Positions 1-64,000 of a DNA stretch of 64,000 bases are shown in pieces. The translations under genes and the position numbers were made by a program. Source of the stretch: Sedimenticola thiotaurini (GTDB lineage: Bacteria > Pseudomonadota > Gammaproteobacteria > Chromatiales > Chromatiaceae); the NCBI RefSeq assembly GCF_001007875.1, contig NZ_CP011412.1:248001-312000 (forward strand), given 5' to 3'. Below the pieces are notes generated by a model that made no database searches, was not told the DNA's origin, and saw nothing but the letters and a program-made list of their open reading frames with translations. The stretch's first letter is position 1, and each line of letters starts with the position of its first letter.

Positions 1-2
1 CC

Positions 3-92
3 TCCCTGATCTATCTGGGACTGACCGTGGTCTCCATGCTGCTGCAGCAGCGGGCGGAACGTTGGGCCAACCGCGGCGTCGCGGGGAGGTGA
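3..92 (+). CDS. Amino acid ABC transporter permease, C-terminal fragment
   Basis: The last 29 codons of a gene entering from the left edge. The tail reads as a final hydrophobic helix (LIYLGLTVVSMLLQQ) followed by a basic end (RAERWANRG), the usual finish of a HisQ/GlnP-type polar amino acid permease. The TGA overlaps the ATG of the next permease, which is the common HisQ-HisM pairing in which the two proteins form one heterodimeric membrane channel. The solute-binding protein and ATPase are not in the window and may lie further left. The family call leans mainly on the next gene. Confidence 0.7.
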   Translation, partial: SLIYLGLTVVSMLLQQRAERWANRGVAGR

Positions 93-94
93 TG

Positions 95-778
95 ATGGAT
101 CTGGAGGTCATCTGGGAAAATCTGCCAAAACTGCTTCAGGGCGCCCAGCTCACCCTGGAGATCACCGTCATCAGTCTGCTGATCGGGCTGGCGATTGCCA
201 TACCGTTCGCCCTGATGCGGCTCTCCCGCCATGCGGTGCTGTGGATGCCCGCCTACGCCTATATTCTCTATTTCCGGGGTACGCCGCTGCTGGTGCAGCT
301 GTTCCTGATCTACTACGGCAGTGGGCAGTTCCGGGCCGAGCTGAGTGATCTGGGGCTGTGGGGTTTTTTCCGCGATGCTTACTTCTGCGGGGTGGTGGCC
401 CTGACCCTGAATACCGGTGCCTACACGGCGGAGATCCTGCGTGGTGCCATCCAGGCGGTGCCGGCGGGGGATATTGAAGCGGCCCGGGCCTGCGGTATGA
501 GCAAAGTGCTGATGTACCGGCGTATTATCCTACCCAAGGCTATCCGCCTGGCGTGGCCCATGTACGGCAATGAGGTGGTGTTTCTGATGCAGGCCACCTC
601 TCTGGTCAGCGTGATCACGCTGCTGGATCTGACCGGTGTGGCGGGTCGTATCATCTCCAAGACCTTTGCGGTCTATGAAATCTATATCACCACGGCGGTG
701 CTCTACCTGATTATCACTTACGCGATTGTATTCGTGTTCCGCCGCATCGAGCGTCGACTGAACCGTCACCAGGCGTGA
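95..778 (+). CDS. Amino acid ABC transporter permease (HisM/ArtM type)
   Basis: Inner-membrane subunit of a polar amino acid importer, about 227 residues, the normal family length. It opens with a helix-forming N-terminus followed by a segment around residues 19-40 (TLEITVISLLIGLAIAIPFA), then the family motif FRGTPLLVQLFLIYYG near residue 60. The EAA loop, which contacts the ATPase, is visible as EAARACGMSKVLMYRRIILP near residue 130. Two in-frame ATGs lie at 92 and 95. The second has the better spacing from the GGGGAGG at 83-89, so it is preferred. The gene overlaps the upstream permease stop, so the two are translationally coupled. No ATPase gene follows, because the next gene is on the other strand. 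Substrate cannot be told. Confidence 0.9.
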   Translation: MDLEVIWENLPKLLQGAQLTLEITVISLLIGLAIAIPFALMRLSRHAVLWMPAYAYILYFRGTPLLVQLFLIYYGSGQFRAELSDLGLWGFFRDAYFCGVVALTLNTGAYTAEILRGAIQAVPAGDIEAARACGMSKVLMYRRIILPKAIRLAWPMYGNEVVFLMQATSLVSVITLLDLTGVAGRIISKTFAVYEIYITTAVLYLIITYAIVFVFRRIERRLNRHQA

Positions 779-815
779 GTTGATCAGCGTTCCCGGAACG
801 CCGGCTGGATAGGGT

Positions 816-959
816 TTATTGCTGATACAGGGTCTCGAAATAGTCCTGCACCTGTTCGTCGTCCAACTCGTCCAGATCATCCAGGTCGAAGTAGCTGTAG
901 TCGAACTCGTCGTGCTCGAAACTGGCTTCAGAAAAACCGTTGGTGAGTGTCTCATACAT
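816..959 (-). CDS. Small highly acidic protein, unknown
   Basis: A 47-residue protein rich in Asp, Glu, Phe and Tyr (for example the stretch FDLDDLDELDDEQVQDYFE). The ATG at 959 is preceded on the minus strand by a good ribosome site (CAGGAGA), which argues for real translation. It has no membrane segment and no cysteine. It sits downstream of the cytochrome c gene on the same strand, with 74 bases between them. I do not recognise a family. Its strong negative charge could suit a protein- or metal-binding role, but nothing in the sequence proves it. Confidence 0.55.
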   Translation of the reverse strand: MYETLTNGFSEASFEHDEFDYSYFDLDDLDELDDEQVQDYFETLYQQ

Positions 960-1033
960 GGTTCTGTCTCCTGATAATGGCATCAGGGCACAGGCTAATA
1001 ACTGAATGCGACAGCTTGATGACAGCGGTTTGA

Positions 1034-1543
1034 CTACTCTTTTTTCTGCCCGGTGATCAGCCACAGCATCTGCAGCAGCAGGGTGTTATGCAGGCGTGAC
1101 TGCTGGCAGGTCTCCAGTTGTCTGTCTTCGCTGCAGATCTTGTCGAACAGCAGGGTGGAGTGACCCCCGTACTCCACGAACAGGCGACGGCTGCGATTCA
1201 CCACGTAAGCCACCGCAGCTGAGATATCGTGTTCGGTGAGTTCGTCCAGGCCCCCCTTGGGCGGCATCTCGCCATGGCCGTTGATAGCGTGGCTGATCAG
1301 CAAGGGCAGCGGTCGCTTGAGCCGCTCCTCCCAGTCATTCACGGCGCCCAGTTGCGGAGCGCCGGAGTCCGGTTTGCCATGACACTTGATGCACTGGGTG
1401 GTGAATATCACGCGACCCAAGCCAAGATTGTACTGCTGTGGTTCGCTCCTGACCGGGCCCGGTTCCACCGCTGCGGCTGTACCGCTGATCAGGCAACTGA
1501 ACAGGGTGCATATGAGGGAGTATAAACAACGGCTGCTGGGCAT
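1034..1543 (-). CDS. Periplasmic c-type cytochrome, cytochrome c5-like
   Basis: A 169-residue monohaem cytochrome. A signal peptide covers about residues 1-25 (hydrophobic LICTLFSCLISG ending in TAAA). The haem site is CIKCH near residue 51. A Met in HGEMPPKGG near residue 92 is the likely sixth haem ligand, and the GxPxLG-type segment (GAPQLGAVNDW) between them is typical of the cytochrome c5 / c555 group. The C-terminal 70 residues are longer than in most cytochrome c5 proteins and carry two extra cysteines (ICSEDRQLETC), which could form a disulfide. It is probably an electron carrier between periplasmic dehydrogenases and a terminal oxidase. The specific partner is unknown. Confidence 0.85.
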   Translation of the reverse strand: MPSSRCLYSLICTLFSCLISGTAAAVEPGPVRSEPQQYNLGLGRVIFTTQCIKCHGKPDSGAPQLGAVNDWEERLKRPLPLLISHAINGHGEMPPKGGLDELTEHDISAAVAYVVNRSRRLFVEYGGHSTLLFDKICSEDRQLETCQQSRLHNTLLLQMLWLITGQKKE

Positions 1544-1730
1544 GGGGGGATTCCGTGGTTGGGAAAACTTTCGGCCGGAACAGGTGAACTGTGCTGGCCA
1601 TGACTCAATGCTATAGGGAACTATAGACCGTCACCCTGATGCAGGTAAGAAAAAGTGCCGGGGATCCATCGCGGACGACTGGTCGAGCCGGGGATGTTTT
1701 GCGGTACGGTGTTTGATCCGCACCTGGCCC

Positions 1731-1772
1731 ACCGGGGCAGGCAGCGCTTTCGCAAGATCTGCCTGCCCCGGT
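1731..1772 (-). terminator. Large GC-rich hairpin after the pdh operon
   Basis: A perfect 14-base stem (1731-1744 with 1759-1772) around a 14-base loop lies about 25 bases beyond the lpd stop codon. There is no clear U-run after it, so it may be a stability or processing hairpin at the 3' end of the aceE-aceF-lpd messenger and not a simple intrinsic terminator. Confidence 0.5.
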
Positions 1773-1795
1773 CCGCCATTTGGCGGAGACGGCTG

Positions 1796-3889
1796 TTACT
1801 TTTTACGTTTCGGTATGTAGAGATCGGTGAGGGTGCCTTCGAACGCTTCCGCTGCCATAGCCACTGTCTCAGACAGGGTTGGGTGGGGATGGACGGTGAG
1901 GCTGATATCGGACGCGTCACAGCCCATCTCGATCGCCAGACACACCTCGGCGATCAGATCCCCGGCGTTGGGACCGACAATACCGGCACCGATCACCTGG
2001 CCACTCTCCTGGTCGAAAATCATCTTGGTGATCCCCTCGTCCCTGCCCAGGGAGAGAGAGCGGCCGCTGGCCATCCAGGGGAAGGTGCCCTTGCCGTACT
2101 TGATGCCTTCGGCCTTGGCCTCCGCCTCGGTCTTGCCGACCCAGGCGATCTCCGGGTCGGTGTAGGCAACCGATGGAATCACCCAGGCGTCGAAGAAGGT
2201 GCTGAGACCGGCACACACTTCGGCCGCCACCTTGCCCTCATGCACCGCTTTGTGCGCCAGCATGGGCTGGCCCACCAGGTCGCCGATAGCGAAGATATGG
2301 GGCACGTTGGTGCGCTGCTGTTTGTCCACCTGGATGAAACCGTGCTTGTCCACCGCCACACCGGCGTTCTGGGCCTCGATCTTGTGGCCATTGGGGGAGC
2401 GTCCCACCGCCACCAGGATCGAGTCGTAGAGCTGCGGTTCAGGCGCCTTGGCCCCTTCGAAGGTAACTTTCAAGCCCTTCTTGAGAGCCTCCACCTTGGC
2501 GACCCGGGTCTGGGTGTAGATCGCCTCGTACTGTTTCTCCAGCCGTTTATGCAGCGGTTTGACAATATCCTTGTCGGCGCCGGTGATCAGGTTGTCGAGC
2601 ATCTCCACCACGGTGATCTGGCTGCCCAGGGCGTGATAGACGGTGGCCATCTCCAGGCCGATAATGCCACCGCCGATCACCAGCATGCGCTTGGGGATCT
2701 CTTTCAGTTGCAGTGCGCCGGTGGAGTCGATGATGCGTGGATCTTCCGGCAGGAACGGCAACTTCACCGCTGTGGAGCCGGCGGCGATGATGCATTGGGT
2801 GAAGCCGACGGTGGTGGTGGCGCCTTCCGCGTCGGTGACTTCGATATTGTTCTGGTCAATGAATCTGCCGTAGCCGTGCACCACCTGGACCTTGCGCTGC
2901 TTGGCCAGCCCGGCCAGACCGCCGGTGAGGCGGGAGACCACGCCGTTTTTCCACTCCCGCAGGGCGTCCAGATCCACTTCCGGCTCAACGAATTTCAAGC
3001 CGTGCTTGCGGAAGTCCCGTGACTCCTCCAGCACTTTGGCGGCATGCAACAGCGCCTTGGAGGGGATACAGCCGACGTTCAGGCAGACCCCGCCCAGGTT
3101 GCTGTAGCGTTCGATCAGGATCACTTTCTTGCCCAGGTCAGCGGCCCGGAAGGCGGCGGTATACCCACCGGGGCCGGCACCCAGGACCACCACGTCGGCC
3201 TGCAGGTCGGCGTTGCCGATGTAGGGGGTTGGCTGGTCATCGACGGCCAGTCCCGGAATGACCGGAACCGGGGCAGAATCGGTTGTGGCTGTGGCCGTGG
3301 TGCCGGCGCCACGGGGGCTGGCCACCTCCAGGGTGAGGATCAGGTCGCCCTGGGAGACCTGGTCCCCAACTTTGGCGTGCACTGAATGGACTGTACCGCT
3401 GCCGGGGGAGGGTACTTCCATGGAGGCCTTGTCGCTCTCCAGGGTGATAACCGGTGTCTCTTCATGGATGCGGTCGCCTGGTGCCACCAGTACCTCGATC
3501 ACATCCACGTTCTCGAAGTCGCCGATATTGGGCACGTAGACATCCTTCAGGACGGTCTTTCCGGCATCACCGGGCGCCGCACCGCTACTGGCGTTCTTCT
3601 GCACCAGGGGTTGCGGCTCCTGGGCAGCGACCTTCGGCTCTACCGCCTTCTCCAGGCTCAGAATCAGGCTCCCTTCCGAGACCTTGTCGCCCAGGTTGAC
3701 GTGGATCTCCTGCACCGTTCCCGATAGAGGTGAGGGTATCTCCATGGAGGCCTTGTCGCTCTCCAGGGTGATCAGGGGGTCGTCGATGTTGATCGCGTCC
3801 CCTACCGATACCAGAATCTCGATAATCTCCACATTGTCGAACTCCCCGATGTTGGGGACATGAATCTGTTCAATGTTGCTCATGGTCAT
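1796..3889 (-). CDS. lpdA: Dihydrolipoyl dehydrogenase with two N-terminal lipoyl domains (E3)
   Basis: E3 of the pyruvate dehydrogenase complex: it reoxidises dihydrolipoamide and reduces NAD+ through FAD. At 697 residues it is much longer than plain E3 (about 475). Two lipoyl domains come first, each with the lipoylated lysine in ESDKASME (near residues 46 and 147). The flavoprotein follows: the FAD fold GAGPGGYTAAFRA near 237, the redox disulfide CLNVGC near 268-273, an NAD fold GGGIIGLEMA near 400, and the catalytic HPHPTLSE near 668. Starts at 3889 and 3883 (MTMSN/MSN) are both possible. It is the last gene of the aceE-aceF-lpd operon, 27 bases after aceF. Single-lipoyl E3 fusions are known in proteobacteria; two in tandem is less usual. 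Confidence 0.95.
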   Translation of the reverse strand: MTMSNIEQIHVPNIGEFDNVEIIEILVSVGDAINIDDPLITLESDKASMEIPSPLSGTVQEIHVNLGDKVSEGSLILSLEKAVEPKVAAQEPQPLVQKNASSGAAPGDAGKTVLKDVYVPNIGDFENVDVIEVLVAPGDRIHEETPVITLESDKASMEVPSPGSGTVHSVHAKVGDQVSQGDLILTLEVASPRGAGTTATATTDSAPVPVIPGLAVDDQPTPYIGNADLQADVVVLGAGPGGYTAAFRAADLGKKVILIERYSNLGGVCLNVGCIPSKALLHAAKVLEESRDFRKHGLKFVEPEVDLDALREWKNGVVSRLTGGLAGLAKQRKVQVVHGYGRFIDQNNIEVTDAEGATTTVGFTQCIIAAGSTAVKLPFLPEDPRIIDSTGALQLKEIPKRMLVIGGGIIGLEMATVYHALGSQITVVEMLDNLITGADKDIVKPLHKRLEKQYEAIYTQTRVAKVEALKKGLKVTFEGAKAPEPQLYDSILVAVGRSPNGHKIEAQNAGVAVDKHGFIQVDKQQRTNVPHIFAIGDLVGQPMLAHKAVHEGKVAAEVCAGLSTFFDAWVIPSVAYTDPEIAWVGKTEAEAKAEGIKYGKGTFPWMASGRSLSLGRDEGITKMIFDQESGQVIGAGIVGPNAGDLIAEVCLAIEMGCDASDISLTVHPHPTLSETVAMAAEAFEGTLTDLYIPKRKK
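3417..3448. repeat. Direct repeat copy 1 (lipoyl attachment region)
   Basis: A 32-base stretch encoding the lipoyl-lysine region of the second E3 lipoyl domain. It is essentially identical to 3741-3772 and differs at two bases from 5100-5131 in aceF. It marks recent duplication or gene conversion among lipoyl domains. Confidence 0.8.
3741..3772. repeat. Direct repeat copy 2 (lipoyl attachment region)
   Basis: Second copy of the 32-base repeat, in the first lipoyl domain of E3. It matches the copy at 3417-3448. Confidence 0.8.
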
Positions 3890-3916
3890 ATTCCGTTTGT
3901 TGTACGTTGGGAGAGT

Positions 3917-5239
3917 TCAGAGCAGCAACCGCCGCACGTCATTCATGAGTACGCCGAGGTGACGCACGAAGTGCGCGGCCTGGGCACCATCGATCACCCG
4001 ATGGTCGTAGGAGAGCGACATCGGCTGCATCAGGCGGGGAACAAACTCACTGCCGTTCCAGACCGGTTTCATCTGGGAGCGGGTGAGACCGAGAATGGCC
4101 ACTTCCGGCGCATTGACAATGGGGGTAAAGGCGGTGCCACCGATACCACCCAGGCTGGAGATAGTGAAGGTGGCACCCTGCATATCTCCCGGTTTCAGCT
4201 TCTTGTCCCGCGCCTTGGCGCTCATCTCCATCAGTTCGGCGGAGATCTGGAAAATACTCTTCTGATCCACATCCCGGATCACCGGCACCACCAGGCCATT
4301 CGGGGTGTCGACCGCGACCCCGATATGGAAATACTTCTTCAGGATCAGGTTCTCACCGCTGCCGTCCAGGGAGGAGTTGAAGGTTGGATAGGCCTTCAGG
4401 GTGGCTGCACAGGCCTTCATGAAGAAGCTCAGCAGGGTGACCCGTACGCCCTGTTTTTCCGCCTCCGCCTTGAGGGATTTGCGGAACGCCTCCACCTCGG
4501 TGATGTCGGTTTCGTCGTGATGGGTGACATGGGGTACGTTGAGCCAGGAGCGACTGAGGTTGATACCGGTCAGGCGCTTGATTTTGCTCAGGGGCTGGAA
4601 CTCCACCTCGCCAAACTTGGAGAAGTCCTGTTCGGGGATGGGCGGGATGCCCGACCCGGCGGCTGGGGCGGCCGGTTTTGGTTCTTCCAGTTGGCCACTA
4701 ACCAGGGCCTGCAGGACCCGTTGTCCGGCGTTGGCCAGGTCTTCCCGGGTGATACGGCCCTTGCGGCCGGTACCCTGCAGGGTGTTCAGGTCAATGCCCT
4801 TCTCCCGGGCGATACGGCGTACCGACGGACTGGCGTGGGTGCGCTCGAAGGAGACATGGCGCAGATCGGCGGCCGGCGCGGCACTGGCGGCGGCCGGTGC
4901 AGCTGCCGGAGTCGGGGCCGGGTCCGGAGTGACCGGAGCCGTCGGTTGCGGCGCTGCCGGTGCGGCAGGGGGCTCGGCCGGTTGCGCCACGCCGGCATCG
5001 GCGACAACCTCCATCAGCAGGATCGGACTGCCTTCCGAGACCTTGTCTCCCAACGCCACTTTGAGCTCTTTGACCACACCGGCCTCAGGGGAGGGGATCT
5101 CCATGGAGGCCTTGTCACTCTCCAGAGTGATCAGGGGATCATCCACGGCAACCGCGTCACCGGGGGCAACCAGGATCTCGATCAGTTCAACGTCTGTGAA
5201 GTCACCGATGTCCGGTACAACTATCTCTTTAATGGTCAC
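3917..5239 (-). CDS. aceF: Pyruvate dehydrogenase E2, dihydrolipoyl acetyltransferase
   Basis: Core of the pyruvate dehydrogenase complex, moving the acetyl group from lipoamide to CoA. It has 440 residues with only one lipoyl domain (residues 1-75, lysine in ESDKASME), a long Ala/Pro-rich flexible linker (about 80-125), a peripheral-subunit-binding domain (about 132-170, ASPSVRRIAREKGIDL and GRKGRITREDL) that holds E1 or E3, and the catalytic domain (about 210-440) ending with the active-site motif SYDHRVIDGAQAA. The low lipoyl number in E2 is balanced by two such domains on E3. It lies between aceE and lpd with short gaps, so all three are co-transcribed from the promoter at about 8.0 kb. 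Confidence 0.97.
   Translation of the reverse strand: MTIKEIVVPDIGDFTDVELIEILVAPGDAVAVDDPLITLESDKASMEIPSPEAGVVKELKVALGDKVSEGSPILLMEVVADAGVAQPAEPPAAPAAPQPTAPVTPDPAPTPAAAPAAASAAPAADLRHVSFERTHASPSVRRIAREKGIDLNTLQGTGRKGRITREDLANAGQRVLQALVSGQLEEPKPAAPAAGSGIPPIPEQDFSKFGEVEFQPLSKIKRLTGINLSRSWLNVPHVTHHDETDITEVEAFRKSLKAEAEKQGVRVTLLSFFMKACAATLKAYPTFNSSLDGSGENLILKKYFHIGVAVDTPNGLVVPVIRDVDQKSIFQISAELMEMSAKARDKKLKPGDMQGATFTISSLGGIGGTAFTPIVNAPEVAILGLTRSQMKPVWNGSEFVPRLMQPMSLSYDHRVIDGAQAAHFVRHLGVLMNDVRRLLL
5100..5131. repeat. Direct repeat copy 3 (lipoyl attachment region)
   Basis: Third copy of the 32-base repeat, here in the single lipoyl domain of aceF, with two base changes relative to the E3 copies. Confidence 0.75.
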
Positions 5240-5267
5240 GTCTGTTTCTCCTTATTCTGTGCGCGGT

Positions 5268-7955
5268 TCAAGCGATAACCGGATTGGGCTTGTCGGCGTT
5301 TATGCCGTACTGTTCAATCGCCTGGCTGACCTGTTTGACCGGAATCTTGCCTTCGTCCGCCAGCGCCTTGAGGGCCGTAATGGCGACATAGTAACGATCC
5401 ACCTCGAAGTGGTGACGCAGCGCCTCACGACTGTCGGAGCGGCCGAAGCCATCGGTACCTAGGGTGTGGTAGCTGCCCGGTACGAAGGGGCGAATCTGTT
5501 CGGCAAAGGTCTTGATATAGTCGGTGGCGGCAATCACCGGGCCTTCGCGATCCTTCAGGCACGCCTCCACGTGGCTGACCCGCGGCGTCTGCTCCGGATG
5601 CAGCCGGTTCCAGCGCTCCACGTCCTGACCATCGCGGCACAGTTCATTGAAGCTGGTGGCGCTCCAGATATCGGCGGAGATGTTGAAATCGTTTTTCAGC
5701 AGCTCGGCACCCGCGATCACTTCGTTCAGGATGGTGCCGCAACCCAGCAGTTGCACCCGCAGGCCCTTCTTCTTGCCTTTCTGTTCCGCCTCGCTGCTAC
5801 GCAGGTGGTAGAGCCCCTTGAGGATGCCCTCCTCGGCGCCCTCCGGCATATCGGGGTGGCTGTAGTTCTCATTCATGGTGGTGAGGTAGTAGAACACGTT
5901 CTCCTGCTCCTGGAACATGCGGCGCATACCTTCGTGCACAATCACCGCCACTTCGTAGTGGAATGTGGGGTCGTAGGAGACGCAGTTAGGGATGAAGCTG
6001 GCAAATACCTGGCTGTGTCCATCCTGATGTTGCAGTCCTTCACCGTTCAGGGTGGTGCGACCGGCGGTGCCACCCACCAGGAAGCCCCGCGCCTGCAGGT
6101 CACCCGCGGCCCAGGCCAGGTCACCGATGCGCTGGAAGCCGAACATGGAGTAGTAGATGTAGAACGGGATCATGGTGACCCCGTGATTGCTGTAGGCGCT
6201 GGCGGCGGCAATCCAGGATGACATGGCGCCGGCCTCGTTAATACCCTCCTGCAGCAGCTGGCCCTTCCGGTCTTCCCGGTAGGGCATGATGTCGCTGGAA
6301 TCCATGGGGGTGTAGAGCTGTCCCTCCGGGGCGTAGATACCCATCTGGCGGAACATCCCCTCCATGCCGAAGGTTCGGGCCTCATCCGGTACGATCGGCA
6401 CCAGGCGCGGACCGATCTCCTTGTTGCGGGAGATGGAGACCATGGTGCGTACCAGGGCCATGGTGGTGGACATGGTGCGGGCGCCGGTGCCTTTCAGCAG
6501 CAGGTCGAACATGGAGAGATCGGGGATCTGGAGTCGGTCGCCCTGGGTGCGCCGCTCCGGCAGATACCCCCCCAGGGCCTGGCGCCGGCTGTGCAGATAG
6601 CGCATCTCCGGACTGTCGTCGGCCGGCTTCAGGTAGTTGGCCTGCAGCACATCCTCTTCCGAGATATCCAGTTCCAGCCGGGCACGGAACTTCTTCAACT
6701 GTTCGTTCCCCAGCTTTTTCTGCTGGTGGGAGATGTTCTGCCCCTCACCGGCCTCGCCCATTCCGTAGCCCTTAACGGTCTTGGCCAGGATGACAGTCGG
6801 TTGCTCGACCGCTTTGACCGCCTCGGAGTAGGCCGCATACACCTTTTGCGGGTCATGACCACCACGGATCAGATCATGGTAGATCTGATCATCGGTCATG
6901 TGTTCCACCATCTTCAGCAGCTCGGGATACTTGCCGAAGAAATATTTCCGTACATAGGCCCCATCCTTGGCTTTGAAGGTCTGGTATTCCCCATCCACGC
7001 ACTCTTCCATGCGCTTGCGCAGCAGGCCGTTGTGATCCTGGGCGAGCAGTTTATCCCAGGACGCGCCCCAGATTACTTTCAGGACATTCCAACCGGCGCC
7101 GCGGAAGTTGCCCTCCAGCTCCTGGATGATCTTGCCGTTGCCGCGGACCGGGCCATCCAGGCGCTGCAGGTTGCAGTTGATGACGAAGATCAGGTTGTCC
7201 AGCTTCTCCCGTACCGCCAATGATATGGCGCCCTGGGATTCCGGCTCGTCCATCTCGCCGTCGCCCAGGAACACCCACACCTTGCGATCCGATTTGGGGA
7301 TCAGGCCCCGGTTCTCCAGATACTTCATGAAACGTGCCTGGTAGATCGCCATCAGTGGCCCCAGGCCCATTGAGACGGTGGGGAACTGCCAGAAATTACG
7401 CATCAACCAGGGGTGGGGATAGGAGGGGAGGCCCTTGCCGTCGGTTTCAAAGCGGTAGCTGTCCAGTTGCTCCTCGCTGATGCGCCCTTCCAGGAAGGCG
7501 CGGGCGTAGATGCCCGGTGCCGCATGACCCTGGAAGTAGATCAGATCGCCACCGTGCACATCGCTGGCGGCGCGCCAGAAGTGGTTGAAACCGGTTTCGT
7601 AGAGTACCGCGGAGGACTGGAAGCTGGCGATATGGCCGCCCGGTGCCGCCGGTTTGCGGTTTGCCCGCACCACCATGGCCATGGCATTCCAGCGGATAAT
7701 GTCGCGCAGTTTCGCTTCAACCGCCGGGTCCCCCGGGAGGGCGGGTTGACGACTGACCGGGATTGAATTCAAGTAAGCGGTCCGGGAGCAGTTGGGCGGT
7801 TCCACTCCGGCCACAGTGGCCTTGTCGATAGTCCGCTTGATGAGGAATTGCGCCCGTTCCGGCCCCTCCTTTTCCAGCACCACATCGATGGCTTCCATCC
7901 ACTCCAGGGTCTCCTGGGGGTCGACATCCCGATAGTCACTTAAGCGATAGCTCAT
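5268..7955 (-). CDS. aceE: Pyruvate dehydrogenase E1 component, homodimeric type
   Basis: Decarboxylates pyruvate with thiamine diphosphate and acetylates the lipoyl groups of E2 and E3. Its 895 residues match the homodimeric AceE family of enteric-type complexes. The thiamine-diphosphate/Mg motif is clear around residues 230-260 (GDGEMDEPE then INCNLQRLDGPVRGN). Other family landmarks are the N-terminal DVDPQETLEW, the E1 loop HQQKKLGNEQLKKF and the C-terminal TDGFGRSDSREALRHHFEVD. The start at 7955 has a strong minus-strand ribosome site (GAGGAGAG). It is the first gene of the operon and its promoter region holds a palindromic PdhR box, so expression should rise when pyruvate inactivates the repressor. 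Confidence 0.98.
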   Translation of the reverse strand: MSYRLSDYRDVDPQETLEWMEAIDVVLEKEGPERAQFLIKRTIDKATVAGVEPPNCSRTAYLNSIPVSRQPALPGDPAVEAKLRDIIRWNAMAMVVRANRKPAAPGGHIASFQSSAVLYETGFNHFWRAASDVHGGDLIYFQGHAAPGIYARAFLEGRISEEQLDSYRFETDGKGLPSYPHPWLMRNFWQFPTVSMGLGPLMAIYQARFMKYLENRGLIPKSDRKVWVFLGDGEMDEPESQGAISLAVREKLDNLIFVINCNLQRLDGPVRGNGKIIQELEGNFRGAGWNVLKVIWGASWDKLLAQDHNGLLRKRMEECVDGEYQTFKAKDGAYVRKYFFGKYPELLKMVEHMTDDQIYHDLIRGGHDPQKVYAAYSEAVKAVEQPTVILAKTVKGYGMGEAGEGQNISHQQKKLGNEQLKKFRARLELDISEEDVLQANYLKPADDSPEMRYLHSRRQALGGYLPERRTQGDRLQIPDLSMFDLLLKGTGARTMSTTMALVRTMVSISRNKEIGPRLVPIVPDEARTFGMEGMFRQMGIYAPEGQLYTPMDSSDIMPYREDRKGQLLQEGINEAGAMSSWIAAASAYSNHGVTMIPFYIYYSMFGFQRIGDLAWAAGDLQARGFLVGGTAGRTTLNGEGLQHQDGHSQVFASFIPNCVSYDPTFHYEVAVIVHEGMRRMFQEQENVFYYLTTMNENYSHPDMPEGAEEGILKGLYHLRSSEAEQKGKKKGLRVQLLGCGTILNEVIAGAELLKNDFNISADIWSATSFNELCRDGQDVERWNRLHPEQTPRVSHVEACLKDREGPVIAATDYIKTFAEQIRPFVPGSYHTLGTDGFGRSDSREALRHHFEVDRYYVAITALKALADEGKIPVKQVSQAIEQYGINADKPNPVIA

Positions 7956-8019
7956 CTGGTTTCTCTCCTCGACTGATTTAGCACGCTGCTGAGTTGTGTG
8001 GCATATTGTTATTTATTTC

Positions 8020-8034
8020 AATGGTCAGACCATT
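8020..8034. promoter_or_regulatory. PdhR box, perfect palindrome
   Basis: The sequence AATGGTCAGACCATT is a perfect inverted repeat (AATGGT-CAG-ACCATT) and fits the PdhR consensus ATTGGTnnnACCAAT closely. It lies 65-79 bases upstream of the aceE start, the expected place for repression of the pyruvate dehydrogenase operon. Confidence 0.85.
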
Positions 8035-8176
8035 TAAAGGTATGTTAAATAATAAGTCAAACTATTTTATATGATCTATAACAATCGCTTAGCGTGTGGA
8101 ATGAATGGATCTCTTAACTATTTAAAAAGTAAATAGTTATTATTGTTTCACCAGCTATTTATTTTTATGGTTGAAA

Positions 8177-8191
8177 AATGGTCAGACAAAT
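8177..8191. promoter_or_regulatory. Degenerate second PdhR-like box
   Basis: AATGGTCAGACAAAT keeps the full left half-site and spacer of the box at 8020 but has changes in the right half. It lies closer to the regulator gene and could be a weaker, possibly autoregulatory, operator. Confidence 0.5.
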
Positions 8192-8402
8192 TAATGGTTG
8201 TATATAATAGGGAAGGTACCTCCTCACCTGGTCTGATCCAGAGGTGCCTGCGCGATGCATGGATGCGGTGCATTTTTGATTACCCGCAGTTATCAACTGT
8301 AGACCATGGGCAACAGGGAATCGGCCGATTTTGTTTTCCGATTCCGTTCAGGTCACGCCCCAGGGAGGGGGCTTCTGATCGCCCATTCAACGGAGAAGTG
8401 CC

Positions 8403-9116
8403 ATGCAGTTACAACCCATCAAACCCGCCCGGGTCTCGGATTCGATTGTTGAGCAGTTGAAAGCCCAGATTATCAAGGGTGTATTAAAACCGGGTGACAA
8501 GTTACCGGCGGAGCGGGAGCTGGTTGATCAGCTCAAAGTATCCCGGCCGTCGGTGCGCGAGGCGCTGCTGAAACTGGAAGCCCAGGGGTTAATTTACAGT
8601 CGGCAGGGAGAGGGGACTTTTGTGCTGGATGCCCTGGGTGCCGCCATCACCAATCCGTTGGCCAATCTGCTCAAGGATAATCCGGAGGCGCTTTCCGATG
8701 TGATGGAGTGTCGCCATGGCCTGGAGGAGTTGGCGGCCAGTTACGCGGCAAATCGGGCTTCGGCGCTGGATCAGGCGGTGATCCGGGAGCGCTTTGAAGC
8801 TCTGCGGGCAGCCCATGAACAACGGGATCTGGAGCTGGAGGCCCAGGCGGATGCCGCCTTCCACATGGCGGTAGCCGATGCCTCCCACAATGTGGCGCTG
8901 ATTCATCTGACCCAGAGCCTGTTTGATCTGCTGGGCGATGTGGTGCTGCATAACTGGGAGAAAATATACACCATGGAGGAGAGTTACCAGGCCATCCATG
9001 ACCAGCATCGGGAGATCTATGAAGCGATCTGTGCGGGTGATGCCAGTCAGGCCAGGCATGCGGCCCATGAGCACCTGGCCTATATCGGCAAGTGTTTGCG
9101 GGGCGCCGCGTCCTAG
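8403..9116 (+). CDS. pdhR: PdhR-like FadR/GntR-family transcription regulator
   Basis: A 237-residue repressor. An N-terminal winged helix-turn-helix spans about residues 12-78 (KPGDKLPAERELVDQLKVSRPSVREALLKLE is the classic GntR signature in part). It is followed by an all-helical FCD effector domain (about 95-225) with the metal/ligand histidines typical of the FadR subgroup (FHMAVADASHN, HDQHREIYEAI). It is divergent from aceE with PdhR boxes between, so pyruvate-sensing control of aceE-aceF-lpd is the natural reading. The start at 8403 has GGAGAAG before it. Its stop overlaps by three bases the stop of the convergent histidine kinase. The name rests on context plus box match; lactate- or glycolate-type relatives look similar. 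Confidence 0.88.
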   Translation: MQLQPIKPARVSDSIVEQLKAQIIKGVLKPGDKLPAERELVDQLKVSRPSVREALLKLEAQGLIYSRQGEGTFVLDALGAAITNPLANLLKDNPEALSDVMECRHGLEELAASYAANRASALDQAVIRERFEALRAAHEQRDLELEAQADAAFHMAVADASHNVALIHLTQSLFDLLGDVVLHNWEKIYTMEESYQAIHDQHREIYEAICAGDASQARHAAHEHLAYIGKCLRGAAS

Positions 9117-12109
9117 CGGGATAGCTCCAATTCCCTGATCAACTGATCCAGCGGTTTGATGGCTGCCGGGTAGTTGAACGCCCGCAGTTGCTGAACCAGC
9201 AGGGTGATGATTTCCGGGTGGGCGAAATTGTCGATCTGCTGTTCGAGGCTGTCGATTGTACTGTTTTCCACCAGGTCATGCTCAATGAGCTGTTTGCGCA
9301 GCACCGTCAGCATTGGCAGCAGGTCGATAATCGTATGATTGGCCGGAGCACTGTTCTGCTGCATCTTGTTTTCAGCCGCCAACTGTTCAGAGAGGGCGCT
9401 GATGCGGCTGATGACCCGGTCCAGCTCACTCTCCAGCTCCTGGTAGTGGGCAATCAACTGGGCGGTTTTACCTCCGGCCAGGGCCGCCTCCATGGTGGCA
9501 CAGCGGTGATACAGCCCCATGGTGGCCATGTTGCCAGCAACCCCCTTGAGCCGGTGCAGGGATTGGGCCAGACCCTGCCAGTCGTCCTCTTCCAGGCAGC
9601 GCCGGATCTGCAGCAGGTCTGACTGGAAACTCTCCTCAGCCTGAAGCAGCAGCCGCAGCACCCGGGGGCGATCGCCATCAAATCGGTTCAACAGGATGGC
9701 CAGGTCAATGGTGGCTACGGAGTTTGATGGTGGCTCGCTCAGCTCGGTGTCCCCGGTATCGTCTTCAAGCAGCCGCAGTGACTGGCTCAACGCCTGGATC
9801 AACTGATCCCGGTTAATCGGCTTGGTCAGATAGAGATCCATTCCTGCGGCCAGGCAGCGTTCACGATCGCCGCTCATGGCATTGGCTGTCATGGCAATCA
9901 CCGGAATCGCCTTCAACAGCGGATGTTTGCGGATTCGGCGGGTTGTTTCAAAACCATCCATGACCGGCATCTGGATATCCATCATGATCGCATCGAACGC
10001 TTCAATCCCCTGTTCCTCCAGCATTGCCAGAGCGGTCTTGCCGTTGTCTGCCACACTGACGGTGATCTGTAGCTGATCGAGGATCTCAATCACCACCTGC
10101 TGGTTGAGCACCGTATCCTCAACCAGCAGGATGTGCATCCCGGCCAGTTGTTCGATCTGCGACTTTTGTGCCGGGGACTGCCTGGATCGTGCGCTGGATC
10201 GCTCAGGTTGCAATGTCTCCAGCAGGGCGGTATCCAATTTCTCCCGGATCAGCGGTTTCTTCAGTACCTGGCTGAATATCTCTCGCCGTTCATCTTCGAA
10301 GTCGTAGAGCAGCAGGGTAGGGAGCGAATCTGGTATCTGCCCGCTTTGCAGAAGTGGTTGCAGCAGATCATCTGCACTGTGGATCGCCGACCCATCGATG
10401 ATCAGGATGTCCAGCCCATGGTCGGTGCTGGTATCACCCAGCGCGTCGGTAAATTCTTGGAGGCTGGCGAAGCGCCGGATAACACAGCCGGACTCCTTCA
10501 GATGCCTGCCTGCAATCGTGCCGGTGAGGGGATCACTGCAGATCAGTGCGACGCGCTTATTTGACAGGACGGCGGCTGTCTTTCCGGATGGTTTCCGGTC
10601 ATGTTTGAGTCGGCCGAAGGTGGCATTGAAACTGAAACAGCTGCCTTTCCCAGGTTCTGAGCTGACGCTGATCTCTCCCCCCATTTTGTTCACCAGCCGC
10701 TGACAGATACTGAGGCCGAGGCCGGTGCCGCCATAACGCCGCGTGGTTGATGCATCCGCCTGGGTGAAGGGCCTGAACAGCCGTTCGATCTGGTCAGCCT
10801 CTATGCCCTGACCGGTATCCTCAACGGAAAACTGCAAGACCAGGTAGTCCCGAGTCTGCTGCTTCAGGGTGATGCGTAACACCACCTGACCCTGCTGGGT
10901 AAACTTCACCGCGTTGTTGATCAGGTTGGTCAGCACCTGCTTTATGCGCAGGCTGTCACCGATGATCTGATCATCCAGGTCGCCTGGCGTGTCGTAGATG
11001 AGGCGCAGGTGTTTCTGCTCCATGGCCGGGGTCATCAGGTCAGAAAGCTCCTCCAGCACCTGGCTCAGGTTGAACGGGCTCTCTTCAAATTTCAGTTCTC
11101 CCGCTTCTATCTTGGAGAAATCGAGAATGTCGTTAATGATCACCAGCAGGGAGTTGGCGGCAGCACCGATGGTGTTCAGATAGAGCTGCTGCTTCTGTGT
11201 CATCTCAGTGGATTGCAGCAACTGGCACATGCCGAGTACGCCATTCAGCGGAGTGCGGATCTCATGGGACATGTTGGCCAGGAAATCCCCCTTCGCCCGG
11301 TTGGCCGCCTCGGCCAGCTCCTTCGCATGACGTAATTCGTGGGTGTGTAGGTTGACCCGCTGTTCCAGGTTGGTGATCAGGTCGTTCAGGGTGCTGGCCA
11401 TGCTGTTGATACCGGTCTGGACTTCCCCCAGTTCATTGTTTGCCGGATTGCTGATACGCGTATCAAGCCGGCCCTGTTCAATCAGCTTCAGCGCTTCCAG
11501 GGTTCGGCTGATCTGTTTGTAAAAACGGTGGTAGAAGATCAGAAAGAGCAGGCTGACCCCAATCAGCGGCACCAGGGTCAACAGCAGTCCGAAGAACGCA
11601 AACAGGTTGCGCTGAATAAGCATCTCTGCCTGGGTGATGGTGAGTACAATGGTCCAGTTCCATATCGATCGCGTAAATACCGCAAACATCGCCTCATTGT
11701 TTGAGTTGTAGGTGAAACTGCCGGTACCATCCTGGACACGTGCCTGTTCAATCAGTTCGACGGGGGGTGGTGCGTGTCGACTCGCCTCGGATATGAGCAG
11801 GGTGTTGGAGGCGCTGTCCAGGATAACCAGACTGCCTGTTTCCCCAAGTTGAAACCTTTTCAGTTCATCAATCAGGTGCCCTTTTTCCGCTTTAAGGAAG
11901 TTCTCCTGCGAAAGTATGCCGATCGGCTCCAGCCTCTTCACCCTGGCTCTGATGCTGTTGTCGATGTTGGTGATTTCCCGCTGCAGGTTGTTTTCATACA
12001 GATTGAAAACAATACGGTTAATAATCCAGTAACCACCTGCCGCAATGGGGACAATCAGCATGATCACCATACCAAGGGTGAACAGAACAAATTTCAGTCG
12101 GATACTCAT
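9113..12109 (-). CDS. Hybrid sensor histidine kinase (HAMP-HisKA-HATPase-REC-Hpt)
   Basis: A 998-residue membrane-bound phosphorelay kinase of BarA-like layout. Visible in order: TM1 (about 7-29), a periplasmic sensor of about 140 residues, TM2 (about 172-195), HAMP, HisKA with MSHEIRTPLNGVLGM near 286, the ATP-binding domain (NLINNAVKF, DTGQGIE, GGTGLGLSI), a pseudo-receiver lacking the usual acidic cluster (about 520-640), a true receiver with MMDIQMPVMDGFE, and a C-terminal Hpt domain with the phospho-accepting histidine in SLHRLKGVAGN. It lies downstream of the REC-GGDEF gene on the same strand, 155 bases away, which suggests a joint pathway. The signal sensed is unknown. Confidence 0.92.
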   Translation of the reverse strand: MSIRLKFVLFTLGMVIMLIVPIAAGGYWIINRIVFNLYENNLQREITNIDNSIRARVKRLEPIGILSQENFLKAEKGHLIDELKRFQLGETGSLVILDSASNTLLISEASRHAPPPVELIEQARVQDGTGSFTYNSNNEAMFAVFTRSIWNWTIVLTITQAEMLIQRNLFAFFGLLLTLVPLIGVSLLFLIFYHRFYKQISRTLEALKLIEQGRLDTRISNPANNELGEVQTGINSMASTLNDLITNLEQRVNLHTHELRHAKELAEAANRAKGDFLANMSHEIRTPLNGVLGMCQLLQSTEMTQKQQLYLNTIGAAANSLLVIINDILDFSKIEAGELKFEESPFNLSQVLEELSDLMTPAMEQKHLRLIYDTPGDLDDQIIGDSLRIKQVLTNLINNAVKFTQQGQVVLRITLKQQTRDYLVLQFSVEDTGQGIEADQIERLFRPFTQADASTTRRYGGTGLGLSICQRLVNKMGGEISVSSEPGKGSCFSFNATFGRLKHDRKPSGKTAAVLSNKRVALICSDPLTGTIAGRHLKESGCVIRRFASLQEFTDALGDTSTDHGLDILIIDGSAIHSADDLLQPLLQSGQIPDSLPTLLLYDFEDERREIFSQVLKKPLIREKLDTALLETLQPERSSARSRQSPAQKSQIEQLAGMHILLVEDTVLNQQVVIEILDQLQITVSVADNGKTALAMLEEQGIEAFDAIMMDIQMPVMDGFETTRRIRKHPLLKAIPVIAMTANAMSGDRERCLAAGMDLYLTKPINRDQLIQALSQSLRLLEDDTGDTELSEPPSNSVATIDLAILLNRFDGDRPRVLRLLLQAEESFQSDLLQIRRCLEEDDWQGLAQSLHRLKGVAGNMATMGLYHRCATMEAALAGGKTAQLIAHYQELESELDRVISRISALSEQLAAENKMQQNSAPANHTIIDLLPMLTVLRKQLIEHDLVENSTIDSLEQQIDNFAHPEIITLLVQQLRAFNYPAAIKPLDQLIRELELSR

Positions 12110-12264
12110 ACGATACTCAGACGTCCCCCTGATATGCGGTCTGGATCAAAATTGGGTAGCGGACGTTTGCTGCTTGTCCGAGCCAGGTTGTTTCGTTATG
12201 TCTGGTTACAGCTGTGCCCAATCGTATTATCAGATAAAGGTCCTATGCCGTGAATCTGATCATA

Positions 12265-13224
12265 CTAGACGCTTCCCGGACTGGGCTGGGAATCTGTCTG
12301 GTTGCTGAATTCCTCTCCTCTTACGCAGTTTCTTCCGGAGTTTTTCGCTTCGTAGAGCATGGTATCCGCCAGCTGTACCAGCATTTTTGGATTGCTTCTG
12401 GAACTGGGCGTTGTTGCGGTTACACCGATACTGATACTGATGTAGGGATGGGTATCGCTACTCTGGGCATGGGGGATTGCCAGGTTGGCGACCTGGAGGC
12501 GCATCTTCTCCGCCAGTTTCAACGCCACGCTGTATTCGGTCTCGGGCAGCACGGCAATGAACTCTTCCCCTCCATAGCGGAAGATACTGTCGGCCGGACG
12601 TTTCAGTGGCAGCGGCAGGGCCTGTGCAACCTGTTTCAGGCAGCGGTCCCCGGCTGGGTGGCCGTAGTGGTCGTTAAACTGTTTGAAGTGATCAATATCC
12701 AGCAGCATGATGGAAATCGGCGCCTGTGAGCGCCGGCAGCGTGACCATTCCCGCTTCAGTATCTGTTCAAAGCGTCGCCGGTTGGGCAGGTTGGTCAGGG
12801 CGTCGATCAGGGCCAGTTTTTCCAGCAGGTCACTGTTGTGTTTGAGCTGGATCTGGGTTCTCACCCGTGCTTTGACGATCGGTGTGCGGAACGGTTTGGT
12901 TATGTAATCCACGGCACCCAGTTCAAGCCCCCGGGTCTCATCTTCCACATCAGTCTTGGTGGAGATGAAAATGATGGGAATCTTGCGAGTTCCATCCCCC
13001 GCCTTGAGACGGCGGCACACCTCATAGCCGTCAATGTTCGGCATGACGATGTCCAGCAGGATCAGGTCTGGACGCTGTTTGCGCGCGACTTCTATACCCG
13101 ATGCACCACTGTTGGCTACTTTGATGTTGTACTCTGACTTCAGCACCTGTGCCAGATGCTCAATATTGATCGGACTGTCATCGATAATGAGGACGGTCTT
13201 CTCCTTGCGGAATTCTGTCGGCAT
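12265..13224 (-). CDS. Response regulator with GGDEF domain (diguanylate cyclase)
   Basis: A 319-residue PleD-like protein that should make cyclic di-GMP when phosphorylated. The receiver (about residues 8-125) has the acidic pair in LIIDDSP, the phosphorylated Asp in LILLDIVMPNIDG and the Lys in YITKPF. The cyclase domain (about 155-310) has the active-site signature YGGEEF and the substrate-binding DIDHFKQFNDHYGH. No RxxD inhibitory site is evident before the signature. The ATG at 13224 is chosen because the receiver begins right after it; a longer frame back to 13326 starts with TTG and adds a non-homologous leader. It probably takes phosphate from the downstream hybrid kinase. Confidence 0.92.
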   Translation of the reverse strand: MPTEFRKEKTVLIIDDSPINIEHLAQVLKSEYNIKVANSGASGIEVARKQRPDLILLDIVMPNIDGYEVCRRLKAGDGTRKIPIIFISTKTDVEDETRGLELGAVDYITKPFRTPIVKARVRTQIQLKHNSDLLEKLALIDALTNLPNRRRFEQILKREWSRCRRSQAPISIMLLDIDHFKQFNDHYGHPAGDRCLKQVAQALPLPLKRPADSIFRYGGEEFIAVLPETEYSVALKLAEKMRLQVANLAIPHAQSSDTHPYISISIGVTATTPSSRSNPKMLVQLADTMLYEAKNSGRNCVRGEEFSNQTDSQPSPGSV

Positions 13225-13618
13225 AGATGGCTGTAACCTTTGAATACAGGTGGGTGAGATTCCATTTCTACTCCCCCCACCTGACAGAATAGTAAAAAAA
13301 AGCGGAATAGGGCAGGACTTAATCAAATAGGAATATAATTCTATGCGGTCTGCATGGGAAGATTCAAGATTAAACTAACTTGAGGGTTTGCGCTGCGAAC
13401 CCCACTGAAATTGGTCGCTTGCGGCCATAGGGTGGCGATGGGGGGCGTATCCGGGAACCGAAGTGGCGGACGGGTGTCTTTCCCTGGAAGGATGAACCGC
13501 CTAGAATTGGCGATTCGCTATCTTGGGCAGTCTATCCGGGTTTCCGGTTATCTGTTTACAAGGGGCAACCGTCAAAAGTCGCGGTTGGCCTATCTATAAT
13601 AATACTTTGCTGTCGAGT
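13225..13618. other. Intergenic region between the GGDEF gene and the RND operon
   Basis: 394 bases without a supported gene. It must hold the divergent promoters, but I see no clear operator, riboswitch or terminator. The open frame running through its right end is taken as untranslated leader of the adaptor gene. Confidence 0.4.
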
Positions 13619-14845
13619 ATGAGGATGCGCAAGCTCTTGCCGCTGCTGTTACTGGCCCTGTTTATTGGCGTCGTTCAGTTGATTACCCATTTTAAACCGG
13701 AAGCGGCGGTCCGCGACAAGCCGCCGGTTCCGGTTATCACTGTGGAGACCGAGCAGCTGCTGCCCCGCGACTACCGGGTGGTGCTCAACTCCTTTGGCCG
13801 GGTCCAGCCCCGCACCGAAGGTGAACTGGTGGCCCAGGTGTCTGGCCAGATTATGGATATCAGTCCCAATTTCCGCGATGGCGGGTTCTTTGAAGCGGGA
13901 GAAACCCTGGTCACCATTGATCCGCGGGACTACCGGATTCAGGTGGACATTGCGGCAGCCGAACTGGCCAACGCCAAGGTGAACCTGGAGGAGCAGCTGG
14001 CCTTGGCAGACCAGGCCCGGAAGGATCGGGAGATCCTGAACAAGCGTGGTCTGGCCTCCGATTACGCCCTGCGCAAACCGCAAGTGGCCGCCGCCCGTTC
14101 CCAGATCGATGCCGCCCAGGCGAAACTGGCCCAGGCCCAACTGGCGGTGGAGCGGACCCGGATCAAGGCGCCCTATGCCGGCCGCATACTCTCCCGCAGC
14201 GTGGATCGGGGTGTGGTGGTCTCCAGCAACCAGGCGCTGGCCAGGATCTACGCCACCGATCGGGTCGAGGTGAAATTACCACTTAAAAACAGTGAGCTCG
14301 GTTACGTGGATTTGCCGGAGAACTATCGCAATCAGGCTGTCGGCGGCGACTCCCTGCCGTCGGTCACCATAATCAACAACCTGGGGCCGCAGCCGGAGCA
14401 GTGGCAGGCCAGGCTGGTGCGCACCGCGGGTGCCATTGACGAACAGAGTCAGCAGCTCTACGTCACCGCACAGATCGAAAACCCCTACCTGGCGGACCAG
14501 GATGGGCGCCGCCAGTTGAAGATCGGTCAGTATGTCACGGCACAGATCCAGGGGCGGGTCATCAAGGACGCCATTGTTATTCCCAACTCGGCCATCTACC
14601 AGGGCAGCTATGTCTATCTGATTGACCAGGGGCTGCTGCAGCGTACCGGAATAGAGGTCGTCTGGCAGAATGGGGAGGAGTCGCTGATCGGCAGTGGCCT
14701 GAAAGCGGGCGACCAGCTGGTACTGACGCCCCTGGGACAGGTCAGCAGTGGTACTCCGGTCAAACAGGTGGCGGCGGACAAAACGGCCCGCACCCCGGTT
14801 GAAAATCTCACCGGACGATCCGTCGATGCGTCCGCGCTTAATTAA
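13619..14845 (+). CDS. RND efflux periplasmic adaptor subunit
   Basis: A membrane-fusion protein of 408 residues that should link the inner-membrane pump of the next gene to an outer-membrane channel. It has an N-terminal membrane anchor (LLPLLLLALFIGVVQLI), a split lipoyl-like domain (VSGQIMDISPNFRDGGF near 75 and RTRIKAPYAGRILS near 180), an alpha-helical hairpin rich in Ala and Gln (about 110-170), and beta-barrel/membrane-proximal domains after 210. Two starts (13619, 13625) differ by two codons and both have poor ribosome sites. The pump gene begins 9 bases after it. No TolC-type gene follows, so the channel is supplied from elsewhere. Confidence 0.92.
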   Translation: MRMRKLLPLLLLALFIGVVQLITHFKPEAAVRDKPPVPVITVETEQLLPRDYRVVLNSFGRVQPRTEGELVAQVSGQIMDISPNFRDGGFFEAGETLVTIDPRDYRIQVDIAAAELANAKVNLEEQLALADQARKDREILNKRGLASDYALRKPQVAAARSQIDAAQAKLAQAQLAVERTRIKAPYAGRILSRSVDRGVVVSSNQALARIYATDRVEVKLPLKNSELGYVDLPENYRNQAVGGDSLPSVTIINNLGPQPEQWQARLVRTAGAIDEQSQQLYVTAQIENPYLADQDGRRQLKIGQYVTAQIQGRVIKDAIVIPNSAIYQGSYVYLIDQGLLQRTGIEVVWQNGEESLIGSGLKAGDQLVLTPLGQVSSGTPVKQVAADKTARTPVENLTGRSVDASALN

Positions 14846-14854
14846 GGCCTGCCC

Positions 14855-17800
14855 ATGATTGCCTGGTTTGCCCGTAACCATGTCGCAGCCAACCTGTTGA
14901 TGGTGAGCCTGCTGGTGCTTGGCCTGTCATCCCTGTACTTCCAGATCCCGCTGGAGGTTTTTCCCACCCTGGAAGCACAACAGGTCAATGTGGAGATCAC
15001 CCTGCGTGGCGCCACGCCGGAGGATACGGAACAGGGTATCGCCATCCTGGTGGAGGAGGCGGTGCAGGATCTGGAGGGAATCAAAGAGATCACCAGCCGC
15101 TCAGCCGAGGGTAGTGCCAGTATCGGTCTGGAGATCGATACCGGCTATGATCCCCGGGAGATGCTGGCCGATATCAAGAGTCGGGTGGACGCCATCAATA
15201 ATCTGCCGGCGGATGCGGAAAAACCGGTGGTCAGTCTGGCCACCTTCCGCCGTGAAGTGATCACCGTGGCCATTGCCGGTGACTACCCGGAGCGGGAGAT
15301 TCGCGGTCTGGCTGAACAGGTGCGGGATGATCTGCTGCGCATCCCGGGGGTAACCCAGGTTGAGCTGGACGCGGTACGCGCTTACGAAATCGCCATCGAG
15401 GTCTCTGAAGATACCCTGCGCCAATACGGCATCACCCTGCGGGAGGTGGCGCAGGCGATATCTGACAGTGCGCTGGATCTGTCGGCCGGTAATATCAAGG
15501 CCGATGCAGGGGAGATTCTGATCCGCTCCAAGGGGCAGGCCTACCGGCGCGATCAGTTTGACGACATCATTGTGCTGACCCAGCCGAACGGCAGTATTGT
15601 CCGGGTCAAGGATCTGGCCCGGGTGAATGACGGCTTTGAGGAGTCGCCCCTGCGCAGCCGCTTCAACGGTAAGATGGCCGGCTTCGTGGATGTGTACCGG
15701 GTGGGTGATCAGAGCGCCATTGATGTGGCGGACAAGGTGAAGGCCTACGTGGCGGAACGCCAGGCCACCCTGCCCCAGGGGGTGGAGATGACCACCTGGC
15801 GGGATCGCTCCCGGATAGTCAAGAAGCGCCTCCAGACCCTGACCAACAACGCCATCCAGGGCGGCGTGCTGGTACTGCTGCTGCTGACCCTGTTCCTGCG
15901 GCCCTCCATCGCTTTCTGGGTGTTTATCGGCGTACCGGTCAGTTTCATGGGGGCCTTTGTCGCCATGCCGTTTTTCGACGTCAGTCTCAACGTGTTCAGC
16001 CTGTTCGCTTTCCTGCTGGTGCTGGGTATCGTGGTGGATGACGCCATTGTTACGGGGGAGAACGTCTACACCCATCTGCGCCACGCGGAAAACGGACTGG
16101 AGGCGGCTATACGGGGCACCAGGGAGGTGGCGGTGCCGGTCACTTTCGGTATTCTCACCACCATCGCCGCCTTCCTGCCCCTGGCCTTTATCGAGGGGCG
16201 CCGTGGGCTGCTGTTTGCCCAGATCCCCATCGTGGTGATCCCGATTTTCCTGTTCTCCCTGATTGAGTCCAAGTTTGTGCTGCCGGCCCATCTGAAGCAC
16301 ATCAAGTTGCGTTCGGAACGCCATCAGCCGGGAGTGTTGGAGCGCTTGCAACACAGTTTCGCCGATGGTTTTGAGCGGGTGATATTGCGTTATTATCGCC
16401 CCCTGTTGAAACTTGCCCTGAACCACCGCTGGAGCACCCTGGTGCTGTTCTGTGGCATTCTGTTGATCATGGTGACCCTGGTCTCCACCGGCTGGACCCG
16501 CTTTACCTTCTGGCCCCGGGTGCAGAGTGAACTGGCCCGGGCCTCCCTGACCATGCCCACCGGCACACCGTTTGAAGTGACCGATCGCTATGTCCGCAGG
16601 ATTACCGACGCCGCTTTCAGCCTGAAGCAGAAGTACCGTGACGAGCAGGGGGTCGATCTGATCCTGGATATCCAGTCCACCACCGGCAGCAGCAGTTCAC
16701 GGGGAGGGGGTTCCCACACCGGTTTGGTGATGTTCGAGATTGTGGCACCGGAGGATCGCACCTCCCAGGTGACCAGTATCGAACTGGTGCGGGAGTGGCG
16801 TAAAATGATCGGGGTGATTCCCGGTGCCGAGAATCTCACTTTTCGGGCCGAGATCGGTCGTATCTCCGATCCGATTGAGATCCAGTTGTCAGGTCTCGAT
16901 TTCACCACCCTGTCGGAGGTGGCGGACAAAGTGAAGGAGCAGCTGGCCCTCTATCCGGCGGTATTTGATATCAGCGACACCCTGTCCGATGGCAAGCAGG
17001 AGTTGCAGATCGAGCTGAAAGATGAGGCCCATGCCCTGGGGCTCACCCGGTCCGATGTGATCAACCAGATCCGGAACGCCTTCTACGGTTTTCAGGTGCA
17101 GCGCATACAGCGGGGCCGGGATGATATCCGGGTGATGGTGCGTTACCCGGAATCGGAGCGGAAGTCGGTTGCCAGCCTGGAGGATCTGCGTATCACCAAC
17201 GCCAGCGGATTGAGCGTACCGCTGGGACAGGTGGTGGAGTTGATTCCGGGCAAGAGTCCCACCTCGATTATTCGCATCAACCGTTATCGGACGGTGACGG
17301 TCGCTGCCGATATCAACAAGGCAACCGCCAACATGACCATCCTGCAGAGTGAGCTGAGTGACTTCATGGATCAGCTGCTGTTGCAGTATCCCGGCATCAG
17401 CTACGGCTTCGAGGGTGAGATGCGGGAGCAGCAGGAGTCGTTCGGCTCCATGGGTATCGGTCTGGGGATCATGCTGTTTGTGATCTACGCCCTGTTGGCG
17501 ATCCCCTTTAAATCCTACCTGCAGCCCCTGGTGGTGATGTCCATCATTCCGTTTGGTGCCATCGGGGCGCTGGGCGGGCACTGGATTATGGGTATGGATC
17601 TCACCATGCTCAGTCTGTTGGGTATGATGGCGCTGGTGGGCGTGGTGGTGAATGACAGCCTGGTGCTGGTGGACTTTATCAATCAGCATCGGCGCGAGAA
17701 GAGCCTGCAGGAGGCGATCCTGAATGCCGGCGTGGCCCGGTTCCGGCCGGTTATGCTCACCTCCCTGACCACCTTTATCGGCCTGATGCCGCTACTGTTT

Positions 17801-17956
17801 GAGCAGTCCACCCAGGCCCAGTTCCTGATCCCCATGGCCATCTCCCTCGGCTTCGGTATCCTGTTCGCCACGGTTATCACGCTGCTCCTGGTGCCGGTCA
17901 ACTACCTGTTGATGGAGCAGGGTATCGCCGGATGGCGTCGGTTGATGGCACGATGA
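14855..17956 (+). CDS. RND-family efflux transporter permease (AcrB/MdtBC-like)
   Basis: A 1033-residue proton-driven trimeric pump of the inner membrane. It shows the twofold RND pattern: TM1 near residues 10-30, a large periplasmic loop (about 35-330), TM2-6, TM7 near 530, a second periplasmic loop and TM8-12. The proton-relay acidic pair lies in VLGIVVDDAIVTGENV near 390-405, and motifs such as GVVVNDSLVLVDFIN mark the second half. It follows the adaptor by 9 bases and its stop overlaps the sbcD start (ATGA), an unusual join of an efflux pump to DNA repair genes. The drug, metal or lipid substrate cannot be told. Confidence 0.95.
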   Translation: MIAWFARNHVAANLLMVSLLVLGLSSLYFQIPLEVFPTLEAQQVNVEITLRGATPEDTEQGIAILVEEAVQDLEGIKEITSRSAEGSASIGLEIDTGYDPREMLADIKSRVDAINNLPADAEKPVVSLATFRREVITVAIAGDYPEREIRGLAEQVRDDLLRIPGVTQVELDAVRAYEIAIEVSEDTLRQYGITLREVAQAISDSALDLSAGNIKADAGEILIRSKGQAYRRDQFDDIIVLTQPNGSIVRVKDLARVNDGFEESPLRSRFNGKMAGFVDVYRVGDQSAIDVADKVKAYVAERQATLPQGVEMTTWRDRSRIVKKRLQTLTNNAIQGGVLVLLLLTLFLRPSIAFWVFIGVPVSFMGAFVAMPFFDVSLNVFSLFAFLLVLGIVVDDAIVTGENVYTHLRHAENGLEAAIRGTREVAVPVTFGILTTIAAFLPLAFIEGRRGLLFAQIPIVVIPIFLFSLIESKFVLPAHLKHIKLRSERHQPGVLERLQHSFADGFERVILRYYRPLLKLALNHRWSTLVLFCGILLIMVTLVSTGWTRFTFWPRVQSELARASLTMPTGTPFEVTDRYVRRITDAAFSLKQKYRDEQGVDLILDIQSTTGSSSSRGGGSHTGLVMFEIVAPEDRTSQVTSIELVREWRKMIGVIPGAENLTFRAEIGRISDPIEIQLSGLDFTTLSEVADKVKEQLALYPAVFDISDTLSDGKQELQIELKDEAHALGLTRSDVINQIRNAFYGFQVQRIQRGRDDIRVMVRYPESERKSVASLEDLRITNASGLSVPLGQVVELIPGKSPTSIIRINRYRTVTVAADINKATANMTILQSELSDFMDQLLLQYPGISYGFEGEMREQQESFGSMGIGLGIMLFVIYALLAIPFKSYLQPLVVMSIIPFGAIGALGGHWIMGMDLTMLSLLGMMALVGVVVNDSLVLVDFINQHRREKSLQEAILNAGVARFRPVMLTSLTTFIGLMPLLFEQSTQAQFLIPMAISLGFGILFATVITLLLVPVNYLLMEQGIAGWRRLMAR

Positions 17957-19098
17957 GACTGCTGCATACCGCCGACTGGCATATCGGCCGCCAGTTGCAC
18001 AATCTCTCCCTGCTCGATGAGCAGCGCCATGCCCTGCAGCAGATCACCGATCTGGTCGAAGCGCGGCAGGTGGACGTGGTACTGGTGGCGGGGGATATCT
18101 ACGACCGCTCGGTACCACCAGCGGCGGCCGTGGCGCTGCTGGATGAGGTGCTTAGCCGTATCTGCCTGGAACTGGGCGTGCCGGTGATCATGATTGCCGG
18201 TAACCATGACAGCCCGGAACGGCTGGCCTTTGGCGCCCGCCACCTGACCCGGGCCGGGTTGCATATCGTCGGCCACCTGCGCCCGGAACCGGAGCCGATC
18301 CTGCTCGGTAAACCGGGCCATGAAGTGGCCTTCTATGCCCTGCCGTATGCCGATCCCGCCAGCGTCCGCCAGCTGTTTGGCATCGAGGTGTCCAATCACG
18401 ACCAGGCGATGGCGTTTCTGACCGGCCAGATCCTGGCCCATAACGCCGGACGTTCACCCTGCGTGTTGCTGAGCCACTGTTTCGTGGCCGGCGGCGAGGC
18501 GTCGGAGTCGGAGCGGCCGCTGGCCATAGGCGGCGCCGAGTGGGTCTCCCCCGAGCACTTCAAGCCGTTCGATTACGTGGCCCTGGGCCATCTGCACGGT
18601 CGCCAGTTTCGCGGTGCGGAGCATATCCGTTATGCCGGCTCCATCCTCAAGTACTCCTTCTCCGAAACCCGTCACCACAAGTCGGTCACCCTGGTGGATC
18701 TGAATGATTCCGGCGTCACCCGGATCGAGCAGGTGGATATTCAACCCTTGCACGATATGCGTATCCTGGAGGGGGAACTGGCAACCCTGCTGGCCCAGGG
18801 TGCGGATGATCCGCAGCGGGAGGACTATCTGCTGGTACGTCTCAGCGACAGTCACGCCATTCTGGATATCATGGGCAAGCTGCGCCAGGTCTATCCCAAC
18901 GTGCTGCACCTGGAGCGTCCCGGACTGATGGCCAACGGTGAGCAGCGCACCTTGCATCGGGAGCAGCTGAAACGGGGTGAGCTGGCACTGTTTGATGATT
19001 TCTACCAGCAGGTCCGGGGTGAAAACCTGACGCCGGAACAGCGAAGCCTGATCGCCGACCTGCTGGAGCAGATCCACCAGGAAGAGGGGGGCGGCTGA
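17953..19098 (+). CDS. sbcD: Exonuclease SbcD subunit
   Basis: The Mre11-like nuclease of the SbcCD complex, which opens hairpins and processes protein-blocked DNA ends. It has 381 residues, close to the family norm. All metallophosphatase motifs are present: TADWHIG near residue 6, GDIYDRS near 48, AGNHDS near 82, LSHCF near 178 and GHLHG near 218. The ATG at 17953 overlaps the TGA of the upstream pump gene and puts the first motif at the usual distance from the N-terminus, so it is preferred over an upstream in-frame start at 17932. sbcC follows with no real gap. Confidence 0.97.
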   Translation: MRLLHTADWHIGRQLHNLSLLDEQRHALQQITDLVEARQVDVVLVAGDIYDRSVPPAAAVALLDEVLSRICLELGVPVIMIAGNHDSPERLAFGARHLTRAGLHIVGHLRPEPEPILLGKPGHEVAFYALPYADPASVRQLFGIEVSNHDQAMAFLTGQILAHNAGRSPCVLLSHCFVAGGEASESERPLAIGGAEWVSPEHFKPFDYVALGHLHGRQFRGAEHIRYAGSILKYSFSETRHHKSVTLVDLNDSGVTRIEQVDIQPLHDMRILEGELATLLAQGADDPQREDYLLVRLSDSHAILDIMGKLRQVYPNVLHLERPGLMANGEQRTLHREQLKRGELALFDDFYQQVRGENLTPEQRSLIADLLEQIHQEEGGG

Positions 19099-19099
19099 G

Positions 19100-22000
19100 A
19101 TGCGCCCTCTGAGCCTTACCCTGTCCGCCTTCGGGCCGTTCCAGGATGTGCAGACCATCCCGTTCGATCAGTTGGGGGATAGTCCCCTGTTTCTGATCAA
19201 CGGCCCGACCGGCTCCGGTAAGACCACCATCCTGGATGCCATCTGTTTTGCGCTCTATGGCCGCACCACCGGTAACGAGCGGGAGGGCAGCCAGATGCGC
19301 TGCGACCACGCCGCGCCGGACACCCTGACCGAGGTGATCTTCAGCTTCGAACTGGCCGGACGACGCTACCGCATCCGGCGGGTACCGGAACAGCAGCGGC
19401 CCAAGGCCCGGGGCGAGGGCACCACCACTCAGTCCACCGAGGCGCAGCTCTGGGTCATCGGGCCGAACGGGGAGGAGCGTCTGCTGGTACCGAACAAGGT
19501 GACCGAGGCGAACCGGGAGATTGAACAGCTCACCGGGTTGAACGTGGATCAGTTTCGCCAGGTCATGGTGCTGCCCCAGGGCAAGTTCCGGGAGCTGCTG
19601 CTGGCGGAATCGAAACAGCGGGAGGAGATCTTCAGTCAGCTGTTCCAGACCCGCATCTACAGACAACTGGAGGAGCGTCTGAAGAGCCAGTCAGCGGAGA
19701 TCCGGCACCGGGTGGAGCAGGTACGGGAGTCCCGGCAAACCATTCTGCACAGTGTGGATCTGGAGCAGCCGGAACAGATTGAACAGGCCCGCCAGGAGTT
19801 GCAACCGGAGCTGGAGCGGGCCGCCCGGAAACGGAAGGAGGCGGAGCAGCAGCACAGCGAAGCGTTGGCTGCACTGGAGCGGGGACGGCATCTGCAGGAG
19901 GATTTTAACCGGCTGGCCGATCTGCAACAGCAGGCGACCACCCTGCATCAGCGGCAGGGAGAGATCGATGCCTGGCGACAGCAACTCGATCTGGCCCAGC
20001 AGGCCGAACGGCTCAAGCCGCTGTTTGATCAATACAGCGCCGCCGATCGCCTGCGACAGGATTCAGTGAGGAGGCAACAGCAGGCACTGGATGCTCTGGC
20101 GCAGGCCAAGCAGGGGCTGCTGGCTGCTGAGGCAGCGTTGGAAAAACAGCAGGCGTCCGCCGCAACCCTGGATAAGCTGAAAGCCCAGCTGACCAGGCTG
20201 CAGAGTTACCGGCAACGTGCCACGCGGCTGGATGAAGCGACCGACAAGCAGCAACGGGCAGAACTGGACGCAGGCAAGACCAGCGACGCCCTGTCACACA
20301 AACAGACGAAACTGGATCAGTCTATCCGGCAACAGGAGCAGCTCGATAAGAAGCGCCAGGCGCAGCAGGCACAACTCGACCAGTTGCAAGATGCGCCACT
20401 GCAACAGCAGCAGGTAAAAGAGCAGTTGCGGGATCGGCGGGTGCTGGAGCAGACGCGGCTCGATCTGTTGAATCTCAATCAACAACTGCAGCAGGATGAA
20501 CAGACCGGCAAGCAGCTGGCTGCCGAACATACCACGGCCCAGGCAAAAGCCCGTCACATGGAGCTGGACTGGCACCGGGGGCAGGCGGCACTGTTGGCCC
20601 GGGAGTTGAAGCTGGATCAGCCCTGTCCGGTCTGCGGCAGTCTGGAGCACCCGGCGCCGGCCCGGTCCGACAGCGACCTGCCGGATCAGGAGGCCCTGGA
20701 ACAGGCACGTCAGGCGGTGCAGATGCTTCAGGATCAGTTAACCCGGCAGCGCGAGAGCTACGCCAGCAAAAAGAGCGAGCTGAAAACCCTGGTCGCCAGG
20801 ATAGGGGAGCTGGAGCAGCAACTCGGGACGGTCAAGGATGAACCCCTGGTGCAACTCACCGAGCGGGCAAAACAGTTGAGCGGGTCGGTGCAGCGTCTGG
20901 AAACGGTCCGCCAACAGCTGCAACAGATCGAAGCCAGCGAGCGGACCTTGAAACAGAATACCGCACAACTCCGTACGGAACTGGCCGCACTGAATGAACA
21001 GTTGATGAAGCAGCAGGCCGAGGTGGCCGCCGCCCGCAGCGAGTTACAGGCGGCCGAACAGGAGTTACCCGCCGTCTACCGGGAGCCGGGTGCGCTGGCG
21101 CAGGCGATCAAAGATTGTGAGATCCAGATTGCCGGCCTGGAACAGGCCATTGAACAGGCCCGTGCCGACCACCAGCGGGCCAGCAGCGAGCGGGCCGCTG
21201 CCGAAGCGGCCTGCCAGTCGGCCACGCAAACCCGGGCGTCGGCGGAGGCGGATGCGCAACAGGCCAGCGAGCGGTGGCGTGGGGCGTTGAATACCGCTCC
21301 CTTTGAGAGCCCGGAGGCGTTTACCCAAGCCCTGATGACCGATCAGCAGCAGTTGGAACTGCGCCAGCAAGTGGATGGTTATGAGCAGGCCAGTCAACGG
21401 ATTGCCGGCGCCTTGCAGCAGCAACAGACAGCCCTGGAGGGTAAGTCGCCACCGGATATCCCGGCCCTGGAGCAGCAACTTAGCAGTGCGGTGGCGCTGC
21501 GAAACAGTGCCGATCAGGCGTGGCGCGAACTGGACAAACGACAGGACCAGCTACAACGGGCGGCGGCGCAGCTGGCGGAAAACCAGCGTCAGCATCAGGC
21601 CCTGGAACAGGAGTACGCCGTGGTGGGGACCCTGAGTGATGTGGCCAATGGCCAGGTCGGTGACAAGATCAGCCTGCAACGTTTCGTACTCAGTGTACTG
21701 CTGGATGACGTGCTGCTGGAGGCGAGTCGACGTCTGCACCTGATGAGCAAAGGTCGCTATCAGCTGTTACGCAAAAATGAGCGGGCCAAGGGCAACCGGG
21801 CCTCCGGACTGGATCTGGAAGTGGAGGATGCCTACACCGGCAAATGCCGGCCCGTCGCCACCCTGTCCGGTGGTGAGAGTTTTCTGGCCGCGCTGTCGCT
21901 GGCGCTGGGACTCTCCGATGTGGTGCAGGCCTACTCCGGTGGCATCCGACTCGACACCCTGTTTATCGACGAGGGTTTTGGCTCGCTCGACCCCGAATCC

Positions 22001-22156
22001 CTCGACCTGGCGATCCGCGCTCTGATCGATCTGCAAGCATCCGGTCGCATGATCGGTATCATCTCCCACGTCGCGGAGTTGAAAGAGCAGATGTCGCTGC
22101 GCCTGGATATCCAGACCAGCCGGCAGGGGAGTCAGGTACGTCTCGTCACTCAATGA
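19100..22156 (+). CDS. sbcC: Exonuclease SbcC subunit (SMC-like ATPase)
   Basis: Rad50-like ATPase partner of SbcD, 1018 residues. The ATP head is split: Walker A in GPTGSGKTTILDAICFALYG near residue 35, and the signature LSGGESFLAALSLALGL plus Walker B FIDEGFGSLDPE near 920-965. Between them run two long Gln/Ala/Glu-rich coiled coils with the zinc hook CPVCG at the apex near residue 510, which joins two SbcC molecules. The start lies one base after the sbcD stop, so the two are made together. The coiled-coil region is unusually glutamine-rich (many CAG/CAA runs) but otherwise normal. Confidence 0.97.
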   Translation: MRPLSLTLSAFGPFQDVQTIPFDQLGDSPLFLINGPTGSGKTTILDAICFALYGRTTGNEREGSQMRCDHAAPDTLTEVIFSFELAGRRYRIRRVPEQQRPKARGEGTTTQSTEAQLWVIGPNGEERLLVPNKVTEANREIEQLTGLNVDQFRQVMVLPQGKFRELLLAESKQREEIFSQLFQTRIYRQLEERLKSQSAEIRHRVEQVRESRQTILHSVDLEQPEQIEQARQELQPELERAARKRKEAEQQHSEALAALERGRHLQEDFNRLADLQQQATTLHQRQGEIDAWRQQLDLAQQAERLKPLFDQYSAADRLRQDSVRRQQQALDALAQAKQGLLAAEAALEKQQASAATLDKLKAQLTRLQSYRQRATRLDEATDKQQRAELDAGKTSDALSHKQTKLDQSIRQQEQLDKKRQAQQAQLDQLQDAPLQQQQVKEQLRDRRVLEQTRLDLLNLNQQLQQDEQTGKQLAAEHTTAQAKARHMELDWHRGQAALLARELKLDQPCPVCGSLEHPAPARSDSDLPDQEALEQARQAVQMLQDQLTRQRESYASKKSELKTLVARIGELEQQLGTVKDEPLVQLTERAKQLSGSVQRLETVRQQLQQIEASERTLKQNTAQLRTELAALNEQLMKQQAEVAAARSELQAAEQELPAVYREPGALAQAIKDCEIQIAGLEQAIEQARADHQRASSERAAAEAACQSATQTRASAEADAQQASERWRGALNTAPFESPEAFTQALMTDQQQLELRQQVDGYEQASQRIAGALQQQQTALEGKSPPDIPALEQQLSSAVALRNSADQAWRELDKRQDQLQRAAAQLAENQRQHQALEQEYAVVGTLSDVANGQVGDKISLQRFVLSVLLDDVLLEASRRLHLMSKGRYQLLRKNERAKGNRASGLDLEVEDAYTGKCRPVATLSGGESFLAALSLALGLSDVVQAYSGGIRLDTLFIDEGFGSLDPESLDLAIRALIDLQASGRMIGIISHVAELKEQMSLRLDIQTSRQGSQVRLVTQ

Positions 22157-22271
22157 ATATGGCAGCGCCAGCCCGAACAGGGAACTGTTCTACAATGGAG
22201 TAACCGGGCGGATGGATTAATCGAGTGGGGTCAGCGCGTCTGATCCCGAATGGATGGAGAGAGGTGTGATC

Positions 22272-22610
22272 ATGAACAGATTATGGATAGGGGTGCTACT
22301 GCTGGCCATGACTATGGGCACAGCCATGGCGGCTGCCGGTGTCACAGTGATCAGCAACAACGGCGTTAACGGCGCCTGGATTGGCTATGACGATGGCAGT
22401 GTACGTTTCTGCAATGGAGGTGGGGGTACTGCGGTGCCGTTCTGGACCACCTGCGCCGGTGTGCTGGAAGCCAATGGCTCCGCCGTCACCGACATCAGCA
22501 CCAACGACCATCGCGCATGGATCGGGCATGCCAATGGCGGGTTGCGCTATTGCAAAGACAGCGGCAGCGATCAGAATCCGGAGACGGAGTGTGTCGATGT
22601 CCAGCCGTGA
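22272..22610 (+). CDS. Secreted small protein with duplicated AWIG motif, unknown
   Basis: A 112-residue exported protein. A signal peptide covers about residues 1-21 (LWIGVLLLAMTMGTAMAAA). The mature part is built of two similar units: GAWIGYDDGSVRFC with a following Cys, and RAWIGHANGGLRYC with a following Cys. Each thus has two cysteines about 14 residues apart that could form a disulfide, and a beta-rich, Asn/Gly-rich character. The ATG at 22272 is chosen because GGAGAGAGG precedes it; an in-frame start at 22254 adds six residues. I do not recognise a named family. The next gene begins in the same frame five codons after its stop. Confidence 0.7.
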   Translation: MNRLWIGVLLLAMTMGTAMAAAGVTVISNNGVNGAWIGYDDGSVRFCNGGGGTAVPFWTTCAGVLEANGSAVTDISTNDHRAWIGHANGGLRYCKDSGSDQNPETECVDVQP

Positions 22611-22622
22611 GCGGGTGGCCCA

Positions 22623-22949
22623 TTGGTAAAGCTGCCCCACAGTCTGCGGGACTGGTCCAGTAACAGATTCGAGCAGTCGCTGAAAACGGAGCTGCTTGCC
22701 CTGCCGTTGAACAACCTGCCGCTGCAACAGGCGACCCGGGGTGGTTATGTGGATGGTTCGAATCTCCAGATCACCCTGTTGCAGCAGTCGGCGACGCCGA
22801 CACAACTGCAGGTCAAGGTGGGAGTGTTTTTCAACGAGATCATTGTCGGTTGCAGTTGTGGCGATGATCCGGTCAACGAGCCCATCTATTGTGAAATGCA
22901 CATCACTATCGACCGGCGAACCGGGGCCTCCCTGTTCGAGCTAATGTAA
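22623..22949 (+). CDS. Small conserved protein of unknown function
   Basis: A 108-residue cytosolic protein with no signal peptide or membrane segment. The body has an alpha-helical start (LPHSLRDWSSNRFEQSLKTE), a beta-rich centre (KVGVFFNEIIVGCSCGDDP) with a Cys-Ser-Cys pair, and the end EMHITIDRRTGASLFEL. The pattern feels like a known uncharacterised proteobacterial family, but I cannot name it. The only start is TTG at 22623. The frame is the same as in the preceding secreted protein and is separated from it only by TGA and four codons, so either translational reinitiation or two independent genes is possible. Confidence 0.6.
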   Translation: MVKLPHSLRDWSSNRFEQSLKTELLALPLNNLPLQQATRGGYVDGSNLQITLLQQSATPTQLQVKVGVFFNEIIVGCSCGDDPVNEPIYCEMHITIDRRTGASLFELM

Positions 22950-23178
22950 TGCTCTATCGCTACCTCTTTCGGCTGAAAGTTGTAATCATCCACTGGCCGG
23001 TGCAGATGAGGTGGCTGTACAACAGTTCGCGCCTTCTGCAAAATGGCCAAGGTTTCCCAATGTTCGAATAGCCCTTGCGTCGAAAAACGCAACGCCCATT
23101 GTGCACCGATGGGACGCACTATCCTTTCGCTGCGGATTGTCCCATATGTCTGGTGTTGGCCGTAGGAGTAGTAAATTC
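22950..23178. other. Unassigned stretch at the start of the accessory patch
   Basis: 229 bases between two small genes. Short open stretches exist in several frames but none has a ribosome site or a recognisable product. From here to about 25.1 kb base use shifts towards AT compared with the flanks. Confidence 0.35.
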
Positions 23179-23634
23179 ATGGATAGCGCGTTATTTGTTG
23201 TAATATCGCTAATTGGTATTAGCACTGTTGTCGTGGTCGGCGACGTTATGTATGTCGGCTTTTGGTATTATATTGCGCTTCCTGCCGTTGCATATCTTTT
23301 AGCAATAACTATAAAGCCAAAACCACTCTTTTTGACTGCGGTTAGCTTTGCCATACTGGCCACGTACATCCCCTATTTCTACCACAACCTATTCACGGAA
23401 CACCCTGAAGGGCTGCTGGGCCTGGGTCACCTGCTTTCCTTGCCAGGATTGGCAGTAGGTATTGTCTTGACAGGGTTATGGTTGAAAAGTAGCGCCTTAA
23501 ACCCCTTTGGAATATTTGCGGTGGGTTCTACAGGTGTGTTTGCGGGCTTTCTTATAAATCAATTTATAGTATGTAATTCTGTTATGTATTGCGGTAATTT
23601 GACTTGGCCGTTTGGGCTGCTGTCAGGCGGATAA
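23179..23634 (+). CDS. Small integral membrane protein, unknown
   Basis: About 151 residues with four or so predicted membrane helices: residues 4-20 (LFVVISLIGISTVVVVG), 25-45, 50-70 and 85-105, then a last hydrophobic stretch around 115-140. The ATG at 23179 follows GGAG with a long 11-base gap and begins directly with a membrane helix. An upstream in-frame reading exists but looks like non-coding sequence. Codon use is more AT-rich than in the neighbours. It lies just before an ankyrin gene, a context often seen for accessory or immunity-type genes, but no function can be given. Confidence 0.6.
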   Translation: MDSALFVVISLIGISTVVVVGDVMYVGFWYYIALPAVAYLLAITIKPKPLFLTAVSFAILATYIPYFYHNLFTEHPEGLLGLGHLLSLPGLAVGIVLTGLWLKSSALNPFGIFAVGSTGVFAGFLINQFIVCNSVMYCGNLTWPFGLLSGG

Positions 23635-23730
23635 CAGGGTGCTTGTTTGGATTTAAATATTGCCGACTTTGTTGGTGTCGAACGGCCTGGCTGTTAATCA
23701 ATAAGTAGTTATAAAAAGGAAGTATTAGGT

Positions 23731-24489
23731 GTGATTCATTCTATCCACGATGCCATTTTTGATGGCGATATAGACCGGGTGAGATCTATCTTGGATGCCG
23801 GTATCAATATGGAGGAAAAAAACAGTGATGGTGATACTCCGCTCCTGACTTGTTGTACCTACAGGCCGCTTGCAGAGGTCATGGCGTTGTTAATCGATCA
23901 GGGTGCCGATATTAATGCGCGTAACGCCAAAGGGGAGAGTGCCTTATCTATAGCGGTAGGGAAAAAGAATGGGCCTGTCATAGATATCCTGCTTAAACAC
24001 AATGCGGAAGTGAATGTCATTAGTGATGATGGACAGACGCCACTGTTCCGGGCTGCCTATAAGAATCTGGTGGAATATGCTAAAGAGATGCTTCGCCGGG
24101 GAGCCGATCCGAACCTGAATCCGCGTAATCCTGAAGACGGTACCTCGTTGCTTTGGGCGGCGGGTACAGGTGATCTGGAGCTTGTGGAAATGTTGTTGTG
24201 TCATGGGGCCGAGATCAACGCGCCGGGTGTATTGCATTCAACGATTAAACATATCCATATTATGGAGTATCTGATCAGGGAAGGGGCGGACGTTAATAAA
24301 AAAGGGGCCTGGGGCTCAACGGCGCTGCATATGGCTGCGTATAAATGTGAAAAAGAGGTGGTAGAACTTCTCACAAATAGTGGTGCAGATATTCAAATCA
24401 AAGATGATAAAGAGGGACAAACACCTTATGAGTGGGCGCTTGATGGGGAGTGTGAGTGTCAAACTATTCGAGACCTATTAAAAATATGA
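23731..24489 (+). CDS. Ankyrin repeat protein
   Basis: A 252-residue soluble protein made almost entirely of ankyrin repeats: six to seven units of about 33 residues with the usual GxTPL and hydrophobic LL..GAD/N patterns (for example DGDTPLLTCC, LLIDQGADINARNAKGES, DGQTPLFRAA, MLRRGADPNLN, GSTALHMAAYK). There is no signal peptide, so it is probably cytoplasmic and binds a partner protein. The start is GTG at 23731. Ankyrin proteins of this kind often serve as immunity factors or host-interaction proteins; no toxin gene is seen next to it. Together with the next gene it makes an ankyrin pair in the AT-richer patch. Confidence 0.85.
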   Translation: MIHSIHDAIFDGDIDRVRSILDAGINMEEKNSDGDTPLLTCCTYRPLAEVMALLIDQGADINARNAKGESALSIAVGKKNGPVIDILLKHNAEVNVISDDGQTPLFRAAYKNLVEYAKEMLRRGADPNLNPRNPEDGTSLLWAAGTGDLELVEMLLCHGAEINAPGVLHSTIKHIHIMEYLIREGADVNKKGAWGSTALHMAAYKCEKEVVELLTNSGADIQIKDDKEGQTPYEWALDGECECQTIRDLLKI

Positions 24490-24622
24490 CGAAGGTCATG
24501 AAATAGGCTATAGCCTGCCGCGCTCTGGTTGACTCCCTGAACAGATTGATTAGGGTAGTCAACCTGTAAAACACAGGCTCGAACACGCCACTCGAATATG
24601 GAAGCGAATGCAAGGAGGCCTC

Positions 24623-25090
24623 TTGAAGAATATTCTACTCGCCGCGTTACTTTGTATGGCTGTAATGCATAGCTGGGCATCGCCCGGAAGTCTTCGTTCC
24701 GTCGGATTAGAGGCAAGCGGAAAAGATGGTTGCTATCTTTCTGATGGGGAGAGGTTAGTGGGTCCCACCATTGGCCTGATGGTCGATGCTTACGATCACC
24801 ATCCAAGGCTGCCAAATCAAGTGATAGTCGCAGTAATGCAAACGGCAATTGATGCAGGATGTAACCTGAACGAACCAAATGCCGTCGGTCTATCACCACT
24901 GAACGCGGCGATTTTGCTGAATCATCCGAGATTGGTAAGACTGCTGTTAAGGAATGGAGCAAACCCAAGGCTTAAAATCGAAAGTCCGAAAGAGTTTATT
25001 GATGGAAAAGATTCATTTGGCCTCTATGAGTTCTTGAAAACCAGAAAGGATATGTCCAGAATCGGTGAGGAGCTTGCCGGGTACAGGTAG
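24623..25090 (+). CDS. Exported ankyrin-like protein
   Basis: About 155 residues. A signal peptide (KNILLAALLCMAVMHSWA) is followed by a mature region with two ankyrin-like units (AIDAGCNLNEPNAVGLSPLN, then AAILLNHPRLVRLLLRNGAN). TTG at 24623 is taken as the start because AGGAGG ends four bases before it; an ATG at 24608 overlaps that ribosome site. It is probably periplasmic. It shares repeat type but not close sequence with the preceding ankyrin protein. A strong terminator follows at 25131. Function unknown. Confidence 0.7.
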   Translation: MKNILLAALLCMAVMHSWASPGSLRSVGLEASGKDGCYLSDGERLVGPTIGLMVDAYDHHPRLPNQVIVAVMQTAIDAGCNLNEPNAVGLSPLNAAILLNHPRLVRLLLRNGANPRLKIESPKEFIDGKDSFGLYEFLKTRKDMSRIGEELAGYR

Positions 25091-25130
25091 TCTCTGTCCC
25101 AAGCCGGGAGGCAATCTATCCTGGACGGTA

Positions 25131-25158
25131 AAAAGGCGGGCTTAGCCCCGCCTTTTTT
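25131..25158 (+). terminator. Rho-independent terminator
   Basis: An AAGGCGGG/CCCCGCCTT stem with a short TTAG-type loop and a run of six T's, 40 bases after the exported ankyrin-like gene. It closes the accessory patch. Confidence 0.9.
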
Positions 25159-25236
25159 GATTGTGGGTTATGCTAAGCACATTCGCGGTTAATCCGCACG
25201 GATTCACAATTAATGCTCCAACCGACAGGAGGAACT

Positions 25237-25908
25237 ATGGGCTGGAAAACCGATTATCGCTCTTTCTATTATGAGGGTGCTCCCGAGCCCGATGATCCGT
25301 TGCTTAATCCCCAGGAGACTGTACTGCTTACTATAGATATCCAGAATATCTATATGCAACTCGCCGATGATCCGGTACAGCGGACGCGCTGGTCTCCCTT
25401 TATCAAGCGAATGCGCGAGATAGTCATACCGACAGTACAAAAATTGCAAACGGGATTCCGCGCTCATGGCATGGATGTGCTGCATGCCCGTATCGCCTGT
25501 CTGCTTGACGATGGCCGGGATCGATCCCTGAGCCAGAAGAAGCCGGGTTGGAACTACCTGTTGCTGCCCAAAGATGAGCCGAGTTCCCAGATCGTCCCGG
25601 AGCTTTCTCCCCAGCCGGGTGAAGTAGTGGTGACCAAGACCACCGACAGTGCACTCACCGGCACCAACCTGCGCCTGATACTGCAGAATATGGGAGTCAA
25701 AAACGTCGTGATGACCGGTATCTTCACCGACCAGTGTGTCTCCTCCACGGTGCGCAGTCTGGCTGATGAGAGTTTTAACGTGATCGTCATTGAGGACGGC
25801 TGTGCCGCCGGTACGGAGCAACTGCATCGCCGGGAGCTGGAGATCATCAACATGATCTATTGTCAGGTGATGAGCAGTGATGAATTGCTGGAGATACTGG
25901 CCATCTAG
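25237..25908 (+). CDS. Isochorismatase-family cysteine hydrolase
   Basis: A 223-residue enzyme of the cysteine hydrolase superfamily (isochorismatases, nicotinamidases, biuret and ureidoacrylate hydrolases). The catalytic triad is visible: Asp in LLTIDIQN near residue 33, Lys in VVTKTTDSAL near 136, and the nucleophile Cys in GIFTDQCVSSTVR near 168. The family cis-peptide region sits just before the Cys. The start at 25237 has a perfect AGGAGG. It stands alone between a terminator and a chemoreceptor, so context gives no substrate hint. Confidence 0.88.
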   Translation: MGWKTDYRSFYYEGAPEPDDPLLNPQETVLLTIDIQNIYMQLADDPVQRTRWSPFIKRMREIVIPTVQKLQTGFRAHGMDVLHARIACLLDDGRDRSLSQKKPGWNYLLLPKDEPSSQIVPELSPQPGEVVVTKTTDSALTGTNLRLILQNMGVKNVVMTGIFTDQCVSSTVRSLADESFNVIVIEDGCAAGTEQLHRRELEIINMIYCQVMSSDELLEILAI

Positions 25909-26264
25909 CCGCCTTTCTGCTGCCGGACCCTATCCGGACATCGCCGCTACTGGTTATCCGTTTTATGCATGATTACCCCGGCCGGAATCTGCGGTGAGCG
26001 AGTCCTTATGTGCCAAGGAATAAAAGTATTGGCCCGGGGTTGAATATCGCTCCCTAACAATAGAAAACCGCTCAAGTGATCGGTTGCTCCGCCGATACCG
26101 GGTAAGGTTGATCGGTTTCTTTCATCGGGATCTTCCTGTGCCCGATTGAACCGCTTCAAGTGTCGGTTTCCACCGGCAGTCAACATACTGAAATTATCGA
26201 ATCAGTGCTGGATATTCAGCAATTGTCAAGTGCGGTCACGGATAGTATTACGGAGAGTTTTGCG
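25909..26264. other. Leader region of the chemoreceptor gene
   Basis: 356 bases without a gene. It holds a sigma-28 (FliA) promoter match at 26072-26098, listed separately, leaving an untranslated leader of about 160 bases. Nothing else is recognised. Confidence 0.5.
26072..26098 (+). promoter_or_regulatory. Sigma-28 (FliA) flagellar/chemotaxis promoter
   Basis: TCAAGTGA, an 11-base spacer, then GCCGATAC. The enteric FliA consensus is TAAAGTTT-N11-GCCGATAA, so the -10 matches 7 of 8, the -35 matches 5 of 8, and the spacing is exact. It points at the chemoreceptor gene starting at 26265. Confidence 0.65.
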
Positions 26265-27893
26265 ATGAAGTTTAATAGTATTCGGGGGAAATTGCTGACC
26301 TTGGTGGCCGTCGCGATGATGATCGTGACGGCGGTGGTGCTGTATGGATATTACTCGGCCTGGCAGAGTGTCGTGCATGTGGAGCAGGTGATTTTTCAAC
26401 AAGTGGATAATGAGCGTCAGGTGGAGAGCCTGGCCTTTCAGTTCAAGAAACAGGTCCAGGAGTGGAAGAATGTGCTGCTTCGGGGTTCGGACAGCCAGCA
26501 GTTGGATAAGTACTGGAGCCGTTTTGAAAATATAGAGGCCGATATCCAGCGCACCGGGGAGACGCTCCGACAGCGTCTTGATGGACCGATCGGGCAGATG
26601 GTGACGGATTTTCTTAATGCCCATAAAGCTATCGGGGAGCAGTATCGCCTGGGTTTGCAGCGCTTCAAGGACTCCGGCTTTGATCATCGGGCCAGCGACG
26701 CCCTGGTGGCGGGTATCGACCGCGCTCCGACCCAGTTACTGGAGAAGGCGATCGGAGAGATCGGTAAGGTCGCGTTCAATGCGGCTGAGCGACAGATCGA
26801 GCAGAGTAAAAAGGGGTTGCAGCTGAGCGCGGCAATACTGGCAGTGATCTTTATCCTGACCGCGGCCGTCATCCTGCTGTTCATCAACTCCCAACTGGTC
26901 AGGCCCGCCATTCGGATTCAGAATCAGTTAGGCAAGATTGCGGAAGGGGATCTATCCAGTTCCATGACGCTGGATAGCCGGGATGAGTTCGGACGGATTG
27001 CGGAGAGTGTCAACCAGGTGCAACAGCAACTGGGGGATGTGATTCAGCGGCTGGTTGCCATGGCAGGACAGGTAAACGGGGCTTCTGACGAGGTTGCCGG
27101 CATTACCGAGTCAAACCAGCAGGCGCTGTCCCGGCAACGTAGCGAGATGGAGATGGTGGCCACCGCTATGAACGAGATGACCATGACTATCCAGGAGGTG
27201 GCGAAAAACGCCACCGAAACCGCCCAGCAGGCCGAGGATGCGGATCAACTGGCGCAACAGGGTAATCAGAAAGTCTCCCAGGTAGTGAATGCCATCAGTC
27301 AATTGTCCGGGGAGATACAGGGCCTGGCGGGTGAAGTGCGGGCCCTGGAAGCGGATTCGACAGAGATCGGCTCTGTGGTCGATATGATCCATGGCATTGC
27401 TGAGCAGACCAACCTGCTGGCCCTGAATGCCGCCATTGAAGCGGCGCGGGCCGGTGAACACGGCCGCGGTTTCGCCGTGGTCGCTGACGAGGTGCGCACT
27501 CTGGCTGACAAGACCCGCAAGTCCACCCAGGATATTCAGGCTATGATTGAACGCCTGCAGACTGGGACCCGGAACGCCGCCAGTGCCATGCAGCAGGGAA
27601 CCGAAAAAGTGGAATCCACTGTCGTGCTGGCAGAGGAGGCGGGCGCTGCGCTGGGGCAGATCACCCAGGGGATCAATATTATCAGTGGTGCGAATCTGCA
27701 GATCGCCAGTGCCGCCGAAGAACAGCGGTCCGTGGCGGAGGAGGTCAATCGAAATATTGTCAGTGCCAACGACCTCTCCATTCAGGTGCATGAGTCCGGA
27801 GCCACAACCAGCCAATCAACCCGGAAACTGGCTGAACTTTCCGGCGAGATGGTGGACCTGGGTGACCATTTTAAATTGGCAACCCAAGCCTGA
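26265..27893 (+). CDS. Methyl-accepting chemotaxis protein
   Basis: A 542-residue transmembrane chemoreceptor. TM1 spans about residues 10-31, a helical periplasmic sensor about 32-185, TM2 about 186-208, a HAMP domain follows to about 260, then a long coiled signalling domain whose hairpin tip, which binds CheW and CheA, is near 370-415 ([20 protein letters not shown] and [15 protein letters not shown]). No CheR-binding pentapeptide is seen at the C-terminus. The ATG at 26265 is preferred because TM1 starts right after it, with GGAG upstream. The sigma-28 promoter upstream fits control with the flagellar regulon. The ligand is unknown. Confidence 0.95.
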   Translation: MKFNSIRGKLLTLVAVAMMIVTAVVLYGYYSAWQSVVHVEQVIFQQVDNERQVESLAFQFKKQVQEWKNVLLRGSDSQQLDKYWSRFENIEADIQRTGETLRQRLDGPIGQMVTDFLNAHKAIGEQYRLGLQRFKDSGFDHRASDALVAGIDRAPTQLLEKAIGEIGKVAFNAAERQIEQSKKGLQLSAAILAVIFILTAAVILLFINSQLVRPAIRIQNQLGKIAEGDLSSSMTLDSRDEFGRIAESVNQVQQQLGDVIQRLVAMAGQVNGASDEVAGITESNQQALSRQRSEMEMVATAMNEMTMTIQEVAKNATETAQQAEDADQLAQQGNQKVSQVVNAISQLSGEIQGLAGEVRALEADSTEIGSVVDMIHGIAEQTNLLALNAAIEAARAGEHGRGFAVVADEVRTLADKTRKSTQDIQAMIERLQTGTRNAASAMQQGTEKVESTVVLAEEAGAALGQITQGINIISGANLQIASAAEEQRSVAEEVNRNIVSANDLSIQVHESGATTSQSTRKLAELSGEMVDLGDHFKLATQA

Positions 27894-27918
27894 AGCGATC
27901 CAGTTCTTCCGCTGCACA

Positions 27919-27946
27919 GTAAGGTCGTCCGGTCCGACGACCTTAC
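27919..27946 (+). terminator. Hairpin after the chemoreceptor gene
   Basis: A perfect 11-base stem (GTAAGGTCGTC with GACGACCTTAC) and six-base loop 26 bases past the stop. The following T content is weak, so it is terminator-like but may be a 3'-end stabiliser. Confidence 0.6.
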
Positions 27947-28055
27947 CGCATTTACCTCTCAACTGTTCTGACCTACTCTTTAAAGTGCGGTAGGGTCGGT
28001 ATGATCCATGCCGCCGAGATGGCAACTTGAATCTGGTTTTCTGGGGATATAGGGG

Positions 28056-30638
28056 ATGGTTTCGACACTTTTCTGGTTTCTGCTGTTTCCGGTTGCGGCT
28101 ATTGTGCTGGCTTATCGGCGGGTGTGCCTGAAACGGGCCACACTGGTAATGGGCGGCGTTCTGCTCGCCTACACCCTGTTCGGCGCCGGCGGCTGGTTCC
28201 TGTTGCTGCTGCTGTGGCTGCTCTACCTGGGTATGTTACTGCTCAACGTGGAGCGGTTCAGACGTGACAGACTCTCCCGTCGGCTGCTGAACATCTATCG
28301 GAAGATGCTGCCCCCCATGTCCCAGACCGAGCGGGAGGCCCTTGAGGCGGGCACGGTCTGGTGGGAGGGGGAGCTGTTTTCCGGTGCACCGGACTGGAAT
28401 AGATTCTGTCAGTTGCCGGCGCCCCGCCTCTCCCGAGCCGAGCAGGCGTTTCTTGATGGCCCCACCGAGACCCTATGCCGGATGCTGGATGACTGGCAGA
28501 TCACCCATGAACTGGCGGATATGCCGCCGGAGGTGTGGGACTACATGCGCCAGGAAAAGTTCTTCGCCATGATCATACCAAAACGGTACGGTGGCCTGGA
28601 GTTCTCCGCCCTGGCCCAGTCCCGGGTACTGAGCAAACTGGCCAGTCGCAGCCTGGTGGCTGCCTCGACCGTGGGCGTGCCCAACTCCCTGGGGCCTGGG
28701 GAGTTGCTGCTCCATTACGGCACTGAGGCGCAGAAGGAGTACTATCTGCCGCGCCTGGCGGCCGGCGAAGAGATCCCCTGTTTTGCCCTTACCTCCCCCC
28801 GGGTCGGCTCCGACGCCACCGCCATTACCGATACCGGCGTAGTCTGCCGGGGCGAATATGAGGGGCAGGAGATCATCGGCATCCGGCTCAACTGGGATAA
28901 GCGTTACATCACCCTGGCACCTGTTGCCACTGTGTTGGGGCTGGCCTTCAGACTGTACGATCCGGAGCACCTGATCGGGGAGCAGGATGCGTATGGCATC
29001 ACCGCCGCCCTGGTGCCGACCCGGCTGCCCGGGGTGAAGATCGGTCGTCGCCACTTTCCCTTGAATATCCCGTTCCAAAATGGTCCCACCCAGGGTAAGG
29101 ATGTGTTCGTGCCACTGGATGCCATTATCGGCGGGCCCGAGCGGGCCGGGCAGGGATGGAAAATGCTGGTGGAACAGCTTTCGGTGGGACGGGGTATCAC
29201 CTTGCCGTCCAATGCGATCGGTACCGGCAAGGCGGCGGTCTACGCCTCCGGTGCCTACGCCCGTATCCGGCGTCAGTTCGGACTGCCGGTAGGCAAGTTT
29301 CATGGCGTCGGTGAGGTGTTGGCCCGCATGGCCGGTCGCACCTACATCATGACCGCTGCCTCCGATGTGACTATCGGTGCTATCGATGCCGGGGAGAAGC
29401 CCGCCGTGCCGGCGGCCATTCTGAAATATCACAACACGGAGATGGGTCGCGCCATCGCCAACGACGCCATGGATGTGCAGGGTGGCAAGGGCATTATGCT
29501 GGGGCCGAAGAATTACCTGGGGCGCAATTACCAGGGGATTCCCATCGCCATCACGGTAGAGGGGGCTAATATCCTGACCCGGGGGCTGATTATCTTTGGC
29601 CAGGGTGCAATCCGTTGTCATCCCTATGTGCGGCAGGAGATGGAGGCGGCTGCCATGGAGGGTGAGGCGGGACTGCGGGCGTTTGACCGGGCGCTGTTCG
29701 GCCATATCGGATACGCCATGGGCAACGCGGCCCGGTCACTGGTGATGGCGCTGACCCAGGCCCGTTACGTGAAGGCGCCGACCCGGGACGCCACGCACCG
29801 TTATTACCAGCACATCTCCCGTTACAGCGCCTCGTTCGCGCTGGCGGCCGATGTGGCCATGCTCACCCTGGGTGGGGCACTGAAACGCAAAGAGCTGCTG
29901 TCGGCCCGACTGGGCGACGTGCTCAGCGCCATCTATCTCGCCTCCATGGTGCTGAAGCACCACGTTAACCAGGGTAGCCCGGAGCAGGATCTGCCGCTGG
30001 TGGAGTGGGCTTGCCGATCCCTGCTGTATAACGCCCAGGAACAGCTCCACGGGTTGTTGCGCAATCTGCCGAATCGCTGGGTGAGTGGGATACTGCGTCT
30101 GTTAATTTTTCCCCGTGGCCGTACCTATTCGGCCCCCTCCGACGAACTGGGTCAACAGATTGTTGAACTGATTATGCGCCCCAGTGACAGTCGTGACCGG
30201 CTCTGTCAGGGAATCTACACAACCGTGGAACCCGGCAATCCCCTCGGCCTGTTGCAGGAGGCGCTTGAGTTGAGCGAGTCGGTCAGGCCCCTGGAGCGCA
30301 AGGTGTTCGATGCCCGCAAGGGTGGTCAGTTGGTGGCACAGGACACCCCATCCCTGATTGCAGAAGCGGAACAGAAAGGCATTCTGAGTAATGAAGAAGC
30401 CGAACAGTTGAGGAGCTTTGATAGAAAAGTGATGTCGCTGATCGGTGTGGACGATTTTTCTGCGGATGAGCTGGCGGCGAGTGGTAAAAAACGGGTTGTC
30501 CCTTCATCCAGACCGGTGGTAAAGAAGCGCTCAAGTAAAAAAAAGGCGAGCAAGAAAAAGGCGGCAAAAAAAACCGTGGCGAAAAAAGCCACCGCGAAGA
30601 AAGGCTCTGGGGATGGGGCGGCTGAACGGAACAGGTGA
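28056..30638 (+). CDS. fadE: Acyl-CoA dehydrogenase FadE with lysine-rich C-terminal tail
   Basis: First enzyme of fatty-acid beta-oxidation, a membrane-associated FAD enzyme. Its 860 residues compare with about 815 for enteric FadE. Two hydrophobic segments lie at residues 5-20 and 32-58, then the dehydrogenase core: LTSPRVGSDA near 250 in the flavin region, SVGRGITLPSNAIG near 380, and VQGGKGIMLG near 485. The standard protein would end shortly after about residue 815. Instead the last 40 residues form a Lys/Ala-rich tail (SSKKKASKKKAAKKTVAKKA) like histone H1 or AlgP repeats, ending in an ordinary GDGAAERNR. The frame is open throughout, and a run of eight A's sits at 30537-30544. The tail may bind nucleic acid or acidic surfaces. 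Confidence 0.93.
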   Translation: MVSTLFWFLLFPVAAIVLAYRRVCLKRATLVMGGVLLAYTLFGAGGWFLLLLLWLLYLGMLLLNVERFRRDRLSRRLLNIYRKMLPPMSQTEREALEAGTVWWEGELFSGAPDWNRFCQLPAPRLSRAEQAFLDGPTETLCRMLDDWQITHELADMPPEVWDYMRQEKFFAMIIPKRYGGLEFSALAQSRVLSKLASRSLVAASTVGVPNSLGPGELLLHYGTEAQKEYYLPRLAAGEEIPCFALTSPRVGSDATAITDTGVVCRGEYEGQEIIGIRLNWDKRYITLAPVATVLGLAFRLYDPEHLIGEQDAYGITAALVPTRLPGVKIGRRHFPLNIPFQNGPTQGKDVFVPLDAIIGGPERAGQGWKMLVEQLSVGRGITLPSNAIGTGKAAVYASGAYARIRRQFGLPVGKFHGVGEVLARMAGRTYIMTAASDVTIGAIDAGEKPAVPAAILKYHNTEMGRAIANDAMDVQGGKGIMLGPKNYLGRNYQGIPIAITVEGANILTRGLIIFGQGAIRCHPYVRQEMEAAAMEGEAGLRAFDRALFGHIGYAMGNAARSLVMALTQARYVKAPTRDATHRYYQHISRYSASFALAADVAMLTLGGALKRKELLSARLGDVLSAIYLASMVLKHHVNQGSPEQDLPLVEWACRSLLYNAQEQLHGLLRNLPNRWVSGILRLLIFPRGRTYSAPSDELGQQIVELIMRPSDSRDRLCQGIYTTVEPGNPLGLLQEALELSESVRPLERKVFDARKGGQLVAQDTPSLIAEAEQKGILSNEEAEQLRSFDRKVMSLIGVDDFSADELAASGKKRVVPSSRPVVKKRSSKKKASKKKAAKKTVAKKATAKKGSGDGAAERNR

Positions 30639-30744
30639 TCCTGATGGCGTCCAGCGACAATCCGGGGCATACGCCTCCGTATGGAACCAAGTGGGATTCA
30701 GGTCGTCCCATGGTTACTGATTCTATTAAGAAGGGAAGAGACTG

Positions 30745-31290
30745 TTGACGTATCTGCAACGACTAACCACCGGACTACTGCTTGGGCTGATTCTTGCCGG
30801 CTGCTCCTCCAGCGGCGACTGGCGCAGCGCCAGCCGGGAATCGGCAAATCTGGCCCCCGATCCTGAGACCACCCAGGAGGCGGTGTTGCAGGTGTATGGC
30901 GCGGATGCCTGGGGCTGGCGCGGATGGTTCGCCATTCACACCTGGGTTGCCGCAAAGCGCACAGGAGAGCCGGCCTACAAAGTATACGATGTGATCGGCT
31001 GGCGCGCCCGGCGTGGAGAGCCGGTCATGCAGATTACCCGGGATGTTCCCGACCGTTACTGGTTTGGTGAGAAACCGGAGATTATCAAGGAGTACAGGGG
31101 CGAAGGGGTGGATCAGTTGATCGACGCGGTGGAGCAGGCAGCCCGGGAGTATCCGTGGAAAAACCAGTACACCGTGTTTCCGGGACCCAACAGCAACACC
31201 TTTACTGCCTGGATAGCCAAGCGGGTGCCGGAACTGGAACTGACAACTGCATTACCGATCTCCGCGATCGGTAAAAGCTACGTGGATTAG
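30745..31290 (+). CDS. DUF3750-family lipoprotein
   Basis: A 181-residue exported protein. The N-terminus (LTTGLLLGLILAGCSSSG) carries a lipobox LAGC, so it should be a lipid-anchored protein. The core has the DUF3750 pattern: WGWRGWFAIHTWVAAKR, then YKVYDVIGWRARRG and the C-terminal FPGPNSNTFTAWIAK. The Gly-Pro-Asn-Ser-Asn-Thr-Phe motif and conserved His suggest an enzyme fold, but no reaction is known to me for this family. The start is TTG at 30745 after a purine-rich stretch (GGGAAGAG). It stands alone downstream of fadE. Confidence 0.8.
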   Translation: MTYLQRLTTGLLLGLILAGCSSSGDWRSASRESANLAPDPETTQEAVLQVYGADAWGWRGWFAIHTWVAAKRTGEPAYKVYDVIGWRARRGEPVMQITRDVPDRYWFGEKPEIIKEYRGEGVDQLIDAVEQAAREYPWKNQYTVFPGPNSNTFTAWIAKRVPELELTTALPISAIGKSYVD

Positions 31291-31508
31291 AGCCCCGGCG
31301 ACGGGGGGCGGTATTAAATAGACAAAACACGCGGTTTCGGGCGGCTGCGGGCGGTCTGGAGAGCTGTTTGCGAGGGATATAAATAAATTAAAAAAAACGA
31401 TTATAAAATTAAAAAAAATCTATTAGATAAAACAGTATTCATCATCTATCCTTTAGCGACGTACTGACAGAAGTACGCGTTCAAAAGAAATTTGACGAGG
31501 AGATAGAT
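31291..31508 (+). promoter_or_regulatory. AT-rich leader/promoter of the rubrerythrin operon
   Basis: The stretch 31375-31450 is strikingly AT-rich (long A runs) in a GC-rich genome, and contains an 11-base palindrome ATCTATTAGAT and a PerR-box-like element beginning TTATAAAATT (11 of 15 positions against TTATAATnATTATAA by eye). It should be the promoter of the rubrerythrin operon. A specific regulator cannot be assigned. Confidence 0.5.
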
Positions 31509-31925
31509 ATGGAACTGAAAGGTAGCAAGACCGAACAGAATCTGAAAGATGCGTTTTCTGGTGAATCTCAAGCCAATCGTCGCTACCTCTACTTCGCCTC
31601 CAAGGCTGATGTGGAGGGATACAACGATATCTCCGCCCTGTTCCGTTCCACTGCTGAAGGTGAAACCGGACATGCCCACGGTCATCTGGAGTATCTGGAG
31701 AGCTGTGGTGACCCTGCCACCGGTATGCCGATCGGCAGTACCGTGGACAACCTGAAGAGCGCAGTAGCCGGTGAAACCCACGAGTACACGGATATGTACC
31801 CGGGCATGGCCAAAACCGCGCGTGAAGAAGGCTTCGATGAAGTGGCCGACTGGTTCGAGACCCTGGCCAAGGCAGAACGCTCCCACGCTAACCGTTACCA
31901 GCGTGCGCTGGACGAAATGGAGTGA
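31509..31925 (+). CDS. Rubrerythrin, short form without rubredoxin domain
   Basis: A 138-residue diiron peroxide-handling protein. The ferritin-like four-helix fold shows its iron ligands: EAFSGE-type start ([16 protein letters not shown]) near residue 17, [12 protein letters not shown] near 50, [18 protein letters not shown] near 90 and [12 protein letters not shown] near 123. The C-terminal rubredoxin domain of classical rubrerythrins (two CxxC) is absent, so electrons must come from another protein, perhaps the Fe-S protein encoded next. Ribosome site GAGGAG. It leads a four-gene cluster with the Fe-S protein, an encapsulated-ferritin-like protein and DUF3501. Confidence 0.92.
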
Positions 31926-31943
31926 ATGTAGCCTTTTAATACC

Positions 31944-31965
31944 GGGCCGGGATCGTTCCCGGCCC
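31944..31965 (+). other. Intercistronic hairpin after rubrerythrin
   Basis: A perfect nine-base stem, GGGCCGGGA with TCCCGGCCC, with a four-base loop and no U-run. It lies 19 bases after the rubrerythrin stop and 37 bases before the next gene. It is well placed to protect the upstream message and give rubrerythrin in excess over the downstream products. Confidence 0.65.
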
Positions 31966-32001
31966 ACTCAACTGCAATAAGGAATTCAGGAGAGAGCTGA
32001 T

Positions 32002-33333
32002 ATGGCGGTAAAAGAGGGTAATCTGGAGGCACCGACACGCCACCCGATCGCGTGGAAAGAGCCCGACTATTATAATGAAGCCTTGCTGATGGATGAACTG
32101 GAGCGGGTTTATGAAATCTGCCACGGTTGCCGTCGTTGCGTCAGTCTCTGTCACGCTTTTCCCACCCTGTTCGACCTGATTGATGAATCCCCGACCTACG
32201 AAATAGACGGGGTAAAAAAGGATGATTACTGGCAGGTGGTGGATCACTGTTACCTGTGTGATCTCTGCTACATGACCAAGTGTCCCTACACCCCGCCCCA
32301 TGAATGGAATCTGGATTTTCCCCACCTGATGTTGCGGGCCAAGGCAGTGAAGTACAAAAAAGGTGAGATGAAGACCCGTGACAAGATTCTCACCAGCACC
32401 GACACCGTAGGCTCCCTGGCCGGCATTCCCGTGGTGGCAGGTATTGTCAATGCGGCCAACAGGACGAAGCCGACCCGAAAGTTGCTGGAATCGGTTCTGG
32501 GTGTACATGCTGATGCCCGGCTGCCGGAGTATCACTCCAATACGCTGCGCAAGCGACAGCGTCAGCATGTGGGTGCCAGCGGGGAGGGCGAGCCAGCCGG
32601 ACCAACCCAGGGCAAGGTGGCCCTGTTCGCCACCTGTTACGGCAATCGCAATGAGCCGGTTATCGGTGAAGATCTGATCGCGGTGTTTGAACATAACGGA
32701 ATCCCGGTCACCCTGGCTCCCAAGGAGCAGTGCTGCGGCATGCCGAAACTGGAACTGGGTAATTTGGATGCGGTGGAACAGGCGATGAAAGCCAATATTC
32801 CCGCGTTGGCCAAACTGGTGGATGAAGGCTGGGATATCGTTGCGCCCGTGCCCTCCTGCGCCCTGATGTTCAAACAGGAGCTGCCACTGCTGTTCCCGGA
32901 TAACGCCGATGTGATCAAGGTGGGTAAGGCGATCTATGACCCGTTTGAATATCTGTTCCTGCGCAATAAACACGGCAAGCTGAAAAATGATTTCAAGCAC
33001 TCCCTCGGCAAGGTGGCCTATCACGCCGCTTGTCACCAGCGGGTGCAGAATATCGGTGCAAAAACCCGCGATGTGCTGGCGCTGGTACCCGACACTGCGG
33101 TCACAGTTATTGAGCGCTGTTCGGGGCACGATGGCACCTATGCGGTGAAGAAAGAGTTTCACGAAATTTCCATGAAGATAGTGCGCCCGGTGGTGAACCG
33201 GGTGAAGCAGGCCGAGGCGGACCATTACGGTAGTGACTGTCCCATGGCCGGGCATCATATTGAACATGGCCTGGCGGATGGCAGCCAGACCGAACACCCC
33301 ATGAGTCTGCTCAGAAAGGCTTACGGCATTTGA
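32002..33333 (+). CDS. CCG-type Fe-S protein (heterodisulfide reductase / GlcF-like)
   Basis: A 443-residue soluble redox protein. Two [4Fe-4S] ferredoxin clusters are near the N-terminus: CHGCRRCVSLCH at about 36-47 and CYLCDLCYMTKCP at about 83-95. The second half has two cysteine-rich CCG domains, the first with CATCYGN and QCCGMPKLELG, the second with AACHQRVQNIG and RCSGHDGTY in place of the canonical CCG. This layout resembles HdrD/GlcF electron-transfer subunits. It lies between rubrerythrin and DUF3501, a conserved neighbourhood in proteobacteria, so delivery of electrons to rubrerythrin is a fair guess. No flavoprotein partner is next to it. Confidence 0.85.
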   Translation: MAVKEGNLEAPTRHPIAWKEPDYYNEALLMDELERVYEICHGCRRCVSLCHAFPTLFDLIDESPTYEIDGVKKDDYWQVVDHCYLCDLCYMTKCPYTPPHEWNLDFPHLMLRAKAVKYKKGEMKTRDKILTSTDTVGSLAGIPVVAGIVNAANRTKPTRKLLESVLGVHADARLPEYHSNTLRKRQRQHVGASGEGEPAGPTQGKVALFATCYGNRNEPVIGEDLIAVFEHNGIPVTLAPKEQCCGMPKLELGNLDAVEQAMKANIPALAKLVDEGWDIVAPVPSCALMFKQELPLLFPDNADVIKVGKAIYDPFEYLFLRNKHGKLKNDFKHSLGKVAYHAACHQRVQNIGAKTRDVLALVPDTAVTVIERCSGHDGTYAVKKEFHEISMKIVRPVVNRVKQAEADHYGSDCPMAGHHIEHGLADGSQTEHPMSLLRKAYGI

Positions 33334-33361
33334 ACTTGAACTGTTTTGAAGGAGAGAACCA

Positions 33362-33649
33362 ATGGCAAGCGAGGGTTATCACGAACCGATTGAGGAGCTA
33401 TCCACCGAGACCCGGGACATGCATCGGGCTATCGTATCGCTCATGGAGGAACTGGAAGCGGTGGATTGGTACAACCAGCGGGTGGATGCCTGTCAGAATC
33501 CCGAACTGAAGGCGATCCTGGCCCATAATCGGGATGAAGAGAAAGAGCACGCCGCGATGGTACTGGAGTGGATTCGTCGCAAAGACCCCACTTTCGACCA
33601 TGAACTGAAAGACTATCTGTTCACGGAAAAACCGATTGCACACGAGTAA
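33362..33649 (+). CDS. Encapsulated-ferritin-like protein (EncFtn family)
   Basis: A 95-residue two-helix ferritin-like protein. It carries the EncFtn ferroxidase signature in two parts: HRAIVSLMEELEAVDWYNQR near residues 20-40 (metal ligands Glu and Trp/Tyr) and NRDEEKEHAAMVLEW near 59-75 (Glu and His ligands). In EncFtn these helices assemble as a decamer and oxidise Fe(II) inside an encapsulin shell. Here the C-terminus (YLFTEKPIAHE) has no visible encapsulin-targeting peptide, and no encapsulin gene is in the window. It sits 28 bases after the Fe-S gene and directly before DUF3501, so the four genes look like one iron/peroxide operon. The ribosome site GGAGAG precedes the ATG. Confidence 0.88.
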   Translation: MASEGYHEPIEELSTETRDMHRAIVSLMEELEAVDWYNQRVDACQNPELKAILAHNRDEEKEHAAMVLEWIRRKDPTFDHELKDYLFTEKPIAHE

Positions 33650-33726
33650 TGGCGCAAGAGGTGGTACAGGGATGTACCGTCTACGGACCTGAGGATGGAT
33701 TAAGCGAGAACGAGGAGTTTTCACTC

Positions 33727-34308
33727 ATGAGTAAATTGTCACATCAGGATCTCTACAGCCTGGAAGAGTATGCCCGTATACGTCCAGAGTTCCGTGCCCG
33801 GGTGATGGAGCACAAGAAGGATCGGCGGGTCGCCATCGGTGAACATGCAGCACTCTATTTTGAAGACGCCCTCACCATGCAGTACCAGGTTCAGGAGATG
33901 CTCCGCATCGAACGGATATTCGAGGCCGAAGGCATTCAGGATGAACTGGATGTCTACAATCCCCTGATACCGGACGGACAGAACTGGAAAGCCACTTTCA
34001 TGATTGAGTACGGTGACGTGGAGGAGCGGCGGAAAGCGTTGGCCCGACTGATCGGCGTGGAGAAAGCGCTCTGGGTGCAGGTTGATGAACTGGAGAAGGT
34101 GCATCCGGTGGCTAATGAGGATCTGGACCGCACCACCGAAGATAAAACCTCTTCGGTCCATTTTGTCCGCTTTGAGCTGACCCCAGAGATGGTGGCCACA
34201 GCAAAGCAGGGCGCAAGCATTCGGGTCGGTATTACCCATCCCGCCTATACCGGAGAGACGGTACTGGAGGATAATGTTCGCAACTCCCTGGTGGGGGATC
34301 TGCACTAG
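33727..34308 (+). CDS. DUF3501-family protein
   Basis: A 193-residue soluble protein of the DUF3501 family, recognised by DLYSLEEYARIRPEFRARVM at the N-terminus, LTMQYQVQEMLRIERIFE near 50 and SVHFVRFELTPEMV near 145. No catalytic motif is evident. The family is commonly found beside rubrerythrin and the CCG Fe-S protein, as here. The ATG at 33727 has a good GAGGAG nine to ten bases before it and matches the usual family N-terminus. A longer frame from 33649, overlapping the ferritin-like stop, adds 26 atypical residues and is not preferred. Confidence 0.85.
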   Translation: MSKLSHQDLYSLEEYARIRPEFRARVMEHKKDRRVAIGEHAALYFEDALTMQYQVQEMLRIERIFEAEGIQDELDVYNPLIPDGQNWKATFMIEYGDVEERRKALARLIGVEKALWVQVDELEKVHPVANEDLDRTTEDKTSSVHFVRFELTPEMVATAKQGASIRVGITHPAYTGETVLEDNVRNSLVGDLH

Positions 34309-34351
34309 TACAGGTTGTCTGCGACAGCCGGCCCGGAGTACGGATCGGCTG

Positions 34352-35071
34352 TCACGCCACCACCAGCATCTCACTGAACATGGCGATGGAGAAGCCCACA
34401 ACCGCTCCCAGGGGTGGACCCCAGTGTCGCTTCAGGCGCGCCTGGGGAGCCACATCCTGGAATATCAGGTAGACAATCCCGCCGGAGGCAAACAGCATAA
34501 TGCCACCCAGTAGCGCCGGGTAACCGGACAGGAAGAGATAACCCACCAGACCCGCCAGTGGGCCGATAAGCACCATGGCCCCCATTACTTTCAGAACCGT
34601 TCGCCGGTTACTCCGATTGTGTGCAATCAATTCCCGGTAGGTGTTGAAGCCTTCCGGAAGATTTTGCAAACCGATCAACAGTGCCAGCAGGGGAGCCAAG
34701 GGGGAGCTGACTGCAACCATGCCGCCCAGCGCGATTGCTTCGGGAAGATAATCCAGGATCATGCCCATCAGTTGAGGCGATTCCCGGCGTCGTAACCCCA
34801 GTGCCCGTTCAATCAGGAAAAACAGGCATCCGCCAAACAGAAACAGTGGTATGGAGAACAGGGACCGTTCCATGCGTGCAATACCTTCTGGTATCAGCAC
34901 CACCGCGACCGCCCCCAGTAGAATGCCGCCACCCAGGGCGATCAGAAAATGCCGGAACTCCCGCTGCAGCCAGTGGGGCCGGATATGCTCGAAGCTGGCG
35001 ATCAGGCCACCTAGTGGAATGCAACCACCGGAGGCGATGGTCAGAGCCAGAATGGTGAATATCTCTGTCAT
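34352..35071 (-). CDS. ZIP-family metal permease
   Basis: A 239-residue inner-membrane protein with about seven or eight helices. The two metal-binding helices are recognisable: DYLPEAIALGG near residue 108 (usual form HNLPEGxA, with His replaced by Asp) and LQNLPEGFNTYRE near 137. This supports zinc, iron or manganese uptake, though the Asp in place of His may alter selectivity. It is convergent with the iron/peroxide operon, with 43 bases between stops. Alone in its transcription unit. Confidence 0.85.
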   Translation of the reverse strand: MTEIFTILALTIASGGCIPLGGLIASFEHIRPHWLQREFRHFLIALGGGILLGAVAVVLIPEGIARMERSLFSIPLFLFGGCLFFLIERALGLRRRESPQLMGMILDYLPEAIALGGMVAVSSPLAPLLALLIGLQNLPEGFNTYRELIAHNRSNRRTVLKVMGAMVLIGPLAGLVGYLFLSGYPALLGGIMLFASGGIVYLIFQDVAPQARLKRHWGPPLGAVVGFSIAMFSEMLVVA

Positions 35072-35126
35072 CTGTCAGTCTGATTCAGGTGAACCGATGG
35101 TAGTCCGGAACCGCGGATCTTTGATT

Positions 35127-36296
35127 TCAGTCCGACATGCCTGCCGGGTGATTGATGAAGCGGTAAATCTTCTTAATCAGCGTACTGGTGTTAAATGGCT
35201 TCACAATAAAATCCACCGCACCCGCTTTGACGCTGTCAACCACGATATCCTTTGCCCCTTCGCCGGTGATCATGATCACCGGGATGGTGGTAAACTGTTT
35301 GACTGCCTTTATCCGTTGGGTGACCTCGATGCCGTTCTCATTGTCGAGATTCACATCCATCAGGATCAGGTCAGGTCGGCAGCGGCGCAATATGCCTAAT
35401 GCCTCGGTACCGGATGTGGCGAACTCCAGCTTCAGTCGTTCATTGATCAAGATCTGCTTGATCAATTTGTGCTGGAACTTGTCGTCATCAACCATAAGTA
35501 TGATGGGAACCTGGGCGGACAGCTTGCTCAGGGTGCGGGTCGCCTCCAGATGTGGCTCCAGATCAGTGCGCATATTCTCCGCCCACTGGCGCATCGGTTG
35601 CATGGCTTTGTCCAGATGTTTGAAGGGCTTCTCAATACCCTCTTTCTTCAGTTGCTCCAGTTCCCGCTCAATAATCGCGCCGTTCTCTGTTGCCCCGGCA
35701 TCGCCGGATGCCTTGGAACTGAGGGAGGCGTAGCATTTTTCCAACCGGTCCAGCGCCGTTGATTCCGCCTGTTGGGCCGACTGAACGGACTGCTCCATAA
35801 ACCGGTTGCCGGTCTCGGTATGTTTTTCGATCAAGGCATCCAGACCGGACAGATGGCGGGCCGGACCGGCAAAATCCTCCACCGTCGGTTCGTTGGCCTG
35901 TTGCAGCTCTTTCAATGCGCGGTACACCGAGTAGGGTAAACGAAATGGATCATTGGGCGGTGGCCAGAACAGAATAAAGTCGTCGAAATAGGCCTTCTTG
36001 CAGAGTGTGTAGACCGATTTCAGGTCATTCTTGTTACTGAGAATCAGGGTTCGGTGGGGGATGTCATGGACCTTTTCGCTCAACCGGTAGAGTCCCAGAT
36101 AGTAGAGTTTCGCCTTCTCCAGTTGATTGAATGCCAGGATCAGAAGGGCTGGTCGGTGTTTCTCAAAATCCTCAACGGTGTGATCAGCATCCGTGGAAAG
36201 AACAATATGGTCAAACTCATTCTTAAGTAGATCACGGACCAGTTCCGCGTCCGTGACTACATCAGTAGCGATCATTATTGGACCCGGACTGCTCAT
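35127..36296 (-). CDS. Two-receiver response regulator
   Basis: A 389-residue signalling protein with no DNA-binding or enzymatic output. The N-terminal region (about 5-130) has receiver-like fold elements but lacks the acidic pair and phospho-Asp, so it is a pseudo-receiver. A helical stretch with several Gln/Glu-rich segments (130-260) links it to a complete C-terminal receiver: LMVDDDKF, LILMDVNLDNENG with the phospho-Asp, MITGEG and FIVKPF. The gene overlaps the upstream REC-EAL gene by four bases (ATGA), so the two act together. It may serve as a phosphate sink or a scaffold regulating the phosphodiesterase. Confidence 0.85.
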   Translation of the reverse strand: MSSPGPIMIATDVVTDAELVRDLLKNEFDHIVLSTDADHTVEDFEKHRPALLILAFNQLEKAKLYYLGLYRLSEKVHDIPHRTLILSNKNDLKSVYTLCKKAYFDDFILFWPPPNDPFRLPYSVYRALKELQQANEPTVEDFAGPARHLSGLDALIEKHTETGNRFMEQSVQSAQQAESTALDRLEKCYASLSSKASGDAGATENGAIIERELEQLKKEGIEKPFKHLDKAMQPMRQWAENMRTDLEPHLEATRTLSKLSAQVPIILMVDDDKFQHKLIKQILINERLKLEFATSGTEALGILRRCRPDLILMDVNLDNENGIEVTQRIKAVKQFTTIPVIMITGEGAKDIVVDSVKAGAVDFIVKPFNTSTLIKKIYRFINHPAGMSD

Positions 36297-37486
36297 GAGA
36301 CGACCGGGATCAGGTTATGACGCCGTACTTCCCATTCGGTAATCCAGTGCTCCAGCTGTTCCGCCGGCATCGGCTTGGCAATGAAATAACCCTGTGCGTA
36401 ATCACATCCCATGGATTGGATGAGATCCCAGTCTGACTGGTCCTCTATGCCTTCCGCGACCGTTTTCATGCGCAGGTGTTTTGCCATACCGAGACTCGCC
36501 TCGACGATGGCCCTTAACGCCTCTTCCCGATATGCGCCGTGAATAAATCCACGATCAATCTTGAGTTCGTCAAACGGAATATCCCGCAATTGTGCAAGGG
36601 AGGAGTGGCCGGTACCGAAGTCGTCAATGGAAAGACCGATATGCTTCAGACGCAGACGTGTCAGAATATCCAGTGGCGCCAACGGGTTCTTCATCAGTCG
36701 ACTTTCAGTGACCTCCAGTACCAGACTGGAGTGGGGCACGTTTGCCCGCTCCAGTGCAAATGCTACCTCGTCGGCAAAGTCCAGGTTGGCCAGATTATCC
36801 ATGGAGATGTTCACCGCAACCTGTAGTGACAGCTCTGATTTAAGCCAGCGTGCCGCCTGCTGCAGCGCCATGTCGAGAACCTGACCGGTCAGTGCATCGA
36901 TCAGGTTGTGCTCTTCAGCGGTATCGATAAACTGGTCGGGAAAGACCAGTCCATCTTCCGGGTGCTGCCACCGAACCAGGGACTCCACACCACATAAACG
37001 GCCAGAAACAAGCTCCACCTGGGGTTGGTAATAGTTGACCAGTTCCCGGTTATCCAGTCCTTTTTGCAGCGCTTTTGCGTCATAGATCTTACCCGGAGCG
37101 CGACTGCTGCCTTTGGGGGCGCTTTTCAGAACCGCTTTTAGTTGGTCGGGTGTCACGGGTTTTCGCAATGCCCCCAGGACCTGCAGTTTGTGGGCCTCAG
37201 CAAGCCTTTTGGCCGTCTGCAGAATCCGTTCATCTTCACCGCTGATCAGGATCAACCCGCCGGTGTATCTGACCCGGTCCAGGTGTCGTATGAACTCCAC
37301 CCCGTCGATACCGGGCATTTGCAGATCCAGCAACAGCAGATTGAAGATTTCATCGCCCTGTTCCAGCATCAGCAGCGCGCGAATGGGGTTGGATATCGGA
37401 GTGATTTTTTTAAATCCTAGGTTGGCCAACTGCCGGGAAAGGATTTTGAGCATAAACTGCTCGTCATCAAGCAACAAAATATTCAT
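36293..37486 (-). CDS. Response regulator with EAL domain (c-di-GMP phosphodiesterase)
   Basis: A 397-residue protein: receiver at about 1-120 (LLLDDEQF, LLLLDLQMPGIDG), then an EAL domain at about 140-390. The catalytic set appears intact: the lead motif reads ESL instead of EAL but keeps the metal-binding Glu, followed by the Asn in NISMDNL, Glu in LEVTES, the Asp pair in IDDFGTG, Lys in LKIDRGF, Glu in AEGIED and QGYFIAKP. It should hydrolyse c-di-GMP in response to phosphorylation. It is followed by the two-receiver protein in the same operon and may oppose the GGDEF protein at 12-13 kb. Confidence 0.92.
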   Translation of the reverse strand: MNILLLDDEQFMLKILSRQLANLGFKKITPISNPIRALLMLEQGDEIFNLLLLDLQMPGIDGVEFIRHLDRVRYTGGLILISGEDERILQTAKRLAEAHKLQVLGALRKPVTPDQLKAVLKSAPKGSSRAPGKIYDAKALQKGLDNRELVNYYQPQVELVSGRLCGVESLVRWQHPEDGLVFPDQFIDTAEEHNLIDALTGQVLDMALQQAARWLKSELSLQVAVNISMDNLANLDFADEVAFALERANVPHSSLVLEVTESRLMKNPLAPLDILTRLRLKHIGLSIDDFGTGHSSLAQLRDIPFDELKIDRGFIHGAYREEALRAIVEASLGMAKHLRMKTVAEGIEDQSDWDLIQSMGCDYAQGYFIAKPMPAEQLEHWITEWEVRRHNLIPVVS

Positions 37487-37863
37487 GTCCTATCCGTGAC
37501 TGGCCAGCCTTATTCCGTGAGAAGTGCATTAATCGCCATCTCCATTGCCCAAAATCCTTTCCAATTCCAGCGCCTTGAGAGAAGTATAATCCCTCTTCCC
37601 GCGCTTGGCAGCAATTCCAAAGCAACTGTATACAGGGGAGTGGTTGAATTCAGACCGGGGATGGCCGGGGTCTGCGGGGGGGTGGCGCATCCGTACCGGG
37701 CAGATGACCTGACACAGGAGCTTTAGCCTCTGTTGCCGGATGGTTAGCGGTAATAGTTGTCTGAGGCGGTAGGAAGGGGAATCCCGGCTGACCTGTTGAG
37801 AGGGATAAAAAAAACCGCTACCCGGATAACCAGGTAGCGGTTTTTGAACTTCAGAAAGCGGAA
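37487..37863. other. Intergenic stretch between the EAL gene and phasin
   Basis: 377 bases. The right part contains the phasin terminator at 37807-37845. A weak open frame on the plus strand (37496-37726) has no ribosome site or recognisable product. Confidence 0.4.
37807..37845 (-). terminator. Bidirectional-type intrinsic terminator after phasin
   Basis: A 13-base perfect stem, AAAAACCGCTACC with GGTAGCGGTTTTT, loop of 10 bases, T-rich on either strand. It lies 19 bases past the phasin stop and could also stop plus-strand transcripts. Confidence 0.9.
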
Positions 37864-38268
37864 TTAAGCGGCTTTCTTGGGACCTACAGTTGCTTTTTTG
37901 GCTGCAGCAGGTGCCTGGCTGACGGCAGCGGTAGCGACTTCAACGCTCTTCTCTGCGATCTTCTGTGCTTCGGTGGAGAACTGGGTGCCGATGTTGGCAA
38001 CGGCCTGGGAGTCGGCAATCACTTTCTCGCCAATGGACTTGAAGGTATCGCCCTGTTTGCTCAGGAAGGATTCCAGAGCTTTCTGGTCGGTAATTTCGCT
38101 GGCGGAACGCATCTGCTCAAGACAGATTTCGGTGTAATCCCGAGCGCTGTTCAACTGGATCTCGAACAGTTTCTCAATGTTGTAGATGTAGAGCTTGTTC
38201 AGCTCCTGTACAGGAGCAAAAAAGGTCTGGGCCTGGGCAGTGAATTTCTCAAAAATTTCGTTAGTCAT
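37864..38268 (-). CDS. Phasin-family protein
   Basis: A 134-residue amphipathic helical protein of the phasin family, which coats polyhydroxyalkanoate granules. The family patterns are seen in FEKFTAQAQTFFAPVQELNKL (residues 5-25), a central LNSARDYTEICLEQMRSASE, and an Ala/Val-rich helix. It ends in an Ala/Lys-rich tail (APAAAKKATVGPKKAA), like the PhaM/PhaP tails that bind nucleoid or granule. The start at 38268 has AAGGAAGGA just upstream; an in-frame reading further up begins in AT-rich non-coding sequence. No polyester synthase gene is nearby. Confidence 0.88.
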   Translation of the reverse strand: MTNEIFEKFTAQAQTFFAPVQELNKLYIYNIEKLFEIQLNSARDYTEICLEQMRSASEITDQKALESFLSKQGDTFKSIGEKVIADSQAVANIGTQFSTEAQKIAEKSVEVATAAVSQAPAAAKKATVGPKKAA

Positions 38269-38509
38269 CGTGATTTCCTTCCTTGTGGTGTGGGGTTGTA
38301 TTGATGATGCGATGCAGCATAGCACTCTGAATGTTGCGGTGCAACATAAAACTTGCATATTTTTTATGGGAGTTATATCTCATTGATAATAATAAATATT
38401 TAATTGTTACAGGCAGATGTATTGGGGCCTCCTGATGTACTGGCCTGATTGCGAAAAAGCTAAAATTCACCTATCTTTCGCGATCCGATAGAGAAAAGGT
38501 AATCCGGCT

Positions 38510-39145
38510 ATGTGGAATGATCAGCAACTTCCTTTGACGCGCGTCAGGGGAGTGGGTCCGAGTGCCGCCACCAGAATGGGGCAGTGTGGGATCAATACCA
38601 TTGAGCAACTGGCCAATATGTCCATTGCTGAATTCAAACAGGTCTGTCCGACCCTGGAAAAACGGGCAGAGGCCTTCGTCAAGGGGGCGCGACGGCTGTT
38701 AAGGCGTATGGAGAGGGCTGAGCAGAGCGGCTCTAACGTTGGGACGGCTCTCCCAACCGATAGCGCCCCCGGCGGCGTGAATGGGACTGTTTCCCGGCCA
38801 GCGACTGGAAAGCCGCAGTCAGATGGGGAGCAAAGCGCCGGTCCCGTGGCGCTGGACCAAGACCCGGTGCACAGCGATGGGGCTGCACAGGAGAAAACAG
38901 AGAAGCAGAAAGCAAACAAGAAGAAGGCGGAGCCGGATGAAGAACTGGCCCACCAAAAGAAGAAAAAGAAGAAATCCAATAAAAAGACGGATGACAGGAA
39001 ATTATCCGAGGACAAGGAGAAGAGTAAAGAGAAGAAAAAGAAGAAAGAGAAGAAAGAGAAGAAAGAGAAAAAGGATAAGAAGGAAAAGAAAGAGAAGAAA
39101 GAGAAGAAAGAGAAGAAAGATAAGAAGGGGAAAAAGGCAAAATAG
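38510..39145 (+). CDS. Helix-hairpin-helix protein with poly-KKE tail
   Basis: A 211-residue protein with a split nature. Residues 8-60 form a helix-hairpin-helix motif (VRGVGPSAATRMGQCGINTI then EQLANMSIAEFKQVCP), a non-specific DNA-binding or protein-pairing fold. A Gly/Ser/Pro-rich linker covers about 70-125. The last 65 residues are almost only Lys and Glu with a few Asp, built from repeating KKE units encoded by a 9-base repeat (aagaaagag-like) from about 39020 to 39130. Such a tail is a charged coil. The plus-strand start at 38510 lacks a strong ribosome site, and the family is unknown to me. Confidence 0.7.
   Translation: MWNDQQLPLTRVRGVGPSAATRMGQCGINTIEQLANMSIAEFKQVCPTLEKRAEAFVKGARRLLRRMERAEQSGSNVGTALPTDSAPGGVNGTVSRPATGKPQSDGEQSAGPVALDQDPVHSDGAAQEKTEKQKANKKKAEPDEELAHQKKKKKKSNKKTDDRKLSEDKEKSKEKKKKKEKKEKKEKKDKKEKKEKKEKKEKKDKKGKKAK
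39019..39130 (+). repeat. 9-base KKE-coding simple repeat
   Basis: About a dozen imperfect copies of AAGAAAGAG encoding Lys-Lys-Glu, inside the tail of the helix-hairpin-helix gene. The unit is a multiple of three, so copy-number change would lengthen or shorten the tail without shifting the frame. Confidence 0.85.
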
Positions 39146-39362
39146 AGCCGGTGGAATTGCCCGGTGGTGTGGCGGTCACGGGATTTATTCAGAATAACGA
39201 ATATAATGCTGGCTATTCTGCGGGGGTTCACCTATAGTACCTGCAGCTACAGTTTTTGTGATAAGCAGTTTTGGTTGTTCCGATCTTGTTACCCCCTCAA
39301 TTCCTCGTTTCATTATCTGTAAGCAAAAAGCAAATTGTTAATTTATTACAGGTAAGATTTTT

Positions 39363-39560
39363 ATGGCTACAGGCACAGTAAAATGGTTTAACGAGGCCAA
39401 AGGTTTCGGGTTTATTTCTCAGGATGATGGTGGCCCGGATGTATTCGTACATTTCAACGCGATCGAAGGCTCGGGTTTCAAAACCCTGGCGGAAGGTCAG
39501 CCGGTCACTTTTAATGTCGAGAAAGGTCCCAAGGGTCTTCAGGCAAGCAAAGTCAGCTAG
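39363..39560 (+). CDS. Cold-shock protein, CspA family
   Basis: A 65-residue single OB-fold RNA/DNA-binding protein. RNP1 (GFGFISQ) is at residues 14-20 and RNP2 (DVFVHF) at 26-31; the start [11 protein letters not shown] is typical. It is preceded by a 217-base leader without another gene, as usual for cold-shock genes that use a structured, temperature-sensing leader, and is followed by a clear terminator at 39588. The next gene is a small RNA-recognition-motif protein, a frequent partner in proteobacteria. Confidence 0.95.
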
Positions 39561-39587
39561 ACTTGGTATCGTTGTATAGATACTGGA

Positions 39588-39614
39588 GAACCCCGCTTAG
39601 GCGGGGTTCTTTGT
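39588..39614 (+). terminator. Intrinsic terminator after the cold-shock gene
   Basis: A nine-base stem GAACCCCGC/GCGGGGTTC with TTAG loop and T-rich tail, 28 bases past the stop codon and before the RRM gene. Confidence 0.85.
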
Positions 39615-39643
39615 TGTGTCACTCAACTATGTAGGGAGTTGTA

Positions 39644-39907
39644 TTGAAAAAGATATTTATCGGAAATCTGCCATCCAGCACCAGTGAAAACGACATTCAG
39701 ATGTTATTTGCCGAGTTTGGTACAGTCCGGACATTGAAACTCGTCATGGACCTCTTTTCAGGCCAATGCAAAGGCTTTGGTTTTATCGAAATGGAAGGTC
39801 ACGAAGCACGTGCCGCTATCGCCGGCCTGAATGGCAGGGAGTTTAACGGTAACCTGCTGAAGGTTAATTTTGAGACCCCCCGGCCGAATGGACGTCGTCG
39901 TCGCTAG
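39644..39907 (+). CDS. RNA-recognition-motif protein
   Basis: An 87-residue single RRM. RNP2 is KIFIGNLP at residues 3-10, and RNP1 is CKGFGFIEM near 42-50, with the usual beta-alpha-beta order. The basic end (RPNGRRRR) should help bind RNA. These proteins are common in cyanobacteria and proteobacteria and are often cold-induced. The start is TTG at 39644 with GGGAG five bases before it. It sits right after the terminator of the cold-shock gene, so it may be read-through- or separately controlled. Confidence 0.9.
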   Translation: MKKIFIGNLPSSTSENDIQMLFAEFGTVRTLKLVMDLFSGQCKGFGFIEMEGHEARAAIAGLNGREFNGNLLKVNFETPRPNGRRRR

Positions 39908-40085
39908 TCTCGCGATGCAACCGTCCCAATACTCCTCTGTTTAACCCTCCCGAATCTATTCCGCAGAGCCGCTGTCAGATTGGTAACGAGAGTCCGTTCT
40001 GAAACTGTAGCCGGTTGAATCACCGATACAGAAGAGGAGCGTCCGCACTTCCCTGTGCAAACGTCCATTCAGTTAACCAGATTGA

Positions 40086-40358
40086 TTACTCAGCGGCTGG
40101 CTTGTTTTCCTGCATCTGCATGGATTCAAAGGCGCTGAACTCTGCCTGGTCGATGGCCCCATTGGCATCCTTATCAATCGTAGTCCAGTTCTCGCTCAGG
40201 CTCACGTCCTTGGCCGCTTCCTCAGCGGTCAACTGTCCATCCTGGTTCTGGTCCAGGGTACCAAACTGGGCGGTATCCATATTGCCCGCATATGTGGCAG
40301 CGGATAACAGGGTGAATGCTGAAAAGCCGAGCAGTTTTATCATGGTTGAACGCTTCAT
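40086..40358 (-). CDS. Exported EF-hand protein
   Basis: A 90-residue periplasmic or secreted protein. A signal peptide (residues 1-24, LLGFSAFTLLSAATYA) precedes two EF-hand loops: DQNQDGQLTAEE near 36-47 and DKDANGAIDQAE near 62-73, each with the Asp-x-Asn/Asp-x-Asp/Asn-Gly pattern that binds Ca2+. It is one of the short CREC-like calcium-binding proteins seen in gammaproteobacteria. Alone in its unit, with no operon partner. Confidence 0.85.
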   Translation of the reverse strand: MKRSTMIKLLGFSAFTLLSAATYAGNMDTAQFGTLDQNQDGQLTAEEAAKDVSLSENWTTIDKDANGAIDQAEFSAFESMQMQENKPAAE

Positions 40359-40800
40359 TATTTATCTCCAAAATTTCTTAGTGGTAGATCCACACCCAGA
40401 CTAGAGCAGTATCTGTGCCAGCAATTTAAATATTAATAACATCAGTTACTTATTAGGATTCTTCGGGTGATGGATACCTGTCAGATGCGGTATCTGTCGC
40501 CCACAGGCAACAGCTTTACGGGCGCTTTTTTCAACTGGCTGATTTAGTACGATATTTCCCTGTTGCAAATTGGCGACAAGGGTCCGGTAGCGTGCTGGCG
40601 GGGGCGCCATTCAGCCCCATCTTCCGGAATTTTGTGCTGTATGGGGTGGTCGTCACGCCGATTCTGGAGAGTAATGAACCGGTGGTGGGGGCAATCTGAC
40701 CGGGTGGGTTGGGGATACCGGTAATAAGGTCTCCCCTGGACGACAATCGATGGACGGCGCTTCGCAACAGATCGATTGGTTGTCTTTCTGATGGGGCGGT
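40359..40800. other. Intergenic stretch without recognised features
   Basis: 442 bases between the EF-hand gene and the retropepsin-like gene. A 78-codon frame on the minus strand (40531-40767) has no ribosome site and an unlikely composition, so it is not called. Confidence 0.4.
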
Positions 40801-41301
40801 CTACTTCTCCGGGGCGCTGGCCAACAGTTCGCTGGAGGGGCAGTTACTGAGAATAAGATTGGGTGGGTCGAAGGAAAAAATAAACGGACCGGCCTGTTTC
40901 AGCGCGCTCAGGCCCAGTATCTGGCGTGTATTGCCCGGAAACACCGCGGCTTCGATATTGTCCAGCTGACAGCCGCCTCCGATATTGATCCGGGTGAGTC
41001 GATAGACCGGCACCACCAACTCGGTACCGTTGGCCAGAATGCCCCGCAACTCCCGCAGATACTCCGCCTGCTGGTTCTGTTCCAGCTCCCCCAGGGTCTG
41101 TTCATTGATGGTGGTGTAGCCAGAGCCGGTGTCCACCATGAAATCCATCGCCTCCAGGTCACCCACCGCTGCTTTGACATAGTAGGTGGTCGCGTTGCCC
41201 GCGCGCATCGGGATACTGGTGCCGAAGTCCTCGGCAGCAACAGTACTGCTGATTAATAGTGCACAGAGCCCGGCGAAGCTGCTTATGGTTGGTTTCATCA
41301 T
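40801..41301 (-). CDS. Retropepsin-like aspartic protease, exported
   Basis: A 166-residue protein with a signal peptide (about 1-23) and a single retroviral-type aspartic protease unit: active site FMVDTGSGYTTI near residue 54, and the second hydrophobic Gly motif ILGLSALKQAG near 130. Two such chains should pair to form one active site. Bacterial proteins of this clan are usually periplasmic. It carries two cysteines in the C-terminal half (GGCQLD, SNCPSS) that could form a disulfide. Alone in its unit; substrate unknown. Confidence 0.85.
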   Translation of the reverse strand: MMKPTISSFAGLCALLISSTVAAEDFGTSIPMRAGNATTYYVKAAVGDLEAMDFMVDTGSGYTTINEQTLGELEQNQQAEYLRELRGILANGTELVVPVYRLTRINIGGGCQLDNIEAAVFPGNTRQILGLSALKQAGPFIFSFDPPNLILSNCPSSELLASAPEK

Positions 41302-41727
41302 CTGATTCCCTGTCCCAGTTCATGGATAAACGGCAGAGTGTGGGCCGGCTGATACTTCATCCAGTGATATCAAACAATGCGGTATAAGATGCCGGGAGAA
41401 TTAATTCCCGGGACCTATGTTATGCGCCTGCCTGAAGAGCGGCTGTTAAGTTAAGTATCGGTTGATTTGGGGAAAAATTTAGAAAAGATTGGAAATAACG
41501 GATTGGAGTAAGGGGGGCACAGGGGTATCAAACGGAGATCAGAAAGCCTTCGATCTCCTTGTCTGAACGGCTAGAGGAAGGTGTTTCCGTGGAAAAAACG
41601 TTCCGACTGTGTTCATTTTGTCGAACTGCCGCTGGTCCGTCACTCGCTCTCTGTCGGGTTTTCCCACTTGCCCCGGGCTGTCCGTCACGATGAGTGACCA
41701 GTCTATCCAGATGCACAGGGCAGGCGG
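41302..41727. other. Intergenic stretch with one inverted repeat
   Basis: 426 bases between the protease gene and the NtrC-type regulator. A near-palindrome CCGGGAGAATTAATTCCCGG lies at 41392-41411, possibly an operator. A small minus-strand frame (41528-41716) has no recognisable product. Confidence 0.4.
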
Positions 41728-43119
41728 TCAGGTTTTCGTCTCTTTCAGACGTCTCTCAAGGGTTTTGTAATCAATTTTCAATATTCTTGTGGCTTCAGAT
41801 TTGTTTCCGCCCACTTCATCAAGCACTGCTCTCGAGTAACGTACTTCCAGTTCTTTCATGGTTAAGGTCAAGGGGACAGTAAATCCAGTCGTAAGGGCCT
41901 GCCCTGAATTCTTACAGGAAAAAACCCGACTTAACACATCAATGCTGAGGTTTTCTTCGGCTGATGAGAAAATCACGGCTCTCTCTATGACATTCTCAAG
42001 CTCCCTTACGTTGCCGGGCCATTCGTACTGTCGAAGCGCGCTGATAGCCGAATCCTCTATGGTTGATACGGGACGGTGATGCAACTGACAGTATCGAGCG
42101 AAAAACTCCCGGGCGAGATCAGGGATATCTTCAGGGCGTTCCCGTAGTGGCGGGATACGGATATGGATCAGATTAATGCGATGATACAGATCCAGGCGGA
42201 AACGCCCCGATGCAACCGCATCCTCGAGCGGCTCATTGGTCGCACAGATCAGACGGAACTTAACATCCACTTCCCGGTTCGAACCGATCGGACGAACCTT
42301 ACGCTCCTGGATCGCACGTAGAAGTTGGACCTGTATCTTCTGTGTCATGGAGTTTATTTCGTCAAGAAACAGGACGCCGCCAATCGCGGATTCGAGGATA
42401 CCTTTTCTGTTTGAAACGGCGCCGGTGAAGGCACCTTGTTTGTGCCCGAAAAGTTCAGACTCCGCTATGTCATCGGCAATAGTTGCGACATTCAAGGCTA
42501 CAAAGGGACCCGCACCGCCGTGCAAGGCGTGGGCTACCAGCTCTTTTCCCGTGCCGGTTTCGCCTTCCACCAGCACATTGGCTTCAACCTCCCGGGCAAT
42601 GGCGATCATCTCGCGAAGGGAAGTCATTGCAGCACTATTGCCCAGAATGGCATTAAGATACCTGTCTTGCTGCAGTTGTACCGGCTTTCCCTGAAGACGT
42701 TGCCGGACGTAGCGCTGGCTCATCGCTTTCTGCAAGGCCGCAGAGACCCCATCCACATCGAAGGGTTTAGCAACGAAGTCAAAAGCACCTAATTTAACGG
42801 CTTTTACAGCATTATCGAGGGATGCGTGCGCACTGACCACAATGATAGGAACCTGTGGATGCCGGGACTGCATCTCCTTAATCAGATCGAAACCATCTCT
42901 ACCCGGCATGAGTAAGTCTGTAAACACCAGTTCCGGTAAATCTTCATCTATATGATCGAGAAAGTCCTGCACGGAATCGTGCTGATCCACATGCTTGACG
43001 CCAAGTTCTTTTAATATGCGTACCAGGATCTCCGCGACCGCGGTTTCATCTTCTACTACAGCGACTTTCGACAGGTTGGAGTCGGACGGAAATGATCCTT
43101 GTGTTGCATCAGATGTCAT
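41728..43119 (-). CDS. Sigma-54-dependent response regulator (NtrC family)
   Basis: A 463-residue enhancer-binding activator. The receiver (about 15-135) has VVEDE and VFTDLLMPGRDG with the phospho-Asp near 66. The AAA+ domain (about 150-380) has Walker A EGETGTGKE, the sigma-54-contacting GAFTGA intact (near 230), Walker B VLFLDEIN, and the arginine-finger stretch FRLDLYHRINLI. A Fis-type helix-turn-helix follows (about 430-463, GGNKSEATRILKIDYKTLERRL). It begins two bases after the histidine kinase stop, so the two are one operon. The sox operon next door has a sigma-54 promoter, making this the likely activator. Confidence 0.95.
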   Translation of the reverse strand: MTSDATQGSFPSDSNLSKVAVVEDETAVAEILVRILKELGVKHVDQHDSVQDFLDHIDEDLPELVFTDLLMPGRDGFDLIKEMQSRHPQVPIIVVSAHASLDNAVKAVKLGAFDFVAKPFDVDGVSAALQKAMSQRYVRQRLQGKPVQLQQDRYLNAILGNSAAMTSLREMIAIAREVEANVLVEGETGTGKELVAHALHGGAGPFVALNVATIADDIAESELFGHKQGAFTGAVSNRKGILESAIGGVLFLDEINSMTQKIQVQLLRAIQERKVRPIGSNREVDVKFRLICATNEPLEDAVASGRFRLDLYHRINLIHIRIPPLRERPEDIPDLAREFFARYCQLHHRPVSTIEDSAISALRQYEWPGNVRELENVIERAVIFSSAEENLSIDVLSRVFSCKNSGQALTTGFTVPLTLTMKELEVRYSRAVLDEVGGNKSEATRILKIDYKTLERRLKETKT

Positions 43120-43121
43120 TA

Positions 43122-44915
43122 CTAATTTACCAGTGGCGTTTCAGTTGCGATGGCATAAGGGGATGACAACGGGACCTGGTCCACCGCTTGTGTGGTTTCC
43201 GCTTCCGCAAGATTCATGAAAACTGCGATCTGTCCCAGTTGTGGATTTGTGATCCGTATGGTACCGCCAAAGGCACGGGCGATGGCCATGGCGTTTGGCA
43301 GCCCCAGGCCGGTACCATGCGGTTTAGTGGTGTAAAACAGTTCGAAAATATCCTTTTCTGATTCCGTTGCGAATCCCTGCCCGTAATCTGTTATCTCCAC
43401 GACAGCCAGTTCGCCATCCGCATAGCAGCGGTACTGCACCAATTCCCCGTTATTGGCCTCCACCGCATTGTCTGTCAGGTTGTCGAGAATCTGCCAGAGA
43501 TAGTTGCGGTTTCCATTTATCATGTAAGCCGTGTCAGAGGCGATGAGTTCATACTGGAATCGGGGATATTGACGTTTACGTTCCTGAAGATATTGTGCGC
43601 ACTGCTCATGTAACTCCAACGGTTCCAGGCTGATATTTCTCGGCCTGGAGAAGGCGACCAGGTTTTCCGCTATCTGCAAGCAGCGATTCGATTGTTCATA
43701 GATGCGGTTCATATCTGACGCTACGGTATCGTCTTTATCCCGCATCTGCCGTCTGGAGAGATCGGAGATCGCACGAATCACACTCAATGGATTGTTGATA
43801 TCATGGGCAACACGAGCAGCCAGGCGACCAATTGCTGCCAGCCTGATATCCTGTTCAACCGCTGCCTCGGCTTCCCGTAGCCGGGAAAGGTCAGACAGCA
43901 TCCGGTTAAAGCTATCGCAAAGTGCAACCGCTTCACTGCATCCCTGGATGGCGACTTTTTGGTCGAAGTCTCCATGCCCAACCGCGGCGAATGATTCCTG
44001 CAGTACACGAAATGGTCGGATCTCCTTTCTCATCAACAATAAAATAATCAAGACAAGAGCGGCAGACGATAAGGCGATACCCCCGGTTATATAAGCTTTG
44101 GATGTAAGTCCAGAGAGATCAATGGAGTCATATTTATCAACCGAAATGACCAGTGGTCGCCCATCCACTGTTGTGATGTCCAGGGTGCCGGCCATCGTTG
44201 TATTGACATTTCTGGCCTGTGGGGTGGTGACGCTGATGCCTATGTCCAGAAAGTGATCCTGCATGATGCGATCATTGAGCAGTCGGGAAAACTGGATCAC
44301 TGCGATGATCTCCTGGCCCTCCATGATTGGGGCGGTGGATACGGCCCACAATTGGCCGCCGAGATCCAGCAGACCGGCCTGAGGATAACGGGGCGTATCG
44401 ATGGGGTAGTTACCTAACTGCAGTGCCATATTGCCAATGATGTTCTCGGTGGCGACCACCAGCCCGCCATCGGCATTCCACAGTGTCATGGAATTGAGCT
44501 TATACAGGGACGTGGTCGAGGTCACAAAGGATTGCAACCAGCGTCTCGATGTCCTGCCGCTCATATAACTGAGAATGTTATTTCGCAGGTCTTTATTTCT
44601 TATCGCCGCGCTGGCGAACGCGGATAGGTCTGCAACCTGCCGCTTAACATAGGTATCGACACGCTGCACCTGTTCTCTTACCTGGGAAGTGTGGATTAAC
44701 TCCAGATCGCGACTCAGGAAGTAGTCGAGACTGAACATCGAGATCGCTGCTGAAATGGCAACCATGATGGCAGCACTGATGCTTACACGAGCGGTAAATG
44801 AGCCAAACAGCGGGCACCTTTTCCTTCTCTGATGCAGTGTTGTGGATTTGCCGGCCGGTGTCCCTGATCCACTATCAGAAGCGTCGGATACAGACGGATT
44901 TTCACTACCTGCCAT
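43122..44915 (-). CDS. Sensor histidine kinase (NtrB-like), partner of the sigma-54 activator
   Basis: A 597-residue inner-membrane kinase. A Ser/Pro-rich start is followed by TM1 (about 45-65), a periplasmic sensor of about 200 residues, TM2 (about 280-302) and a HAMP domain. The kinase core has the phospho-His in RVAHDINNPLSVI near 376, NLTDNAVEANNG near 500, DYGQGF and GTGLGLPNA. It is transcribed away from soxA and directly precedes its response regulator. The sensor is probably periplasmic and could read thiosulfate or another sulfur compound, which is an inference from place alone. Confidence 0.93.
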   Translation of the reverse strand: MAGSENPSVSDASDSGSGTPAGKSTTLHQRRKRCPLFGSFTARVSISAAIMVAISAAISMFSLDYFLSRDLELIHTSQVREQVQRVDTYVKRQVADLSAFASAAIRNKDLRNNILSYMSGRTSRRWLQSFVTSTTSLYKLNSMTLWNADGGLVVATENIIGNMALQLGNYPIDTPRYPQAGLLDLGGQLWAVSTAPIMEGQEIIAVIQFSRLLNDRIMQDHFLDIGISVTTPQARNVNTTMAGTLDITTVDGRPLVISVDKYDSIDLSGLTSKAYITGGIALSSAALVLIILLLMRKEIRPFRVLQESFAAVGHGDFDQKVAIQGCSEAVALCDSFNRMLSDLSRLREAEAAVEQDIRLAAIGRLAARVAHDINNPLSVIRAISDLSRRQMRDKDDTVASDMNRIYEQSNRCLQIAENLVAFSRPRNISLEPLELHEQCAQYLQERKRQYPRFQYELIASDTAYMINGNRNYLWQILDNLTDNAVEANNGELVQYRCYADGELAVVEITDYGQGFATESEKDIFELFYTTKPHGTGLGLPNAMAIARAFGGTIRITNPQLGQIAVFMNLAEAETTQAVDQVPLSSPYAIATETPLVN

Positions 44916-45198
44916 CGTTGTGTAGTTAAGTGTATTCAGACAGTTGATCGGGGGTTACTCAAACCGGTCCTGGATGCGGCATAGGCAGTCATCGTAGGAC
45001 GCTCGTGTCAGCCTAGCATACACGTAGCGGTATTTTTGGTAAATCGTCCCCTGTGGAACTTTCGGTTGTATGGAAACGGGATGGAATTGTATTACTCAAC
45101 AGAGTAGTTTTTTAAATCCTCTCTTTAGTGGCGCGGTGATTTTTAATTCCCGTATCAAGTATCCTAGTTCCTTAGGAAATTTACCCATGCATAAGGTG

Positions 45199-45226
45199 GC
45201 CGGTTGGGATTTGATCCCATACCGGC
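45199..45226. promoter_or_regulatory. Inverted repeat, candidate enhancer (UAS)
   Basis: Arms GCCGGT-TGGGAT and ATCCCA-TACCGGC around a three-base TTG spacer, mismatched only by one extra base. It is centred about 108 bases upstream of the predicted sigma-54 start, within the usual enhancer range for NtrC-type activators. On the minus strand it also resembles the T-arm side of a tRNA, so a tRNA remnant is the alternative. Confidence 0.45.
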
Positions 45227-45264
45227 TTTCTCGAGTATGGCGCATTAACCACCGGCTTTATTAA

Positions 45265-45277
45265 AAACAATAAGTTA
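45265..45277 (-). promoter_or_regulatory. IHF-like site
   Basis: On the minus strand TAACTTATTGTTT, compared with the consensus YAANNNNTTGATW: one mismatch. It lies between the candidate enhancer and the sigma-54 promoter, where IHF bends DNA in many such promoters. Confidence 0.45.
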
Positions 45278-45293
45278 CATTATATTCTGGCGT

Positions 45294-45309
45294 TGGCACC
45301 GTGATTGCA
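45294..45309 (+). promoter_or_regulatory. Sigma-54 (-24/-12) promoter of soxA
   Basis: TGGCACCGTGATTGCA, with GG and GC ten bases apart. It matches TGGCAC-N5-TTGCW completely. The start of transcription would be near 45320, leaving about 42 bases to the soxA ATG. Confidence 0.85.
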
Positions 45310-45361
45310 GTATTTAATTCTGACTCTCGTTACGGAGAGTGAGAAGAGTTGGAGGACTTTT

Positions 45362-46294
45362 ATGAAAAAAAGAATAAAAGCAAAACTGCTAATAGTATCG
45401 CTGTTCACTCTTTATGGGGCGGGTGCAGTCTGTGACGTGGCCGTGGAAGGGGTGGGCAAGTTCCATCCGGGCCGGGAAAAGGCTCTCCCGGGCGTCGAAG
45501 GCGACCGCAACCTGACCAACACCTACTCCCATTGGAAGGATGAAAAAGCCTTAGAGAAATCCATGGCGGAAAAGCTGGGTGATGAGGTTATGAATTATAA
45601 AAATATCCGTTGGCTCAGACCTGATGAGTTCAATGGAGAGATATTGTTTGAAGAGGCGAAGGCGGTATACACCAAGGCGGGTACTAAGGGAAAGAGCTGC
45701 GCATCCTGTCATGGCGATGATGCGGAGAAACTGGAGGGTGTCGCGGCACAGTATCCTAAGTTTGATAGCACACTAAATCGTATGGTGTCGCTGACCACGC
45801 GTATTAAACGTTGCGGTGAATTGTATGTTGGCACTGATCTTCCGGTAACTTCAGGCAGTAATAACCTGCTCGCTGCTTTCGTTACCGCTCAAAGTCATGG
45901 GGTACCGATCCAGGTCGACGTGAGCGAGGGACCGCAAAAAGCGTCTTTCGAACGCGGCAGGAACTCCTTTTTCAAACGTGTTGGCCAGTTTGGTTTCGCC
46001 TGTGCATCCTGTCACACGCCACCTTCTGTGCTAAAGAAATTACGCGGTATGCGTCCATCTACTCCCTATGGTGATGCAGCATCCTATCCGATATTTGAGT
46101 TCCCCGATTACCCGGAAAGACATTACCTGGTCACCCTGCAACATCAGATCAAGGCATGCGCTTCCATGTCACGCATGAAAACGGAACCGGAAGGTAGTGA
46201 GGAGTATACCGATATTGAAGTGTTCCTACGGGCGCTTTCCAACGGCCACAAGGTGAACGTGTTATCCAGCTACTACGGTGAGGCACTGGATTGA
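45362..46294 (+). CDS. soxA: SoxA, dihaem c-type cytochrome of the SoxAX complex
   Basis: Catalytic subunit of SoxAX, which couples thiosulfate to the SoxY cysteine in the periplasm. It has 310 residues. A signal peptide covers about 1-22. Haem sites CASCH lie near residues 113 and 214. The conserved ligand cysteine before the C-terminal domain is in IKACASM (near 265), followed by EVFLRALSNG as in other SoxA. The start at 45362 has GGAGG 7 bases before it. It is preceded by a perfect sigma-54 promoter. A 257-base gap separates it from soxX, and the order A-X-Y-Z differs from the common X-Y-Z-A. Confidence 0.95.
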   Translation: MKKRIKAKLLIVSLFTLYGAGAVCDVAVEGVGKFHPGREKALPGVEGDRNLTNTYSHWKDEKALEKSMAEKLGDEVMNYKNIRWLRPDEFNGEILFEEAKAVYTKAGTKGKSCASCHGDDAEKLEGVAAQYPKFDSTLNRMVSLTTRIKRCGELYVGTDLPVTSGSNNLLAAFVTAQSHGVPIQVDVSEGPQKASFERGRNSFFKRVGQFGFACASCHTPPSVLKKLRGMRPSTPYGDAASYPIFEFPDYPERHYLVTLQHQIKACASMSRMKTEPEGSEEYTDIEVFLRALSNGHKVNVLSSYYGEALD

Positions 46295-46551
46295 ATCCCG
46301 CAGCAGCAACGTGAATAACCGCATCCTGGTGGGTTGTTGAGATCTGCAGGTAACAGAGTCTCTTTCGGAACCGGGCTGACTATGGATCGCCTGCCCGGAT
46401 AAATGGGGCGCTTCCATGTAAAGCCCATAAGGTTAGTGGGTAGTGCGAGTGATTTGTACAGTCACCATTTATCCCGAAGTTTCGAAAGTATCCGTCTGTT
46501 CCGGTATTACAACACTGCTTGGAATTTGATTGATCATATATGGGTAAACCA

Positions 46552-47040
46552 ATGAACAACAAAGCATCTCTGAAAACAGTTTTCTGTATGTTATTTCTCG
46601 GATCGGCAATGCTTTTCAGCAATATAACCAATGCCGCCGATACTCCCGCTCGTGATACCACGATATATCCTTGTCACAGTTACACCGATCCCTGCGGTAA
46701 GTTGCCGCCTCCGCCGGTTTCAGAAGTGGAATGGAAAGGTGAATTGGGAGACCCGGAGCGGGGAAAAACCATCGCATTTTCCACTCCGCTGGGTAACTGT
46801 CTCGCCTGTCATGAGATCAATGGGGGTGACCAGTCCGGCACCATTGGGCCAAGCCTTATGAATTATGGTAGTCGTGACTTACCCTACAGCTACACCTATC
46901 AAAGGTTGTACGACACCCGTTGGTATAACCCCGATGCACATATGCCCATGTTCGGTACAAATGGCGTGCTCACTGACTCTGAAATCAGGGACGTGATGGC
47001 GTTTCTCTACTCTCTCAAGGATAGTGATCATAAGGAGTAA
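46552..47040 (+). CDS. soxX: SoxX, monohaem cytochrome of the SoxAX complex
   Basis: A 162-residue periplasmic cytochrome that takes electrons from SoxA. The signal peptide (1-28, VFCMLFLGSAMLFSNITNA) is followed by an N-terminal region with two Cys (IYPCHSYTDPCG), the haem site CLACHEINGG near 82-91, and the Met ligand in HMPMFG near 130. The helix DSEIRDVMAFLYSLKD is the usual cytochrome end. ATG at 46552 is preferred because the signal peptide begins there; a start at 46540 (four residues longer) has no better ribosome site. soxY begins 6 bases after its stop. Confidence 0.92.
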   Translation: MNNKASLKTVFCMLFLGSAMLFSNITNAADTPARDTTIYPCHSYTDPCGKLPPPPVSEVEWKGELGDPERGKTIAFSTPLGNCLACHEINGGDQSGTIGPSLMNYGSRDLPYSYTYQRLYDTRWYNPDAHMPMFGTNGVLTDSEIRDVMAFLYSLKDSDHKE

Positions 47041-47045
47041 AAAAA

Positions 47046-47519
47046 GTGATAGACATGAAACGTAGATTGGTGATGAAGCGTATAGCGATGATTGGATCGG
47101 CTATGTTCGTGGCGGGCACCGGGACACTCACTTCACGAAGTGTGCTTGCGGCAAGACCACAGGATGCTTTCGAGGCGCAGGCGCTGAAAGACGCATTGAC
47201 CCGCCTGTATGGTGAGGTTGATGCTGAGCCGAGTGACAGGATATCACTGAAGTTACCGGACATCGCGGAGAATGGTGCGGTGGTGCCGGTCACTGTTTCC
47301 AGCGATCTTACCGGTATTGAAAGTATCGCCATTCTGGCGGAAAACAATGTGAACCCGCTTGTTGCGACGTTTAAGCTCGGCCCGAAGAGTATGGGTTATG
47401 TGGGTACGCGGATAAAGATGGCCAAGACTGCCAATGTGGTAGCAATAGTAAAGGCGGATGGAAAACTCTACAGCACGCAAAAAGAAGTAAAAGTGACTAT
47501 TGGCGGCTGTGGCGGCTGA
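47046..47519 (+). CDS. soxY: SoxY, sulfur-carrier subunit
   Basis: A 157-residue periplasmic carrier. The N-terminal Tat-like signal has KRRLVMKR followed by a hydrophobic stretch (IAMIGSAMFVAGTG). The immunoglobulin-like fold ends in the swinging arm GGCGG, whose Cys holds the sulfur intermediate. GTG at 47046 is the start: the AAGGAG at 47034-47039 is at ideal distance, while the ATG at 47055 is too far. The stop is followed 25 bases later by soxZ, its partner. Confidence 0.96.
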   Translation: MIDMKRRLVMKRIAMIGSAMFVAGTGTLTSRSVLAARPQDAFEAQALKDALTRLYGEVDAEPSDRISLKLPDIAENGAVVPVTVSSDLTGIESIAILAENNVNPLVATFKLGPKSMGYVGTRIKMAKTANVVAIVKADGKLYSTQKEVKVTIGGCGG

Positions 47520-47544
47520 TGTGCAGAGATAAAGGAATTGAACA

Positions 47545-47859
47545 ATGGCAGATACGATAAAAATGCGTGCAAAGTTATCCGACGATATTTGCACAGTAAA
47601 AGCGATTATCAAGCACCCTATGGAAACCGGCTTGCGAAAGGATGCAAAAACGGGCAAGACTATTCCGGCCTATTTTATCAGTTCGGTTACGGTGGAACAC
47701 AATGGTGAGCAGGTTGCCTCCAGTGACTGGAGCGGTGCTGTTTCATCGGACCCGTATGTGACTTTTCTGTTTAAAGGTGCCAGTAAAGGCGACGTGGTTC
47801 GCCTGACCTGGATCGACAACCAGGGCGCAACTGATACTTCGGAAGTTAATGTCCGTTAG
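47545..47859 (+). CDS. soxZ: SoxZ, partner of the sulfur carrier SoxY
   Basis: A 104-residue protein with no signal of its own; it is carried out through the Tat system with SoxY. The fold is a beta sandwich, with the family marks IIKHPMETGLRKD near 24-36, IPAYFISSVTVEHNGE near 43-58 and the end VRLTWIDNQGATDTSE. It is the last gene of the cluster here; soxB and soxCD, needed for the rest of the cycle, are not in the window. Confidence 0.97.
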   Translation: MADTIKMRAKLSDDICTVKAIIKHPMETGLRKDAKTGKTIPAYFISSVTVEHNGEQVASSDWSGAVSSDPYVTFLFKGASKGDVVRLTWIDNQGATDTSEVNVR

Positions 47860-48146
47860 TTGCACAATGGCTGCTTGAGTAGATGCACAATCTGGAAAAG
47901 CGGTGCTCTGCCAACCTGGCTGAGGTGAATTACGGTTGCCAATCTGGTGCGAAGTGATTCATCAAATACCAAGAGGGCGCCGCTTTTCTTCACGTTATGC
48001 CTGGCCCGGACGACCCACTGGAAGGACGCAACAGGAATATTACTCCCGGTTCCTGAGTAAGGGCACTGAAGTCCGCTTTTCACTATGCAAGCTATGGCAC
48101 AGGATCGCCGGACATTCAGCGCCGATTGATCTCCACTGCGATCGGT

Positions 48147-50132
48147 CTACATGAACAGGTTCATACCGATCATCATCACCACCAGGAACAGCACGGTCAT
48201 GATGCCCCCGGCGCGCATGAAATCCGCCACCCGGTAGCCGGCTGGCCCCATGATCAGGGCATTGACCTGGTGGGTTGGAATCAGGAAAGAGTTGGAGGTG
48301 GCAATGGCCACGGTCAGGGCGAAGACGGCCGGGTTGGCCCCTGCACCGACAGCGATATTGACCGCCAGCGGGACCAACAGCACCGTGGCGCCCACGTTGG
48401 ACATCACCAGGGTGAAGAAGGTGGCCAGCAGGGCGACCGCAGACTGGATCACCCAGATCGGTTGTTCTCCCACCACGGAAAGGGTCTGTTCGGCAATCCA
48501 CTTGGCCGTGCCGGTACTCTCCACAGCCAGTCCCAGCGGGATCAGGGAGGCGAGCAGAAACACCGTTTTCCAGCTCACTGCTTCGTAGGCCTCCTCGATG
48601 GAGAGCACCCCGGAAAGGATCATGCCGACGGCGCCGGTGAGCAGAGCGACCGAAAGACGGATATCAGTGAACAGCACCATGGAGAGGGCAATCAGGAAGA
48701 ACAGAGCGGCCCAGCCCACCTTGTGTGGACGCAGCTCTTCTCGGGGATACTCGGTGGTCACCACCACGAAGTTGCGATCCTTCTCCAGGCGCGCCAACGC
48801 CTCCCAGGTGGTGTGGACGACCAGGGTATCGCCGGCGACGAACGGAATGCTGCGAATGTCGTCCCCCTCACGCATGGTTTCGCCGTTCCGGTGCAACGCG
48901 ATCATGGCGATACCGTAGACCTTGCGCATCCAGACGTCCCGGGCGCTCTTGCCGATCAGTTTGGAGCCGGGGGGGATCAGCACCTCGGCGATACCGGCCT
49001 TGGTGGCGGCCAGGGATTCGGTAAAGGTGCGCAGTTCATTGCGTTTCTTCAGACCGAAGGTTTCAACAAAATGGTCGATATTGCGGGACTCGGCGATAAC
49101 CCCGAGCACCATGCCGTTCTCAATGGCCGTGTCCCGGGCCAGGGTGCCGGGGCCAACCTGGCTCTCCGCGCCAGCCCGTTTGTTGGCGATGACCCGCACC
49201 TTGTAGAGGGTTTCAATGTCATCCAGCTGTTTGCCCACCAGGTCGCTGTCGTCCGGGACCACCAGCTCAAACAGGCTGAAGCTGACTCCATAGAGGTCTC
49301 GGAAGTACTGCAGGGCACCGGCAGCAGTGGTACTGCTTTCGCTCTTGGTGGCGGGCAGTACGAAGCGACCGGCCAGGACGAAATAGATGACTCCGGTAGC
49401 CACCAGCATCAGCCCGATCGGGGTGACTGAGAACAGGCTCCAGGCCTCCATCTGCTGCTCCTCCGGCAGGGCGCTGTTGGAGGTGGCGATCAGGTCGTTG
49501 AGCAGGATCAAGGGGGATGAACCCACCATGCTGACAGTGCCCCCCAGGATGGCGCAGAAGCCCATCGGCATCAGCAGCCGGGACATGGGCAGGTCGGCCC
49601 GGGCGGAGATACGGGAGACCACAGGCAGGAACAGGGCGGCGGCCCCCACGTTTTGCATGAACGAGGAGATGATCGCCACTGTGCTGGAGATGATGGGGAT
49701 GATACGTCCCTCGGTCTTGCCGCCGATCTGGAGAATAAAGGCGGCCACCTTGCTCATGATACCGGTACGATCCAGACCGGCGCCGATAATCATCACCGCA
49801 ATGATGGAGATCACCGCGTTGGAGCTGAAACCGTCGAACAGGTGCTGGGTGTCCACCAGACCGGCGCTCAATCCCATCAGGGGAGCGGCCAGGGAGGTGA
49901 GTCCCAGCAACACCATGATCACAATGGCGGCCACGTCGACGCCCACCACTTCGAAGGCGAACAGGTAGATGGTAAGCAGCAGCAGGGCGCTTACCCAGGC
50001 AATCTCGATGGAGGGGACATTGATGGCCAGCAGAATGGCGGCACAGAGGAAGATTCCGGCGGAGATGATCTGTTTCCAGGGCAGTCTTCCGGTCTGTGAG
50101 ACTGTCTGCTCCTCATCGGCCAGCGTGTTCAT
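48147..50132 (-). CDS. SLC13/DASS-family transporter with internal RCK-C domains
   Basis: A 661-residue inner-membrane transporter. Hydrophobic helices occupy about 20-280 and 485-661; between them lie two soluble TrkA-C-like domains (about 285-370 and 380-470, for example LVVPDDSDLVGKQLDDIE and VLIPPGSKLIGKSARDVWM). The DASS helices carry the substrate loops GFSSNAVISI and ATSNSFLIPTHQ. Relatives carry sulfate, dicarboxylates or other anions, and proteins of this RCK-C form are often linked with sulfur metabolism. Start at 50132 with GGGAG before it. It is convergent with soxZ, 287 bases apart. Confidence 0.88.
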   Translation of the reverse strand: MNTLADEEQTVSQTGRLPWKQIISAGIFLCAAILLAINVPSIEIAWVSALLLLTIYLFAFEVVGVDVAAIVIMVLLGLTSLAAPLMGLSAGLVDTQHLFDGFSSNAVISIIAVMIIGAGLDRTGIMSKVAAFILQIGGKTEGRIIPIISSTVAIISSFMQNVGAAALFLPVVSRISARADLPMSRLLMPMGFCAILGGTVSMVGSSPLILLNDLIATSNSALPEEQQMEAWSLFSVTPIGLMLVATGVIYFVLAGRFVLPATKSESSTTAAGALQYFRDLYGVSFSLFELVVPDDSDLVGKQLDDIETLYKVRVIANKRAGAESQVGPGTLARDTAIENGMVLGVIAESRNIDHFVETFGLKKRNELRTFTESLAATKAGIAEVLIPPGSKLIGKSARDVWMRKVYGIAMIALHRNGETMREGDDIRSIPFVAGDTLVVHTTWEALARLEKDRNFVVVTTEYPREELRPHKVGWAALFFLIALSMVLFTDIRLSVALLTGAVGMILSGVLSIEEAYEAVSWKTVFLLASLIPLGLAVESTGTAKWIAEQTLSVVGEQPIWVIQSAVALLATFFTLVMSNVGATVLLVPLAVNIAVGAGANPAVFALTVAIATSNSFLIPTHQVNALIMGPAGYRVADFMRAGGIMTVLFLVVMMIGMNLFM

Positions 50133-50659
50133 ATATCGGCTCCCTAAAACTGCTTGTTCGATTGATAAAACGGACTGCCCCGGGGTTGTGGACCCCTGTT
50201 ATGGCAGTTTCCTGCTCCCGATTCTGATCGCACACCGACAACAGGTGCAGCCGCACCCGACAGGCGTTGTGGCGAGTCTCCACAGGATCACCTGATGGGA
50301 TGGGCGGTTGATTACTGGGCTTCAGGAACGAGTGATCAGCGGCGCTGATTAACTGCACCGAAAAGATACCGTAAATAGTATGGCCGTTCTAATTTATAAA
50401 TTTGCGGGTAGCGCAAACTACTACTTATAGCGCAACCCCTGAAGAGCCTGCCTGTCGGTATTTACAGGGTGCAAAAAGGTGGGGAGGGGGCGGCCCGATC
50501 TGTTTTTCCACTGGGTATCGGGGGAGAGAAGGCGTGTCGGCATCACAGCCGCGCTGTTTTTTCCGGTTGCCGGCGCAGGCGGCCGGTTAGTTTTGGAGGG
50601 CCGCACGCCGCCGCGGGAGCGAAAATCTCCCGCGGGGCTGTCTGGTACCGCTGTGTCGG
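50133..50659. other. Intergenic region between SulP and the SLC13 gene
   Basis: 527 bases. It contains the AT-rich promoter area of the SLC13 gene (about 50150-50420) and a hairpin at 50611-50635 just after the SulP stop. No gene is supported. Confidence 0.45.
50611..50635 (-). terminator. GC-rich hairpin after SulP
   Basis: A nine-base perfect stem CCGCGGGAG/CTCCCGCGG with a seven-base loop. It follows the SulP stop by about 25 bases on the minus strand. No U-run, so termination strength is uncertain. Confidence 0.5.
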
Positions 50660-52423
50660 TTATGGTTTGCTGTCGCACTCCTGGAAGATGTGGTGCTGAC
50701 AATCGGCGCACACCGACTTGTCCAGCTTCTGGTAGATGGCGTGGATCGCCGCGTTCTTCGACTGGAAGATATTCCGGTCGCCGATCACTTCCAGATCGCC
50801 ACTGCGCTCCAGTGCATCCCACAACCGCTCCTTGACGTTAATCAGGTAGAGCCTGCCGCCTGCATCCCGGCGACGCTGGGCCTCCTCCACCAGGGCATGG
50901 CCGCCCTGCAGGTCCACAAAGTTGATGCCGCTGGCAATAATGGCCAGATGTTTCTTCTCCGGATAGGTGGCGCGAATCCGGTCAAACTGCTCCTGCAGGT
51001 GATTGACCGAACCGAAGAACAGCGAACCGTCGATACGGATGATCTTCAGTTGCTTGCACTCCGGCAGGTCCGGATCGCTGGAGAACGCGTGCTTGTAAAG
51101 GCGCGGATCCGGCACCCGGGTGACGATGTTGGGTTTGGAGACCCGCTCCAGGTAGAGCACCAGGGAGAGCAGCACCCCGGCGAAGATGGCAAATTCCAAC
51201 TCCAGGAAAACGGCGCTGAGCATGGTCACCAGCAGCACGGCACTCTCGCGCTTGGAGGATTTCAGTACATGTCCGATCTCCTTGAAGTCGATCAGGCCCC
51301 AGGCCACCAGAAACAGGATGCCGGCCATGGCGGCCTTGGGCAGAAAGGCCGCATAGGGCGCCACCAGCAGCACGATCGCCATCAGCATCAGGGCGGCAAA
51401 CACGGCGGCCAGTGGTGTCTTGGCGCCGGACTGGTAGTTCAGACCGCTGCGGTTGAATGAGCCGGTGGCCACATAGCCGGAGAAGAAGGAGCCGGCGATA
51501 TTGGAGAGACCCTGGCCGATGAACTCCTGGTTACCGTTAATCCGGTAGCCGCCCCGGGCCGCCAGGGAGCGGCCGATGGAAACCGCTTCGGTCAGGGCAA
51601 ACAGGGTGACCGCCAGGGCAGTGGGGGCCAGGTCCTTGATGTGCTGCAGGGTCAGGTCGGGAGCCGACAGCGGCGGCAGAGTGGCCGGCAGGGCGCCAAC
51701 GGTGGAGATGTGGGTGGTATCCTGCCCGAACAGGTAGTTCAACAGCACCGAAACCAGGGTGCCGATGAGCATGGCGGCGATCATGTAGGGGATGCGTGGC
51801 AACCAGCGTTTGAAGGCGATGCCGGACAGCAGGGTGATCAGGGCAATAGCGGTGACCCAGGGGTTGATCTCCGGTACATGGCGGGCAAAATTGAAGGCGA
51901 TCTCATGCAGATGGCCACCGCTATCCATCTCCAGTCCGAAGAAATACTTCAGCTGCTTTGCGGCAATCAAGACGGCAGCGCCGGCAGTAAACCCGATCAC
52001 CACCGAGTGGGAGATGAAATTGACCAGGGCGCCCATGCGGGCCAGGCCCAGTACCAGTTCAAAAACACCTACCATGAAGGTGAGCGTAAGGGCCAGGGTG
52101 ACGTAATCGGCGCTACCGGGTGTGGCGTAGATCGACAGGGAGGAGAACAGTACTACTGAAGCGGCGGTGGTGGGTCCCGAAACCAGGTGTCTGGAGGAGC
52201 CGAACAGGGCGGCGATAATGGCTGGCACCATGCCGGCGTAGAGACCGTACTCCGGCGGCATGCCGGCGATAGTGGCGAATGCGACCCCCTGTGGCAGGAC
52301 CACAATGGCCCCGGTGAGGGCAGCGATCAGATCATCGCGCAGATCGTTTCGTTTGATGTTGGGAAGCCATTGGGTGAACGGGAACAGGAAACTCCATCCG
52401 GGTTGCAGTGCCGAAATACGCAT
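50660..52423 (-). CDS. SulP-family anion transporter with STAS domain
   Basis: A 587-residue inner-membrane transporter of the sulfate/bicarbonate/chloride family. The membrane domain (about 20-420) begins with the SulP marks LPQGVAFATIAGMPPEYGLY and GSSRHLVSGPTTAA. A cytoplasmic STAS domain (about 445-560) ends it. The last residues are Cys/His-rich (CADCQHHIFQEC), which is unusual and could bind metal or sense redox state. Sulfate or bicarbonate is the likely substrate; both would suit a sulfur-oxidising, carbon-fixing cell. It starts at 52423 and stands as a single-gene unit. Confidence 0.9.
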   Translation of the reverse strand: MRISALQPGWSFLFPFTQWLPNIKRNDLRDDLIAALTGAIVVLPQGVAFATIAGMPPEYGLYAGMVPAIIAALFGSSRHLVSGPTTAASVVLFSSLSIYATPGSADYVTLALTLTFMVGVFELVLGLARMGALVNFISHSVVIGFTAGAAVLIAAKQLKYFFGLEMDSGGHLHEIAFNFARHVPEINPWVTAIALITLLSGIAFKRWLPRIPYMIAAMLIGTLVSVLLNYLFGQDTTHISTVGALPATLPPLSAPDLTLQHIKDLAPTALAVTLFALTEAVSIGRSLAARGGYRINGNQEFIGQGLSNIAGSFFSGYVATGSFNRSGLNYQSGAKTPLAAVFAALMLMAIVLLVAPYAAFLPKAAMAGILFLVAWGLIDFKEIGHVLKSSKRESAVLLVTMLSAVFLELEFAIFAGVLLSLVLYLERVSKPNIVTRVPDPRLYKHAFSSDPDLPECKQLKIIRIDGSLFFGSVNHLQEQFDRIRATYPEKKHLAIIASGINFVDLQGGHALVEEAQRRRDAGGRLYLINVKERLWDALERSGDLEVIGDRNIFQSKNAAIHAIYQKLDKSVCADCQHHIFQECDSKP

Positions 52424-52773
52424 CTATTCTTTGTGATTACCTCGTGTCAAAGCCAGTCCACCGATCTACCGGGACAGGGGGGTTGTACTATCCGCCGGGC
52501 ACGCGGTCACTATCACGGCCTGTGTCGGAAGGTACGCTGAACCTCTTCCAGACGGGTGAGCAGTCAAGCAGATAGGTGTTGCAAGTTGTTGATTTCACAG
52601 CATCCAGAGCGGATTAGCGGGCGCTGATGTTGCGCTGCACAGCATACTATAATCAAGTAGTCTTTTCTAATTTATTAATATTACCGTCAGGGTAAGTTAC
52701 AGCTTATACATGGCGGCCATACGATGCTTGACATGGCGTGGTATGGCCTGACCAGCCTGAGCGAGGAGCGGGG
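52424..52773. other. Divergent region between SulP and the NlpC/P60-like gene
   Basis: 350 bases. An AT-rich area (about 52640-52710) near the hydrolase probably contains promoters. No operator or RNA element is recognised. Confidence 0.4.
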
Positions 52774-53559
52774 GTGAATTTTCTGCGCTGGATTGGCCGT
52801 GGCCTGGCCCACTATCTGCACCAGCCGAGCAAGCGTGGTGTCCGTCCCGCCACCTGCACAGCGGATCGGTTGGCAGCCAGCCTGCGCAGGGGCGACGTGC
52901 TGCTGGTGGAGGGTTCCAGCCGTTTCAGTACGGCCGTGAAATACCTGACCCAGTCAACCTGGTCCCATGCCGCACTTTATGTCTCGGATAGACCGACGTC
53001 TGCCGATCTGACCGGTGATGGGGGCGAACTGCTGGAGGTCGATGTGCTGGCGGGCGTGCGGCTGATCCCGTTGAGTGATTACTGGCAGTTGCATACCCGG
53101 ATCTGTCGACCGGTGGGTCTCAGCCCGGCCGAAATCGATGCCGTGGTGGCCTATGCGGTGGCCAGGATCGGCCAGCAGTACGATCTGAAAAACATAATCG
53201 ACCTGGCGCGTTACCTGATCCAGACACCGCCCGTGCCGTCCCACTGGCGTCGCCGCATGCTGGCACTGGGTAGCGGTGATCCCACCCGGGCGATCTGCTC
53301 TTCACTGATTGCCCAGGCCTATCAGTCGGTACGCTATCCGATTCTACCCGAGATCGGGCCAGGTAAGTCATCAGATCGCGCCTCTGATGACTGCTATCAG
53401 GAGTTGCTGCATATACGGCACCACAGCCTGTTCACCCCGCGGGATTTTGATATCTCACCCTATTTTCAGGTGATCAAGCCGACCCTGCAGAACGGCTTTG
53501 ATCCCCATGCCCTTACCTGGGGTGATTCACTGGAAGAGGGGATAAGGGATGCTGATTAA
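52774..53559 (+). CDS. YiiX/YebB-like permuted NlpC/P60 hydrolase
   Basis: A 261-residue enzyme of the permuted papain-like (LRAT/YiiX) group, which cleave or modify lipids or cell-wall peptides. It shows RRGDVLLVEG near residue 44, the catalytic His in TWSHAALYVSD near 68, and the catalytic Cys in AICSSLIAQAY near 170, the order in which the permuted family presents them. No signal peptide is clear. GTG at 52774 is chosen because GAGGAG is six bases before it; an in-frame start at 52738 lacks a ribosome site. Substrate unknown. Confidence 0.82.
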   Translation: MNFLRWIGRGLAHYLHQPSKRGVRPATCTADRLAASLRRGDVLLVEGSSRFSTAVKYLTQSTWSHAALYVSDRPTSADLTGDGGELLEVDVLAGVRLIPLSDYWQLHTRICRPVGLSPAEIDAVVAYAVARIGQQYDLKNIIDLARYLIQTPPVPSHWRRRMLALGSGDPTRAICSSLIAQAYQSVRYPILPEIGPGKSSDRASDDCYQELLHIRHHSLFTPRDFDISPYFQVIKPTLQNGFDPHALTWGDSLEEGIRDAD

Positions 53560-53626
53560 CCGTTTATCCGGCCGTCCCGGCCGGGTTTACCGGGGTTCAT
53601 AGTGGTGGATTCCGGAGGCTGGTGCG

Positions 53627-53809
53627 CTAGTCGCTGTTCAGGGTGCGTTTGTAGACCGCCTCGGCAATAGCCAGCAACTCCGCTTCACTCATGTCCGGGT
53701 GGATGGTACGGGCCACCTGCATGCCGATCTCCAGCTGGCCATCGCGGCACAATCCGGACATGGCGGCCTGTTCCATGGCTTCAAGTATGGTGGCTGTATC
53801 ATTGTCCAT
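53627..53809 (-). CDS. Small helical protein at the end of the pta-ackA operon
   Basis: A 60-residue protein with mainly helix-forming residues (MEQAAMSGLCRDGQLEIG, MSEAELLAIAEAVYKR). It starts 27 bases after the ackA stop on the same strand, so it is probably co-transcribed with pta and ackA. The ribosome site is weak. I do not recognise a family. Its place suggests a role linked to acetyl-phosphate metabolism, but nothing in the sequence shows this. Confidence 0.6.
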   Translation of the reverse strand: MDNDTATILEAMEQAAMSGLCRDGQLEIGMQVARTIHPDMSEAELLAIAEAVYKRTLNSD

Positions 53810-53836
53810 GAGCCTATTCTAGCCCCTGGTGCGGCT

Positions 53837-54988
53837 TCAGTGGTCTGCCGATCCAACAAGCTGCTGGGCGCAACGGGCGATCTCCAGCTCCTCGTTGGTT
53901 GGGATGGCCAGGATCTGAACCCGGGAGTCCCCGCTGTGCAGAGGCTGGATCTGGTCGGATGGGGTGTCGGCGTTGGCAGGGGCGATACTGATGCCCAGCC
54001 CCTCCAGCCCGCTACAGATCAGCTCCCGCAGACCGGCGTCATGCTCACCGATACCACCGGTAAAGATGATCCCGTCCACCCGACCGAGCGCTGCGTAATA
54101 GCTGCCGATGGTCTTCTTGATCCGGTAGGCGAACATCTCCCGGGCCAGACGGGCGCTATCGTCACCCTGTGCGGCCTTTTCGCTCACTTCGCGCATATCG
54201 CTGCAGCCGCAGATTCCCTTCAGGCCGCTCTCCTTGTTGAGGATCTTCTCCAACTGCTCCGTTGTCAGGTCAGCCTTGCGCAGCAGATAGAAGTGCAGCG
54301 CCGGGTCGATATCGCCACAGCGGGTGCCCATCATCAACCCTTCCAGCGGTGTCATACCCATGCTGGTGTCGATGCAGCGACCGGCCTGGATGGCGGCTGC
54401 GCTGCAGCCGTTACCCAGGTGCAGGGTGATCAGGTTGAGGGATTCGATCGGTGTGTCGAGGAACTCGGCTGCCTGCTTGGCCACGTAGTGGTGCGAGGTG
54501 CCGTGAAAGCCGTAGCGACGGACTTTGTACTCCCGGTAGTACTGGATAGGCAGGGGGTAGTGGAATGCGTAATCCGGCATGGTCTGGTGGAACGCGGTAT
54601 CGAACACCGCCACCTGGGGTACCTGGGGACAGAGACGTTGCATCACCTCAATGCCCTTCAGATGGGCCGGGTTATGCAGGGGGGCCAGGGGCACCACGCG
54701 CCGGATCGTATTGATCACATCGTCATCGATCAGCATCGGTTGCCTGAACTGTTCACCACCATGCACGACCCGGTGGCCGACGGCGCTTAGCTGATCCAGG
54801 GAAGTGAGCAGGCCGCTCGATTTCAGATGCTCAACCATCTGCTCCAGCGCCTGCTGGTGGCTGGCCACCGGCGCCCCCGGCTCCCCGATTCGATCTATCA
54901 GTCCGGTGGCGAGGGAGGATTGTTGCTGCATATCGAACAGCTGGTACTTGACTGACGAGCTGCCCGCATTGATTACCAGAATAGTCAC
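53837..54988 (-). CDS. ackA: Acetate kinase
   Basis: Interconverts acetyl-phosphate and ADP with acetate and ATP. At 383 residues it is slightly shorter than the usual 400. Motifs of the ASKHA fold are clear: the N-terminal VINAGSSSVKYQLFD near 5, GHRVVHGGEQF near 68, RYGFHGTSHHYVA near 158, HLGNGCSAAAIQAGRCIDTSMG near 190 (in part), GTRCGDIDPAL and the C-terminal FTGGIGEHDA. The start is GTG and overlaps the pta stop (GTGA), so the two enzymes are coupled, giving a direct route from acetyl-CoA to acetate and ATP. Confidence 0.96.
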   Translation of the reverse strand: MTILVINAGSSSVKYQLFDMQQQSSLATGLIDRIGEPGAPVASHQQALEQMVEHLKSSGLLTSLDQLSAVGHRVVHGGEQFRQPMLIDDDVINTIRRVVPLAPLHNPAHLKGIEVMQRLCPQVPQVAVFDTAFHQTMPDYAFHYPLPIQYYREYKVRRYGFHGTSHHYVAKQAAEFLDTPIESLNLITLHLGNGCSAAAIQAGRCIDTSMGMTPLEGLMMGTRCGDIDPALHFYLLRKADLTTEQLEKILNKESGLKGICGCSDMREVSEKAAQGDDSARLAREMFAYRIKKTIGSYYAALGRVDGIIFTGGIGEHDAGLRELICSGLEGLGISIAPANADTPSDQIQPLHSGDSRVQILAIPTNEELEIARCAQQLVGSADH

Positions 54989-57093
54989 GTTGGCGTCTCC
55001 GGCTGGTCATTCTGTTGCGCCTGGATGGCGGTGATAGCGACGGTATTGACAATGTCGGTCACGGTACAGCCCCGACTTAGGTCATTGACCGGCCGGTTCA
55101 GGCCCTGGATCACCGGTCCGATGGCTACCGCGTTGGCGGAGCGCTGCACCGCCTTGTAGGTGTTATTACCGGTATTCAGATCGGGGAAGACGAATACGGT
55201 GGCCTGGCCGGCCACTTCACTGTCCGGCATTTTGGAACGGGCCACGCCGGGATCAATAGCGGCGTCGTACTGGATCGGACCTTCCAGTTTCAGGTCCGGT
55301 CGCAGGCGGCGGGCAATGGCGACCGCATCCCTTACCGTCTCCACATCATCGCCTTTGCCGGAGACACCGGTGGAGTAGGAGAGCATGGCAACCCGGGGCT
55401 CGATGCCGAACATGGCAGCGGTGCCGGCGGAGCTGATGGCGATGTCCGCCAATTGTGCCGCATCCGGATTGGGGTTTATCGCGCAGTCCCCGTACACCAG
55501 TACCCTGTCCTCCAGGCACATGAAGAATACGCTGGAGACCAGCGAACAGCCGGGTTTGGTGCGGATGATCTCAAAGGCCGGGCGGATGGTGTGCTGGGTG
55601 GTGTGGGCCGCACCCGACACCATGCCATCGGCGTAGCCGTGATGGATCATCATGGTGCCGAAGTAACTGACATCGGCCATGGCGTCGTAGGCCATCTGTT
55701 CCGAGATACCCTTGTGCTGGCGCAGCTTGAAATAGGTATCGGCGAAGGTCTGGCGCCAGGGCGAGGTGCGCGGATCGATGGTTTTCACGCCCTGCAGGTT
55801 GAGACCCAGCTGGGCGATTCGCTGCTGGATTTTCTCTTCCGAACCCAGCAGGGTGATGTCTACCACCTCGCGCAGCAGCAGAATCTCCGCCGCCCGCAGG
55901 ATACGCTCATCGAAACCCTCCGGCAGCACGATATGTTTGCGCACCGACTTGGCCCGTTGAATCATCTCGTACTCAAACATCAGCGGCGTCTTGCGACGGG
56001 TGGGGCTGACCGATAGTCGTGCCGTCAACTCCTCCGCGTTGATGTGCTTCTCCATGATGCCCAGCGCCGCGGCGATCTTGCGATCATCCGAGGGCAGAAT
56101 GCTCCCCTCCACCTCGTTCACCTTCAGGGCGGTGCAGAAGGTGTCCCAGGGGGCGCTGAGGATTGCCATGTGGGTTTTGTTCAAGCCGTCCAGCAACTGG
56201 GTCACCTGGGCGGCGGGTTTCAGACCGCCAGTCAGCAACAGTCCGGCGATTTTCGGATAGTTTACCGAGACATCCGCCGCCAGGGTGGAGAGGATGATAT
56301 CGGAGCGATCCCCCGGGGTGATGATCAGGCTGTCTTCCTCGATGTTATCCAGGAAATTCGGGATCTCCATGGCGGCTACCTTGTAGTGGCTCACCTCCCG
56401 GTTGAGGGACTCCTGGTCACCATTCAGGCAGTTGATCTTCAGGGAGCGTCCGATCTCGCCCACGGTGGGCTTTTCCAGGGTGCGGTGTTCCGGCAGCACG
56501 TAGAATGGCAGCGACGGCATGGAGGAGACGGTCAACTCGGCAATCACCTGATCCATCTTGTCCGGGTCGACCCGGTTGACGATCGCCGCCAACAGCTCGC
56601 AACCGCGATTGTTCAGGGACTCTTCCAGCACCCGCACCGCATCGACAGTTTCGTGGGCGGATCGGCCATAGCCCTTGATAACCGGCATCAGTAGGCAGCC
56701 CAGGTTATTGGCCAGATCGGCGTTGAAGTCCAGCTCCAGCGCCGAAGTGACATCGGAAAAGTCGGTGCCGACGCAGATCATCAGATCGACCTGCTTCTCC
56801 ACCAGCTTGTACTTGGCCATGATCTGCTTCTGCAGCTCAGCGTAGCGCCCCTCGGCCAGCAGGTTGCGGGCGGTTTCGTCCGTACAGCCATACAGAGAGC
56901 TGGCCGGCAGGTCGATGTTGTAGCGTTGGGTAATCAGGTGGGTGAGATTGTCACTGCCACCGTTTTCCGGGACAACAGGACGAAAAAAACCGACCCGTTT
57001 GGTGATGGCGCTGAGCATCTCCATCATTCCCAGAACGACGATTGATTTACCGCTGCCGGGCTCTGCGCCGGCGATATAGACACTTCTTAACAT
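54985..57093 (-). CDS. pta: Phosphate acetyltransferase, long form
   Basis: Converts acetyl-CoA and phosphate to acetyl-phosphate. It has about 702 residues, the long three-domain form: an N-terminal P-loop-like domain (AGAEPGSGKSIVVLG near 10), a DRTGG domain in the middle, and the C-terminal catalytic domain (about 375-700) with LPEGFDERILRAAE near 390 and GVARSKMPDSEVAG near 625. The ATG at 57093 puts the P-loop at the usual distance from the N-terminus; a long in-frame extension to 57321 is Arg-rich and not homologous. It is divergent from the formate-tetrahydrofolate ligase gene and coupled to ackA. Confidence 0.95.
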   Translation of the reverse strand: MLRSVYIAGAEPGSGKSIVVLGMMEMLSAITKRVGFFRPVVPENGGSDNLTHLITQRYNIDLPASSLYGCTDETARNLLAEGRYAELQKQIMAKYKLVEKQVDLMICVGTDFSDVTSALELDFNADLANNLGCLLMPVIKGYGRSAHETVDAVRVLEESLNNRGCELLAAIVNRVDPDKMDQVIAELTVSSMPSLPFYVLPEHRTLEKPTVGEIGRSLKINCLNGDQESLNREVSHYKVAAMEIPNFLDNIEEDSLIITPGDRSDIILSTLAADVSVNYPKIAGLLLTGGLKPAAQVTQLLDGLNKTHMAILSAPWDTFCTALKVNEVEGSILPSDDRKIAAALGIMEKHINAEELTARLSVSPTRRKTPLMFEYEMIQRAKSVRKHIVLPEGFDERILRAAEILLLREVVDITLLGSEEKIQQRIAQLGLNLQGVKTIDPRTSPWRQTFADTYFKLRQHKGISEQMAYDAMADVSYFGTMMIHHGYADGMVSGAAHTTQHTIRPAFEIIRTKPGCSLVSSVFFMCLEDRVLVYGDCAINPNPDAAQLADIAISSAGTAAMFGIEPRVAMLSYSTGVSGKGDDVETVRDAVAIARRLRPDLKLEGPIQYDAAIDPGVARSKMPDSEVAGQATVFVFPDLNTGNNTYKAVQRSANAVAIGPVIQGLNRPVNDLSRGCTVTDIVNTVAITAIQAQQNDQPETPT

Positions 57094-57343
57094 GATCGCT
57101 CTTTTCAAGGTTGCGGGCGCCGGCATGATGCGGCGCAACATAGCGGAAGGATAAGGAATTTGCCATGAGATTGCCATCCTTTTCCATGCCTGGGGGCAGT
57201 TGCCGTGGATTTTGCGGCGCCCGACCGGCGCCTTGCCCCGCCCAGTCCGGTGCGCTGTGCCGCCCGACAGGGCATGGCGAACGGACACGCCGGGCTTGTG
57301 TTTTAATAGCAGAACAGCCACTTAGCGCAGAAAGGAGTTGCCC

Positions 57344-58969
57344 ATGCGTCCGATTCAGGAAATTGCTGCCCAGCTTGAACTGACCTCCGCCGATCTGATC
57401 TCCTACGGCGACCAGATGGCCAAGATCCGCCTGGCCACCCTGAGACAGGATTCCCAGCGCCCCCGGGGCCGCCTGGTGCTGGTTTCGGCAATCAATCCCA
57501 CCCGTGCCGGTGAAGGCAAGACCACGGTCTCGATCGGTCTGGCCCAGGGGATGCAGCGCCTGGGCAGCCGGGTCGCCCTGGCGCTGCGGGAGCCTTCACT
57601 GGGGCCGATTTTCGGTATCAAGGGGGGCGGTGCCGGTGGTGGGCAGTGCCAGTTGGAGCCCTCCACCCGGATCAATATGCACTTCACCGGTGACATGCAC
57701 GCCATCGGCGCGGCCCACAATCTGCTGGCGGCGCTGGTGGACAATGCGGTGCACTTTCACAGCGAGCTGGATCTGGAGCATCGCCAGGTGTTCTGGCGCC
57801 GGGTACTGGATATGAATGATCGGGCCCTGCGCCAGGCGGTGATCGGCCTGGGTGGCCGGCTCAACGGGGTACCGCGGGAGACCGGTTTTGACATCACCGC
57901 AGCGTCTGAGGTGATGGGTATTCTCTGCCTGGCCGAGGATCTGCCGGACCTGAAACGGCGCCTGGGCAATATCCTGGTCGGTTTTAACCGCCAGGGGGCG
58001 CCGGTGACCGGGGCCAGCCTGAAGGCGACGGGGGCGATGGCGGCCCTGTTGCAGGACGCCATTCTGCCCAATCTGGTGCAGTCCACTGAAGGGGTGCCGG
58101 CGCTGGTGCATGGTGGCCCGTTCGGCAATATCGCCCACGGCTGCAACAGTGTCATCGCCACCAAGGAAGCCCTGGCCCGCTCCGATTACGTGATCACCGA
58201 GGCCGGCTTCGGCTTTGACCTGGGGGCAGAGAAATTCTTTGATATCAAGTGCCGCAGTGCCGGACTCTGGCCCAACGCCGTGGTACTGGTGGTGACGGCC
58301 CGGGCGTTGCGCTTCCATGGCGGTGGAAAGCCGACCTCCAGTGGCACGGTTGCCGAGATTCGTGCCGGCATGGCCCATCTCTATCACCACGTGGAGAGCG
58401 TGCGGGCGTTTGGCTTTGAGCCGGTTATCGCCATCAACCGGTTTGCTGACGATATTGAGGCGGACCTGGTTGCCATCGAGGACGACTGTCGCGCACAGGG
58501 GCTGGCGGTGGCCCGCTTCGATGGCTTCAGCCAAGGCGGGGCAGGCAGTGAATCACTGGCGGAAGTGGTGCTGGCGGCCGCCAACCGGCCCCAGCCACCG
58601 GTCCGTTTCATGTACGATTTGGATGCGTCGCCGGAGCAGAAGATAGAGGCGGTGGCCAGCACCATCTACGGAGCCAGTGAAGTGGTGTTCAGCCGCACAG
58701 CGCTGAAAGATCTGGAACGGATTCGATCCCTCGGCTATGACAAACTGCCGATCTGTGTTGCCAAGACCCATCTCTCTCTGAGCAGTGATCCCAGCCGGGT
58801 CGGACAGCAGGATGGCTTTGAACTGCCGGTGGAGGCGGTACGCATCTCCGCCGGAGCCGGTTACCTGCTGGCCCTGACCGGGGACATAGTCACCATGCCG
58901 GGGCTGTCTGCCAGTCCGGCGGCCCATCGCATCGACTTGAGTGATGAAGGGGAGGTGCTGGGCGTGTGA
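57344..58969 (+). CDS. fhs: Formate-tetrahydrofolate ligase
   Basis: Makes 10-formyl-tetrahydrofolate from formate, ATP and tetrahydrofolate. At 541 residues it is a little shorter than the common 555-560. The P-loop is PTRAGEGKTT near 54, a divergent form of the usual PTPAGEGKTT. Other landmarks are ALREPSLGPIFGIKGGGAGG near 80, HFTGDMHAIGAAHNLLAA near 111, and FGFDLGAEKFFDIKCR near 290. The ATG at 57344 follows AAAGGAG. It is divergent from pta. The enzyme could feed one-carbon units from formate into purines or serine. Confidence 0.94.
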   Translation: MRPIQEIAAQLELTSADLISYGDQMAKIRLATLRQDSQRPRGRLVLVSAINPTRAGEGKTTVSIGLAQGMQRLGSRVALALREPSLGPIFGIKGGGAGGGQCQLEPSTRINMHFTGDMHAIGAAHNLLAALVDNAVHFHSELDLEHRQVFWRRVLDMNDRALRQAVIGLGGRLNGVPRETGFDITAASEVMGILCLAEDLPDLKRRLGNILVGFNRQGAPVTGASLKATGAMAALLQDAILPNLVQSTEGVPALVHGGPFGNIAHGCNSVIATKEALARSDYVITEAGFGFDLGAEKFFDIKCRSAGLWPNAVVLVVTARALRFHGGGKPTSSGTVAEIRAGMAHLYHHVESVRAFGFEPVIAINRFADDIEADLVAIEDDCRAQGLAVARFDGFSQGGAGSESLAEVVLAAANRPQPPVRFMYDLDASPEQKIEAVASTIYGASEVVFSRTALKDLERIRSLGYDKLPICVAKTHLSLSSDPSRVGQQDGFELPVEAVRISAGAGYLLALTGDIVTMPGLSASPAAHRIDLSDEGEVLGV

Positions 58970-58973
58970 GTTA

Positions 58974-60143
58974 TCAGTCCCGGCGCAGTTTTGCCGACAG
59001 CGCCATGGGGGTCGGATACCTGAATAACACCCGGTAAGTGGAGACCAGGAAGGTGAGCAGGGTCGCCAACTGAATCAGGTAGGAAGCCTTCAGCCCGATC
59101 AACTCACTCTCCCAGGCCAGTACAGCCAGCAGCAGTGAGAATTCGCTCAGTTGCCCGAGCCGGGCGCCTACCTCGGTTGCCCGGCTCTTCTCTTCACCTA
59201 CACTGCGCAGCAGGCGGGCGAAGATGACCGGCTTTAACAGCAGCATGAGGGCCGCGATCAGCAGAGCCGGCAGCAGCACATCATCCAGCATGTGCAGATC
59301 AAATCCGGCTCCCAGGGAGAAGAAAAACAGCACCAGGAAGAAGTCCCGCAGCGGTTTCAGGTTTTCCGAGATGAAAAACGAAACCGGGCTGGTGGCCAGG
59401 GATATGCCGGCGATAAAGGCACCGATCTCATGGGACAGCCCCAGCGCGGTGGCGGCCTGGGCCAGACCCAGACACCAGCCGATGGTGATCAGGAATATGT
59501 ACTCCTTGATGGTGTCGAATTTCTTCATCAACGGGAAGAAGACAAACTTCACGAACAGCGCCGAAACCCCGATCAGCAGGGGTAGGGCAAGGGCCAGCTT
59601 GAGCACCTCCAGCAGGGGCGATTCATCACCGCTGCCGCCTTTCATCACCAGCAGCAGCAGGATGGCGATCAGATCCTGAAACAGCAGAATACTGATAACC
59701 AGTTCGCCGGTATGCTGGTGATGCAGCACGGTGGTGGGCAACAGCTTCAGACCGATAATGGTGCTGGAGAACATCATGGCAGCACCCACAATCAGTGACT
59801 CCTGCAGGGTGAATCCGAACAGCCAGGCGACCAGTCCGCCACCGAGGGCAAACAGGGCAGAACTGACCAGGGTGACAGTGGTGGTCTTTTTCAGTAACAG
59901 CAGCAGTTCCCGGGGATTCAGCTCCAGGCCCATCAGAAACAGCAGGAACATAATGCCGATGCTGGACATATCCCGCACCAGCTCGCTGTCGTCCACCAGC
60001 CCGGCGGCAGACGGTCCCAGCAGTACACCCAACAGAATATAGGAGATCAGCAGCGCCTGGCGCGCATAGAGTGCCAGGGTGGCAAACACCGCGGCGCCAG
60101 AGAAAATCAGGAAAATCGTAAAAAGTATCGGATGCTCTGTCAT
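58974..60143 (-). CDS. Cation:proton antiporter, CPA2 family
   Basis: A 389-residue inner-membrane antiporter of the Kef/NapA-like group, with about 12 helices. The family marks are GVLLGPSAAGLVDD near 40, FLMGLELNPREL near 70, the transport motif FQDLIAILLLL near 155 with an acidic residue in the membrane, and GIMFLLF. There is no C-terminal TrkA-N domain, so it is not a full glutathione-gated KefB/C. Probably Na+ or K+ against H+. It is convergent with fhs, four bases apart. Confidence 0.88.
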   Translation of the reverse strand: MTEHPILFTIFLIFSGAAVFATLALYARQALLISYILLGVLLGPSAAGLVDDSELVRDMSSIGIMFLLFLMGLELNPRELLLLLKKTTTVTLVSSALFALGGGLVAWLFGFTLQESLIVGAAMMFSSTIIGLKLLPTTVLHHQHTGELVISILLFQDLIAILLLLVMKGGSGDESPLLEVLKLALALPLLIGVSALFVKFVFFPLMKKFDTIKEYIFLITIGWCLGLAQAATALGLSHEIGAFIAGISLATSPVSFFISENLKPLRDFFLVLFFFSLGAGFDLHMLDDVLLPALLIAALMLLLKPVIFARLLRSVGEEKSRATEVGARLGQLSEFSLLLAVLAWESELIGLKASYLIQLATLLTFLVSTYRVLFRYPTPMALSAKLRRD

Positions 60144-60227
60144 GTAAACAGATGGCTCATGGTCGGTTGTCGGAATTGAATCTGGCAGGTTGAAACATCG
60201 GGACTGGCGTGCGGAACAGAATTGCTG

Positions 60228-60440
60228 TCACTCGTTTTGCAATTCATTCAGCCGGGTGCGGTAAGTTTCATCATCGATCTCCCCCTTGGCATACTTCTGC
60301 TCAAGTATCCTGATGTGATACTCGGCCCACTCTTCGGGAGAGCCGGTGGATCGGGTCAGCCACCAGCGCAGCAGCAGGATGCCGGGAATGATAAATGCCA
60401 GCCCGGTAGCGACTTTGATAAGTTGATCTTCCAGTGTCAT
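60228..60440 (-). CDS. Small membrane protein with SHOCT domain
   Basis: A 70-residue protein. A hydrophobic helix (GLAFIIPGILLLRWW) covers about 13-27; the C-terminal half is the SHOCT pattern (ILEQKYAKGEIDDETYRTRL), a short oligomerisation or binding module. It lies 84 bases upstream of the antiporter on the same strand. Whether it interacts with the antiporter is unknown. Confidence 0.75.
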   Translation of the reverse strand: MTLEDQLIKVATGLAFIIPGILLLRWWLTRSTGSPEEWAEYHIRILEQKYAKGEIDDETYRTRLNELQNE

Positions 60441-61131
60441 GTGAGATTCCGTAGGAAAAAACCTGCTGTGAGAGTGGACTATTATACACCAAAGCGAGTG
60501 GTCCGGGGTCGGCGAGGATGCTGTTACCGGTCAACAATAACCCCCGGGGAAATGTAGTTTGTCTTTTTTCGCTGTTCGACTAAATGTAGGGAGGAGTGCG
60601 ACCCTGAATAGGTGATGCCATGTTGGTTTTCGATGAACCGGTGTTGTCTCTGATTGTCTGTTTTGTGACCCGGGGAGGGACGCTTGAAGCGCCTGAACGG
60701 CCGGCTTTGCAATCCCGGACAGGGCGAATAGGGTGTGACCCGGCAACCCTGCCGGGTGGAAGGGTGATCAGACAGATAAACCCCGGTGATGCCGTATACC
60801 GGAAGCCGGGGCCAAACCGGGGGGCATCGGCTGGGGCTGTTGTCCGGGGTGGTGCGGATTGCAGGGAATACCTCCAGGTGGGTCTGGCACTGTGGCGGTG
60901 CCAGGGGCAGCCGCGTCAACTGGCGGGACTGCGGGAGCTCAACGCCTATCGCAGTGCCAGGAATCAACCACTGTAGCTGTTGCTTCAACCACACCCTGAT
61001 TCCGAGTGAAGAAAAGTCCTGAACACCGGGTTCATGGCGACCAGCCAAACACATACCGGTGCAGGGGTGTTCCGGTCAACACAAATCCCTATAATCCAGT
61101 GAACCTGTTTTTGTATTGTCCGGGACTCCAT
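60441..61131. other. Long leader/intergenic region before the DmeF-like gene, with hairpins
   Basis: 691 bases without a supported gene. It is GC-rich and contains a 7-base stem hairpin ACCCGGC/GCCGGGT (60738-60757) and further CCCCGG/CCGGGG pairing at about 60782-60821. Possible reasons are a structured leader or a decayed gene. A 118-codon frame on the plus strand (60620-60976) has no convincing product. Confidence 0.4.
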
Positions 61132-62097
61132 ATGCATACCCACTCGCTGGAACAGTGGCGCCACAACCACGACTTCAATTCAGATACTTCGGAAGGGGAG
61201 CACCGCACCCGACTGGTGGTTGTGCTGACCGTAGTGACCATGGTGGTGGAGATCGGGGCAGGTTATCTGTTCGGTTCCATGGCCCTGCTGGCCGACGGTT
61301 GGCATATGGGTACGCATGTGGCGGCTCTGGGCATCTCCCTGTTTGCCTATCGATACGCACGGCTCAATGCACATAACCCGCGTTTCAGTTTTGGCACCGG
61401 AAAAGTCACCGCTTTGGGTGGTTTTGCCAGCGCCATTACCCTGGTGATGGTGGCACTGCTGATGGGAGTGGAGTCTATCAATCGGTTGCTCTCACCCGAG
61501 TCGATACGTTTTAACGAAGCGATTCTGGTGGCCGTGCTGGGGCTGGTGGTCAACCTGGTCAGTGCCTGGCTGCTGCATGGTGGTTCCGCTGAACATCACC
61601 ATCACGCGGCGGATCATCACGGGCATCACCATCACCAGGATCAGAATCTGCGGGCCGCCTATCTGCATGTGATTGCCGACGCCCTGACCTCTGTACTGGC
61701 CATTGTGGCCCTGTTTGCCGGCAAATACTTCGGCTGGATCTGGATGGATGCAATGATGGGCATGGTCGGCGCCGTTCTGATCACTCGCTGGAGTATGGGC
61801 CTGCTCAAGGATACCAGTAGCGTGCTGCTTGATTCTGTGCCCAGCGCGGATATAGGTCGACGCATTGTGGATGCCATCGAAAAGGAGTCAGACAACCGCA
61901 TTGTAGATCTGCATATCTGGCAACTGGCACCGGGCAGTTACGGTGTCATCATCTCCCTGGTGACCCATGATCCCCGGGACCCGGAACATTACAAGGAGTT
62001 GATCCGGGATATCCACTCTCTGGGCCATGTCACCATCGAGGTGTGTGGCTGTGAGGGCGAGAGTTGTGTCATGCCACCCCGTCAACAGGTACTCTGA
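61132..62097 (+). CDS. dmeF: Cation diffusion facilitator, DmeF-like Co/Ni exporter
   Basis: A 321-residue inner-membrane metal exporter with six helices. The N-terminus is His-rich (MHTHSLEQWRHNHDF). The metal site is shown by GSMALLADGWHMGTH near 45-60 and LHVIADALTSVLAI in helix 5. A loop with a His cluster (HHHHAADHHGHHHHQ, near 155-170) should bind cytosolic metal. The C-terminal domain has a Cys/Gly end (VCGCEGESCV). The layout agrees with DmeF, which exports Co2+ and Ni2+. Start at 61132 is chosen because DmeF begins this way; an upstream in-frame extension is unlike the family. Confidence 0.88.
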   Translation: MHTHSLEQWRHNHDFNSDTSEGEHRTRLVVVLTVVTMVVEIGAGYLFGSMALLADGWHMGTHVAALGISLFAYRYARLNAHNPRFSFGTGKVTALGGFASAITLVMVALLMGVESINRLLSPESIRFNEAILVAVLGLVVNLVSAWLLHGGSAEHHHHAADHHGHHHHQDQNLRAAYLHVIADALTSVLAIVALFAGKYFGWIWMDAMMGMVGAVLITRWSMGLLKDTSSVLLDSVPSADIGRRIVDAIEKESDNRIVDLHIWQLAPGSYGVIISLVTHDPRDPEHYKELIRDIHSLGHVTIEVCGCEGESCVMPPRQQVL

Positions 62098-62266
62098 ACC
62101 GATCAGTCACTGTTGAAAACCTGCTGAACTGAACCGGCATGCTGCAATTGCAACCGGTTATCAGGGGGCGGCGCATCGTCACCAAGCGACATTAAAATCC
62201 CGCATGGAAGAAAACAGCTGTATATTAGCCGGTATCTTTAACAACCGTGGGTGATCAATTGTTGTC

Positions 62267-62542
62267 ATGCCCTCAAACGTTGACAAATTACTGAAGAAAC
62301 ACCGCAACCTGACACAGTCAGATGGTTTGAAAGTGGCCTCCCACGTACAGCGTGAGCAGGGCGACTGGTTGATCAATACGCTGACGATGGATGGACAGTT
62401 GGTACCTTTTGTTTACAAGCGCAAACGCCGCTATAAATCACTCCAGGGGCAGCGGGTGAATGTAACCTACTATCCGGCAGTGGATAGGGTAGCCGGGATC
62501 GAATTTGAAGTTATGAAGGTGGTGCGGATCCGGATTGCCTGA
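62267..62542 (+). CDS. Small conserved protein, unknown
   Basis: A 91-residue basic protein without signal peptide or membrane segments. It opens with a Lys-rich helix (VDKLLKKHRNL) and has a beta-rich centre (GDWLINTLTMDGQLVPFVYK) with a KRKRRY basic patch and the end VAGIEFEVMKVVRIRIA. The pattern suits a small nucleic-acid-binding beta-barrel, but no family name comes to mind. The ATG at 62267 is the only reasonable start. It stands alone between DmeF and the chemoreceptor. Confidence 0.65.
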   Translation: MPSNVDKLLKKHRNLTQSDGLKVASHVQREQGDWLINTLTMDGQLVPFVYKRKRRYKSLQGQRVNVTYYPAVDRVAGIEFEVMKVVRIRIA

Positions 62543-62635
62543 ATCCACCGGCCCCAGCCATCCCTGGTAGGGCAGTCATTTCGGTGGTCTGCAGAAGCGG
62601 GGCGAGCCGGCCCGCTCCGCTTCATGGCGAACGCT

Positions 62636-64000
62636 TTATGTACGGAATTTAGCCGCCATGGCCTGCAGGTCGGCTGCCAGATGGGCTTGCTGGGTGCTGG
62701 CGACAGCGGTCTGTTCCGCTCCCTGGGCTGACTGTACCGAGAGATCGTTGATCGATACGATGTTACGGTTGATCTCTTCAGCCACGGCGCCCTGCTCCTC
62801 GGCTGCGGTGGCGATCTGGGCGTTCATATCCTTGATGCGGGAGACAGCCTGATTGATCTCTTCGAGCGCCTGATCGGCCTGTTCCACCCGGGAGAGGCTG
62901 TGCTCCGCCTTTTCCTGGCCTCGTTGCATGGCTGTGACCGCCTCTCCAGTGCCCTGTTGTAGACGCTCGATCATGGACTGGATCTCCTGAGTGGACTCCT
63001 GGGTTCTCCCGGCCAGGGTGCGAACCTCATCGGCAACCACCGCGAATCCCCGTCCCTGCTCGCCGGCCCGCGCCGCTTCAATGGCCGCATTAAGTGCCAG
63101 CAGATTGGTCTGTTCGGCAATACCCCTGATCACATCCAGTACGCCGCCGATGTTAACGCTCTCGGCTTCCAGGTCATGAATCACCTTTGCCGTCTGCTCC
63201 ACTTCCTGAGCCAGTTCACGGGTGGCATTCAGTGCCTGGCCTGCTACGGTGCGGCCATCGTTGGTGAGACTGTCCGCCTGCAAGGCTGACTGCTCCGCCT
63301 CGGCGGCGTTGCGTGCCACATCCTGCACCGTGGCGGTCATCTCGGTCATGGCGGTGGCGACCTGTTCAGTTTCCGACTGCTGTTGTTTGATGCGAACACT
63401 GGACTCGCCGGTAATCACCGAAGTCTCTTCGGCGGCAGCGGCCAACTGCACGGTTGTGTCGCTCAGCTCCTTGACCACGGTTCTGAATTTGTCGCAGATG
63501 GTATTGAAGGCGTCGGCGATGTCACCCAGTTCATCATGGGAATCATACTGAGAGTGTACGGTCAGGTTGCCGGCGGCTAACTGGCTGGATGTTTCCGTCA
63601 GGTGGGTGACTGCACTGCTGATGCCCTTGATGGTGACCATAGCCAGCAGACTCAGCAGGATGACCCCGACGATCAACAGGACTATGGCGGTATTCAGCAC
63701 AAACTCGTTCTCCGCCCGAGTGTCGTTATAGGTTGCTCTGGCAACATCCAGTTGCTGTTGCCATAACTTCTCTGCCGCCGCGTAAGCCGATTGAAAGGTG
63801 GGGCCGGTCTCTTTCAGCAACTGCAGGTTGGCGGCCTCATATTTTCCTGCCCGGATCAGATCGTCAACCTCTTTCAACCCTTTCTGAACAAAGCTGTTCA
63901 TTTTGTTGGCAAAATCAGATGCCAGGTCTCTCTCTTCTGTCGTCAACTGGGTCTTTAGAATTGCCTGCCAGAGCGTGTTGCTGGTGGCGATATTCTTCTC
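62636..64000 (-). CDS. Methyl-accepting chemotaxis protein, N-terminus cut by the window edge
   Basis: A chemoreceptor whose start lies beyond the right edge; 454 codons are visible and the frame stays open to base 64000. A helical periplasmic sensor of the four-helix type is partly seen, then TM2 ([20 protein letters not shown]), a HAMP domain, and the signalling domain with its CheW-binding tip [20 protein letters not shown] and [18 protein letters not shown]. It ends a few residues after an Ala/Gln-rich stretch and has no CheR-binding pentapeptide. It is a paralogue of the receptor at 26.3-27.9 kb, sharing the tip but not the sensor. Confidence 0.93.

Follow-up and report, generated by a model that had tools for sequence, protein, structure and literature searches.

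A membrane histidine kinase and an NtrC-family response regulator (RR) of Sedimenticola thiotaurini, encoded opposite an accessory soxAXYZ set, are predicted, with a probability that we put at roughly 0.8, to switch this set on through a sigma-54 promoter, tandem dyads and IHF in response to a reduced-sulfur signal. As judged from sequence, the domains of both proteins and the promoter elements are intact, and the elements as well as the gene neighbourhood recur in relatives. The window (the whole 64-kb stretch of DNA that was analysed) carries the following features of this system.

41728..43119, minus strand: NtrC-family RR, 463 aa; receiver, sigma-54 activation domain with GAFTGA, HTH_8
43122..44915, minus strand: membrane histidine kinase, 597 aa; N-terminal TM, periplasmic Cache-like domain, TM, HAMP, HisKA, HATPase_c
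45173..45187, no strand: weaker second dyad TAGGAAATTTACCCA, candidate second activator site, 32 bases above the main dyad
45205..45219, no strand: main dyad TGGGAT-TTG-ATCCCA (TGGGATTTGATCCCA), candidate upstream activator site inside a 28-base repeat
45238..45251, no strand: weak dyad TGGCGCATTAACCA, 32.5 bases below the main dyad
45265..45277, plus strand: IHF-like site with 1 mismatch, AAACAATAAGTTA, starting 29 bases above the -24 element
45294..45309, plus strand: sigma-54 -24/-12 element TGGCACCGTGATTGCA, full GG-N10-GC and TGGCAC/TTGCA match
45318..45345, plus strand: inverted repeat at the predicted 5' end of the soxA transcript, possible leader hairpin
45362..46294, plus strand: soxA, two CxxCH motifs, divergent subfamily
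46540..47040, plus strand: soxX, above the NCBIfam cut-off; cytochrome c by Pfam
47055..47519, plus strand: soxY, GGCGG carrier arm
47545..47859, plus strand: soxZ, above the NCBIfam cut-off

The kinase/regulator pair and the sox genes

The gap 44916-45361 separates the kinase and RR genes, which lie on the minus strand with 2 bases between them, from soxA-soxX-soxY-soxZ on the plus strand. The transmembrane kinase and the activator with an intact GAFTGA, proposed in the initial annotation, are borne out in all domains and motifs: the kinase has its H-box from residue 368 and the N and G boxes, and the RR has the receiver Asp and Lys motifs, Walker A from residue 186, GAFTGA from residue 229, and HTH_8. 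The name "NtrB/NtrC pair" given to them holds at the level of the family, given the receiver, the AAA+ domain with GAFTGA, the Fis-type HTH and the adjoining H/N/G-box kinase, but not for NtrC proper, as the RR scored 370.5 bits against the NCBIfam ntrC cut-off of 558.6 bits. A model of kinase residues 30-345 (mean pLDDT 76.3, 6 sequences) retrieved in Foldseek the Cache-type sensor domains of KinD, Mlp24 and DctB, with low TM-scores and ranked under three modelled full-length receptors. The genome has rpoN, found as one Sigma54_AID match in a 515-codon frame. A small gene of a retropepsin-like aspartyl protease (PF13975, 40801-41301) follows that of the RR on the same strand.

All four sox genes are named by NCBIfam above its cut-offs, and Pfam agrees for soxA, soxY and soxZ. 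We call this soxAXYZ set accessory because no soxB adjoins it. The genome contains three soxA matches, one in the window, one in a second cluster, soxYZAX (hereafter own2), and one in a canonical cluster. The latter, soxXA...soxY-soxB, contains soxB and comes after two ORFs, one for a kinase and one for a receiver-like protein of 202 aa; a kinase and a LuxR at the canonical sox cluster of Sedimenticola are mentioned in a passage of PMC11237559. Downstream of the own2 sox genes lie counterparts of an AMP-binding enzyme, a DctP-type binding protein, a 438-aa protein and a thiolase of S. selenatireducens, on whose proteins the domains were read.

Promoter elements upstream of soxA

A -24/-12 element fully matching the consensus had been placed 53 bases before soxA; the match stands, the distance is 52 bases from the last base of TGGCACCGTGATTGCA to the ATG at 45362. 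This is the sole sigma-54 site without mismatches in the window; with up to one mismatch allowed, 4 sites were found vs 3.4 expected. Taken by itself the match thus carries little weight, and it is the location of the site that matters. Genome-wide, TGGCAC-N5-TTGCA occurs 5 times vs 0 for the reversed control. The IHF-like site upstream was likewise found as first described; by itself, a match of this quality is expected in 13% of shuffled gaps. The 28-base inverted repeat GCCGGTTGGGATTTGATCCCATACCGGC (45199-45226), reported to lie about 108 bases from the predicted start, is real; the two arms are shifted by one base relative to each other, and its clean core is the main dyad, centred 81.5 bases above the -24 element and ~107 bases above the predicted start site. 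A -24/-12 element, an upstream candidate activator dyad and an rpoN gene in the genome, as expected of an enhancer-dependent sigma-54 promoter, are all present.

The main dyad occurs in an exact copy only once in the genome, in this gap. Near-copies with 1 mismatch were found in 8 other places, 7 of them inside mechanical ORFs of at least 120 codons, and none of the 8 has a sigma-54 site (up to 2 mismatches) within 200 bases. The inverted repeat at 45318-45345 could possibly form a message-stabilising leader hairpin; repeats between promoter and start codon are present in own2 and in the locus STE_91 as well.

Relatives and the regulator tree

Our tree comprised 36 regulators: 11 of a branch that we designate clade C, 5 of clade B, 2 TspR and 18 others of this genome. 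Clade C forms one branch (support 100/100) with the window RR as its deepest member, 42-49% identical to the rest; clade B is its sister (support 95/96 for B + C). The recognition helix reads IDYKTL in 9/11 clade C regulators and IGYKTL in the other two. Eight of the 11 genes are directly beside sox (the window, STE_91, two near-identical Thiobacillus, STE_6, L108, L109, and G158, which carries soxXAYZ); otherwise the distance is ~8 kb in S. selenatireducens and own2 and 24 kb in G255. Most members of clade C were retrieved via a SoxA search; three genomes were found by the regulator alone, and in two of these it is beside sox. Clade C modules occur in Thiobacillus, Chromatiales, Burkholderiales, gammaproteobacterial MAGs and Sedimenticola selenatireducens. 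They share with the window the regulator clade and mostly the promoter layout and sox adjacency, and differ from it in encoding a binding protein.

Among 8 congeners, a full-length match of the kinase was found only in S. selenatireducens (29%), and among 368 other genomes sampled from the class the kinase has matches in 3 (E 1e-40) and the RR in 6 (E 1e-95), 3 of clade C and 3 of clade B. A scan of contigs with four SoxA of the divergent subfamily gave 11 loci, with a kinase/RR module near sox or on the same contig in 8 (L101 is a fragment at a contig edge, and the module of L105 was seen in L070); no module was seen in the examined part of the contig in L102, L106 and L107.

A clade C regulator of 385 aa that lacks the receiver domain is encoded in this same genome ~10 kb after own2 soxY (L083:4571-5728), and no kinase or binding-protein match was obtained in the 20 kb of L083. 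In the own2 sox cluster a sigma-54 site, TGGCATCGAATTTGCT, is still present, together with a perfect match to the IHF consensus. This receiver-less protein may be an always-on or a borrowed activator.

Comparison with known sox regulators

For sox operons with known control, the initial annotation named other regulators such as SoxR-type repressors; passages of PMC10318464 describe SoxR of alphaproteobacteria, an ArsR family repressor, and TTHA1953 of Thermus, of the CsoR family. These also control sox, belonging however to other regulator families, not to the sigma-54 activators. Its suggestion that sigma-54 two-component control of sox may be a new regulatory system fails in part, as passages of several papers report TspS/TspR of Acidithiobacillus caldus as such a system for sox-II (PMC6335251, PMC10318464, PMC12194929, PMC10531304, PMC5093147); what may survive of it is the novelty of the regulator lineage. 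The signal of TspS is sulfide stress according to a passage of PMC10318464, and thiosulfate is named as a potential signal in PMC6335251. The two TspR of the tree were recognised from their gene order, tspS-tspR-soxXYZA-hyp-soxB, and from an exact copy of the published operator that lies between the regulator gene and soxX; a passage of PMC6335251 was the source for both the order and the operator.

That the window pair is simply TspS/TspR in another bacterium seems improbable to us. The principle is the same, with a kinase and an NtrC-family RR beside sox, a sigma-54 promoter before the first sox gene and a palindromic upstream site, and so are the target genes; the tree places TspR apart from clade C without support, and trees constrained to join TspR with B and C (p-AU 0.368) or with C alone (0.114) are not rejected. 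However, the window RR is only 36-37% identical to the two TspR, a value within the range of 28-37% shown by the remaining NtrC-family proteins that this genome contributed to the tree. The recognition helix of TspR, ISRKQL, differs from that of clade C, and its operator TGTCCCAAATGGGACA (TGTCCC-N4-GGGACA) from the main dyad of the window; the closest match to this operator within the gap differs from it at 3 positions, and over the whole window 25 such matches were counted, fewer than the 39 expected by chance. Moreover, tspS-tspR lie upstream of soxXYZA-hyp-soxB in the same direction, while the window pair is divergent from accessory soxAXYZ without adjoining soxB. The family of the window RR appears to differ from that of TspR, and the lineage of the regulator, its operator and the usual third gene of the module (PstS-like, absent from the window) may be new. 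The titles, abstract openings and passages of the open PubMed Central literature that were searched contained no description of the clade C module; Li et al. 2017, as quoted in passages of other papers, refer to "some chemolithotrophic bacteria", which may or may not include clade C.

Clade B resembles clade C in that 4 of its 5 members (G048, G034, G215, G322) have a kinase and an NtrC-family RR beside soxY/soxYZ or soxX-soxA together with sigma-54 sites, and differs in its larger kinases (632-656 aa in four) and in the recognition helix, INKSTL in three. Clade B is a second predicted sox-linked sigma-54 group, already in print as gene neighbours in Thiohalomonadales: a passage of PMC11237559 mentions a sigma-54 regulator and a kinase at the soxYZ locus of symbionts of this order. 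In the pairs L116, L117, L080 and L076, located beside soxY/soxYZ or soxX-soxA, TTGCA-type dyads were noticed by eye in L116 and L117.

Sigma-54 and IHF sites in relatives

The check for promoter conservation across relatives that the initial annotation had proposed gave a largely favourable result. For each locus we scored the best-matching GG-N10-GC site in the 250 bases that precede the first sox gene, whose start is approximate in three clade C loci. In 9/12 clade-C-linked promoters (G255 counted in) the site departs from the sigma-54 consensus by no more than 1 mismatch, vs 1.0% of random 250-base stretches (21000 draws), and many of these promoters have dyads and IHF sites at matching positions. 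The window has 0 mismatches; own2, Tb1059 (soxA and soxY), Tb1402, a near-copy of Tb1059, STE_6, L108, L109 and G158 have 1; STE_91 has 2, S. selenatireducens 3, and G255 5 (before soxY). The TspR clusters show 1 and 1, and the four scored clade B promoters 0, 1, 1 and 1.5. None of 7 controls besides G255 (two of them poorly placed, one not being a sox gene and one having a wrong start) reached at most 1 mismatch, and one (L107) had 2. Of 11 scored promoters, 6 match the IHF consensus with no more than 1 mismatch at position -29/-30 relative to the -24 element (the window, own2, Tb1059 soxA, Tb1402 soxA, Tb1059 soxY and S. selenatireducens), 3 of them exactly; no such match was found in STE_91, STE_6, L108, L109 and G158.

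It might be supposed that the pair controls its own expression or another operon, soxA being transcribed from a sigma-70 promoter and the -24/-12 match being coincidental. Single matches of this kind are indeed common, and clade C includes G255 with its sox genes 24 kb away and no sigma-54 site. The recurrence of the elements before sox in other genomes speaks against coincidence, as does the result that no sigma-70-like site was detected on the soxA strand in 44850-45400 (one of 9/12 is on the kinase strand, 0.9 expected), and we regard this explanation as slightly less probable still than identity with TspS/TspR. Sigma-54 control of the window sox genes is supported by elements recurring before sox in clade C relatives.

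Candidate operators in relatives

Candidate activator dyads recur ~70-120 bases above the -24 element in clade-C-linked promoters. Since the dyad score and the position ranges were set after the first examples, the following p values are guides only. For the best dyad centred at -95 to -70, shuffle p was 0.0025 in the window, 0.005 in STE_91, 0.0075 in Tb1402, 0.0025 before Tb1059 soxY and 0.0175 in L108, and it was not significant in 4/9 loci (own2 0.13, Tb1059 soxA 0.19, STE_6 0.19, L109 0.24). Perfect 17-base dyads are located further up in L109 (-117.5) and G158 (-108.5 and -140.5); no main dyad was found in own2 or S. selenatireducens. In 7/8 promoters, ties counted, a second dyad lies 31-33.5 bases (~32, three helical turns) from the main one, against a shuffled mean of 1.6 and 0/2000 shuffles as high (p 0.0005); the test omitted Tb1402 as a near-copy, own2 and S. 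selenatireducens as lacking a main dyad, and G255 as lacking a promoter. At a score of at least 9, 5/8 promoters have a second dyad at that spacing, and an additional one elsewhere in the tested range was found only in G158. Given the 42-49% identity of the window RR to the rest of the clade and the varying dyad lengths (13, 15 and 17 bases), no single operator is strictly conserved.

That the dyad is a transcript element or a tRNA gene remnant, its reverse strand resembling by eye a tRNA T arm, is very improbable, as ARAGORN found no tRNA, Rfam gave no tRNA match at E up to 10 (on which grounds the remnant was rejected), no terminator-like site was found, and dyads of similar form stand at similar positions in relatives.

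Proposed mechanism of soxAXYZ activation

In the two-component control favoured here, the Cache-like domain of the kinase would detect a signal in the periplasm, most probably some reduced sulfur compound, which may be thiosulfate. The kinase would then phosphorylate the adjacent RR, which is expected to bind the tandem dyads ~32 bases apart, that at 45205-45219 and more weakly that at 45173-45187. IHF presumably bends the DNA between the dyads and the promoter, allowing the AAA+ domain of the RR with its GAFTGA to open the sigma-54 RNA polymerase held at 45294-45309, and accessory soxAXYZ would be transcribed on demand.

A PstS-like binding protein (PF12849) accompanies the module in 9 loci outside this genome. 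In 7/9 its gene stands between those of kinase and RR; in L108 it adjoins the kinase gene on the side facing soxA, and in L109 it is found ~4 kb past the kinase gene. It has no tblastn match in the window, and the whole genome has one partial distant match (33% over 120 residues) without the cysteine motifs. The four aligned proteins encoded between kinase and RR (L103:7148-8164, L104:695-1663, L100, L110) have invariant cysteines in GCDxG, LCCPV and HC, which hint at sulfur or metal chemistry. A structure model of this protein was unreliable (mean pLDDT 39.7). We tentatively propose, while considering it rather doubtful, that clade C represents a separate, undescribed three-part sensor of reduced sulfur, in which the cysteine-containing PstS-like protein would bind the ligand and signal through the Cache-type kinase to the sigma-54 activator on tandem dyads three helical turns apart; the window would then hold an early-branching form that lacks the binding protein and senses directly.

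Significance for sox regulation

Few mechanisms of sox regulation are established, according to a passage of PMC10318464. Our analysis suggests that this type of sigma-54 two-component control extends beyond Acidithiobacillus and involves at least three regulator groups with different operators, and that a duplicated sox set can possess a switch of its own. The recurring layout gives exact testable sites, and the kinases are candidate thiosulfate sensors.
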